A stretch of 39,780 bases of DNA from Burkholderiales bacterium (GTDB lineage: Bacteria; Pseudomonadota; Gammaproteobacteria; Burkholderiales; JAEUMW01). The notes under the pieces are model-generated. The model was not told the DNA's origin. It made no database searches and worked only from the letters and a program-made list of their open reading frames with translations. Shown in pieces: positions 1-39,780 of this stretch (position 1 is the first letter of the stretch; every line of letters starts with the position of its first letter). Both the position numbers and the translations under genes were made by a program. The DNA lies in the NCBI GenBank assembly GCA_016791285.1, contig JAEUMX010000030.1, positions 1-39,780 of the forward strand. Reading direction: 5' to 3'.

Positions 1-205
1 CCTATAGCTCGCACACAAGTAAAACCCTCCAGGCACCTTCCAGCACCCAGATCGGTTCCTTACCGTGCAAGCACTTCAATGCCTAAAGCCCTGCAAGCAG
101 ACAAAGCACCCCAGCCCCCCATCCAGTCTCACCCAGATCAGAAAACCAAAACGCCTCACCCGCCAGCACCCCTTCAGTGCACCAAGCACCCACACCTATC
201 GGCTA
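1..205 (-). other. Transcribed leader region, no gene seen
   Basis: These bases would be the distal part of the boxA-containing leader on the minus strand. They are C/A-rich on the plus strand and contain no convincing coding frame or tRNA. The usual 16S 5' start (AGAGTTTGATC) is not present, so mature 16S, if it follows, begins outside the window. Confidence 0.45.
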
Positions 206-277
206 CAAATTGTTAAAGAACGTCGCCGCCCGAGCGGCGAAAGGGCGCAATTATACGGTCCGCGATTTCGAGGTCAA
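206..277 (-). promoter_or_regulatory. rRNA-operon-type promoter and boxA leader, reading leftwards
   Basis: On the minus strand a -35 TTGACC (272-277) is followed after 16 bases by a perfect -10 TATAAT (250-255). A 7-bp hairpin comes next (223-240, TCGCCGC/GCGGCGA, CCGA loop on the plus strand). After it comes GTTCTTTAACA (211-221), which matches the boxA antitermination site of rRNA leaders (TGCTCTTTAACA in E. coli). The following bases GGTGTGGGTGC resemble the conserved rrn leader after boxA. The 16S gene itself is not in the window, so it would lie beyond base 1. A tRNA operon or other boxA-containing transcript is the alternative. The order promoter, hairpin, boxA is seen directly; the rRNA identity is inferred. 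Confidence 0.75.
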
Positions 278-432
278 TATGCCGTGAAAGAAATATTTCC
301 ATCTCTTTCAGGACGGCATCGCGGTTGAACCGCAGTGCAAAGTCCGGAACCTCACAGTTATCGCAGCAGAGCGTTCCTCGCGGGCGGTACACTCCTGGCG
401 GATAATCCCGTTTCTTTTCCAGGAAAACCGAA

Positions 433-1239
433 ATGATCGCAAAGAAGAACTCGAACGGGCCGCGTCTCCTGGCGCATGCCTTCCTGAGCGCAGTTGTCCT
501 CGCCGGCTGCGCATCCACGGAGTCGACGCTCATGGGCAGCGGCACCGGCGTCACCGCCAGCGACCCGAGCCGCATGACCCGCACCGGCTTCCTGACTGAC
601 TATGCCGCGCTGCGGCCGGTGCCCGACGGCGGCGGTGCCATGTGCTGGCGCCGCCCGGATGTCGACTTGAAGCGTTACGACAAGATTCTGATCGAGCGCA
701 TCCAGGTCATGCTCAAGCCGGGCAGCGAGAGCAACGGCATCGATCCGACCGACCTCAAGATGCTGGTCGACTACTTCCACAACGCGCTGGTGAAGGCCTT
801 GCAGCCCCAGATGCAGATCGTCGACCAGCCCGGACCCGGCGTGATCCGCATGCGCATAGCGCTCACCGAGCTGGTACCGACAAGCGTTGGCGAGAGCGTC
901 CTCGGCACAGCGGTACCATACGGCTTCGTGGCCGAGGCGGCTTCGGGCGTGGCTACCGGGCGCCCCGCAGGCTCGACCCCGTACCTGGGTGTGGCCGGAA
1001 TCGAGATGCAGTTTCGCGATGGCGCGACCAGCCAGATTCTGGGCGAATGCCGTGACGCGCAGATCGGCCGCAAGTATGCCGCCGATCTGGACTCGAACGC
1101 CGCGGGCGCGGCGCAGACCTGGGCCAGCGGCTACCTGAACTCTTTCACGAGCTGGTCGTACGCGAAGGATGCGTTCGACAAGTGGGCTGCCGTCGTCGCG
1201 AGGCGCTTCGCGCAGTTGCGCGGCGTCACGCCGCAGTAA
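433..1239 (+). CDS. DUF3313 family outer-membrane-type lipoprotein
   Basis: This is a 268-residue protein with a basic N-terminus, a hydrophobic stretch and a lipobox ending at Cys26 (VVLAGC), so it should be lipidated and anchored in the envelope. The remainder matches the DUF3313 pattern: a GFLxDY motif after the linker (GFLTDYAALRP), then a segment about a Tyr-Asp-Lys strand and a long helix starting near residue 100 (LKMLVDYFHNALVKAL). The molecular function of DUF3313 is not established. The ATG at 433 is preceded by AGGA about 9 bases upstream. The gene stands alone on the plus strand and is convergent with the LysM gene, only 27 bases away. The family call rests on motif recognition, and the lipoprotein call is well supported. 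Confidence 0.8.
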   Translation: MIAKKNSNGPRLLAHAFLSAVVLAGCASTESTLMGSGTGVTASDPSRMTRTGFLTDYAALRPVPDGGGAMCWRRPDVDLKRYDKILIERIQVMLKPGSESNGIDPTDLKMLVDYFHNALVKALQPQMQIVDQPGPGVIRMRIALTELVPTSVGESVLGTAVPYGFVAEAASGVATGRPAGSTPYLGVAGIEMQFRDGATSQILGECRDAQIGRKYAADLDSNAAGAAQTWASGYLNSFTSWSYAKDAFDKWAAVVARRFAQLRGVTPQ

Positions 1240-1266
1240 GGACGGACGCCCGCGGTCCCGGAGTGG

Positions 1267-1770
1267 TTACGACTGCGCTGGAATACGCAGCTTCTGCCCG
1301 GGATAGATCTTGTCCGGGTGCGTGAGCATCGGCTTGTTTGCCTCGAAGATGGCGTTGTACTTGTTCGGGTCGCCATAGTACTGCTTCGAGATCTTCGACA
1401 GCGTCTCGCCCTTCTGCACCTCGTGATACTGCGCTTCGGGCTGCAGGTTGAGCACGTTCATCTGGTCTTCGACCTTCTCCACGCCGGCAACGTTGCCGGC
1501 GGCGAGCAGGATCTTCTCCTTGGTCGCCTGATCCTCGCAGGTGCCCGAGACCGTGCACGTGGCCGCGGTACTGTCGAACGAAACGTTGAGGCCTGTGGCG
1601 CTGAGGCCGACCGTCTCGATGTAGTGCTTGATTGCGTCGCCGGCGGCGCGGTCGAGGTTCTGCCGATTCTCCGGGGTCGGCGCGGCGGCCGCTGCATCCT
1701 GCGCAGCCTTGGCTTCGCCGTGACCGAACAGCTTCTCGCCCGCATCCTTCAGAAAACTCATGAGTCCCAT
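1267..1770 (-). CDS. kbp: BON and LysM domain protein (Kbp/YgaU-like)
   Basis: This 167-residue protein has the layout of E. coli Kbp (YgaU), a small potassium-binding protein. It starts with the family signature MGLxxFxKDAGEKLF, has a BON domain (about residues 50-110), and ends in a LysM domain (about 117-164) with YHEVQKGETLSKIS and KIYPGQKLRIP. I place the start at 1770 rather than at the ATG nine codons upstream because Kbp homologues begin at MGL and the upstream codons (MSRKYKEIA) cover the ribosome-binding region, which reads AAGGAGAT. There is no signal peptide, as in Kbp, which is cytoplasmic. Potassium binding is inferred from the family. It is transcribed alone, divergent from the ChaN operon across a 232-base gap. 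Confidence 0.9.
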   Translation of the reverse strand: MGLMSFLKDAGEKLFGHGEAKAAQDAAAAAPTPENRQNLDRAAGDAIKHYIETVGLSATGLNVSFDSTAATCTVSGTCEDQATKEKILLAAGNVAGVEKVEDQMNVLNLQPEAQYHEVQKGETLSKISKQYYGDPNKYNAIFEANKPMLTHPDKIYPGQKLRIPAQS

Positions 1771-2002
1771 GGCAATCTCCTTGTACTTGCGTGACATCTG
1801 CCCTTGCGGGCAGGTAGTGGTGGGGAACCAAAACGGCGAGCGGTTAGGCCGGAATCCGCTTCGGACCCGGGATTGTATGCGAACAAGGTGACACGCTCCA
1901 GCCGCAGGGGTGCGCCAGTCCCGCCCGCGACGCCGTCGAACTCGACCCGCATACTCGCATCAAAGCCGTGTCCCAACTCACCCACGCGCCTGGCCCTGAC
2001 CC

Positions 2003-3160
2003 ATGTCGAAGATTCTGGTTGTGGTGTCGATCGCTGTTGCAGGGCTTGCCGCCACGGCCGCAGCTGCGCCGTCTGCCTCCTGCCTGAGTCCGGGCCAGTG
2101 GTACACGCCGGCCGGTGAGCGCACCGTCGCCATCGCGCTGCCGACGCTGTTGAAGAACCTCGCGGCTACGCGCGTGGTGCTGCTGGGAGAACGTCACGAT
2201 GACGCGGATCACCACCGCTGGCAACTGCAGGTGATTGCGGCGCTGCACGCGCAGCAGCCAAACCTCGTCATCGGGATAGAGATGCTGCCACGGCGCGCGC
2301 AGCCGGTTCTCGATCAGTGGGTAGCTGGACAACTGACCGAGTCGGACTTGCTGACGCGCACCGAGTGGGCGCGCGTGTGGGGCTTCGACGCCAGCATGTA
2401 TCTGCCGATCCTGCATTTCGCCCGGCTCAACCGCATCCCCGTGGCGGCCGTCAACGTGGACCGCGCGATCGTGAGCGAGGTCGGCGCCAAGGGGCTTGCC
2501 GCGGTGCCGGAGGAACAGCGCGAAGGTGTGGGTGCTCCTGCCGCTGCGCGCCGGGCGTACCGCGACCGCCTCGAACAGGTGTTCAGGGAGCACGGATCGA
2601 GTTCCGATGGCGCCGCCGCTTTCGATCGCTTCGTCCAGGCGCAGCTCTTCTGGGATCGGGGTTTCGCCGAAGGGCTCGCAGCCGCGGCGAAGCGTCCGGG
2701 CGATCCGCTGGTGGTCGGCATCATGGGGTCGGGTCACCTCGCGCACGGCGATGGCGTGCCGCACCAGCTCGCCGACTTGGGCTTTCCCGGCAGCGCGGTG
2801 CTGCTGCCGGTCGAATCGGACACGCCCTGCCATGATCTGCCTGCGGGCTTGGCGCAGGCGGTTTTCGCGCTGGCACCCGCACCCGCATCGAAGACGACCG
2901 CGAAACCGCTCCTCGGCGTGCAGTTGGAGCCGGGGGCGGACGGCGTACGCATCGCAGACGTGACGGCCGGCAGCGTGGCCGACAAGGCCGGGCTGAGAGC
3001 GGGTGATGTCCTGCGGCAGGTCGCGAGCCGGCCGGTCAAGGAAAGTCGCGATGTCGTCGCAGCGGTGGCCCGCCAGGCGCCTGGTACCTGGCTGCCAGTG
3101 ACCGTCGCCCGGGACGGCGGACAGATCGAGCTCGTCGCCAAGTTTCCGCCCGAACCGTGA
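2003..3160 (+). CDS. ChaN family protein with C-terminal PDZ domain
   Basis: This 385-residue secreted or envelope protein has a signal peptide (about residues 1-22, ending in an Ala-rich site). A ChaN domain (about 45-285) contains LLGERHDDADHH and the downstream NVDR and GSGHLAHG motifs. ChaN proteins bind haem or iron at the cell surface; Campylobacter ChaN is the reference case. A PDZ domain occupies about residues 298-380 (LLGVQLEPGADGVRIADV, then AGLRAGDVL). PDZ domains bind peptide C-termini and are common in periplasmic proteases, so this fusion may recruit a partner. The neighbouring metallopeptidase starts at the GTG that overlaps this stop codon (GTGA), which indicates translational coupling. 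Haem binding is inferred from the family and not visible as a specific ligand here. Confidence 0.85.
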   Translation: MSKILVVVSIAVAGLAATAAAAPSASCLSPGQWYTPAGERTVAIALPTLLKNLAATRVVLLGERHDDADHHRWQLQVIAALHAQQPNLVIGIEMLPRRAQPVLDQWVAGQLTESDLLTRTEWARVWGFDASMYLPILHFARLNRIPVAAVNVDRAIVSEVGAKGLAAVPEEQREGVGAPAAARRAYRDRLEQVFREHGSSSDGAAAFDRFVQAQLFWDRGFAEGLAAAAKRPGDPLVVGIMGSGHLAHGDGVPHQLADLGFPGSAVLLPVESDTPCHDLPAGLAQAVFALAPAPASKTTAKPLLGVQLEPGADGVRIADVTAGSVADKAGLRAGDVLRQVASRPVKESRDVVAAVARQAPGTWLPVTVARDGGQIELVAKFPPEP

Positions 3161-5181
3161 GCCGCCGCAGCCTCGCTTTGCGCGAACTCACCCTCGCGTC
3201 GATGCTCGCGGCGGTGGCGGCCCTGCCCACGGCAAGGGCGGCAGAACTCGATCTCGACATCGCTCTCGACCCGGTGGCACGCACCCTTTCGGGCACTGCG
3301 ACGCTGCGGTTCGCGGAGGCAGAGCCACCGGTCTTCTCGCTCGCTTCGGACGCGGTGATCGAGCGCGTGACCGCGAGGGGACGACCCGCCCAGTTGGAAC
3401 GCACCGAGCGCAACGGCCACGCCGTGTTCCGCTTGCCCGCCGCGGCCAAGGCTCGCGACCTCACGATCGCCTACCGACTCGAGCTCGCGCCGCTCGACAT
3501 TGCGCGCGATCACCGTGGCGTGTTGGGCGGAATGCCGGCGATGGCGGACGCCCGTGGCAGCTTTCTGCCGGCCGGCACCGCCTGGCATCCGGCGCCCGAG
3601 GGCGATTTCACCTACACCGTCACGGTTTCAGTGCCGGGAGCACAGCGTGCCGTTGCGCCCGGACGCCTTGCGAGCGAGTCCGAGGCGGGCGGCGTGTACC
3701 GCGCGCGCTTCGAGTTCTCCCATCCCAGCAGCGGAATCGACCTGATGGCAGGGCCTTACGTCGTGCGCGAGCGCCAGGTGTCCATCGGCGGACGCGAGCT
3801 CACGCTTCGCACTTACTTCGGCCCCGATCTCGATGCGGCGCTCTCCGACGATTACCTCGCGGCGGTCGAACGCTACCTGCGCCTGTATTCGGACTGGATC
3901 GGCGAGTATCCCTTTGCCGGCTTCAGCGTCGTCGCAAGCCCGCTGCCGACCGGGTTCGGCATGCCGACGCTCACCTACCTGGGCGCGCAGGTGATCCGCC
4001 TGCCCTTCATCCGTGACACCTCGCTCGGCCATGAGGTGCTGCACAACTGGTGGGGCAACGGCGTCTACCCGGATTATGCGCGGGGCAACTGGGCCGAGGG
4101 ACTCACGACGTTCATGGCCGACTACGCGTACAAGGAACGGGAGGGTGCAGCGGCGGCGCGGGAGATGCGCCACGGCTGGCTGCGGGACCATGCGGCACTG
4201 CCCGCCGGGGCCGATCAGCCACTGGCCGAGTTTACCTCCCGCACCCACAGCGCGTCGGCGGCAGTCGGCTACGGCAAGGCGGCGATGATCTTCTACATGG
4301 TGCGCGAGAAGATCGGAGCCGACGCGTTCGATCGCGGGATTCGCGCCTTCTACCGGGACTACCGGTTCCGGCAGGCGAGCTGGGCCGACCTCGAGGCCGC
4401 GTTCTCGAAGGCGTCCGGCAAGCCGCTCGAACCGATGTTCGATCCCTTGCTGACCCGCACCGGGGCACCCCGTATCACCATTCCCAGCGCCATCGCGGAG
4501 CCCGCCGGCTCGGACTGGGATCTGTACCTCCTGCTCGCCCAGGATGCATCACCGTACCTGCTCGACGTCCCGGTCGCCATCCGCAGCGGGAACGCCGCGA
4601 AGACGGTGCGAATACCGCTCACAATATCCCGCGACGCGGCGACGCTCACCCTCCAGAGCAGGCCGGACGCCGTCGCGGTCGACCCCGATTTTCAGCTCTG
4701 GCGCGCGCTCGCACCCGCCGAGTCGCCGCCGATCCTGCGCGAGGTGATCGCCGCGCGCGATCCGGTGCTCGTCGCGATCGGGGGTAGCCGGGATTTCGTG
4801 AACGCGGCCGAGACCTTGAGCCAGGCACTGCTCGAGCGACCGGCGCGTCGAGCCGAGACGCTCCCGGGCGATGCCCCCGTCGCGATCCTGGTCGGGACCC
4901 ACGGACACATCGCGACGGCACTTGCCAAGTACCGCCTCGGCGCGCCGCCCGAGGAGGCTAGGGGTCGCGGCAGCGCACAGGCGTGGACGGTACGGCGGGA
5001 GAACCAGACCGTGCTCGTGATCTCGGCCCGGGATGCCGATTCGCTCGCGGCGCTTGCACGGGCGCTGCCCCACCTGGGAGGGCAGAGCTGGGCCGTGTTC
5101 GAGGGGCCGCGTCCGGTGGCCCGCGGCGTGTGGCAGGCCGAAGCCGTGAGCGTGCCGGTGCGCCTTACGGGCGGGATGTGA
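3157..5181 (+). CDS. M1-family-like zinc metallopeptidase (periplasmic)
   Basis: This 674-residue protein begins at a GTG that overlaps the stop of the ChaN gene. It has a short signal-like N-terminus ending in Ala-rich TARAA, then a beta-rich M1 N-terminal-like domain. The gluzincin zinc site is HEVLH (residues 292-296) with the third ligand Glu at about 314 in NWAEGL, so the catalytic residues are present. I do not see a clear GAMEN exopeptidase motif; the matching position reads PTLTYLGAQV. It may therefore not be a classical aminopeptidase. Residues from about 440 to 674 form an extra C-terminal part I cannot assign. The gene sits between chaN-pdz and gluQ, 12 bases before the latter. Function beyond peptide hydrolysis in the envelope is unknown. 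Confidence 0.85.
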   Translation: MSRRSLALRELTLASMLAAVAALPTARAAELDLDIALDPVARTLSGTATLRFAEAEPPVFSLASDAVIERVTARGRPAQLERTERNGHAVFRLPAAAKARDLTIAYRLELAPLDIARDHRGVLGGMPAMADARGSFLPAGTAWHPAPEGDFTYTVTVSVPGAQRAVAPGRLASESEAGGVYRARFEFSHPSSGIDLMAGPYVVRERQVSIGGRELTLRTYFGPDLDAALSDDYLAAVERYLRLYSDWIGEYPFAGFSVVASPLPTGFGMPTLTYLGAQVIRLPFIRDTSLGHEVLHNWWGNGVYPDYARGNWAEGLTTFMADYAYKEREGAAAAREMRHGWLRDHAALPAGADQPLAEFTSRTHSASAAVGYGKAAMIFYMVREKIGADAFDRGIRAFYRDYRFRQASWADLEAAFSKASGKPLEPMFDPLLTRTGAPRITIPSAIAEPAGSDWDLYLLLAQDASPYLLDVPVAIRSGNAAKTVRIPLTISRDAATLTLQSRPDAVAVDPDFQLWRALAPAESPPILREVIAARDPVLVAIGGSRDFVNAAETLSQALLERPARRAETLPGDAPVAILVGTHGHIATALAKYRLGAPPEEARGRGSAQAWTVRRENQTVLVISARDADSLAALARALPHLGGQSWAVFEGPRPVARGVWQAEAVSVPVRLTGGM

Positions 5182-5193
5182 TCACAGCCGGCA

Positions 5194-6093
5194 ATGAACT
5201 ACCGCGGTCGCTTCGCACCGTCCCCCACCGGCCCCCTGCACTTCGGCTCGCTCGTCGCAGCGGTCGGCAGCTATCTCGAAGCACGCTCGCGCGGTGGCGC
5301 TTGGCTCATTCGCATGGACGACCTCGACCCGCCACGGGTGACGCCTGGCGCGGCCCGTCACATCGTGCACACGCTGCGCGCTTTCGGCTTCGAGTGGGAT
5401 GCCCCGATCGTGTATCAACGCACGCGCGCCGAGGCCTATCACGCAGCGCTTCATCGGCTGCGCGCCGGCGGACTGCTCTACCCCTGTGCCTGCTCGCGCC
5501 GGGAAATCGCCGACTCCGCCGGGTCCGGCATCGACGGGCCGGTGTACCCCGGGACCTGCCGCGACGGCCTGCGCGATGCACGCTGTGCGCGAGCCCTGCG
5601 GGTACGCACGCACGGCGAGGCGGTCGCGTTCACGGATGCCGTGCAGGGGCTGATCGCTCAGTGCCTGGAACGTGAGATCGGGGACTTCGTCGTCTACCGC
5701 GCCGATCGGGTCTTCGCGTACCAGCTCGCAGTCGTCGTGGACGATGCGGAACAGGGCGTCACCGACGTGGTGCGCGGCGCCGATCTCCTGCTCTCGACGC
5801 CCCGCCAGATCCATCTGCAGCGACTGCTGGGCATACCGACGCCGCGTTACGCCCACCTGCCGGTGGCGGTCAATGCCGCCGGACAAAAGTTGAGCAAGCA
5901 GACGCTCGCGCTCGCCGTGGCGCCGGACACGGCCGTCGCGGTGCTCGCGGCGGCACTCGATTTCCTCGGCCAGTCACCCAGCGCAGCGATGCGCCGGTTG
6001 GGACTGGCGGCGTTCTGGCGCGCTGCGGTCAGCGCGTGGGACCCCGCGCGCATCCCGCGGGTGCGCGAGCGCCTGGCGCCTGCCGGTTCATGA
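5194..6093 (+). CDS. gluQ: Glutamyl-Q tRNA(Asp) synthetase
   Basis: GluQRS attaches glutamate to the queuosine base at position 34 of tRNA(Asp). This 299-residue protein has the class I synthetase core without an anticodon-binding domain, as expected for the family. The HIGH-like motif lies near residues 8-17 (PSPTGPLHFG) and the KMSKS-like motif is KLSKQ near residue 231. Cysteines in YPCAC and the downstream YPGTC fit the family zinc site. The ATG at 5194 precedes NYRGRFAPSPTG, a standard N-terminus. The gene is third in the operon with chaN-pdz and the M1-like peptidase. Its stop codon directly abuts the stop of the convergent amidotransferase (TCATGA, 6088-6093). Confidence 0.95.
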   Translation: MNYRGRFAPSPTGPLHFGSLVAAVGSYLEARSRGGAWLIRMDDLDPPRVTPGAARHIVHTLRAFGFEWDAPIVYQRTRAEAYHAALHRLRAGGLLYPCACSRREIADSAGSGIDGPVYPGTCRDGLRDARCARALRVRTHGEAVAFTDAVQGLIAQCLEREIGDFVVYRADRVFAYQLAVVVDDAEQGVTDVVRGADLLLSTPRQIHLQRLLGIPTPRYAHLPVAVNAAGQKLSKQTLALAVAPDTAVAVLAAALDFLGQSPSAAMRRLGLAAFWRAAVSAWDPARIPRVRERLAPAGS

Positions 6094-6873
6094 GCGGGAA
6101 GTGACCGGTGCGCCATCACGAAACAGCAACAGCTCACCCGGGTGCATCGTGGTCCACGCCTCGTTGTCGGTGAGCGGCACGGTGGCGATCACGGCCACCC
6201 GGTCCGCCGGCGTTGTGAGCTGGCTGAAGTCCACCGAGTAATCCTCGTCCACGAGGTGCGCCCTGGTGAACGGCGCCTGGCGCACAATGTAGGCAAGCCG
6301 TTTCGCGCAGCGAGCGAAGAGCAGTTCCCCGTTCGACAGCAGATAGTTGAATTCGCCGAAGGCGGACAGCTCCGCCGTGATTTCCGCGAGCGCTTCGGAC
6401 AGCTTGGGGGGCTCCGGTTGACCGCCGGGAAAGAGTCGCCGCAGGGTATCGAGGATGTAGCAGAACGCGAGCTCACTATCGGTGCGACCGACCGGGTGAT
6501 AGCGGCGATAGCGACCGTTGAAGCGAGGCGAGAATCCCTTCAGGGTGCCGTTGTGCGCCATCGTCCAGTAACGACCCCACATCTCGCGCATGAACGGGTG
6601 CGTGTTCTCGAGGGCGACGTTGCCCACCGTCGCCTTGCGGATGTGGGCAATGACGTTGAGCGAGTGGATCGGGTAGCTCTTCACGAGCGCTGCCACGGGT
6701 GATTCGGCGGCAGGCTTGGTGTCGATGAAGAGGCGGCAGCCCGCTCCCTCGTAGAACGCGATGCCCCAACCGTCGGCGTGCTCGTCGGTGCGCCCCCCGC
6801 GATGGTGGAAACCGGAAAACGAGAAACAGATGTCCGTCGGGACGTTGCAGTTCATTCCAAGAAGCTGGCACAT
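6088..6873 (-). CDS. Class II glutamine amidotransferase (YafJ-like)
   Basis: This 261-residue protein starts MCQLLG, so removal of Met leaves the N-terminal nucleophile Cys2 typical of Ntn-type class II glutaminase domains. Further family features are GGxTDEHADGWG (about residues 29-37), the AHIRKATVG strand and the MAHNGTLKG motif, which bind glutamine. The protein consists of the glutaminase domain only, like YafJ and its relatives, and the acceptor substrate of that family is not known. The start at 6873 is fixed by the need for Cys2. It is transcribed alone, convergent with gluQ and divergent from the methyltransferase gene. Confidence 0.9.
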   Translation of the reverse strand: MCQLLGMNCNVPTDICFSFSGFHHRGGRTDEHADGWGIAFYEGAGCRLFIDTKPAAESPVAALVKSYPIHSLNVIAHIRKATVGNVALENTHPFMREMWGRYWTMAHNGTLKGFSPRFNGRYRRYHPVGRTDSELAFCYILDTLRRLFPGGQPEPPKLSEALAEITAELSAFGEFNYLLSNGELLFARCAKRLAYIVRQAPFTRAHLVDEDYSVDFSQLTTPADRVAVIATVPLTDNEAWTTMHPGELLLFRDGAPVTSRS

Positions 6874-6954
6874 CTCATCTGGTCCGAATTACGATGATCG
6901 CTGGTCTTGCGGCCGCATTCCGCGGCCCGACCCACCCCTCTGACTGCAACGCCC

Positions 6955-7617
6955 ATGTCCAGCCGCACGTTTACCCTCCCGGATACCCTCTACGAGTATC
7001 TCCTGTCCGTGTCGCTGCGTGAAACCGACGTCCTGCGCCGGTTGCGGCAGGAAACCGCCACGCTGCCGCGCGCCCACATGCAGATCGCGCCCGAGCAAGG
7101 GCAGCTGATGGCGCTTCTCGTCCGCCTCACGGGCGCGCGGCGTTGCCTCGAGGTCGGCGTCTTCACTGGCTACAGCACGCTGTGCGTGGCCGCCGCACTG
7201 CCGCCGGAAGGTCGCGTGATCGCCTGCGACGTGAACGAGGAGTGGACCGCGATCGCCCGGCGCTACTGGCGCGAAGCCGGTGTCGCCGAGCGTATCGAGC
7301 TCAACCTCGCGCCTGCCCTGGAAACGCTCGATCGCCTGCTCGCCGAGGGACAGACCGGCACTTTCGACTTCGTCTTCATCGACGCCGACAAATCCAATTA
7401 CTGGAACTACTTCGAACGCGCGCTCGAGCTCCTGCGGCCGGGCGGTCTGGCGGCCATCGACAACACACTCTGGTATGGCCGCGTGGCCGATCCGGCAAAC
7501 CAGGACGATGAGACCGGGGCGATCCGCGCCTTCAACCGGTGCCTGCACGCGGACGCGAGAGTCGATCTCAGCCTGATCCCGATCGGCGACGGCATGACCC
7601 TCGCCAGGAAGCAGTGA
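6955..7617 (+). CDS. Class I SAM-dependent O-methyltransferase (CCoAOMT-like)
   Basis: This 220-residue enzyme of the caffeoyl-CoA O-methyltransferase (Methyltransf_3) type would transfer a methyl group from SAM to a hydroxyl of an unknown substrate. Visible motifs are the SAM-binding LEVGVFTGYS, the acidic ACDVNEEW that holds the ribose, and FDFVFIDADKSNY with the metal-binding Asp, followed by LLRPGGLAAIDNTLW. Length fits the family. I start it at the ATG at 6955 (MSSRTFTLPD) because the 16 codons upstream (RPHSAARPTPL...) look like non-coding leader and homologues begin near here. It is divergent from the amidotransferase and upstream of the phasin, which has its own promoter. Confidence 0.9.
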   Translation: MSSRTFTLPDTLYEYLLSVSLRETDVLRRLRQETATLPRAHMQIAPEQGQLMALLVRLTGARRCLEVGVFTGYSTLCVAAALPPEGRVIACDVNEEWTAIARRYWREAGVAERIELNLAPALETLDRLLAEGQTGTFDFVFIDADKSNYWNYFERALELLRPGGLAAIDNTLWYGRVADPANQDDETGAIRAFNRCLHADARVDLSLIPIGDGMTLARKQ

Positions 7618-7703
7618 TAGCCCCCCACTGATCGGCTCTTCCGGGCTAACCCATTGTTTTTTGTGCATCGCAATAATTGTTCAGGAAGAAAGCAAAAAGT
7701 AAC

Positions 7704-7731
7704 TTGACATTAGTGATTTAACGTCTACAAT
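7704..7731 (+). promoter_or_regulatory. Near-consensus sigma-70 promoter for the phasin gene
   Basis: A perfect -35 TTGACA (7704-7709) and -10 TACAAT (7726-7731) are separated by 16 bases in an A/T-rich stretch that contrasts with the GC-rich surroundings. Transcription would start near 7738 and leave a leader of about 70 bases before the phasin ATG. Confidence 0.85.
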
Positions 7732-7807
7732 GGTGATTGTGCAGTGCAGCAAAAGATTCTCGGGCAGCACTGAAAAGCTTTCCGACAAACAGTATAGGAG
7801 TGGCATC

Positions 7808-8356
7808 ATGAACACCGTCACCGTCGTATCTGAGCAGGTCGCCGCCGCGAAAAAGGTTGGCGTGGATGTCGCGCTGCGTGCTGCCGGCATCGCCTTCGAA
7901 GGGGCCGAGCGCCTGATCGAATTGAACCTGAAGGCAGCGAAATCCGTGTTTGCCGACAGCGCAAAGGTCGCGAAGTCCCTCAGCAATGTCAAGGACGTGA
8001 AGGAGCTGCTGGCCGTGAATCCGGCCGACGTCCAGCCCCTGGTCGAAAAGAACAGCGCGTATCTGCGTAGCGTCTGGGAGATTGCTTCCGACACGCAAAG
8101 TGAGTTCGCGAAGCTTGTGGAAGAGCGCGCCACGCACTTCAACAAGACCATCGTGGCGGGCCTGGACAAGGTCGCGAAGGCCGGTCCCGCGGGTTCGGAC
8201 GTAGCGGTAGCCGCGGTCAAGTCCGCGATCGCCGCCGCCAATTCCGCGTACGACTCTGCAGTCAAGGCCGCGAAGCAGGTGGCCGACCTGACCGAGGCGA
8301 ACGTCGCGGCGGCGAGCCAGGTCGTGTCGATGCCGAAGAAGAAGGCCGCTGCGTAA
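7808..8356 (+). CDS. phaP: Phasin family protein (PHA granule surface)
   Basis: This is a 182-residue, Ala/Lys/Val-rich, largely helical protein of the phasin_2 type. Phasins coat polyhydroxyalkanoate granules and control their size and number. The N-terminus (MNTVTVVSEQVAAAKKVGVDVALR) and repeated amphipathic helices such as AFEGAERLIELNLKAAK are typical of betaproteobacterial phasins. It ends in a basic MPKKKAAA tail. I choose the ATG at 7808 over one 26 codons upstream because AGGAG lies 8 bases before it, and the upstream ATG overlaps the promoter -10. The gene is a single transcription unit with a strong promoter and a hairpin terminator. No PHA synthase is in the window. Confidence 0.92.
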   Translation: MNTVTVVSEQVAAAKKVGVDVALRAAGIAFEGAERLIELNLKAAKSVFADSAKVAKSLSNVKDVKELLAVNPADVQPLVEKNSAYLRSVWEIASDTQSEFAKLVEERATHFNKTIVAGLDKVAKAGPAGSDVAVAAVKSAIAAANSAYDSAVKAAKQVADLTEANVAAASQVVSMPKKKAAA

Positions 8357-8384
8357 GCTCTTGGCGAGCGTCCTCATGCAGTCG

Positions 8385-8409
8385 AGCCCCGGGCATGTCC
8401 GGGGCTTTT
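8385..8409 (+). terminator. Rho-independent terminator after the phasin gene
   Basis: A perfect 8-bp stem, AGCCCCGG (8385-8392) and CCGGGGCT (8399-8406), has a 6-base loop and is followed by T residues (TTTTC). It lies 29 bases after the phasin stop. Confidence 0.9.
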
Positions 8410-8438
8410 CGTTTGGGGTTTCGCCCAGAGGCCGGCAT

Positions 8439-9170
8439 TCACTTACCGACCTGTGCGGGCAGCGGAACATCTGCCGGCAGCGGGTAATCCGGATAGCGCC
8501 GCCGAAACGCTCGCAGGCTCTCGTCCGCCTGCGCGACCTCGCCCTTGTTCCTGAGCTCTCGGATACGCTGCAGCCACACCTCCGGTGACAGCGGCTCGTT
8601 CTCCTCGGTCGAGCGCACTTCGGGCGCTGTTTTCCGCATCGATCTCGCCGCTTCCGGTGCCGCCGCAGACGCTGGCGCCGGGGGTCTGCCGGCGTACTGT
8701 TCGCGCCTCGGAACGGCTTGGTCACGCGTCGTCCGTTCCCGCGTCGGACGGGCCTCGCGCGCCGCTGCGGCAACCGGCGCCTGCCCCCCGGTTTCCCCCT
8801 CCTGCGCTGGAATCTGACGCGCTGCATCAGCGGCAGGCACCTCGGCGCTCGCCGGCGCTGCGCTCGGCGCCGGCAGCGACCGCTGGGACTCATTCAACTG
8901 GGATACCGAGTCCGGTCGATCGGAGGCGAGAAAGGCAACGCTGACACCGATCACGATCGTCGCCGCGACCGCCATCGGCACGCCCCACCACGCCCCGCGC
9001 CGCCGGCCGGGGAACCGTGACGGCGAGCCGGCCGCGCGCACTGCGGCGGCGTGAACGACCGCATCGACCTCGGGCCCGGGCTCCTCGCGCGCGGCCAGCC
9101 GATAGGCACGCGACACGTCTTCGGTGTAGAGGTCGGCGCCGTCGTCGGTCTGCCCGCGCAGATCACTCAT
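8439..9170 (-). CDS. Putative membrane anti-sigma factor
   Basis: This 243-residue protein has a short cytoplasmic N-terminal region (about 1-58), one membrane helix (about 62-83), a long Ala/Pro/Glu-rich periplasmic part of low complexity, and a C-terminal helical segment (about 195-235, SPEVWLQRIRELRNKGEVAQADESL). The start ATG at 9170 overlaps the sigma-factor stop by eight bases (ATGAGTGA), the common arrangement for an ECF sigma factor and its cognate anti-sigma factor. I do not see a zinc-binding HxxxCxxC motif in the N-terminus, so it is not a ZAS-type redox sensor. The anti-sigma role comes from gene context and topology; sequence alone would not show it. Confidence 0.65.
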   Translation of the reverse strand: MSDLRGQTDDGADLYTEDVSRAYRLAAREEPGPEVDAVVHAAAVRAAGSPSRFPGRRRGAWWGVPMAVAATIVIGVSVAFLASDRPDSVSQLNESQRSLPAPSAAPASAEVPAADAARQIPAQEGETGGQAPVAAAAREARPTRERTTRDQAVPRREQYAGRPPAPASAAAPEAARSMRKTAPEVRSTEENEPLSPEVWLQRIRELRNKGEVAQADESLRAFRRRYPDYPLPADVPLPAQVGK

Positions 9171-9726
9171 CCCGGTCCCCGAGCGCCTGCCGCAGCTTTT
9201 GCAGCGCATAGCGCAATCGGCTCTTCGCGGTTTCCGGACCGACCTTCGTCACGTCGGCGATCTCGCCCACCGAGAGCCCGCCCTCCTCGTGCAGCAGGAA
9301 CGCTTCGCGCTGCTCGGGCGGCAGTTCGGCAAGCGCCGCCAGGACCCGGGCGGCTTCCTGCCTTGCCGCCGTCTGCCGCAGCGGATCGTACGCCGCACCC
9401 GCGACAGCGAAGCTCTCGGGGCAGTCGGGGTCGTCGAGGGAGGGCACCGGCGCGTTCGACTTGCGCCGCGACCGGTCGATCAGTCGATTGACCGCGATGT
9501 GGTACAGGTAGGTGGAGAATCGCGCCTCGACCCGGTAACGCGAGCGGGCTTCGATGAGTCTCATCCATACCTCCTGGAATATTTCCTCTGCTTCACCCCG
9601 GCTCGGGCACTGACGCAGGATGAAGCGGAAAAGACCGGCGCGATGGCGGCTGTAGAGCGCGTCGAACGCACTCGCGTCCCCGTCGCGGTAACGCAGCATC
9701 AGCTCCTCGTCGCGCAGCGGCTCCAT
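9163..9726 (-). CDS. ECF RNA polymerase sigma factor
   Basis: This 187-residue sigma-70 family protein has two regions. Sigma-2 (about residues 22-90) contains EEIFQEVWMRLIEARSRY and FSTYLYHIAVNRLID. Sigma-4 (about 128-180) contains LPPEQREAFLLHEEGGLS and the helix-turn-helix GEIADVTKVGPETAKSRLRYA. There is no sigma-1.1 or sigma-3, as expected for the ECF group. It would direct RNA polymerase to a small stress regulon, and the signal is unknown. I start it at the ATG at 9726 (MEPLRDEELM), because the 25 codons upstream are proline/glycine-rich and outside the family pattern. The anti-sigma gene follows with an 8-base overlap. Confidence 0.92.
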   Translation of the reverse strand: MEPLRDEELMLRYRDGDASAFDALYSRHRAGLFRFILRQCPSRGEAEEIFQEVWMRLIEARSRYRVEARFSTYLYHIAVNRLIDRSRRKSNAPVPSLDDPDCPESFAVAGAAYDPLRQTAARQEAARVLAALAELPPEQREAFLLHEEGGLSVGEIADVTKVGPETAKSRLRYALQKLRQALGDRDE

Positions 9727-9842
9727 GGCGCCCCGTAGTCTATCAGGCCGTGTATCGCCGTCGGGCGCGTCGAGCGCCACGCCCGGGCAGGGCGCCAACA
9801 AGGGTCAAACGCAGGCGCAGCCGAAACGGGGTCCTGTCATCG

Positions 9843-10604
9843 TCAGCGGATCGGTGCCCGGTCGTCCCATGCGAAGCCGAGCGCGCGCACGCCGGTTCTG
9901 AGGTCGTCCATCGCCACCGTCACCCGCGAGGGCTCGCCCCGGAATCCCAGCTCGATGCGCCGGCCTTCCGGCGTGAAACGCGGCAGGCTGAAGAGCTTCA
10001 AGTCCGGAAATCGCTCGACGCAGGCGCTCATGAGCGGCAGCAGTGCGCTCTCTGCCGCGCCGTGCACCACGATCGCCTCGTCGACCGAGCGGTGCGCGTG
10101 ATGCAGGTGGGTATACAGATGATCGAGCACCCATTCCATCATCGGCCCCGCCATCTCGGGAAACCCCGGCAGGAAGTGATGATGACCGACGCTGAAACCA
10201 GGCACGCGGTTGAACGGATTGGGGACGAGCCCGCACCCCGCGGGCAGATCCGCCATCAGGTAACGCGGATGGTCGGCCGGCATGGCGCCAAACTGCGCTT
10301 CCATCTCGGCGACCGCCCCCGCGTGCCGCACCAGGCTAACCCCGGCCGCCGCCGCCGCGCACTGCCGCGTGTGATCATCCGGTGTCGCGCCGATTCCGCC
10401 GAAACAGAAGACCGCCGTGTCGGGGTAGGCGTAGGTGCGCCGCAGGCTGTCGGTGATCCGGTTTGGGACGTCGCCGATGTACTCGCAGAACACGAGCTCC
10501 AGGCCGCGCGCGGCGAGCAGGCCGATCAGCCGCGGCATGTGCCGGTCCTCCCGCTTGCCGGTGAGAATTTCGTCCCCGATGATGATCGCCCCGAACTCCA
10601 TCAT
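9843..10604 (-). CDS. Molybdopterin-binding (CinA N-terminal-like) protein
   Basis: This 253-residue protein has the MoCF_biosynth fold seen in MogA/MoeA and the N-terminal half of CinA. The N-terminus FGAIIIGDEILTGKREDRH and the loop FGGIGATPDDHT are the two conserved nucleotide or pterin binding segments. The C-terminal nicotinamide-nucleotide deamidase domain of CinA is absent. The protein therefore belongs to the stand-alone group whose role is unclear. The start at 10604 (MMEFGAI) has GGGGAGAGG just upstream, while earlier in-frame codons read through the terminator of the CBS gene. It is followed on the same strand by the ECF sigma gene after 116 bases. Confidence 0.85.
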   Translation of the reverse strand: MMEFGAIIIGDEILTGKREDRHMPRLIGLLAARGLELVFCEYIGDVPNRITDSLRRTYAYPDTAVFCFGGIGATPDDHTRQCAAAAAGVSLVRHAGAVAEMEAQFGAMPADHPRYLMADLPAGCGLVPNPFNRVPGFSVGHHHFLPGFPEMAGPMMEWVLDHLYTHLHHAHRSVDEAIVVHGAAESALLPLMSACVERFPDLKLFSLPRFTPEGRRIELGFRGEPSRVTVAMDDLRTGVRALGFAWDDRAPIR

Positions 10605-10682
10605 GCCTCTCCCCGAGCTGCGCACGCCGTACGGTCTTGATACCACATTCGGGCGATGCCTTGCGAGTGCGGCCTGCGCCCC

Positions 10683-10713
10683 GAAAAGCAACGACCCCGC
10701 GCGAGGCGGGGCC
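10683..10713 (-). terminator. Likely intrinsic terminator after the CBS gene
   Basis: On the minus strand GGCCCCGC, a CTCGC loop and GCGGGGTC form an 8-bp stem with one G-U pair (10693-10713 plus strand), followed by GTTGCTTTTC. It lies between the CBS stop and the molybdopterin-binding gene start. Confidence 0.75.
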
Positions 10714-10734
10714 GTAACCGGGGAGCGCGAGGCG

Positions 10735-11163
10735 TTACTGGGTGATGTAGGTTTCCAGCTGCTGGATCAGAAACTCCTGCTCGGAGATGATCTCCTTCAC
10801 CAAGTCGCCGATGGACACGACGCCGATCACCCGGCCGTGCTCGATGACCGGCAGGTGCCGGCAGCGGACCTCGGTCATCATCGTCATCGCCTCTTCCACC
10901 GTCTGGTTGGGGTGTACGGACACGATGCGCTCGGTCATCACCTCGCGCACCGGAGTCTCGCGCGAGCTCTTGCCCTGCAGGACCACGCGGCGCGCGTAAT
11001 CGCGCTCGGAGAAGATGCCGGCCATGCGGTCGCCATCCATCACGAGCAGGGCGCCCACGTCGCGCTCGGCCAGCAGCCTGAGCGCCTCCAACACGGTGGT
11101 GCTCGGTGCCACCGAGAAGATTTCGCGGGACTTGCCGTCGAGCAGCTGCTTGATTGGTCTCAT
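10735..11163 (-). CDS. CBS-pair domain protein
   Basis: This 142-residue protein is essentially two CBS domains (about 10-65 and 75-130). CBS pairs bind adenosine nucleotides or SAM and regulate partners. Typical segments are VGALLVMDGDRMAGIFSERDYARR in the first repeat and RCRHLPVIEHGRVIGVVSIGDLVK in the second. The start is the ATG at 11163 (MRPIKQLL), with GGGGGGAAG 5 bases upstream. It is about two-thirds identical by eye to the CBS protein at 17325-17753, so the two are paralogues. There is no attached channel or enzyme domain. The partner is unknown. Confidence 0.92.
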   Translation of the reverse strand: MRPIKQLLDGKSREIFSVAPSTTVLEALRLLAERDVGALLVMDGDRMAGIFSERDYARRVVLQGKSSRETPVREVMTERIVSVHPNQTVEEAMTMMTEVRCRHLPVIEHGRVIGVVSIGDLVKEIISEQEFLIQQLETYITQ

Positions 11164-11274
11164 GTCTTCCCCCCGGAAGTGAATGCCGCCACGTGCCATC
11201 AGCTGGCCTGGTGAGACTAGTTTAGTCAAAGTTCCCCGAGCGTCCAAGAAAAAAGCTCGCTTCGCGAGAGGCGA

Positions 11275-11670
11275 TCAGGGGAACTCCGGGGTCGCGTCCC
11301 AGATGGTTTTCACCTGCTCGTGCAGGGACATGGGATCGAAGGGTTTGGTCAGGACATCCAACGCGCCGAGCCCCCGCAGGCGCTGGATCTCGGCCGAAGC
11401 GGCCTTGGCAGTCAGGAACAGGACCGGCAGCGCAGCGGTTTCGGGGCGCTCGCGCAGCCGTGCGAGGACGCCAGGGCCGTCCAGATCCGGCATCATCACG
11501 TCGAGCAGCAGCAGGTGCGGGGCGAAGTCGGCAATTACGGCGAGTGCCTCGGCACCCGACTCGCAGGCCCGCACCTCGAGCCCGCCCACCATCTCGAGCG
11601 CCGCTTTCACGATGGTCCGGATGTCGGCGTTGTCCTCCACCACCATGACCTTGCGCAGCGTGGGTCGCAT
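11275..11670 (-). CDS. Single-domain response regulator (CheY-like receiver)
   Basis: This is a 131-residue receiver domain without an output domain. The acidic pocket is VEDN near residues 11-14, the phospho-acceptor is Asp57 in LLLLDVMMPDLDG, and the conserved Lys is in LTKPFDP. It would take a phosphate from a kinase or the neighbouring Hpt protein. The ATG at 11670 is favoured, but a GTG at 11679 overlapping the Hpt stop (GTGA) is possible. The gene is last in a three-gene run with Hpt and a second regulator, so it is probably the terminal element of a phosphorelay. Confidence 0.92.
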   Translation of the reverse strand: MRPTLRKVMVVEDNADIRTIVKAALEMVGGLEVRACESGAEALAVIADFAPHLLLLDVMMPDLDGPGVLARLRERPETAALPVLFLTAKAASAEIQRLRGLGALDVLTKPFDPMSLHEQVKTIWDATPEFP

Positions 11671-11675
11671 CGCAC

Positions 11676-12017
11676 TCACGCGCCGGCCACGCTGCGCTGG
11701 ATTGCATCGATCAGTCGGGCCAGCTCGGTGACGCTTCCGGCATCGGGCGGGGTACCGCGTTCGCAGCAGGCATCGAGCAGCGATTCGGCCGCTCTCGCCA
11801 GCTCGCCCACGTCGGCGACGCCGAAGGTCCGGGCCGAACCGGCCAGCGTGTGCAACTCGCGCTTGAGTTCCGTCAGACCTTCCGGCGCCCCCACCCCGCT
11901 CATCGAATGGCGCCACAGGCTGCGGATTGCGGCCACCTTTGCGGGAAGACACGCCCGATAGTCCGCGCCCAGTGCGTCCAGGTGACGCCGGAAATCCTCC
12001 GCCCTCACCCCACGCAC
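11676..12017 (-). CDS. Hpt (histidine phosphotransfer) protein
   Basis: This 113-residue helical protein carries the Hpt motif ELHTLAGSARTFGV, with the phospho-accepting His at residue 56. Such proteins shuttle phosphate between receivers in multistep relays. It overlaps the upstream regulator gene by 13 bases (12005-12017) and abuts the downstream receiver gene, so the three are translated together. No second domain is present. Confidence 0.88.
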   Translation of the reverse strand: MRGVRAEDFRRHLDALGADYRACLPAKVAAIRSLWRHSMSGVGAPEGLTELKRELHTLAGSARTFGVADVGELARAAESLLDACCERGTPPDAGSVTELARLIDAIQRSVAGA

Positions 12018-12835
12018 CCTTTGGTCGAACCCGCATCGGCGCCGAGCACCGCGCGGATTGCCTTCTTCAGCGTGTCGGGCTCGACGGGCTTCGTGAGATA
12101 TCCGTCGGCGCCGCGCGCCAGGCCCGTCAACACCGCCTCTCGCGTTGCCTTGCTGGTGACCATGATGACGGGCACGGTCTTCAGAGCCGCGTGCTGGCGC
12201 ATCTTGAGCAGGACGTCGAAGCCGTCGATGTCGGGCAGCATCACGTCAAGGAGCACGAGGTCCGGCAACTGGGGCTCGCGCAGTGCCTCGATGATCTGGT
12301 CGCGATTGGCCACGAGACGCACGTCGAATCCGTCGAAAGCGAGATAGGTCTTGAGAAACTCGCCCAGATGGGGATCGTCCTCGACCACGATCGCTGCCGG
12401 TGTCCGCCCATCCTCCCGCGGCCAGGGTTTGCTCGAGCATCGGGCAATGCGTACGTAAAAGCCCTCCGCCTGCAACGAGGACACACCGGTGGCGGCTTCC
12501 GCCCGGACGCGCGCGAGCTCCTGCTCCGATGGTGCGGGACGCGGCTTGTCGCTGAAGAAGTCGGTGAAATCGAGCGAATCGTCGCGCAAGTTGGACGCAA
12601 GATCGACCAGACCGGCGCGCGCGAGCCGGGCATAGGCCTCGCGTACGGCCGGTGCCGGGACAGACTGCATGCCCGCGGCGACCTGGGCGACGGTCGAGCC
12701 GCCGTCGGTGCGTACCAGGAGCTCGATGTCGGCGGGCGCGAGGAACGTTTCCCCACCACGCAACTCGCGCTCGCCCGTGCTCGTGAGCGCATAGATGTCG
12801 TGCTCGAAAACGATGAATGGATTCTTGAGGGCCAT
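12005..12835 (-). CDS. Response regulator with N-terminal winged-helix-like domain
   Basis: This 276-residue protein has an N-terminal domain of about 130 residues followed by a receiver domain (about 147-268). The receiver has VEDD (151-154), the phospho-acceptor Asp197 in LVLLDVMLPDIDG, and Lys in YLTKPVEP. The N-terminal segment around residues 35-80 (helix, AQVAAGM turn, VREAYARLARAGLVDL) looks like a winged helix. I could not assign it to a named family. An output domain before the receiver is the reverse of the usual order. The start at 12835 is opposite the divergent kinase gene, with 158 bases between. The gene begins the minus-strand operon with Hpt and the single receiver. Confidence 0.85.
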   Translation of the reverse strand: MALKNPFIVFEHDIYALTSTGERELRGGETFLAPADIELLVRTDGGSTVAQVAAGMQSVPAPAVREAYARLARAGLVDLASNLRDDSLDFTDFFSDKPRPAPSEQELARVRAEAATGVSSLQAEGFYVRIARCSSKPWPREDGRTPAAIVVEDDPHLGEFLKTYLAFDGFDVRLVANRDQIIEALREPQLPDLVLLDVMLPDIDGFDVLLKMRQHAALKTVPVIMVTSKATREAVLTGLARGADGYLTKPVEPDTLKKAIRAVLGADAGSTKGCVG

Positions 12836-12993
12836 GGCGGGGACCTGGTGCGAGAAGGGGGCGCTCTGATGAAAGCATCAACTTTGCCCGACGATCGTCC
12901 CGCTGCGGCGCGCCGGTGCGGTGGCTGCTGGGACGGCGATTGCTTTGGCAGGCACTGGGAAAACCAACACTGGGACGCGTACTTGCCATCGTG

Positions 12994-15114
12994 ATGAAGC
13001 TGCCCGAGCGGACCGCGCGAATCGCCGCCGAGTTTGCCGTGTTCGAGCCCCATTACCGGGTGCTCGCGCTGTCCGTGGCGCTCGTCCTCGCCGCTGCCTA
13101 CGTCTATTCCTCCTGGAACTATGCGGCGCGCACGGCCTGGAGCGAGGCGCGCCTGCGGTTCGACTTCCGCGCGAGCCAGATCGAGACGGCACTCCAGGGC
13201 AGGCTGCTGGATTACGAGCAGCTGTTGAGCGGGACCTTCGTGCTGCTGGCCGCGTCGCACTCGTTCGACCCCCGGGAGTGGCGTACCTACCTGCGCCAGC
13301 TTGCGATCGAAGAGCGCTACCCGGGAATCCTGGGCGTCGGCTTCATCGCGCGAGAGCAGTCCGGCAGGCTGCCAGGCCGGCGTGGCGAATCGACCGCACA
13401 GGCGTGGCGAACGGGAACCTACCTTCCGGTCAGATACGGCTGGCCGCTCGACGCGGTCGAGCGCGAGGCGCCGCAGTGGGACCTGCTCGCGGAGCAGACC
13501 ACCCGCGATGCGCTGGAGCAGGCTCGTGACACCGGCCTGCCGGCGCTTTCCGGCAAGGTGATGCTGGACCAGGACCCGGAGCACGAGCCGCAAGGAACTG
13601 TTGTCCTGTTCCTTCCCGTCTTCGGCCCAGGCGCGGATGTCACGACGGTCGCCAGGCGCCAGGCCGCAGTCACTGGCTATGTGTACGCGCTGTTTCGCAT
13701 CGAAGGTCTGATGCACGGCATCGTAGGCGAAGTATCGGACATCCGCGTCCGCTTGCTCGACGGAGCGCCCGGCCACACCGCCGCTCTGCTCTTCGACAGC
13801 GCACCGCACAGCACGGTCTTGGCCGGCACACCGGAGTTCCATACGAAGGTGGGCCTGCCCCTGCCGGGCCGTGAATGGACGCTCGAGGTGGAATCCCTGC
13901 CGATGCTGGACGCGACCGTGGACCGGCGCACGCCGCTGATCGTCGCCGTCGAAAGCGGCATCATCAGCGCGCTCGCGCTTGCGATCATCTGGTCGCTCGC
14001 GACCCTGCGCGCCCGCGCGGCCAACCTTGCACGCGGGATGACACGCGACTTGAGCGAGAGCCGCGAGCGGTTGGCGCTGGCCATCGAAGGTTCGAACCAG
14101 GCGCTCTTCGACTGGGACGTGCGCACCGGCAGGGTGGCGCTGAACGAGCAATGGTCGCGCATCACGGACACCCCGACCGAGGTCACGACGGTCCGGGAGC
14201 TGGCGGCGCTCGTGCACCCCGAGGACCTCAAGCGCGTGCTGCAACGGACCCGTGATCTGCTGCGCGGCCGTCAGCCCTTTTATCAGGTCGAGCACCGGGT
14301 GCGCAGCGCCGGCGGCGACTGGCGCTGGATCTCGAGCCGCGCCAAGGTCGTCGAGCGCGATCGCGAGGGCCGCGCTACGCGCGTTGCCGGCACCAACCTC
14401 GATATCACCGAAAGCAAGGAAATGGAACGCATGAAGAACGAGTTCATCGCCACCGTGAGTCACGAGCTGCGCACGCCGCTCACGGCCGTGGTGGGCGCGA
14501 TCGGACTGCTGAAGCAGGAAGCCGGCGACCAGCTCTCGGCTGGCGCGGTGATGTTCCTCAACATGGCGAAACAGAACAGCGAGCGTCTCGCCGCACTCAT
14601 CAACGACGTCCTGGACATCGAAAAGATGGAGTCCGGATCGCACAAGCTCCGCCTGGTGCCGGTGGCCGTCGCGCCGCTGCTCACCCGCGCGGTCACACTC
14701 AACGCGCCGTATGCGCGGCAGTTCGACGTGCGCTTCGAGCTGCAGCGACCGCTGCCAGAGGTCACGGTGTGCGGCGACGACGAGCGCCTGCTGCAGGTGA
14801 TGGCGAACCTCCTGTCGAATGCCGCGAAGTTCTCGCCGGCGGGCTCCGCCGTCGCGGTCACGTGTGCCGTGCGCGGGCCAGCCGTGCGCGTTGCGGTCAC
14901 TGATCAGGGGCCGGGCGTGCCCGAGGAATTTCGCCGCCGCATCTTCCAGAAGTTCGCCCAGGCCAACGGCGGCGACACGCGACAGAAAGGCGGGACGGGG
15001 CTCGGGCTGTCCATCTGCAAGGTGATCATCGAAAAGCTGGGCGGCACCATCGGCTACGCGTCCGCGCCGGGACAAGGCGCAACCTTCTACTTCGACCTGC
15101 CGCTCCGGTCGTAA
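12994..15114 (+). CDS. CHASE-PAS sensor histidine kinase
   Basis: This 706-residue membrane kinase has a first membrane helix (about 21-40), a periplasmic CHASE domain (about 50-290) with GILGVGFIARE, and a second membrane helix (about 322-342). A PAS/PAC domain follows (about 365-475). The HisKA domain has the phospho-His at about 490 in TVSHELRTPL, and the HATPase_c domain (about 590-700) has LLSNAAKFSP, DQGPGVP and GGTGLGLSICK. There is no attached receiver or Hpt, and these are supplied by the divergent operon. The start is uncertain: ATG 12994 is used, but GTG at 12991 or 12916 are open. CHASE domains sense small extracellular molecules, and the ligand here is unknown. Confidence 0.92.
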   Translation: MKLPERTARIAAEFAVFEPHYRVLALSVALVLAAAYVYSSWNYAARTAWSEARLRFDFRASQIETALQGRLLDYEQLLSGTFVLLAASHSFDPREWRTYLRQLAIEERYPGILGVGFIAREQSGRLPGRRGESTAQAWRTGTYLPVRYGWPLDAVEREAPQWDLLAEQTTRDALEQARDTGLPALSGKVMLDQDPEHEPQGTVVLFLPVFGPGADVTTVARRQAAVTGYVYALFRIEGLMHGIVGEVSDIRVRLLDGAPGHTAALLFDSAPHSTVLAGTPEFHTKVGLPLPGREWTLEVESLPMLDATVDRRTPLIVAVESGIISALALAIIWSLATLRARAANLARGMTRDLSESRERLALAIEGSNQALFDWDVRTGRVALNEQWSRITDTPTEVTTVRELAALVHPEDLKRVLQRTRDLLRGRQPFYQVEHRVRSAGGDWRWISSRAKVVERDREGRATRVAGTNLDITESKEMERMKNEFIATVSHELRTPLTAVVGAIGLLKQEAGDQLSAGAVMFLNMAKQNSERLAALINDVLDIEKMESGSHKLRLVPVAVAPLLTRAVTLNAPYARQFDVRFELQRPLPEVTVCGDDERLLQVMANLLSNAAKFSPAGSAVAVTCAVRGPAVRVAVTDQGPGVPEEFRRRIFQKFAQANGGDTRQKGGTGLGLSICKVIIEKLGGTIGYASAPGQGATFYFDLPLRS

Positions 15115-15194
15115 CCGCGCAAAGTGCGCGACCCGTGGCGTACGGCGTCGGGAAATGCGGATAATGGCGGCCCGCCACGACAGAGCCGAACATC

Positions 15195-15653
15195 ATGCTG
15201 AACGCGATCCGCGATTTCTTCGACAAGCACCTGGGAGCGCCCGCCACGCCGGACGACGAGGCGCACCGCATCCGGGTCGCCACCGCTGCGCTGCTCACGG
15301 AGATGGTACGCATGGACGGCGAGGTCGAAGCGGCCGAGAGAGAAGCCGCCCTCGACGCCGTGCGGAGCAAGTTCGACCTCACGCAAGACGAAGCCGTGGC
15401 GCTGATCGCACTGGCGGAAGAAGAAGCGCGCCAGGCCCCCGACTACTTTCAGTTCACTTCGCTCATCAACAAGCACTTCACGCCGGAGCAGAAGGCGCGC
15501 GTGATCGAGCAGATGTGGACGATCGCCTACGCCGACCGGGAGCTCAACCGCTACGAGGAGCACCTCGTGCGCAAGATCGCCGATCTGCTGTACGTGCCGC
15601 ACGCGACGGTCGTCGCCGCGAAAATTCGCGCCCGTGACCGGGCGGCGGGATAA
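15195..15653 (+). CDS. TerB-family protein
   Basis: This 152-residue all-helical acidic protein matches the TerB domain. Two related helix pairs start with LLTEMVRMDGEVEAAEREAAL (about residues 33-55) and MWTIAYADRELNRYEEHLVRKIADLL (about 116-140), each with an acidic D-x-D/E-x-E cluster that can bind metal. TerB domains occur in tellurite resistance operons, but this stand-alone form is widespread in proteobacteria and has no clear function. No other ter genes are nearby, so I do not call tellurite resistance. It lies after the CHASE kinase and is convergent with the UbiB-like gene, with a 3-base gap. Confidence 0.88.
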   Translation: MLNAIRDFFDKHLGAPATPDDEAHRIRVATAALLTEMVRMDGEVEAAEREAALDAVRSKFDLTQDEAVALIALAEEEARQAPDYFQFTSLINKHFTPEQKARVIEQMWTIAYADRELNRYEEHLVRKIADLLYVPHATVVAAKIRARDRAAG

Positions 15654-15656
15654 CCC

Positions 15657-17105
15657 TCACCGATCCGGATCGCGCCCGAGCCAGAAACGCGTCGCCGCGA
15701 GCGGCAGGTTCATCATCACGCCCGCCAGGTCCGCGTTCGACAGCCGGGTCGCAAACGCGCGGCTGTCCGCCCACGTCAGCCAGCGGTACGGCCATTCGGC
15801 CGCGATCTGGGTGAAGAATCGCCCCAGCAGAACGGCATCGATGCAGGTGCGATCGGCGCCGATATCGACGATCACGCCCTCGATAGCGAGCAACATCTTC
15901 CGCATCAGCAGCATCTCCGGGCCGAAGCGCACCCCCGCCTGCACCGCGTTGTCGAGCAGCCCGGTCAGCCAGAGCAGCCCCGGCAGCTTGCCGTCGCGCA
16001 CCTGGTCGAGCGCGGCATCGATGACCGCCATCACGGCTGGCACATCGACTACCCGCCGCTCGGATAGCACATCGAGCGCACGCGCGATGCGCTGCGCATC
16101 CATCGTCACGGCACCGAGAACGATCTGCACGAACGCGACGCGACGCGCCTCGGAGAGCGTCGTGGCGAGACTCCAGTCGAGAATCGCGAGCCGCCCTTCC
16201 CGCGTGCGCAGCAGGTTGCCCGCGTGCGGGTCGCCGTGGAAAAGGACGTCGTCTCCGGTCCCGAGAATCGGCTGCGCGATCAGGGCGATGACCACCAGTT
16301 CCGCACACGCGCGCGCGGCGCCCGCATCGTCGAAGGGGTGGTCCGTAACCTTGTCGCCGTGCACGCGCTCCATCGCGGTCACCCGCTGCGTGGACAAGTC
16401 GAAGAGCGCGGGAATCTGGATGCGCGGTTCGCCTGCGTACGCAGCATGCGCGACCGCGAGGTGGCGCTGTTCGAGGTCGAGGCGGATCTCGTGCCGCAGC
16501 CGGTCCGCCAGACCCTCGAACGCCTCGCGGTAGTCGAGACGGGGAATACCGAGCGCCTCGCACTGGTCGTCGAGATAGGTCCCCACGCGTTCCAGCAGCG
16601 CGAGCTCCTGCTCGAGCCTCTCCTCGATACCGGGCTTCAGGAGCTTGAACACACCCTCCCGGCCGCCATGCCGAAAGGGCACGACGACCGCGACACTCGC
16701 CTCGGCGAGCGCCGGGGGCTCCAGCACGACGCCGAGCCGATCCAGCCGCCCGAGCTCGCGCGTCAGGGCCCTGCGGATGTCCTTGAGCGCAATCGATGGC
16801 GGCAGCGATTCGAGCCGCTGCAGCTGCAATCGCAGATCGGGCAGCAGGCGCCGGTCGCGCGCCAGCGTCTGTCCGAGCTTGTGCAGCGCCGGGCAGCTGC
16901 GCGCAAGGCGTGCGAACCGCTCCGAAACGGTCGCCGTCGGCGGCAGCGTCGCCTGATCGAGCAGGACGCCGTCCTGATGCGCCTGCGGCAGTCCTTCCAG
17001 AAAAACGGTCAGCGCGCCCGCGATTGGCCGCCGGTAGTGCGCATACGCCTCCGGCAGCACGGAGGCGACGTCGGCTTCGTTGATGAGCAGGTTCCAGTCG
17101 ATCAT
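15657..17105 (-). CDS. ABC1/UbiB-family atypical kinase
   Basis: This 482-residue member of the UbiB/ADCK family has the family-specific KxGQ motif KLGQT (residues 76-80), an N-lobe Lys strand (GGREGVFKLLKPG), HGDPHAGNLL as catalytic loop and ILDWSLA as the metal-binding DFG equivalent. UbiB proteins are ATPases needed for ubiquinone synthesis. True UbiB usually has C-terminal membrane helices and sits with ubiE/ubiJ. Here neither is present, so a UbiB paralogue is more likely. It is transcribed alone towards the TerB gene. The ATG at 17105 (MIDWNLLINEAD) is the only good start nearby. Confidence 0.88.
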   Translation of the reverse strand: MIDWNLLINEADVASVLPEAYAHYRRPIAGALTVFLEGLPQAHQDGVLLDQATLPPTATVSERFARLARSCPALHKLGQTLARDRRLLPDLRLQLQRLESLPPSIALKDIRRALTRELGRLDRLGVVLEPPALAEASVAVVVPFRHGGREGVFKLLKPGIEERLEQELALLERVGTYLDDQCEALGIPRLDYREAFEGLADRLRHEIRLDLEQRHLAVAHAAYAGEPRIQIPALFDLSTQRVTAMERVHGDKVTDHPFDDAGAARACAELVVIALIAQPILGTGDDVLFHGDPHAGNLLRTREGRLAILDWSLATTLSEARRVAFVQIVLGAVTMDAQRIARALDVLSERRVVDVPAVMAVIDAALDQVRDGKLPGLLWLTGLLDNAVQAGVRFGPEMLLMRKMLLAIEGVIVDIGADRTCIDAVLLGRFFTQIAAEWPYRWLTWADSRAFATRLSNADLAGVMMNLPLAATRFWLGRDPDR

Positions 17106-17324
17106 CGTATCGATACGGCGACTTCGCGAGCCCGCAGTGTATTGCTTTGGTCCCGCCGGCCGCTAGTGATACGTCCGTCCGAATCTCGCCAGCACAGCGA
17201 AGCGCCGTCAGCGGGCCCCAGAACTACACCGTAACACCGGATGTCTCAGCACTTGACCGGAGGAGGGCAAGCAGGTGTGGGTGCGGTTCGAGCCAGGACG
17301 ACGCACCGGCCTGCCGATACGAAA

Positions 17325-17753
17325 ATGGCCACAATCAAGCAAGTGCTGAACGGCAAGCCACGGGAGATTTTCTCCGTGGCGCCGCTCGCGACCGTCTTCG
17401 ATGCGCTCAAGCTCATGGCGGCGACGAACGTCGGCGCCCTGCTCGTGATGGACGGCGACCGGCTGGTCGGGCTCTTCAGCGAGCGGGACTATGCCCGAAA
17501 GATCGTCCTGCACGGCAAGACGTCGCGCGAGACCCCGGTGCGCGAAGTCATGGTCGAGCGGGTGCCGTGTGTGCGGCCCGATCAAAGCGTCGAGGAGGCG
17601 ATGGCGATCGTGACCGAGTTGCGCACTCGCCATCTGCCGGTGGTAGAGGACGGCAAGGTGGTGGGAATAGTCTCCATCGGCGACCTGGTGAAGGAGCACA
17701 TCTCCGAGCAGGGCTTCGTGATCGATCAGCTGGAGAGGTACATCAACCGCTGA
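17325..17753 (+). CDS. CBS-pair domain protein (paralogue of the one at 10735)
   Basis: This 142-residue two-CBS protein has MATIKQVLNG, VGALLVMDGDRLVGLFSERDYARK and TRHLPVVEDGKVVGIVSIGDLVKEH. It has the same length and segment order as the CBS protein at 10735-11163, including the C-terminal SEQ-F-I-QLE-YI pattern. This indicates a duplication or shared ancestry of two close copies. The ATG at 17325 matches the start of the paralogue. Upstream codons in frame (residues before MATIK) lack family similarity. It lies alone between the divergent UbiB gene and the convergent beta-lactamase-fold gene. Confidence 0.92.
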   Translation: MATIKQVLNGKPREIFSVAPLATVFDALKLMAATNVGALLVMDGDRLVGLFSERDYARKIVLHGKTSRETPVREVMVERVPCVRPDQSVEEAMAIVTELRTRHLPVVEDGKVVGIVSIGDLVKEHISEQGFVIDQLERYINR

Positions 17754-17780
17754 CCGTCATTGCTGCCCGCGAACGGCGCG

Positions 17781-19190
17781 TCATTTCCGCCACGCGCCGA
17801 GCACGAGGTGCAGGAATTTCTGGTGATTCCAGCCGCAAGGGTAGTGCGTGAGCCCGAGCCGGACCAGCACGAGCTTGCGCGACGGAACGACCGTGACGAA
17901 CTGTCCTGCGTAGCCGACCGCGTGAAAGGCATCCGCAGGCAGCTCGGGCGGGTCATCGCCGCAGCGGAATTCCTCCGGGATCCGCAGCCAGAAGTGCGCT
18001 CCGAACTTCCCATCCGGCGCGTTCGGCGCTGGCGACCGCGAGAACTCCACCCAGCCTTCAGGCAGGATGCGCTCGCCCGACCACACGCCGTCCTGGAGAA
18101 ACAGGAGACCGAAGCGCGCCCAGTCGCGCGCAGTGGCGTACATGAAGGACGAACCCACGAACGTCCCCGTGCCATCGGTCTCCAGCACGGCGCTCGTCAT
18201 CCCGATGCGATCGAAGAGCGCCTGGCGCGGAAAGGCGTGGTAGTCGGCTTCCCCGACCGTGCGCCGGATGGCGTGCGTCAGGATGTTCGACGTCCCGCTC
18301 GAATACTGCCAGCGCGTCCCAGGCTGCGCCCGCAGCGGCTTCGCGACGGCGAACTCCGCGGCGTTCGGCACGCCGAACAGCATATGGGTCACGTCGGCGA
18401 GCGGGTTGGCGTAGTCCTCCTCGAACTCGAGACCGCTCGTCATGTGCAGGAGTTGCGCGAGCGTGATTGCGCGGCGCGGATCATCGGCCCCCGCCCATTC
18501 GGGGATCGGCGCCGGCGCGTCGAGCGAGAGCTTCCCTTCCTTCACGAGTATGCCGATGAGCGCATTCACGACGCTCTTGGTCATCGACCAGCCGATCAGC
18601 GCCGTGTCCTGATCGAATCCTCCGGCATAACGCTCCGCGATGATTCGCCCGTCGTGGACCACCAGCACCGCGCGTGTATTTCGCGGCAGCTTCGGGTGGG
18701 GCTCGGCGAACGCCCAGTCCACGGCCGCGCGCAACGCCGCGGCGTCGATTTCCGGTGCAGGCTCGCCTGCGGCGCGCAGGTCATCGGTCGCGGAAGATGG
18801 TCCCGCGCGCTTTGGCGTCTCATCGATCAGGCTCGCCGCAGCGGGAATAACACCGCCATTCGGGTCGACGACCACACAGCCGAACCCGTCACGATAGATG
18901 GCCTTGCGCTGCGCAAGCCCGAACAGGCTCGCCGTGACTTGGCGAGCGTCCCGGTCCGTGCTCGCATCGACCAGGCGCAAGATCGGATGGACATCCGGCG
19001 ATAGATCCGTGCCGAGCACGGAGGCAGGATCGCGGTGCGAGACGAAGACGCCCGAGCAGAGTGTCTTGGCCGTGTAAGCCGTGCCGATCGCTACCAGTTT
19101 CGAGCCGTAGTGGGCGACAGCGATCACCGCGCCGAGGGCGGCGAGGGCGATGCCGATCAGGGCTCGCGGGTATCGTGTCTTCGAGTGCAT
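17781..19190 (-). CDS. Class C beta-lactamase-fold serine hydrolase
   Basis: This 469-residue protein has an N-terminal membrane helix (about 9-28) and a serine hydrolase domain of the beta-lactamase/penicillin-binding type. The nucleophile motif SxxK is SMTK (202-205) in LIGWSMTKSVVNALIG. The YSSGTSN segment takes the place of the YxN motif. The C-terminus has HAVGYAGQFVTVVPSRKLVLVRLG, the beta strand typical of the family. Family members include esterases, D-aminopeptidases and 6-aminohexanoate-dimer hydrolases, so antibiotic resistance should not be inferred. The start has GGGAG 6 bases upstream. It follows the amidohydrolase gene after 60 bases on the same strand and may share its transcript. 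Confidence 0.88.
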   Translation of the reverse strand: MHSKTRYPRALIGIALAALGAVIAVAHYGSKLVAIGTAYTAKTLCSGVFVSHRDPASVLGTDLSPDVHPILRLVDASTDRDARQVTASLFGLAQRKAIYRDGFGCVVVDPNGGVIPAAASLIDETPKRAGPSSATDDLRAAGEPAPEIDAAALRAAVDWAFAEPHPKLPRNTRAVLVVHDGRIIAERYAGGFDQDTALIGWSMTKSVVNALIGILVKEGKLSLDAPAPIPEWAGADDPRRAITLAQLLHMTSGLEFEEDYANPLADVTHMLFGVPNAAEFAVAKPLRAQPGTRWQYSSGTSNILTHAIRRTVGEADYHAFPRQALFDRIGMTSAVLETDGTGTFVGSSFMYATARDWARFGLLFLQDGVWSGERILPEGWVEFSRSPAPNAPDGKFGAHFWLRIPEEFRCGDDPPELPADAFHAVGYAGQFVTVVPSRKLVLVRLGLTHYPCGWNHQKFLHLVLGAWRK

Positions 19191-19250
19191 GTCTGCTCCC
19201 GCGCGTCTCGCCGCGACCGTCTCGCTTCACACGCTCGAACAGCGCCGTCG

Positions 19251-20723
19251 CTACGCCCGCGACCCTCCGTTCCACGCAAGCAGGTTCCGGAACTCGCGCC
19301 GTGTCTTCGGTCCGTAGGTGAGGTAGTGCGGTTCGGCATGCTCGCGGTACGCAAGCCGCTCCTGGGCGACACGATCGTGTTGCGTGTACTTCCGCACTTC
19401 GTCGGGACTGATGCCGTAAACCGCGGCTGCGTTGAGCCCGAATACCTTCGCACGCAGTTGCGGCGTGATGCGCGGATACCCGTGTCGCTCCCGCAACGCC
19501 GGTGCAATCTGGAACGTGCGAAACGCCTGTATCTGGTCCTGCGGCGACCCGTACCAGATAGAGTCCGTGCCCCACAGGACGTTGTCCTCGCCACAGTGCT
19601 GCAAGAGCTTGCCCAGCGCATGCGCGGCGCTGTCAGGGTCGCGCATGAGGAAGCGCCAGGTGCTGCCGAGCTCGGCGTAGACGTTGCTGTTCGGCGCCAC
19701 GCCGTTCTCGCCGAGCGAGCGGATCAACGTATCGATGCCATCGCGCTCGAGAGCCGGATCGTATGCATGCTCCGCATTGCCGGCGACGAAGCCCGAGTGA
19801 TAGACGAGAAACTTCACGTCCGGAAAGCGCCTGGCCACGACGCCGATGTCGCTGCACTGGCTGTGCTCGTAGGACTGGCGCCCGAACGGCAGCCCCTTGT
19901 GAATGCAGATGACCTTGACGCCGAGGGTGCGTGCTTTCTCGATGAAATGCATACCGGCGTCGTCGGAGAGAAAGTAGCCGTTGCCGTCCGGTCCCCATTG
20001 CGTATAGGTCTTCCACGCGCACACGTGCCAGCGGCCCGCCAGCTCGTCCATCGCTTCGACGTCACCCGGCTGGTTGGGATTGACACGCCCGTGCAGCAAC
20101 AGCCGATGCGTGCCTTCCAGGCGGTCGACAATGCGCCGCGTGGCATCCGCTGCGGCAATGGTCAGGGGTTCGGCGTCCCGACGCGAAGGCACGAAGGAGA
20201 GCACCATCATGTCCGTGTCGCTGTCGAGAAACACGTCCTTCACGAATTCGTCGGGCCCGAGGCACTGCAGATAACTGCGCGGGTCGGTCGCGCTGGCGAG
20301 CGCACAGCCTGATTTCGGCGACCACTTGAACGCATCCGGTGGCGCCGCGCGCACCCAAGTCCCGGTCGGGTCGACGAAGTGTCCCTGTACATCGAAGATG
20401 AACTCGCTGCCGTCGAGCCTGGCAGCGGCCAGTTGTGGCTCGAGCGCGGCCTCGGCTTCCAGTTCGAACCAGGCGCCGCGCTTGCCTTCCACCGCGTTCG
20501 CGACGTTGAACGAGAGCAGCGTGCTCGCAGCGCCACAGGCGGAGAGCAGGAAGCGCCTGCGGGAGAGTCCCAGCCGCTTCGCGTTGCGCGTCGCCGTTTC
20601 ATGGGCGAGCCGGTTTGCCGCGCGATTGACGTCCGACAACGGGACCGGAGCAAACTCGCCGTTCGAAGTCGAGTCGAGCTTGATGGGAAGGCGCGTGCCT
20701 TCGGGGTCGACAAGATGTTTCAT
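19251..20723 (-). CDS. Tat-exported amidohydrolase family protein
   Basis: This 490-residue protein has a twin-arginine signal, SRRRFLLSACGAAS, centred near residue 56, which predicts folded export. About 50 residues of soluble sequence precede it, which is unusually long. The rest is an amidohydrolase_2 TIM-barrel: FIFDVQGHFVDPTG replaces the usual HxH strand (one His kept), followed by ICIHKGLP, FLVYHSGF and LWGTDSIWYG with the late Asp. The substrate is unknown. The ATG at 20723 has AGGAG 6 bases upstream, so the long pre-signal region is probably real. It is followed by the serine hydrolase gene on the same strand. Confidence 0.85.
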   Translation of the reverse strand: MKHLVDPEGTRLPIKLDSTSNGEFAPVPLSDVNRAANRLAHETATRNAKRLGLSRRRFLLSACGAASTLLSFNVANAVEGKRGAWFELEAEAALEPQLAAARLDGSEFIFDVQGHFVDPTGTWVRAAPPDAFKWSPKSGCALASATDPRSYLQCLGPDEFVKDVFLDSDTDMMVLSFVPSRRDAEPLTIAAADATRRIVDRLEGTHRLLLHGRVNPNQPGDVEAMDELAGRWHVCAWKTYTQWGPDGNGYFLSDDAGMHFIEKARTLGVKVICIHKGLPFGRQSYEHSQCSDIGVVARRFPDVKFLVYHSGFVAGNAEHAYDPALERDGIDTLIRSLGENGVAPNSNVYAELGSTWRFLMRDPDSAAHALGKLLQHCGEDNVLWGTDSIWYGSPQDQIQAFRTFQIAPALRERHGYPRITPQLRAKVFGLNAAAVYGISPDEVRKYTQHDRVAQERLAYREHAEPHYLTYGPKTRREFRNLLAWNGGSRA

Positions 20724-21028
20724 CCGAATCTCCTGCAGAGCCGCTCGCCGATCGCGAATGCGGGTCGCCCCAGACCCGACTGCTTATTCGTAACGCCCAT
20801 GTTTCACTCTCCTGCCATGCATACCATTGATGTGGGCGTTGCGATCGGGGCCCAACGCTACGCTTCGGGCGCGGAGTCAGCGGGAGCGACGCAGGAGCAG
20901 ACGCTGGAGGCCGTCGCCTGCAAGTGATTGATACTGATGCGAGGCTCCCGTTTCCGGCAGGCTTGGTAGCTTTCGCTTACCATCATAAGGATGTCGCATC
21001 CGACACGAGTCAGAAAAAGGAGCCTCTC
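20724..21028. other. Intergenic region at left edge of accessory island
   Basis: No gene is seen. The left half holds the amidohydrolase leader. From about 20930 the sequence becomes richer in A+T and contains two short inverted repeats (GGTA...TACC at 20966-20982 and GGATG-TCG-CATCC around 20990-21002) just before the IS110-type start codon. IS110 elements carry their bridge RNA in this position, but whether a usable RNA is encoded here cannot be judged by eye. Confidence 0.4.
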
Positions 21029-21203
21029 ATGCGATTCTATACCCAGCAGCACAAGCATTACTGCGGCATCGATCTGCACGTCCGGATGAACTGTGCTTCC
21101 TGGACGCCGCCGGAACGGTGCTCCTGTCACGTAACGTCGACCCCACGCCTGAGGCGTTTTTGTCAGCAGTGAGAGCCCTCTGCGAGGGATCTCGTGGTGG
21201 TGA
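21029..21203 (+). pseudogene. IS110-family transposase, N-terminal fragment with frameshifts
   Basis: AAAGGAG precedes the ATG at 21029. The reading frame gives MRFYTQQHKHYCGIDLH, the standard start of IS110-family DEDD transposases, with the first catalytic Asp in GIDLH. Homology then jumps to another frame (ELCFLDAAGTVLLSRN and PTPEAFLSAVRAL, about 21089-21180) and once more (RDLVVV, about 21185-21203), after which it stops. Two frameshifts and loss of about 85% of the usual length of roughly 330 residues make it inactive. It marks the left side of the accessory island. No right-hand copy or direct repeat was found by eye. Confidence 0.8.
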
Positions 21204-21272
21204 CTTGACCCAAGAGATTGCCGCATTTAGCGAGTCGTACGGAACCATAATCGCTGCTGAGCCCAAATGGAT

Positions 21273-21301
21273 TTGTGTTACTCTTGAGGCTAGGCTACAT
21301 A
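21273..21301 (+). promoter_or_regulatory. Candidate promoter of the ParB-nuclease-methyltransferase operon
   Basis: TTGTGT (21273-21278) and TACATA (21296-21301) are separated by 17 bases in an A/T-rich stretch directly after the IS110 fragment. Transcription would begin near 21308, only a few bases before the GTG of the first gene. The message could be nearly leaderless, or the true start could be the ATG at 21390. Confidence 0.5.
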
Positions 21302-21311
21302 TTGCTCGTAG

Positions 21312-21548
21312 GTGGAGGTTTCTATTCCCGTTCGCCGTACCAGCCAGTCCGTTCGCGGTGCGACCTCGCGCGCGACGAACCGCGAGAGGATGTTGCACAT
21401 TCGCGTCGGTCCTGAACTGCACCGAGCCCTGCGCGTTATTGTGGCTGAGCAGGACACCACGCTGCAGGAATGGGTGGTGCGAACACTGGCCGACGCGGTC
21501 CGCAAAGCCGGCGCACCCCAATATCCCAGCGGTTCGGGCGGCGGCTGA
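21312..21548 (+). CDS. Small ribbon-helix-helix-like protein, first gene of island operon
   Basis: This 78-residue protein has a C-terminal half (about 27-66) reading MLHIRVGPELHRALRVIVAEQDTT then LQEWVVRTLADAV. That is the strand-helix-helix pattern of small RHH DNA-binding proteins such as plasmid and antitoxin repressors. The start is unsure: GTG 21312 gives 78 residues with a basic N-terminus, and ATG 21390 gives 52. Its stop overlaps the next ATG (TGATG, 21546-21550), so translation is coupled to the ParB-like gene. A role as autorepressor of the operon or partner of the ParB-like protein is inferred from position and fold only. Confidence 0.6.
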   Translation: MEVSIPVRRTSQSVRGATSRATNRERMLHIRVGPELHRALRVIVAEQDTTLQEWVVRTLADAVRKAGAPQYPSGSGGG

Positions 21549-22636
21549 TGGCATCCAGGAGGTCAACGGCGCGCATTGAGCAGGACACCATGGTCCCGGT
21601 GTCCGAGCTGCGCTTCGATCGCGAGAACCCACGGATGCCCAACGTTCTGCTGCGAGACGACGATGAGGTGGTGCGCCATCTCATCGACGACTTCGATGTC
21701 GAGGAACTCGTCCAGTCTATTCTCTCCTCGGGCTGGATCGACTACGAGCCTCTCATTGCTGAGGATCGGACCAACGTCATTTTCGAGGGGAACCGAAGGC
21801 TTGCGGCGCTTCGCCTCATCCGCGACGCGGCGCTGCGCGAGCGTGTCGGATATCGCTTACCGGTCGTGGACGACCCAAAGACCACGCCTGATCAAGTGAG
21901 AGTGCGCTACGTTTCGAACCGGAGGGACGCACGGCGCTTTATCGCCTTCAAGCATATTAACGGCCCCTACAAGTGGGATGCTTTCGCCAAGGCGAAGTAC
22001 GCTGCGGAGTGGCTTGCGGAAGGAGAAAAGACCGACGTCGTTAGTCGAATGCTCGGCGATAACCACAACACCATCCGGCGCCTTGTCATGGGGTACAACG
22101 TGCTCGAGCAAGCGCAGCACGCCGGCTTCGACCTTGAGGACAGGACGAAGAAGCGCTTCGCTTTCTCTCACCTCTACACCGCGGTCTCGCGGCCCGCGGT
22201 TCGGAGTTTTCTGGGGGTCGCTGACGATGAAGACGATGTGCCAGCGGAGCCAGTGCCGTCGGAGAGGCAGGAGCAGCTGCTGCAGCTGATGTCATGGCTC
22301 TATGGACAGGAGAAGAAGAAGGAGCCGACCGTCGTCGTCAGCCAGAACCCGGATCTCAACCAGCTGGTCCGTGTGATCGAGAATAAGGCCGCTTTGGCAA
22401 GCCTCATTAAGTACCGCCGGCTCGATCAGGCGTTTGAAGCGGTGGAGCCGCCCGCTAGTCGGTTCAAAGATGCGCTGATCGCTGCGAACCAACAGTGCGA
22501 GAACGCGCTGGCACTCTCGTCTTACTTTGATGGCGATGAGACCCAACTCGCGATGGTGAAGAATCTTGCAACCACCGTGCGCAGCCTCCGTGACGTTATG
22601 ATGAAGAAGAGCTTTGCCTCGGACGACGACCTCTGA
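21548..22636 (+). CDS. ParB/sulfiredoxin-like N-terminal domain protein with HTH
   Basis: This 362-residue protein has VPVSELRFDRENPRMP at its start and a ParB-type nucleotide-binding motif EGNRRLAALRL at 80-90. A KorB-like helix-turn-helix lies near 160-185 (KTDVVSRMLGDNHNTIRRLV). The C-terminal 150 residues are unassigned. ParB-like domains of this kind occur in chromosome partition proteins (CTPase) and in phage or island proteins with nuclease or modification roles. There is no ParA gene here, so partition is unlikely. The start at 21548 overlaps the upstream stop, and the next gene begins inside the end of this one. A DNA-recognition or licensing role next to the methyltransferase is inferred. 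Confidence 0.75.
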   Translation: MASRRSTARIEQDTMVPVSELRFDRENPRMPNVLLRDDDEVVRHLIDDFDVEELVQSILSSGWIDYEPLIAEDRTNVIFEGNRRLAALRLIRDAALRERVGYRLPVVDDPKTTPDQVRVRYVSNRRDARRFIAFKHINGPYKWDAFAKAKYAAEWLAEGEKTDVVSRMLGDNHNTIRRLVMGYNVLEQAQHAGFDLEDRTKKRFAFSHLYTAVSRPAVRSFLGVADDEDDVPAEPVPSERQEQLLQLMSWLYGQEKKKEPTVVVSQNPDLNQLVRVIENKAALASLIKYRRLDQAFEAVEPPASRFKDALIAANQQCENALALSSYFDGDETQLAMVKNLATTVRSLRDVMMKKSFASDDDL

Positions 22637-23744
22637 CCGGCTGCGCCTCGTGGCGCCCGACCTTAACGCGCGGAGGGCCACACTCGCAGATTGGCTGGAA
22701 CTCCAGGCACTCACGAGCGCAAGGCAGCTAACGTCGATTTCCAGCATCCGATCCCAGGTACGTCGCATGAGCGACGGCAGGGCCTCGGCGACGGAGATCG
22801 ATGCCGACGCTGAGGATGGCGGTGAACCCGAGATCACCGATCGGCTGTCCGATGATCTCGAGGAGAAGGTGGCCGAGGAGCTCGCCTTCCGCGTCGAGTC
22901 GGTCGGCGATGCCTACCCGTTCGAGTTGCTTACGGAGCCAGGAGGCCGGTCGCAGCACCTTAAACTGCGCCAGACCTGGATGACCCCGGAAACCGGCGAA
23001 CTCATCTACGTCTTCTGCCTCCTTGACTCGGCTATCCGCGATCGCCTCATCGCGTACCCGCCGTCGCTGCGACCGCTCATTGCCGCGATCGGTAACATTT
23101 TTCAGATCTGCTCGTGCATTGCCGTCGGCGGCTATATGAACGCTGAGGTCGTGTCGTTCGGCTTCCCGCGCGCGACGGGAGAGAGCTTCCTGCCGGCACT
23201 GCGGGCCGCGTGGAATCAATATGGCTCCTACAGCATTCGCAAGAAGATTGATCATGGCTGGGACGACAAGCTGAAGGACGGTGGCGTTGACATCATCGCA
23301 TGGCGTCACTTCGCGGACCGGTATGCCGCGACGCTGGTGATGTTCGTGCAGGTGGCTTCGGGACTTGGCTGGAAGGACAAGGAAGTTTCCGGCGACGTGC
23401 GTGCGCTGAAGAAGTGGTTTGACGGCCCGACCTTCGAACACTTTCTTCCAGCAATCTGCATCCCGTTTCCGCTGTGGTTCGACCTTGACGAGCCGCCGAG
23501 GGACCAGAGCGGGAGGAAGCTCGCTTTTAGCCAAGGGGTGCAGAACCGCTTTATCTTCCGCGAGGGTAAGTTCGGGATCATCTTCGACCGGGGCCGGATC
23601 GCACGATCCGCGGCGGACGCGCTCAAGGCAGCGGCGGAAAAAGCAATGCGTCACCCCATCGATGGTATCGACCGCGTTGAAGAAGTCGCTGCTTGGGTCT
23701 CGAACGCCATGGCCAAGCTGGCGGAGGTAAGGGTGGCCACATGA
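22614..23744 (+). CDS. Unrecognised protein with possible PD-(D/E)XK-like nuclease core
   Basis: This is a 376-residue soluble protein that I cannot assign to a named family. The stretch DGGVDIIAW (Asp226), then a strand with FVQVASG (Gln246) and WKDK (Lys254/256), resembles the D...(E/Q)x(n)K active site of restriction-endonuclease-like folds, with the Lys displaced. Glu190 in ATGESFLPAL could belong to the same site. The first 75 residues are helical with an acidic stretch. The start is a TTG at 22614, the only start codon after an in-frame stop, giving a 23-base overlap with the ParB-like gene. ATG 22767 would cut a conserved-looking N-terminal helix. Its end overlaps the methyltransferase start (ATGA). 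The nuclease call is a hypothesis. Confidence 0.6.
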   Translation: MPRTTTSDRLRLVAPDLNARRATLADWLELQALTSARQLTSISSIRSQVRRMSDGRASATEIDADAEDGGEPEITDRLSDDLEEKVAEELAFRVESVGDAYPFELLTEPGGRSQHLKLRQTWMTPETGELIYVFCLLDSAIRDRLIAYPPSLRPLIAAIGNIFQICSCIAVGGYMNAEVVSFGFPRATGESFLPALRAAWNQYGSYSIRKKIDHGWDDKLKDGGVDIIAWRHFADRYAATLVMFVQVASGLGWKDKEVSGDVRALKKWFDGPTFEHFLPAICIPFPLWFDLDEPPRDQSGRKLAFSQGVQNRFIFREGKFGIIFDRGRIARSAADALKAAAEKAMRHPIDGIDRVEEVAAWVSNAMAKLAEVRVAT

Positions 23745-24835
23745 GGCACCCCCTTCATTCCATCTGCCCCTACTTCGCTATGTTTCCGGAAGGATTTGTA
23801 CTCGAGCAGTTGTACGCTTACACGCGACCCGGCGACGTCGTCCTCGACCCGTTTTGCGGGCGTGGCACCACTGTGCTCGAAAGCCTGCTGAACAACCGTC
23901 TCGCCTTGGGTGCTGACATCAACCCAGTTGCGGCATGCGTCGCGGGAGCGAAGGCAAATGTGCCCGCGATGACGTCGGTACTACAGCGTGTGGACGACCT
24001 GTACGGGATGTTCGTGGGTCGTACAAGCAGAGAGGAGCCTCCGACGGAGTTCTTCGCCCACTGCTTCCATCGAGAAACCTACGCGGGAGTCGCCTTTCTC
24101 CGTGAGGCTCTCGCTTGGCGCCGGAGCCCCATTGATCGCTTCATCGCGGCGGTAATGCTCGGCATCCTGCACGGTGAGTCCCACCGATCAGGTATGTACC
24201 TTAGCAATCGCATGCCTCGCACCATCAGCACGAAGCCTGACTACTCCGTGCGGTGGTGGCGCGAGCGTAACTTGCGCCCGCCGCACCGCGAAGTCTTTGA
24301 GGTGCTGCGGCAGGCCGTACGCTTCCGCTTCTCTCAACCACCGCCTAAGCGGAGAGGAACCGTCGTGCTGAGCGATGCGAGACGGTGCGGGCAAGTCTTG
24401 AAGAAGCACACCGGCAGCGTGGCGCTAGTTGTTACCTCGCCGCCTTACATCGACACAACTGACTATGCGGAGGACCAGTGGCTCCGGCTCTGGTTCCTCG
24501 GCGGCGATCCGAAGCCAACGCTTCGGTTGCACAAGGATGATCGACATACTCTCTCCGAGACCTATTGGGATTTTCTAGAGGAGGTGTGGCGCGGCTGCGC
24601 TCCGCTGCTACGCGATGCAGCGAGAATTGTCGTTCGAATCGGAGGCACTAAGCTGAGCAAGCCAGAGCTGTTGCATGGGCTGCGCGGGAGTCTCGTGCGT
24701 GGTTTGAGCGGGCGCAGCGTCAGGCAACTGAATCAAGGCAACTCATCCCCAATCACCAAGCGCCAAACGAACTCCTTCCGCCCAGGGACGTCTCCGGATC
24801 GACTGGAACACGACTTCAAGTTCTCCGTCTCATGA
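23741..24835 (+). CDS. Site-specific DNA methyltransferase (N4-cytosine/N6-adenine type)
   Basis: This 364-residue amino-methyltransferase has SAM-binding motif I as DPFCGRGTT (residues 36-44) and catalytic motif IV as TSPPY (232-236). The order I then IV, with a 190-residue gap that probably holds the target-recognition part, is the alpha-like order. TSPPY favours N4-cytosine but N6-adenine is possible. The C-terminus keeps the family ending with a conserved R-Q-T-x-x-F-R-P segment, so the gene looks complete. ATG 23741 overlaps the stop of the preceding gene by four bases. Upstream codons in frame lie inside that gene. In this operon it would protect host DNA from, or mark it for, the neighbouring putative nuclease and ParB-like protein. 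Confidence 0.88.
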   Translation: MRHPLHSICPYFAMFPEGFVLEQLYAYTRPGDVVLDPFCGRGTTVLESLLNNRLALGADINPVAACVAGAKANVPAMTSVLQRVDDLYGMFVGRTSREEPPTEFFAHCFHRETYAGVAFLREALAWRRSPIDRFIAAVMLGILHGESHRSGMYLSNRMPRTISTKPDYSVRWWRERNLRPPHREVFEVLRQAVRFRFSQPPPKRRGTVVLSDARRCGQVLKKHTGSVALVVTSPPYIDTTDYAEDQWLRLWFLGGDPKPTLRLHKDDRHTLSETYWDFLEEVWRGCAPLLRDAARIVVRIGGTKLSKPELLHGLRGSLVRGLSGRSVRQLNQGNSSPITKRQTNSFRPGTSPDRLEHDFKFSVS

Positions 24836-24872
24836 CTTCCACCACAAGGCATGCCTTGATCGGGAGACTGGC

Positions 24873-25145
24873 GTGCAGATCTCGGATCCAAAGGAAGACT
24901 GGGGGCGGCGGGGATTCAGCTGTGACATCTGGACCGACGCGCCGGGACAGGTGTGGCGGGACTTCGTGCATGCCATGGACGAACTGGTGATGCCGCTCGA
25001 AGGCGAAATCGAACTGGAGGTCGGCGGAAGGACATGCCGCCCGCGCATCGGCGAGGAGGTGTTGATCCCGGCCGGCGTGCGGCATACGGTGCGCAATGTG
25101 GGTGACCGCGTGAGCCGCTGGTACTACGGGTACAAGCGCGGGTAG
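24873..25145 (+). CDS. Small cupin domain protein
   Basis: This is a 90-residue single cupin barrel. The first cupin motif is degenerate, with FVHAMDELVMPLEGEIELEVGG. The second is present as PAGVRHTV with its His. Substrate and metal are unknown. The GTG at 24873 is used, but the frame remains open upstream (reading ACLDRETG) without a good start or ribosome site, so the true 5' end may have been altered where the island ends. It is 37 bases after the methyltransferase stop and 13 bases before the Ap4A phosphorylase start, with which it may be co-transcribed. Confidence 0.75.
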   Translation: MQISDPKEDWGRRGFSCDIWTDAPGQVWRDFVHAMDELVMPLEGEIELEVGGRTCRPRIGEEVLIPAGVRHTVRNVGDRVSRWYYGYKRG

Positions 25146-25158
25146 GAGTTTCGACCGA

Positions 25159-26070
25159 GTGAACAAGGACCTCCAACCCGGGACCCTGTGGAATGCCGTC
25201 CTGGCTCGAACCCGGCATGCGCTCGGCCGTGGCGCCTTGCATCCGATCGTGACCGAGACGCGGGTCATCGAACAGCAGGGAATCCCGTTTCTCGTCCGCG
25301 TGGCGACCAACCTGCGCAGGAAGGACGCCGCGCGAGCGCAACAGACGGCGTCGAGCCGAGCGACCGGGAAGCCGATCAACCCGTTCCAGCCCTACGATGA
25401 GGATCTGTTCGTTGCGGACATTTCCGCGACGCACTTCTGCCTCCTCAACAAATATAACGTCATCGATCACCACCTGCTGATCATCACGCGTGAATACGCC
25501 GACCAGGAGCAGCTGATCGGCCTGGAGGACTTTGCGGCGCTGTGGACCTGCCTGGCCGAGATCGACGGCCTCGGGCTCTACAACGCGGGCGGGACGGCCG
25601 GAGCCAGCCAGCCGCACAAGCATCTGCAGATCGTGCCGGTGCCGCTTGCCGCGAGCGGCGCGCCGATCCCGATCGAACGCGCCTTCGATCACCTGCCGCT
25701 CGGCAGGGAAATCACGCAAAGCGCCAGGCTGCCGTTTCGTCATGCCTTCGCCTGGCTCGATCCTTTACGTGCCTCCAGTCCGTCAGCCGCGGCGGAGGAG
25801 ACGCTCCGTCTTTACGGCAGGATGCTCGCCGCGCTCGGCATCGAAGGTGTCGCCGACGATTCAGGGGTTCGGCAGTCCGCCGCCTATAACCTGCTGATCA
25901 CGCGCCGCTGGCTCCTTCTGGTGCCGCGATCGACGGAGTGCTTCGAAGGCATCTCGATCAGTGCCCTGAACTTCGCGGGCTCGCTGTTCGTGCGCGACGA
26001 GAATCAGCTGAAAATTGTCGAGGAGAGAAGACCGCTTACGGTTCTGACCGAAGTCGGTATTCGAGCATAG
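25159..26070 (+). CDS. ATP adenylyltransferase (Ap4A phosphorylase)
   Basis: This 303-residue protein of the Apa1/Apa2 type cleaves diadenosine tetraphosphate with phosphate to ATP and ADP. It has the N-terminal part with NPFQPYDEDLFVADIS, then the GAFT/HIT-like catalytic motif SQPHKHLQ (150-157) with histidines at 153 and 155. The C-terminal DUF4922-type domain includes YNLLITRRWLLLVPRS. It begins at a GTG with GGAG upstream. Its last 67 bases overlap the truncated toxin gene on the other strand (26004-26070). The C-terminus (TVLTEVGIRA) looks normal, so the phosphorylase is complete and the toxin was cut. Confidence 0.9.
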   Translation: MNKDLQPGTLWNAVLARTRHALGRGALHPIVTETRVIEQQGIPFLVRVATNLRRKDAARAQQTASSRATGKPINPFQPYDEDLFVADISATHFCLLNKYNVIDHHLLIITREYADQEQLIGLEDFAALWTCLAEIDGLGLYNAGGTAGASQPHKHLQIVPVPLAASGAPIPIERAFDHLPLGREITQSARLPFRHAFAWLDPLRASSPSAAAEETLRLYGRMLAALGIEGVADDSGVRQSAAYNLLITRRWLLLVPRSTECFEGISISALNFAGSLFVRDENQLKIVEERRPLTVLTEVGIRA

Positions 26071-26195
26071 GCCCAAATGGCGACGTCGTCGGACGAACCC
26101 AAGCCCACCAAGTGAACGTGCGATGAGTCAGGATACTCATCCCGCAGAACGTCGATCAGTCGTGGCGAGAGGTTCTCGTCGAAGAGGAGCTTCAC
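26004..26195 (-). pseudogene. DUF5615 PIN-like toxin, C-terminally truncated
   Basis: From GTG 26195 the frame reads MKLLFDENLSPRLIDVLRDE and then HVHLVGLGSSDDVAIWAYAR, the N-terminal half of DUF5615 (Mut7-C/PIN-like) toxins with the metal-binding Asp-Glu in LLFDENLS. Family members continue with a VTKDSDF segment and end near 110-120 residues. Here similarity stops after AYAR (about base 26074), and the remaining codons are antisense to the Ap4A phosphorylase, ending after 63 residues. The second metal site is lost, so it should be inactive. The GTG overlaps the DUF433 stop (GTGA). Confidence 0.8.
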
Positions 26196-26416
26196 GACGA
26201 GACCGTCAGCTTGGCCTGCTCCCGATCTGCGGCGTATGCGAGACAGGCCAGGATGTCTTCGCGCGTGAGATACGGAAAGTCCTTGAGAATTTCGTCTTCC
26301 GACATTCCGGAGGCCAAGTAGCTCAGGACGTCGTATACGGTGATCCGCATCCCCCGGATGCACGGTTTGCCGCCGCGCTTCCCGGGTTTGATAGTAATGA
26401 TCTTACGGTAGTCCAT
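26192..26416 (-). CDS. DUF433 antitoxin-like protein
   Basis: This 74-residue protein has the DUF433 pattern: a strand with ITIKPGKRGGKPCIRGMRITV and a helix-turn-helix-like SGMSEDEILKDFPYLTREDILACLAYAAD. DUF433 proteins are antitoxins or DNA-binding partners of DUF5615 toxins. ATAGGAGG lies 8 bases before the ATG at 26416. It is intact while its partner is truncated, so it may now be an orphan antitoxin. Confidence 0.88.
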   Translation of the reverse strand: MDYRKIITIKPGKRGGKPCIRGMRITVYDVLSYLASGMSEDEILKDFPYLTREDILACLAYAADREQAKLTVSS

Positions 26417-26797
26417 CCAACGACCTCCTATTGCCGACCAGTACGTTACGTCCTAGCGTCCACAAATCTAGACGCACTTTCCTTATCGGTCCTTTCTCGT
26501 TGCTGGGTACGCCTTAGTAACGCCAGCTTGCGACGATGCCCCTTGTCTCGCCCCTCGCGCCGCCCTGCCAACCGCCCTGACCCGCGGCTTGGCGGGCACC
26601 AAGTACAGCGCCACTTCCTCGCGAATCACCCGCCGCACAGTGTCCGCAAGCAGGTCGTCCCGGCGCGTGATATGGTTCCGTAGCACGTCGAAGGGCCGAA
26701 CGCCCAGCTCCTCCACAGTCGCGGTCGACCATGGCGTCGATGTCGACCGAATTTCCGTCTCGTTTTGGGAGATCGCCAAGGAGCGCGACACCGCGAG
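26417..26797. other. Region between the two toxin-antitoxin modules, no clear gene
   Basis: The 100 bases next to DUF433 hold its ribosome site and presumably its promoter. The rest has a minus-strand frame at 26483-26791 with FDVLRNHITRRDDLLADTVRR then VIREEVALYLVPAKPRVRAV. This looks like a piece of real protein, perhaps the C-terminal end of a larger enzyme, but I cannot name it. Overlapping frames and a degraded end suggest a remnant. I do not call a gene here. Confidence 0.4.
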
Positions 26798-27133
26798 TCA
26801 CTCACCGTACATTTCGGTGATCAATCTCCGTAGCGTCGAGGCGGTCGACGCGTCGAGCGCATCAATGCGTCGTCCCAGCCGGAGCTTGCTGATCGTCCGT
26901 ATCTGATCGACCGCGATCTCCGCTCTCCGGCCGGCGCACGGCACTTCGATGCGGCTGCGCCAGCGCGGGTGCAGCTTCGTCGTGAGGGGACACACGACCA
27001 CGGTGTCGAGATGACGATTCATCTCGTCTTGACTCACGACAACGACCGGTCGCGTTCTCGAGATCTCCCGGCCCCGCGTTGGATCCAGTTCAGCGAGGTG
27101 GATCGCGTAACGCGAGACCGCACTCCTTACCAT
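26798..27133 (-). CDS. mazF: MazF/PemK-family mRNA interferase toxin
   Basis: This 111-residue protein has the MazF fold: HLAELDPTRGREISRTRPVVVVSQDEMN with the family catalytic Arg, CPLTTK, and EIAVDQIRTISKLRLGRRIDAL. MazF toxins cut RNA at short sequences and stall translation. The start at 27133 overlaps the antitoxin stop by seven bases (ATGGTAA), ensuring coupled translation. Length and motifs are complete, so it is likely functional. Confidence 0.93.
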   Translation of the reverse strand: MVRSAVSRYAIHLAELDPTRGREISRTRPVVVVSQDEMNRHLDTVVVCPLTTKLHPRWRSRIEVPCAGRRAEIAVDQIRTISKLRLGRRIDALDASTASTLRRLITEMYGE

Positions 27134-27396
27134 TTCTCAGCGGGATCGAGACCGTCCGCGATCGTGACATCAAAGTCGCTCCAGTCTTCTCGCTCGCACG
27201 CCATCTCTTTGAACGTCTCGCCCCACGAAAGACGCTCGTCCGGCTTGCCGCGGAGGAGCAGTCCCTCATCCCGCGGTTCGAGAATGAGTGTCTCCTTTAT
27301 CGCATAACGTTCGAGAAGCTCCTTCGGCAGCCGTACTCCGCGCGAATTGCCGATGGGCACGATCTTCAGCTCTATGGGTTTTGTGGACTTCTGCAT
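27127..27396 (-). CDS. mazE: MazE/AbrB-family antitoxin
   Basis: This 89-residue protein has the AbrB swapped-hairpin DNA-binding domain (about residues 8-50): LKIVPIGNSRGVRLPKELLERY followed by LEPRDEGLLL. An acidic C-terminal tail, including EREDWSDFD, should wrap and block the toxin. The ATG at 27396 is chosen over one 18 codons upstream because MQKSTKPIELK is the normal family N-terminus. MazEF lies directly downstream of hrpA on the same strand, but probably uses its own autoregulated promoter between 27397 and 27480. Confidence 0.92.
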   Translation of the reverse strand: MQKSTKPIELKIVPIGNSRGVRLPKELLERYAIKETLILEPRDEGLLLRGKPDERLSWGETFKEMACEREDWSDFDVTIADGLDPAEKW

Positions 27397-27504
27397 GGAC
27401 GTCGCTCTCGTGCGAGTAATTACTGTATCTACGCGCTGCAAAGGGGTCAAGCGCTGGAATGGCGGGTGCAGTGTCTCAGAGAGACTACCTGCATCCGCAA
27501 CCTG

Positions 27505-30500
27505 CTACACCGCCACCGTCCCCCAAAGCTTCTCCAGCCGCTTCACCGATACCGGGACCGGGGTCTTCAGCTCCTGTGCGAAGAGCGACACGCGCAGTTC
27601 TTCAAGTTGCCAACGGAATTCCGCGAGGTGCGGATCATCGACACCGGCTTTGCGATGCTTTGTGAGCCGGTCTTCGTACTGCTTCCAGAGCCGCCCAATC
27701 TCGGCCGTCCACTTCGCGTCCCGCTCCGGCGCATTCGCGATCTTCTCCAGCCGCCGCGTCATCGCCTTCAGATAGCGTGGATACTGCTGCAAACGCGTGT
27801 ACGGCACGAGAAGGATGAAGCCGGGAAAGACCAGATGCGCGAGCTGACGCCGCATGTCCGCGCATGCCTCGCGCCACTTCGCCGCGAGCGAACCGTCCAG
27901 CGTCTTGCGAACTGTCTGACCTTCGCTCAGCACTTCGGCCGCGAGCCGCGCGTATTCCTGCGCCACGACGAGGAGGCGGCTCTTCACCTGCTTCACCCGC
28001 GCCTCGAAGGCATGATGGTCGCGCACCGGCGCATCTTCGGCCCACACCGCACGGTCGACGACCGCGGCGATCAGATCGTTCCGCAGCTGCTCCGCGCTGC
28101 CGAGATGCGCATACAGCAGTGCAAGCTGCGAGAAACCCGGGAGGCTGCGCTCGAGAAACTTCATCTGCTCCTTGAGCTCGATGCGCACGAGCCGATTCAC
28201 ACCCAGCCGCGTGGCGGTGCGTGCCTTCTCCGGCGTGTCCATCAAGGTGAGCGTCACCGATTCGTCCGCGTCGACCAAAGCCGGATAGCCGGTGAGCTTC
28301 TGCCCCTCGCGGTCGAACGTCACGGATTCCGGCAGCTCGAAGCCCTCCCACGTGGTGAGCCCTTCGCGCTCCCACGCGTTCTCCGGCGCGAAGCGCTTCT
28401 GCGCCTGCACGCCGAGTTCGTCGCGCAGCGCCTGCAGGTCGCGACCCGACGCGATCTCGGTGTCTTCCTCATCCACGACGCATATGTTCATCGACAGATG
28501 CCAGGGCAGATCCGTGCGGTCCCACTCGTCCGGCGCGACGTCGATGCCCCTCGCCCGCGTGAGCGCCCATGCGAGCGCGTCGGTCAGCAGCTGCGGCTCC
28601 GTGTCCGCGGGTCGCTGGTCGAGCTCGACGAGGCAGGCGGTCACCGTCTCCGGCACCGGCACGAGCAGCTTGCGCGTGTGCTTGGGCAGCGCGCGCAGCA
28701 ACGCATTGACCTTTTCGCGCAGCATCCCCGGCACCAGCCAGTCGAGCCGTCGCGGGTCGAGCTGGTTCAGGAGGTGCAGCGGCACCGTGAGCGTCACACC
28801 GTCGAGCGCGTGGCCGGGTTCGAAGCGGTACGAGAGCGGCAACGTCACCTCACCCAACTTGAAGCGCTCGGGATAGAGCTCGGACGTGATGCCTTCCGCG
28901 CCATGGCGCATCAGGTCCTCGCGCGCCATGAAGAGGAGCCGCGGCGTTGTCCGCTCGGCGTCGCGCCGCCACCTCTCGAATCCGGCGCCGTTCACGATCC
29001 CTTCCGGAATGCGAGCGTCGTAGAACGCGAACACCTTCTCTTCGTCCACCAGCACGTCGAGCCGTCGCGACTTGTGCTCGAGCGCCTCGACCGCCTCGCG
29101 CAGCTTCCGGTTGTGGGCGAGGAAGGGCGCGCGCGTGTCGAACTCGTCCGCGACCAGCGCCCCGCGGATGAAGATCTCGCGCGCCGCCTTCGGGTCGATC
29201 GGCCCGTAGTGCACGCGCCGCCGCGGATTCACCGCGAGCCCATACAGCGATACGCGCTCGAACGCCACGACCTGCGCCGGCTTGCGCTCCCAGTGCGGGT
29301 CGAAATGTTCACGCTTCAGGAGGTGCGCCCCGATCTGCTCGATCCACTCGGGTTCGACGCGGGCCACGTGCCGCGCATAAAGGCGCGTAGTCTCCACCAG
29401 TTCCGCCGCCATCAGCCACTTCGGCTGTTGCTTCTTCATGCCGGAGCCGGGATGCACGCGGAACTTGATGCCGCGCGCGCCGACATACTCGCCCGGCTCG
29501 TCGCTCTTGGTGCCAATGTTCCCGAGCAACCCGGTCAGCAACGCGCGGTGGATCTGCTCGTACGTGGCCGGCTGTTCGTTCGGCCGCAGACCCATCTCGG
29601 TCACGAGCGCGTGAAGCTGGCCGTGGATGTCGCGCCATTCGCGCAGGCGCAGATACGAGAGGAAATGCTCGCGGCAGACTTCGACCAGCTTGCGGTTCGA
29701 CTTCTTGTGCTTCAACGCCTCGTCGAAGAACGCCCACATCTTGAGAAACGACAGGAAGTCCGACCGCTCCTCCTGGAACTGCGCATGCGCAAAGTCGGCC
29801 GAGCCCTGTTTCTCGAGCGGACGCTCGCGCGGGTCCTGCACCGACAGCGCGGCAGCGATGATCAGCACCTCCGCGAGACAGTTCTCCTGCTTCGCCGCGA
29901 GGACCATGCGCCCGATGCGCGGGTCGATCGGCAGCTTCGCGAGCCGTGTGCCGATCGCGGTAAGGCGATGCTGTGCGTCGATCGCGCCGAGCTCGTTCAG
30001 GAGCTGATAGCCGTCGGCGATCATCCGCGGCTGCGGCATGTCGAGAAACGGGAACTGCTCGACGTGACCGAGGTTGAGGGCGGCCATGCGCAGGATCACC
30101 GACGCGAGCGACGAGCGCAGAATCTCGGGCTCGGTAAACTCGGGACGCTTGGCGAAATCCTCTTCGTCGTAGAGGCGCACGCACACGCCGCTCATCACCC
30201 GGCCGCAGCGCCCCGCGCGCTGGTTGGCGGAGGCGCGCGAGATCTTCTCGGTGAGCAGCTGCTCGACCTTGTTGCGGTACGAGTAGCGGTTGACGCGAGC
30301 ATAGCCGGGGTCGATCACGTAGCGGATGCGCGGCACCGTGAGCGAGGTCTCGGCGACGTTGGTGGCAAGCACGATCCGCCGCGCCCCGCCGGGCTCGAAC
30401 ACGCGGTCCTGCTCCTGCGCCGAGAGCCGTGAGTAGAGCGGCAGGATCTCCGCACCGGGCGGATGGTGCTTGCGCAGCGCCTCGGCGGTGTCGCGGATCT

Positions 30501-31404
30501 CGCGCTCGCCCGGCAGGAAGACGAGGATGTCGCCCTGTTCGCCGGGACGGCTCACGCCATCCACCGCGTCGAGGATGGCGTCGGCGAGGTCCGGCTCGTC
30601 CCCCTTCTCGGGGTCCGCCGCGAGCGGCCGATAGCGCACCTCGACCGGATAGAGCCGCCCCGAGACCTCGACCACCGGCGCGCCGCCGAAGTGCTTCGAG
30701 AAGCGCTCCGCGTCGATGGTGGCGGAGGTGATGACGAGCTTGAGATCGGGCCGCCGCGGCAGAAGCTGCCGCGTGTAGCCGAGCAGGAAATCGATGTTGA
30801 GGCTGCGCTCGTGCGCTTCGTCGAGGATCAGCGTGTCGTACGCCGACAACATGCGATCGGTCTGCGTCTCGGCGAGCAGGATGCCGTCGGTCATCACCTT
30901 GACGCAGGCCTCGCCGCTCACGTGGTCCTGGAAGCGGATCTTGTAGCCGACCACCTTGCCGAGCGGGGTCGCGAGCTCGTGCGCGATGCGGTTCGCGACC
31001 GTGCGCGCGGCGATGCGTCGCGGCTGCGTGTGACCGATGAGACCGGCAGCGCCGCGGCCGAGCGCGAGGCAGATCTTGGGCAGCTGCGTCGTCTTGCCGG
31101 ACCCGGTTTCGCCGCAGACGACGACGACCTGGTGGCCGGCGATGGCGGCGGCGATCTCGTCGCGCCTTGCCGACACCGGCAGCGCTTCCGGAAAGGTCGG
31201 CTGCGGCAGCGCCGCCGCGCGCGCCTCGCACTTCGCGCGCGAGGCCGCGATCTCCTGCGCCAGAGCGTCCAACTGCTCGGCCGATGCGTCGCGTGCGCGG
31301 TCGAGCTCGCGCAGTCGCCGCAGAAACTTTCCGCGCTCGCGCGTGATCACGCCGTCGAGAGCGGCGCGTAGAGACTCGATTGCGGGTCGATCGCGCGGCT
31401 GCAC
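27505..31404 (-). CDS. hrpA: ATP-dependent RNA helicase HrpA
   Basis: This 1,299-residue DEAH-box helicase is nearly the same length as E. coli HrpA. Motifs in order are Walker A GETGSGKTTQLPK near residue 96, motif II DEAHERS, motif III SAT, and motif VI QRAGRCGR. The HA2, OB-fold and the long DUF3418 C-terminal domain specific to HrpA follow. HrpA unwinds RNA, processes some mRNAs and rescues stalled ribosomes. The start at 31404 precedes a Gln/Arg-rich N-terminus. It is divergent from maeB, sharing a 183-base promoter region. Confidence 0.96.
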   Translation of the reverse strand: MQPRDRPAIESLRAALDGVITRERGKFLRRLRELDRARDASAEQLDALAQEIAASRAKCEARAAALPQPTFPEALPVSARRDEIAAAIAGHQVVVVCGETGSGKTTQLPKICLALGRGAAGLIGHTQPRRIAARTVANRIAHELATPLGKVVGYKIRFQDHVSGEACVKVMTDGILLAETQTDRMLSAYDTLILDEAHERSLNIDFLLGYTRQLLPRRPDLKLVITSATIDAERFSKHFGGAPVVEVSGRLYPVEVRYRPLAADPEKGDEPDLADAILDAVDGVSRPGEQGDILVFLPGEREIRDTAEALRKHHPPGAEILPLYSRLSAQEQDRVFEPGGARRIVLATNVAETSLTVPRIRYVIDPGYARVNRYSYRNKVEQLLTEKISRASANQRAGRCGRVMSGVCVRLYDEEDFAKRPEFTEPEILRSSLASVILRMAALNLGHVEQFPFLDMPQPRMIADGYQLLNELGAIDAQHRLTAIGTRLAKLPIDPRIGRMVLAAKQENCLAEVLIIAAALSVQDPRERPLEKQGSADFAHAQFQEERSDFLSFLKMWAFFDEALKHKKSNRKLVEVCREHFLSYLRLREWRDIHGQLHALVTEMGLRPNEQPATYEQIHRALLTGLLGNIGTKSDEPGEYVGARGIKFRVHPGSGMKKQQPKWLMAAELVETTRLYARHVARVEPEWIEQIGAHLLKREHFDPHWERKPAQVVAFERVSLYGLAVNPRRRVHYGPIDPKAAREIFIRGALVADEFDTRAPFLAHNRKLREAVEALEHKSRRLDVLVDEEKVFAFYDARIPEGIVNGAGFERWRRDAERTTPRLLFMAREDLMRHGAEGITSELYPERFKLGEVTLPLSYRFEPGHALDGVTLTVPLHLLNQLDPRRLDWLVPGMLREKVNALLRALPKHTRKLLVPVPETVTACLVELDQRPADTEPQLLTDALAWALTRARGIDVAPDEWDRTDLPWHLSMNICVVDEEDTEIASGRDLQALRDELGVQAQKRFAPENAWEREGLTTWEGFELPESVTFDREGQKLTGYPALVDADESVTLTLMDTPEKARTATRLGVNRLVRIELKEQMKFLERSLPGFSQLALLYAHLGSAEQLRNDLIAAVVDRAVWAEDAPVRDHHAFEARVKQVKSRLLVVAQEYARLAAEVLSEGQTVRKTLDGSLAAKWREACADMRRQLAHLVFPGFILLVPYTRLQQYPRYLKAMTRRLEKIANAPERDAKWTAEIGRLWKQYEDRLTKHRKAGVDDPHLAEFRWQLEELRVSLFAQELKTPVPVSVKRLEKLWGTVAV

Positions 31405-31587
31405 GAGAGCGCTCTGGTTCCATCAGCAGTCAGGATCGACAGTTTATTCGAGACCTGCCGACAGGGGCTCGCTTTTGGCGCACGGCGCGCTTCTTTTGCC
31501 GCGCACGCACGATGGTTTCATCTTGCGTGTCCGGCCGCGGGTAGAATCGCTGCAGAGTGCGCGGATACGCCGCACAGGGAGAAGCCA

Positions 31588-33888
31588 ATGAAAGAATCCT
31601 CCGCCAGCCTCACGCCAGCCGAAGAAGCGCTGCGCCAGGCCGCGTTCGATTACCACCGCCTGCCGCAACGCGGCAAGATCAGCGTCATGCCGACCAAGCC
31701 GCTCGCGAACCAGCACGATCTGTCGCTTGCCTATTCGCCCGGCGTTGCCTACGCGTGTCTGGCGATCGAGCGCGAGCCCGGGCTCGCGGCCGAGTTCACC
31801 TCTCGCGCCAACCTGGTCGGCGTGGTCACCAACGGCACCGCGGTGCTGGGCCTGGGAAACATCGGTCCGCTCGCGGGCAAGCCGGTCATGGAAGGCAAGG
31901 CCTGCCTCTTCAAGAAGTTCGCCGGCATCGACGTCTTCGACATCGAGCTCGCGGAGCGCGATCCTGACAAGCTCGTGGACATCATCGCCGCGCTCGAGCC
32001 GACCCTCGGCGGCATCAATCTCGAGGACATCAAGGCGCCCGAGTGCTTCTATGTCGAGCGCAAGCTGCGGGAGCGCCTGTCCATTCCCGTATTTCACGAC
32101 GACCAGCATGGCACCGCGATCATATCGAGCGCCGCCCTGCTGAACAGCCTCGAGCTCGCCGGCCGGCAGATCGGCAACGTGAAGCTCGCGTGTTCCGGTG
32201 CCGGTGCCGCCGCGCTCGCCTGCCTCGATCTCATGGTGGCGCTCGGCGTCAAGACCGAGAATATCTTCGTCGTCGACTCGAAGGGGGTGCTTCATACCGG
32301 GCGAACCGGCCTCGACGCCTCCAAGCAGCGCTACGCGCAGACCACTGACGCGCGCACGCTGGCGGACATCGTCAAGGACGCCGACGTGTTCCTGGGCTGC
32401 TCGACCGCGGGCGTTCTGACGCCCGAGATGGTGAGGACGATGGCCCCGCAGCCGATCATCCTCGCGCTCGCCAACCCGGAGCCCGAGATCCGACCCGAGC
32501 TCGCGAAGCAGGTCCGACCCGATTGCATCGTCGCGACCGGGCGCTCCGACTACCCCAACCAGGTGAACAACGTCCTCTGCTTTCCGTACATTTTTCGCGG
32601 GGCGCTCGATGCGGGCGCGACCTCGATCACCGATGAAATGAAGCTCGCGTGCGTGCGCGAGATCGCCGCACTGGCCAAAGCCGAGATCGGCGACGACGTG
32701 GCCAAAGCCTATGCGGACCAGGAGCTCGGCTTCGGTCCGGACTACATCATCCCCAAGCCGTTCGACCGGCGCCTCATCATGCGCATCGCGCCGGCAGTCG
32801 CCGCGGCAGCTCAGGCATCGGGTGTCGCCACGCGTCCGATCGCCGACCTCGATGCCTACAGCCGCGAGCTCGCGCGCTTCGTGACGTACACGTCGATGTT
32901 CATGCGCCCGGTATTCGATGCGGCAAGAGCGCGGCCGAAACGCGTGGCCTACGCCGAGGGCGAGGACGAGCGCGTGCTGCGCGCGGTGCAGATCGTGCTC
33001 GACGAGCATCTGGCGAACCCGATCCTCATCGGGCGGCCGGGCGTGATCGCGTCTCGCGCGGCGCGCGCCGGGCTGCGCTTCCTGCCCGGGGTGGACGTCC
33101 CGGTGGTCGATCCGGAAAACGATCCGCGCTTTCGAGAGTACTGGACCGAGTATCAGGCGATCATGGGCCGTCGCGGCGTCACGCCCGAGATGGCGAAGGC
33201 GGCAGTCCGCCGGTCCACGACCATTATCGGCGCAATGGCGGTGCGCCGCGGCGACGCGGACGCGCTGATCTGCGGCCCGGTCGGCCGCTTCGACGCTCAT
33301 CTCGGCATGGTGAGCGACGTGATCGGCTTGCAGCACGGCGCGAGTTGTTTCGCGGCCCTGAATGCAATGATGCTGCCTGGGCGAACGCTCTTCATCACCG
33401 ACACGTACGTCAACGACGACCCGGACCCGGCACAGCTCGCGGAGATCGCTGCCATGGCGGCGAAGACCGTGCGCGGCTTCGGCCTGCCGCCCAAGGTCGC
33501 CTTCGTCTCCCATTCGGTTTACGGCTCCAGCGACCGGCCCTCGGCGCGGAAGATGCGCGCTGCGTACGCGCTGTTCACCGCACAGACGCCGGATGTGGAA
33601 TGCGACGGCGAACTTCACGGCGACACGGCGCTCTCCGAGGAAATCCGCAAGTCGTTCCTGCCGCAGACCTCCTTGAAGGGCGCGGCAAACATTCTGGTGA
33701 TGCCCAATCTCGATGCCGCGAACATCCTCTACAGCGTGCTCAAGGCGACCGGCGGAAATGGAGTGACCATCGGCCCGATCCTGCTCGGGGGGGCGCGGCC
33801 CGTGCACATCCTCACTTCGGCCGCCACGGTGCGGCGCGTGGTCAACATGACCGCGATCGCGGTGGTCGGCGCGACGAAGGAGGCATAG
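31588..33888 (+). CDS. maeB: NADP-dependent malic enzyme, MaeB type
   Basis: This 766-residue hybrid enzyme converts malate to pyruvate and CO2 with NADP reduction. The N-terminal malic domain (about 20-155) has catalytic Tyr in LAYSPGVAY, Lys in [11 protein letters not shown] and the metal-binding FHDDQHGTA. The NAD-binding domain (about 160-400) has a glycine-rich GAGAAA segment. A C-terminal phosphotransacetylase-like domain (about 430-755) binds acetyl-CoA and acts as regulator; it is non-catalytic in MaeB. GGGAG precedes the ATG by 7 bases. In a PHA-forming organism it would supply NADPH and pyruvate. Confidence 0.96.
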
Positions 33889-33915
33889 CGGCTGCGATCC
33901 GCTAAGAAAGCGACT

Positions 33916-33932
33916 GTTAAGGTTTACTTAAG
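33916..33932 (+). promoter_or_regulatory. QseB/PmrA-type operator upstream of the PepSY gene
   Basis: The direct repeat GTTAAG-N5-CTTAAG (33916-33932) is followed after 10 bases by CAGCAT (33943-33948), a possible weak -10. This is the half-site length and 11-base period bound by QseB/PmrA regulators, and such a regulator is encoded two genes downstream. An identical arrangement precedes the protease gene at 36418. Confidence 0.75.
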
Positions 33933-34002
33933 CCAAGGGGTCCAGCATGCGAGGCGTGCGGAGGCAGTCGTCCTCCGCCCCCTTGCCCTTGAGAGGTATG
34001 CC

Positions 34003-34338
34003 ATGACCGAGCAACGATTCCTTGCCGCCGCGCTTCTGGCGGGCGCCCTTGCAGCAGGCGGTCCCGTCCTGGCGGCGGAAGGCGCCGGCGCCGCGACCGC
34101 ACCGACCGTCACGATCACGCAGGCCATCGAGACGGCAGAGCAGCACGGCAACGGACGCGCCGTCGAAGCCGAGCTCGAGCGCAGCGCACGCGGCGCCTAC
34201 TACGAAGTGAAGGTGGTCGGGGGCGATGGCGTGCGCGAGATCCACATCGATGCTGCCGATGGCAAGGTCCTCGCGACCAAAGAGAAGAAAAAGTTCACCA
34301 GCTGGCTCGACGACGATGATGACGATGACGACGACTGA
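34003..34338 (+). CDS. Periplasmic PepSY domain protein with poly-Asp tail
   Basis: This 111-residue protein has a signal peptide (about 1-25, cleaved after LAAE-like AVLAA). One PepSY domain (about 35-95) follows, with TITQAIETAEQHGNGRAVEAELER and YYEVKVVGGDGVREIHIDAADGKVL. The end is nine consecutive Asp residues (103-111). PepSY domains often sit beside two-component systems and inhibit proteases or bind ligands. It is the first gene of a set with a QseB-like regulator, QseC-like kinase and DegQ-like protease. An acidic tail of this kind could bind divalent or trivalent cations, which is inference. Confidence 0.88.
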   Translation: MTEQRFLAAALLAGALAAGGPVLAAEGAGAATAPTVTITQAIETAEQHGNGRAVEAELERSARGAYYEVKVVGGDGVREIHIDAADGKVLATKEKKKFTSWLDDDDDDDDD

Positions 34339-34352
34339 GGAATAGTCGCATC

Positions 34353-34379
34353 CCGCCCCGGTCCACCTCGCCGGGGCGG
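34353..34379 (+). terminator. Possible hairpin between PepSY and regulator genes
   Basis: CCGCCCCGG (34353-34361) and CCGGGGCGG (34371-34379) form a perfect 9-bp stem with a 9-base loop, but there is no T run after it. It may attenuate read-through from the PepSY gene. A -10-like TACAAT at about 34397-34402 could start a separate transcript for the regulator. Confidence 0.4.
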
Positions 34380-34434
34380 CAGCGCCCGGTCGCGGCTACA
34401 ATGTCCCGGCCGGGCGTTTTCTAGTTCTCCTATC

Positions 34435-35097
34435 ATGAAGATCCTACTCGTCGAAGACGACGCCATGATCGGCGCGGCCGTGCAGGAAGGCCTGCGCCGC
34501 ACCGGCTTCACGGTCGACTGGGTGCGCGACGGGCGGGCCGCGGAACTCGCGCTCGCGGCGGAGCGCTACGGCATGATGCTGCTCGACCTCGGTCTGCCGA
34601 AGAAGTCCGGACTCGATCTGCTCGCCGAGACGCGCCGCAGGGGCGACGCCATACCGGTGCTCGTCCTCACCGCGCGCGACGCCGTATCGGACCGCGTCAA
34701 GGGACTCGACGCCGGCGCCGACGATTACCTGGTGAAACCCTTCGACCTGGACGAGCTCTCGGCCCGCATCCGTGCGCTCGCGCGACGCGCAGCCGGTCGC
34801 GCCGAGGCGGTGATCGAGCACGGCGCGCTCGCGCTCGATCCGGCGCGGCACGAGGCGCGGCTCGACGGCGAGCCGATCGCGCTGTCCGCGCGCGAGTTCG
34901 CGGTGCTCGAAGCGCTGCTGGAACGCCCCGGCGCGGTGCTCTCGCGCGCCGCGCTGGAAGAGCGGCTGTACGGATGGGGCGAAGAAGTCGAGAGCAATGC
35001 GGTCGAGGTCCACATCCACAACCTGCGCCGCAAGCTGGGCGCCGAGTCGATCCGCAACATCCGGGGCGTCGGCTACATGATCGGCGACAAGCCGTGA
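34435..35097 (+). CDS. OmpR-family response regulator, QseB/PmrA-like
   Basis: This 220-residue protein has a receiver domain (1-115) with VEDD near residue 7, phospho-acceptor Asp51 in MMLLDLGLPKKSG and Lys99 in DDYLVKPFDLDEL. A C-terminal winged helix (about 125-218) contains LSAREFAVLEALLERPG, EVHIHNLRRKLG and IRGVGYMIG. The sequence pattern VDWVRDGRAAELAL and TARDAVSDRVKGLDAGADDYL is that of QseB/PmrA. It should bind the direct-repeat operators at 33916 and 36418. The stop overlaps the kinase GTG (GTGA). The gene symbol is left open because QseB and PmrA are hard to separate. Confidence 0.95.
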   Translation: MKILLVEDDAMIGAAVQEGLRRTGFTVDWVRDGRAAELALAAERYGMMLLDLGLPKKSGLDLLAETRRRGDAIPVLVLTARDAVSDRVKGLDAGADDYLVKPFDLDELSARIRALARRAAGRAEAVIEHGALALDPARHEARLDGEPIALSAREFAVLEALLERPGAVLSRAALEERLYGWGEEVESNAVEVHIHNLRRKLGAESIRNIRGVGYMIGDKP

Positions 35098-36422
35098 CCT
35101 CGATCCGCCGGCGGCTCCTGGTCTGGCTCATCGCCGCGCTCACGTTCGCGACCGTGGCAGCGCTCGCCGCGAGCTTTCTCGAAGCCCGCGAGGGCGTGAA
35201 CGATCTGTTCGACTACCAGCTTCAGCAGCTCGCGTTTTCGCTGCGCAAGCAGCCCTTCGCCGGAGTCGCGCCCGGACCCCGGTTCGATCCGCGCGACGAC
35301 GATGACGATGATGACGCTGCGGACTTCATCAGTCAGGTATGGGACCGCGGCGGCACGCTCCTCTATTACTCGCGGCCGGGCACCGACCTGCCGCGCGCCG
35401 TGCGCACCGGCTTCAGCCACGTGCAGTGGAAGGGGGAGGACTGGCGCGTGTACACCACGCTCGAAGACCGCCGCGTAATCCAGGTCGCGCATCCGATGGC
35501 GCTGCGCCGCGAGATGATCGGCGCCATCACGGGACGCATGCTGCTGCCGCTGCTCGCGCTGATTCCGGTCTTTGCGCTGATCGTCTGGTTCGGGGTGGGC
35601 AGCGGTCTCGCGCCGCTCAAGCGCATTGCCGGGGCGGTCTCACGCCGCAGCCCGACCTCGCTCGAGCCGCTTCCGACCACCGGTCTTCCCGCCGAGACAC
35701 GACCCCTCGTGACAGCGCTGAACGACCTGCTCGGGCGGCTGTCGCTGGCGCTCGCGGCGCAGCGCGAGTTCACGGCCGATGCCGCGCACGAGCTGCGCAC
35801 GCCGCTCACCGCGGTCAAGCTGCAGATCCAGCTACTCGAGACCGCACGCACGCAGGAGGAGCGCGCGACAGCCCTGGCGCAGCTCAAGTTGGGCGTCGAA
35901 CGCTCGGCGCATCTCACCGAGCAGCTGCTCACAATGGCGCGGCTCGAGCCGGAAGCGGTCGAGCGGCCGTTCAGCGCAGTGCGCCTCGACGAGCTCGCCC
36001 GCAGCGTGGCCGGAGAGCGGGCCGCCATCGCGCATACCAAGGGCATCGACCTCGGGGTGACCGAGGCGGCGCCGGTCACGGTGCAAGGCGACGCCGACGG
36101 CTTGCGCGTGCTGCTCGGCAATCTTCTGGACAATGCGATCCGTCATACGCCGCCGGGCGGACGAGTGGATCTCGGCGTGACGACGGCTGCTGGCGGCGCC
36201 GTGCTCGAGATCGTCGACACCGGCACCGGCATCCCGCCGGCGGAGCGCGAGCGGGTGTTCGACCGCTTCTATCGCCGTGCCGGAAGCGAAGGCACCGGCA
36301 GCGGTCTCGGGCTCGCGATCGTGCGGCGCGTCGCCGAACGCCACCGCGCGGCCATCGAACTTCGCGAAGGCCCCGACGGGCGCGGTCTGCGGGTCACCAT
36401 CCGTTTTCCCTCGGCGCGTTAA
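35094..36422 (+). CDS. Sensor histidine kinase, QseC-like
   Basis: This 442-residue kinase has two membrane helices (about 8-28 and 149-169) around a periplasmic sensor loop of about 120 residues. The loop contains seven consecutive Asp (68-74) followed by FISQVWDRGG, the QseC-type core. HAMP and HisKA follow, with phospho-His232 in ADAAHELRTPL, and then HATPase_c with LLDNAIRHTPPGG, DTGTGIP and GSGLGLAIVRR. It starts at GTG 35094 overlapping the regulator stop. Its stop codon lies inside the operator of the protease gene. Acidic stretches at this place are known in QseC relatives; cation sensing is a reasonable guess. Confidence 0.94.
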   Translation: MTSIRRRLLVWLIAALTFATVAALAASFLEAREGVNDLFDYQLQQLAFSLRKQPFAGVAPGPRFDPRDDDDDDDAADFISQVWDRGGTLLYYSRPGTDLPRAVRTGFSHVQWKGEDWRVYTTLEDRRVIQVAHPMALRREMIGAITGRMLLPLLALIPVFALIVWFGVGSGLAPLKRIAGAVSRRSPTSLEPLPTTGLPAETRPLVTALNDLLGRLSLALAAQREFTADAAHELRTPLTAVKLQIQLLETARTQEERATALAQLKLGVERSAHLTEQLLTMARLEPEAVERPFSAVRLDELARSVAGERAAIAHTKGIDLGVTEAAPVTVQGDADGLRVLLGNLLDNAIRHTPPGGRVDLGVTTAAGGAVLEIVDTGTGIPPAERERVFDRFYRRAGSEGTGSGLGLAIVRRVAERHRAAIELREGPDGRGLRVTIRFPSAR

Positions 36423-36450
36423 GTCTGGCTTAAGCATCGCTCACTAGGAT
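36418..36450 (+). promoter_or_regulatory. QseB/PmrA-type operator and -10 upstream of the protease gene
   Basis: The direct repeat GTTAAG-N5-CTTAAG (36418-36434) overlaps the kinase stop codon and is followed after 10 bases by TAGGAT (36445-36450), a plausible -10. The operator covers where a -35 would be, as in class II activation by OmpR-type regulators. The same repeat, spacing and -10 position occur at 33916. Confidence 0.8.
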
Positions 36451-36504
36451 GCGACGGAAGGCCGTCCGTGGCCTTCGTCGACACCTTAAAGGAGAGATGC
36501 ACCC

Positions 36505-38004
36505 ATGACTCGCAATACCACCCGCGTTGCCCGCAGCGCCATTGCGGCCGCCGTCATCGCGGCGTTCGCAGCCGGCTGCTCCAACGATTCCCTGCCGAAG
36601 GTGGCCGAGGCGCACGCCGCGCCGGCGCCCGCCGCGGTCCAGCCCGGCCCGCGCGGCCTGCCCGATTTCAGCGCACTCGTGGAAGCAGCGGGACCATCGG
36701 TGGTCAACATCTCGGTGACCCGCAGCGACACCCCGACCGGCAACATGCCAGACCTGGGCATTCCGGAAGACAGCCCCATGTTCGAGTTCTTCAAGCGCTT
36801 CGGGATGCCGATGCCGATGCCTGGGCCGGAGGGGCGTGGAGGCCGCGAATCGCCCGAGCGCGGCGTGGGCTCCGGCTTCATCGTGAGCGAGGACGGCTAC
36901 GTTCTGACCAATGCTCACGTCGTGGACGGCGCGGAGAGCGTCACGGTCAAGCTCACGGACCGGCGCGAGTTCACGGCGAAGGTGATCGGCGCCGACAAGC
37001 GCACCGACGTGGCGCTGGTCAAGATCGACGCCAAGAACCTGCCCGCGCTCAAAATGGGCGATCCGAGTCAGGTCAAGGTCGGTGAATGGGTGGCGGCGAT
37101 CGGCTCGCCGTTCGGTTTCGAGAACAGCGTCACGTCGGGCATCGTGAGCGCGAAGGGCCGCTCGCTGCCGGACGAGAGCTACGTGCCGTTCATCCAGACC
37201 GACGTGGCGGTGAACCCGGGCAATTCCGGCGGTCCGCTCTTCAACCTGAACGGTGAAGTGATCGGCATCAATTCGCAGATCTACAGCCGCACCGGCGGCT
37301 ATATGGGTGTCTCGTTCGCGATCCCGATCGACCTCGCGATGAACGTCGCGGACCAGCTCAAGAGCCACGGCAAGGTGACGCGCGGCCAGCTCGGCGTGCG
37401 CATCCAGCCGATCTCGAGCGAGCTCGCCAAGTCGTTCGGCTTGAAGGACGCGAAAGGCGCGCTGATCGCCGCCGTCGATGCCGACAGCGCCGCGGCGAAG
37501 GCCGGGCTCAAGGCCGGTGACGTGATCGTCGAATACGACGGCAGGAAGGTCGAGGAATTCTCCGCGCTACCGCCGCTCGTCGCGGCGACCAAGCCGGGTG
37601 CGAAGGCGAACGTCGTGTATCTGCGCGACGGCAAGGAGCAGAAGACCACGGTGGCGGTGGGCGAGGCGCCGTCCGACAAGCTCGCGCAGGCGAGCACGGG
37701 GGGCGCCAAGGGCGAGGCACGGAAGATGTCGAGTCTGGGGCTCTCCGTGTCCGAGCTCGACGCGCGCGAGCGCAAGGCGCTCGGTCTGGAGGGCGGCGTG
37801 AAAGTCGAGCGCGCCCAGGGTCCGGCCGCGAAGTCCGGCATCCGTCAGGGTGACGTGATCGTGGGCGTGAACGGGGCCCGCATCAGCGACACCGACGACC
37901 TCGGCAAGACGCTCGAGCAGGCACCGAAGGGCGCGCCGCTCGCGCTGCTCGTCAAGCGCGGTGATGCCACCATCTTCATCCCCGTCGCGCCCAATCAGGG
38001 CTGA
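36505..38004 (+). CDS. HtrA/DegQ-type serine protease with two PDZ domains
   Basis: This 499-residue Do-family protease refolds or degrades damaged envelope proteins. The trypsin-like domain has the triad His138 (LTNAHVVDG), Asp168 (RTDVALVKID) and Ser241 (NPGNSGGPLFN). PDZ1 spans about 285-375 (GVRIQPISSELAKSFGL) and PDZ2 about 405-490. The N-terminus ends in AFAAGC (Cys25), a lipobox-like site. The protease may therefore be a lipoprotein, unlike soluble DegQ. A Met-Pro rich segment (about 100-107) precedes the protease domain. It is preceded by its own QseB-type operator and ends at a convergent terminator with the antiporter gene. Confidence 0.93.
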   Translation: MTRNTTRVARSAIAAAVIAAFAAGCSNDSLPKVAEAHAAPAPAAVQPGPRGLPDFSALVEAAGPSVVNISVTRSDTPTGNMPDLGIPEDSPMFEFFKRFGMPMPMPGPEGRGGRESPERGVGSGFIVSEDGYVLTNAHVVDGAESVTVKLTDRREFTAKVIGADKRTDVALVKIDAKNLPALKMGDPSQVKVGEWVAAIGSPFGFENSVTSGIVSAKGRSLPDESYVPFIQTDVAVNPGNSGGPLFNLNGEVIGINSQIYSRTGGYMGVSFAIPIDLAMNVADQLKSHGKVTRGQLGVRIQPISSELAKSFGLKDAKGALIAAVDADSAAAKAGLKAGDVIVEYDGRKVEEFSALPPLVAATKPGAKANVVYLRDGKEQKTTVAVGEAPSDKLAQASTGGAKGEARKMSSLGLSVSELDARERKALGLEGGVKVERAQGPAAKSGIRQGDVIVGVNGARISDTDDLGKTLEQAPKGAPLALLVKRGDATIFIPVAPNQG

Positions 38005-38013
38005 CGCACGACC

Positions 38014-38038
38014 CGGGCGGCGGGACTCCCGCCGCCCG
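38014..38038. terminator. Hairpin between convergent protease and antiporter genes
   Basis: CGGGCGGCGGG (38014-38024) and CCCGCCGCCCG (38028-38038) form a perfect 11-bp stem with a 3-base loop, 10 bases after the protease stop. There is no T run on the plus strand, so termination may depend on the stem alone or on Rho. Confidence 0.55.
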
Positions 38039-38106
38039 CCAATCCCGGCCAGAGGTCTGGACGCGCGCCTTCGGTGCGAGGCTTCTAAGAAATCAGAATC
38101 GATAGG

Positions 38107-39780
38107 TCAGCCCGGTGGCCGCCGATCGACCACCGGTGCTTCCTGCGGCTCGGGTTTGCCGCTGAACAGCGCTTTACCGGCGCCCGGCCCGCCGACCAGT
38201 TCGAGTTGCAGGCGCTGCTCGTCCCGCGCGCGAAGACGGACGCTGATCTGCTCGACCTCGGTCGACTCGACGCCCAGTTTCGCCAGCGCTGCCTCGCCCA
38301 GGACGACCGCGGATTCGAAGGTCTCGCGGACCTGAAGATCGGCGCCGGCCCGGATCAGGTTCAGGCTATGCCGGCGATCCACGGCGCGGACGAGCACCGG
38401 CACGCCCGGAAACTGCGCCTTCAGCAACTCCGTCATGCGCGTGGCGTCCTCCGCTTTGTCGACGCACACCAACACGACACGCGCCTGTCCCGCGCCGGCA
38501 GCGTGCAGGATGTCCAGGCGCGTACCGTCGCCGTAGTGAACCTTGAAGCCATACTCGCGCGCCACATCGATCATCTCGACATCCGTATCGATGATCGAGA
38601 TCTCGCAGCCGCGAGCGAGCAGGAACTGACTCGCGATCTGACCGACGCGGCCGAAGCCGATGATGAGTGCAGCGGCTTTCAGCCCCTCCGGACGCTCGTA
38701 GCCTTCCGCTGAAGGCTGCACGCCGCGGCGCAAGAAATCGAGAGCCGCGATGGCAACCGGCGTGAGCACCATCGAGAGGATGATGATCGCAGTGAGGGTC
38801 GCGTTCTCCTCGGCGGTGAGGATGCCGACGCTCGCCGCCGCCGCGTACAGCACGAAGGCGAACTCTCCGCCCTGTGCCATGAGGATGGCGCGATCGACCG
38901 CCTCGCGGTTCGACGAGCGCAGCAGGCGCGCCACGAGGTAGATGCCGGCCCCTTTCACCAGCATGTACGCGGCGACATAGAAGAGAACGAGCCGCCAGTT
39001 CGCCGCCACGACCCCGAGGTCGAGCGACATGCCGACGGCAAGGAAGAACAAGCCGAGCAGGATGCCGCGGAACGGCTCGACGTCGACTTCGAGCTGATGT
39101 CGATACGTCGATTCCGACAGCAGCACTCCGGCGAGAAAGGCCCCCATGGCCATCGACAGCCCGCCGAGTTCCATCGCGTACGCGGAGCCGAGCACGACCA
39201 ACAGCGCCGCCGCGGTCATCACTTCGCGCGCGCGTGCATTCGCCAGCAGGCCGAACAGCGGATTGAGCAGGTAGCGGCCGGCGATCAGCAATCCAGCGAT
39301 CGCTCCCACGCCGATGGCGATCGCCTGCCAATCGATGCCGCCGCGCTGCGGATTGCCGGGCGCGATCGGCGCGAGAAAAGCGACGAGCGCAAGCAAGGGA
39401 ACGATCATCAGGTCTTCGAGCAGCAGAATCGAAACGATGCGCTGGCCGCCGCTCGAGTCGAGCTCGCGTCGCTCTTCCAACAGCTGCATGACGATTGCCG
39501 TCGAGGTCAGAACGAACCCGGCGCCTGACACGAACGAGGCAACGACGGGATATCCAGTCGCCACTCCCACGCCGCCCAGCAACAGCGCGCACGCGACGAC
39601 CTGGAGCAGGCCGAGCCCGAAGATCTCACGGCGCATCCCCCACAGCCGCGTCGGCCGCATCTCGAGGCCGATGATGAACAGGAACATGACGACGCCGAGC
39701 TCGGCGACCTGCAGGATCGACCCGGGGTGCGTGAACACACCCAGCCCGAACGGACCGATGGCGAGCCCTCCGGCGAGATA
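38107..39780 (-). CDS. Kef-type cation:proton antiporter (CPA2), 5' end outside window
   Basis: At least 557 residues are in the window. The N-terminus is cut by the right edge, as the frame stays open with LAGGLAIGPFGLG upstream of the first internal Met at 39738. About 12 membrane helices of the Na+/H+ exchanger type are followed by a TrkA-N Rossmann domain with IIGFGRVGQIASQFLLARG and a conserved acidic strand IIDTDVEMID. The linker and RCK-like tail ends in a Pro/Arg-rich segment. It resembles KefB/KefC, which release potassium and are gated by glutathione adducts, but the partner KefF/KefG is not visible. It is convergent with the protease gene. Confidence 0.92.
   Translation of the reverse strand, partial: YLAGGLAIGPFGLGVFTHPGSILQVAELGVVMFLFIIGLEMRPTRLWGMRREIFGLGLLQVVACALLLGGVGVATGYPVVASFVSGAGFVLTSTAIVMQLLEERRELDSSGGQRIVSILLLEDLMIVPLLALVAFLAPIAPGNPQRGGIDWQAIAIGVGAIAGLLIAGRYLLNPLFGLLANARAREVMTAAALLVVLGSAYAMELGGLSMAMGAFLAGVLLSESTYRHQLEVDVEPFRGILLGLFFLAVGMSLDLGVVAANWRLVLFYVAAYMLVKGAGIYLVARLLRSSNREAVDRAILMAQGGEFAFVLYAAAASVGILTAEENATLTAIIILSMVLTPVAIAALDFLRRGVQPSAEGYERPEGLKAAALIIGFGRVGQIASQFLLARGCEISIIDTDVEMIDVAREYGFKVHYGDGTRLDILHAAGAGQARVVLVCVDKAEDATRMTELLKAQFPGVPVLVRAVDRRHSLNLIRAGADLQVRETFESAVVLGEAALAKLGVESTEVEQISVRLRARDEQRLQLELVGGPGAGKALFSGKPEPQEAPVVDRRPPG

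What the first reader, a model, noticed from the sequence alone, without database searches (positions are those of the whole stretch)
21312..24835. Four-gene overlapping operon: RHH-like, ParB-like, putative nuclease and DNA methyltransferase
The genes overlap at every junction (TGATG, a 23-base overlap with a TTG start, ATGA), so they act as a unit. A methyltransferase, a ParB/HTH protein and a protein with a possible PD-(D/E)XK-like site (Asp226, Gln246, Lys254/256) suggest a restriction-modification-like or epigenetic defence system in which a ParB-like protein takes the role of recognition or licensing. I do not know a named system with this set. The methyltransferase motifs are seen. The nuclease assignment and the defence role are inferred.
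Basis: partly seen in the sequence, partly recalled or inferred. Interest (0 to 1): 0.8.

Follow-up and report, generated by a model that had tools for sequence, protein, structure and literature searches.

The report
ParB–nuclease–methylase restriction-like module
The window carries a compact gene module, built from a ParB-like DNA-clamp protein, a probable nuclease of an unnamed family and a DNA-methylating enzyme, that recurs in unrelated bacteria and prophages and most likely destroys unmarked foreign DNA; the ParB–nuclease pair stays together while the methylating enzyme is swapped.

Summary
In detail: four overlapping genes (RHH-like, ParB-like, 376-aa, N6/N4 methyltransferase). The conserved unit is three genes; the RHH gene is local. 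In 61 distinct stretches fetched through the 376-aa protein, a ParB-like gene lies directly upstream (or is fused) in 59; 53 of 57 with enough sequence have a methyltransferase frame flanking the pair. That methyltransferase is the window's N6/N4 type or an unrelated D12 (Dam-like) type; the label changes at least four times on the nuclease tree. The ParB protein has a ParB/KorB/Noc fold. The 376-aa protein has a probable PD-(D/E)XK core with near-invariant Asp226, Gln246, Lys256 (not 254); two Bacteroidota relatives have Q-x-K and lack Lys256. An E. coli P2-like prophage carries ParB–376-aa–Dam at the gpA–portal defence hotspot. Closest named system: PD-λ-5 (ParB-like N-terminus, D12 methylase); the 376-aa protein matches nothing in Pfam, NCBIfam or PADLOC. 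Best reading: restriction-modification-like defence in which a ParB-type clamp aims a separate nuclease. Defence, cleavage and methylation are inferred. Four of 57 loci keep the pair without a working adjacent methyltransferase, which counts against it.

The parts
21312..21548 (+). Small ribbon-helix-helix (RHH/HicB-like) protein; core probably starts at ATG 21390; likely local regulator of the operon (role inferred)
   Evidence: RHH_10 E 1e-4, Antitox_RHH, HicB, all below Pfam cut-offs; homologues directly upstream of ParB in L004 (same stretch as L001), L005, L006 only
21548..22636 (+). ParB-like protein (362 aa): ParB/Srx N-terminal fold with EGNRRL box, HTH-like middle, helical C-terminal part
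21785..21802 (+). Codons of the invariant E-G-N-R-R-L box (residues 80-85), placed like the ParB nucleotide-binding P motif (Box II)
   Evidence: invariant in 33 and in 32 aligned ParB rows; the placement is from knowledge; P motif/Box II named in PMC12704722 passages
22614..23744 (+). Putative nuclease (376 aa; TTG start): winged-helix-like N-terminal part and probable PD-(D/E)XK core
23289..23291 (+). Codon of Asp226, candidate metal ligand
   Evidence: Asp in 170 of 170 rows with a residue, 171 rows in all
23349..23351 (+). Codon of Gln246, candidate active-site residue (position of D/E in motif III)
   Evidence: Gln in 168 of 168 rows with a residue
23379..23381 (+). Codon of Lys256, candidate migrated catalytic lysine
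   Evidence: Lys in 166 of 168 rows with a residue; the two exceptions (L038, L039) have Lys at 248, giving Q-C-K
23741..24835 (+). DNA methyltransferase of the N6/N4 amino-methyltransferase class, motif order I (DPFCGRGTT, 23846-23872) then IV (TSPPY, 24434-24448); motif names recalled
   Evidence: PF01555 2e-17; PADLOC MTase_II 8.5e-27; motif residues in alignment A3 of 13 rows
21348..21390 (.). Imperfect inverted repeat just before ATG 21390; possible operator, weak
   Evidence: 15-nt arms, 80% complementary; no inverted repeat found upstream of the RHH core in L004, L005, L006

Best explanation
A three-gene restriction-modification-like defence module with a local RHH regulator. The methyltransferase marks host DNA. 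The ParB-like protein is a nucleotide-binding, HTH-bearing DNA clamp that loads on unmarked DNA and recruits or licenses the 376-aa protein, a PD-(D/E)XK nuclease with a D-Q-K active site, which cuts the foreign DNA. Shown by computation here: gene set, linkage, ParB fold, conserved nuclease-like residues, methyltransferase class and its repeated replacement. Inferred: nucleotide binding, target recognition by ParB, cleavage, host protection by methylation, phage defence.
For: Linkage: among 61 distinct stretches (L001 repeats L004), ParB directly upstream or fused in 59 (split in two frames in L016 and L042); the exceptions are L003, where a ParB end piece remains, and L051, a contig edge. 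53 of 57 stretches with enough sequence have a methyltransferase frame flanking the pair: 13 N6/N4, 40 D12. In a draw of 385 genomes of one class, 3 had the nuclease, one of them the centre genome; the two others have ParB adjacent, one with an N6/N4 methyltransferase and one with the end of a D12 gene before ParB. One natural ParB-nuclease fusion of 707 aa in L041. Methyltransferase swaps: the N6/N4 label needs 5 changes on the nuclease tree, at least 4 forced by well supported branches. Folds. Active site. Hotspot: an E. coli copy lies between the replication endonuclease and portal genes of a P2-like prophage, the interval described as an anti-phage hotspot in PMC9122126 (passages); 20 of 5426 E. 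coli genomes hold the trio. The D12 partner of L055 matches PD-Lambda-5_B at E 2e-94, the methylase of a system with tested phage protection (PMC9519451, section 7 read). Operon G+C is 60.9% against 66.1% for the window, as for acquired DNA.
Confidence: 0.57

Rival explanations
1. Mark-dependent restriction: the ParB-nuclease pair is activated by, or reads, the methyl mark or its disturbance, so the methyltransferase is a guide rather than a protector, as in phosphorothioate-sensing systems.
For: Unrelated methyltransferases are exchanged under a conserved ParB-nuclease pair, which suits a reader of methylation status more than a site-matched enzyme; some pairs live without a working adjacent methyltransferase.
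Against: No known mark-reading domain was matched in the ParB or 376-aa protein; 53 of 57 loci keep a methyltransferase. Not tested directly.
Confidence: 0.16
2. Abortive or guard-type system related to PD-lambda-5: loss or inhibition of methylation frees the nuclease, which kills the cell.
For: ParB N-terminus resembles PD-Lambda-5_A (E 1e-18) and the L055 methylase is PD-Lambda-5_B-like; [quoted passage not shown]
Against: The 376-aa protein shares nothing detectable with PD-Lambda-5_A (hhalign probability 0.2%).
Confidence: 0.12
3. Maintenance or partition module of mobile DNA: ParB acts in segregation, and nuclease plus methyltransferase act as an addiction pair.
For: Copies on three very large plasmids and on predicted viral contigs; RHH/HicB-like upstream gene.
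Against: No ParA family is in the part of the neighbour list shown (25 of 98 families for 96 ORFs), which is weak; the window copy lies among genes of ordinary metabolism and signalling.
Confidence: 0.08
4. The 376-aa protein is not a nuclease but a DNA-binding partner with a restriction-like fold that has lost catalysis.
For: Weak structural scores and no canonical (D/E)xK in the family.
Against: D226, Q246 and K256 are conserved in nearly all of 171 rows, and Lys sits at 248 in the two rows that lack K256.
Confidence: 0.1

Closest known systems
PD-lambda-5 (Vassallo et al. 2022; PADLOC PD-Lambda-5_A and _B)
   Same: ParB-like N-terminal part (hhalign probability 99.3 over 197 columns); the D12 methylase of L055 is PD-Lambda-5_B-like
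   Different: Separate 376-aa gene with no detectable counterpart in PD-Lambda-5_A; window methyltransferase is N6/N4 type; ParB lacks the PD-Lambda-5_A C-terminal part
PDC-M38A (PADLOC candidate family, no description given)
   Same: Best PADLOC match of the window ParB protein, E 4e-20, over residues 51-352
   Different: The match covers 60-359 of a 715-residue profile; the 376-aa protein matches no PADLOC model; no paper in the library names PDC-M38
Type II restriction-modification
   Same: Methyltransferase beside a putative PD-(D/E)XK nuclease in one operon
   Different: A ParB-like third protein in 59 of 61 stretches; unrelated methyltransferases exchanged under one nuclease family
GmrSD / DUF262 type IV enzymes
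   Same: ParB-type domain working with a nuclease (PMC12373910 and PMC12839542, passages)
   Different: EGNRR where GmrSD has DGQQR; no HNH, DUF1524 or DUF262 match; methyltransferase partner
ParB-CTPase-fold proteins fused to methyltransferases
   Same: ParB fold coupled with N6_N4 methyltransferase (PMC12704722, passages; phrog_498 matches both window proteins)
   Different: Here separate genes plus the 376-aa protein; the passages seen do not mention such a partner

Membership tests
PD-lambda-5 | Protein A matching the PD-Lambda-5_A profile over most of its length | tested here: not met
   best PD-Lambda-5_A match covers profile 6-233 of 454; hhalign 197 columns of 475
PD-lambda-5 | Protein B, D12-type methylase | tested here: not met
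   window methyltransferase is PF01555 type; PD-Lambda-5_B is not among the best 25 of 56 PADLOC rows, so any match is weaker than E 7e-6; the relative L055 does match, E 2e-94
Type II restriction-modification | Methyltransferase gene adjacent to nuclease gene | tested here: met
   window; 53 of 57 relatives; nuclease nature itself inferred
Type II restriction-modification | Both enzymes recognise the same DNA site; cleavage of unmethylated DNA | not testable with these tools
   needs methylation calling and cleavage assays
PD-(D/E)XK superfamily | Core of strands and helices with catalytic residues on adjacent strands | tested here: inconclusive
PD-(D/E)XK superfamily | Conserved D, D/E/Q and K active-site residues | tested here: met
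   D 170 of 170, Q 168 of 168, K256 166 of 168 rows with a residue, two carrying Q-x-K instead; the superposition on a known active site was not done
ParB-CTPase (ParB/Srx) fold | ParB/Srx fold with HTH | tested here: met
ParB-CTPase (ParB/Srx) fold | NTP binding or hydrolysis | not testable with these tools
   invariant EGNRRL box only
GmrSD (DUF262) type IV | DUF262 domain with DGQQR and an HNH or DUF1524 nuclease | tested here: not met
   no such Pfam match in any of the four proteins at E up to 1; note that PF02195 (ParB) did not match either, so Pfam is insensitive here

The most novel reading that the evidence does not exclude
A new class of restriction system in which an NTP-gated ParB clamp, not the nuclease, senses whether DNA carries the host mark and then delivers a D-Q-K nuclease, possibly at a distance; because sensing is separate from cutting, non-homologous methyltransferases can be plugged in, so specificity travels with the methyltransferase cassette.
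Probability: 0.25. Interest if true: 0.88.

Novelty: new variant of a known kind. Interest (0 to 1): 0.63.

Why it matters
If true, a DNA-segregation clamp fold would serve as the self/non-self sensor of a restriction system, and one nuclease family would work with unrelated methyltransferases, which classical restriction theory does not expect. The E. coli P2-like prophage copies make it testable in laboratory strains. It also points to a probable nuclease family missing from the Pfam, NCBIfam and PADLOC libraries scanned here.

Tried and rejected
Searching phage records with the 376-aa protein gave nothing; sequence searches of the PDB gave nothing convincing for it. A counterpart of the 376-aa protein in PD-Lambda-5_A was sought by hhalign and rejected. 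Enrichment near known defence genes: of 106 neighbour ORFs selected (at least 200 aa, within five genes, loci L004-L041 except L008, L018 and L041, which the gene table does not cover), 96 were scanned; 10 were left out (one for size, six as near-copies, three already scanned). Each of the 25 PADLOC families listed (of 49 at E up to 1e-15) was matched by one ORF; there was no control set, so no enrichment is claimed. No inverted repeat like that before ATG 21390 was found in three relatives. No sigma-70-like promoter was found in 20900-25200. None of seven L040 neighbours matched a methyltransferase in Pfam at E up to 0.001. The window's own genome is not held. Paper searches for this gene set or its nearest names gave no listed title or abstract that describes it; some lists were cut (15 of 128,927; 15 of 32), only five papers were opened (passages of all five, section 7 of PMC9519451), the library holds open-licence papers only, and figures and supplements were not readable, so the E. 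coli trio may well be listed in a supplement of PMC9122126 or PMC9519451.
Full report
What is there. The window holds four head-to-tail genes with overlapping ends: 21312-21548, 21548-22636, 22614-23744, 23741-24835. The first is a short ribbon-helix-helix protein with sub-threshold Pfam matches; the second has no Pfam family but matches phrog_3694; the third has no Pfam, PADLOC or NCBIfam match and only two phage families of unknown function; the fourth is a DNA methylase of the N6/N4 class. The G+C of the operon is 60.9% against 66.1% for the window. Of 20 window ORFs scanned outside the operon, 12 match a Pfam family, none of them a defence or mobile-element family. So it looks like a cassette acquired into an ordinary stretch of genes.

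Linkage. The 376-aa protein has 357 database relatives at E up to 0.001 (120 listed). An alignment of the window protein with 27 of them (A1) brought 38 genome loci and 21 viral loci; three plasmid loci came. One plasmid stretch repeats a genome one, leaving 61 distinct stretches besides the window; some are near-copies, and with the window they form 39 clusters at 70% identity. A ParB-like gene lies directly upstream, or fused, in 59 of 61 (split into two frames in L016 and L042); L003 keeps only an end of ParB beside a split nuclease frame, and L051 begins at the nuclease. Four stretches end within 520 bases of the nuclease (L015, L021, L037, L048). Of the other 57, 53 have a frame matching one of the two methyltransferase profiles beside the pair: 13 of the window's N6/N4 type and 40 of the D12 type. 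The remaining four are L024, L025 and L040, with none found, and L029, with a D12 remnant full of stops. In L038 and L039 the methyltransferase lies before ParB. The L016 frame is a chimera with another protein, and L014 is cut by the contig end. The stretches were picked through the nuclease, so these numbers say what accompanies the nuclease, not the reverse. A less biased draw, 385 genomes of one class, gave the centre genome plus two: both with ParB adjacent, one with an N6/N4 methyltransferase, one with the end of a D12 gene before ParB at the stretch's edge. So the family is rare and scattered there, as defence genes often are.

Methyltransferase exchange. On a maximum-likelihood tree of 48 nuclease rows the N6/N4 label needs five changes, at least four forced by well supported branches; L011 (N6/N4) and L018 (D12) are sisters with full support. 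L038, L065, L040, L016 and L010 have long branches and unsure places, and L029 was counted as D12 although its copy is broken.

Defence context. In E. coli the ParB, hypothetical protein and DNA adenine methylase trio is in 20 of 5426 complete genomes. In the one copy whose surroundings I read it lies between the replication endonuclease and the portal gene of a P2-like prophage. Passages of PMC9122126 describe that interval as a hotspot of anti-phage systems; PMC9519451 (passages) also speaks of P2 defence hotspots. By gene clusters, 11 of the 58 distinct stretches in the gene table (L008, L018 and L041 are not in it) have both flanks of that kind (flank identity inferred). Against this, neighbours of bacterial loci showed few defence genes.

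Nearest known system. The ParB N-terminal part aligns with PD-Lambda-5_A (probability 99.3 over 197 columns) but the 376-aa protein does not (0.2%). The D12 partner of L055 matches PD-Lambda-5_B; other D12 partners were not scanned. [quoted passage not shown] I read the module as a relative of PD-lambda-5 in which the effector is a separate protein.

Mechanism and confidence. Best reading (0.57): the methyltransferase marks self DNA; the ParB clamp loads on unmarked DNA; the nuclease is recruited and cuts. The exchange of unrelated methyltransferases is the puzzle: either both kinds mark the same site, or ParB senses status rather than sequence. The four loci without a working adjacent methyltransferase are a real difficulty for plain restriction. 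No biochemical step is shown.

Noticed in passing
window 21029-21172: Reading frame beginning MRFYTQQHKHYCGIDLH resembles the start of IS110-type transposases (recalled; no Pfam match for the 82-aa ORF); perhaps a transposase remnant just upstream of the operon.
   Followed up: partly
L007 8663-8866 and L015 2839-3084: In place of the RHH gene, two relatives have an excisionase-like helix-turn-helix protein upstream of ParB (label from recall), so the small DNA-binding regulator may be exchangeable too.
   Followed up: no
L041 8837-10960: ParB and nuclease are one 707-residue frame in a Brevundimonas assembly.
   Followed up: partly
L038 6710-10873 (and the alike L039 216-4379): A second ParB-like gene (partial PD-Lambda-5_A match, E 5e-14, L038 scanned only) and a D12 methylase directly precede the ParB-nuclease pair, a possible composite of two systems.
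   Followed up: partly
L031 6339-7775: A protein matching PD-Lambda-5_A over nearly its full length (E 6e-122) sits about 0.9 kb upstream of the ParB of the pair; its family is large, 1031 relatives at E up to 0.001.
   Followed up: partly
L003 9812-11770, L016 8910-12144, L029 11014-11721: Decaying copies: L003 has a frame-split nuclease, a ParB end piece and an open D12 gene; L016 a split ParB and a methyltransferase joined to another protein; L029 open ParB and nuclease frames beside a D12 remnant with stops.
   Followed up: partly
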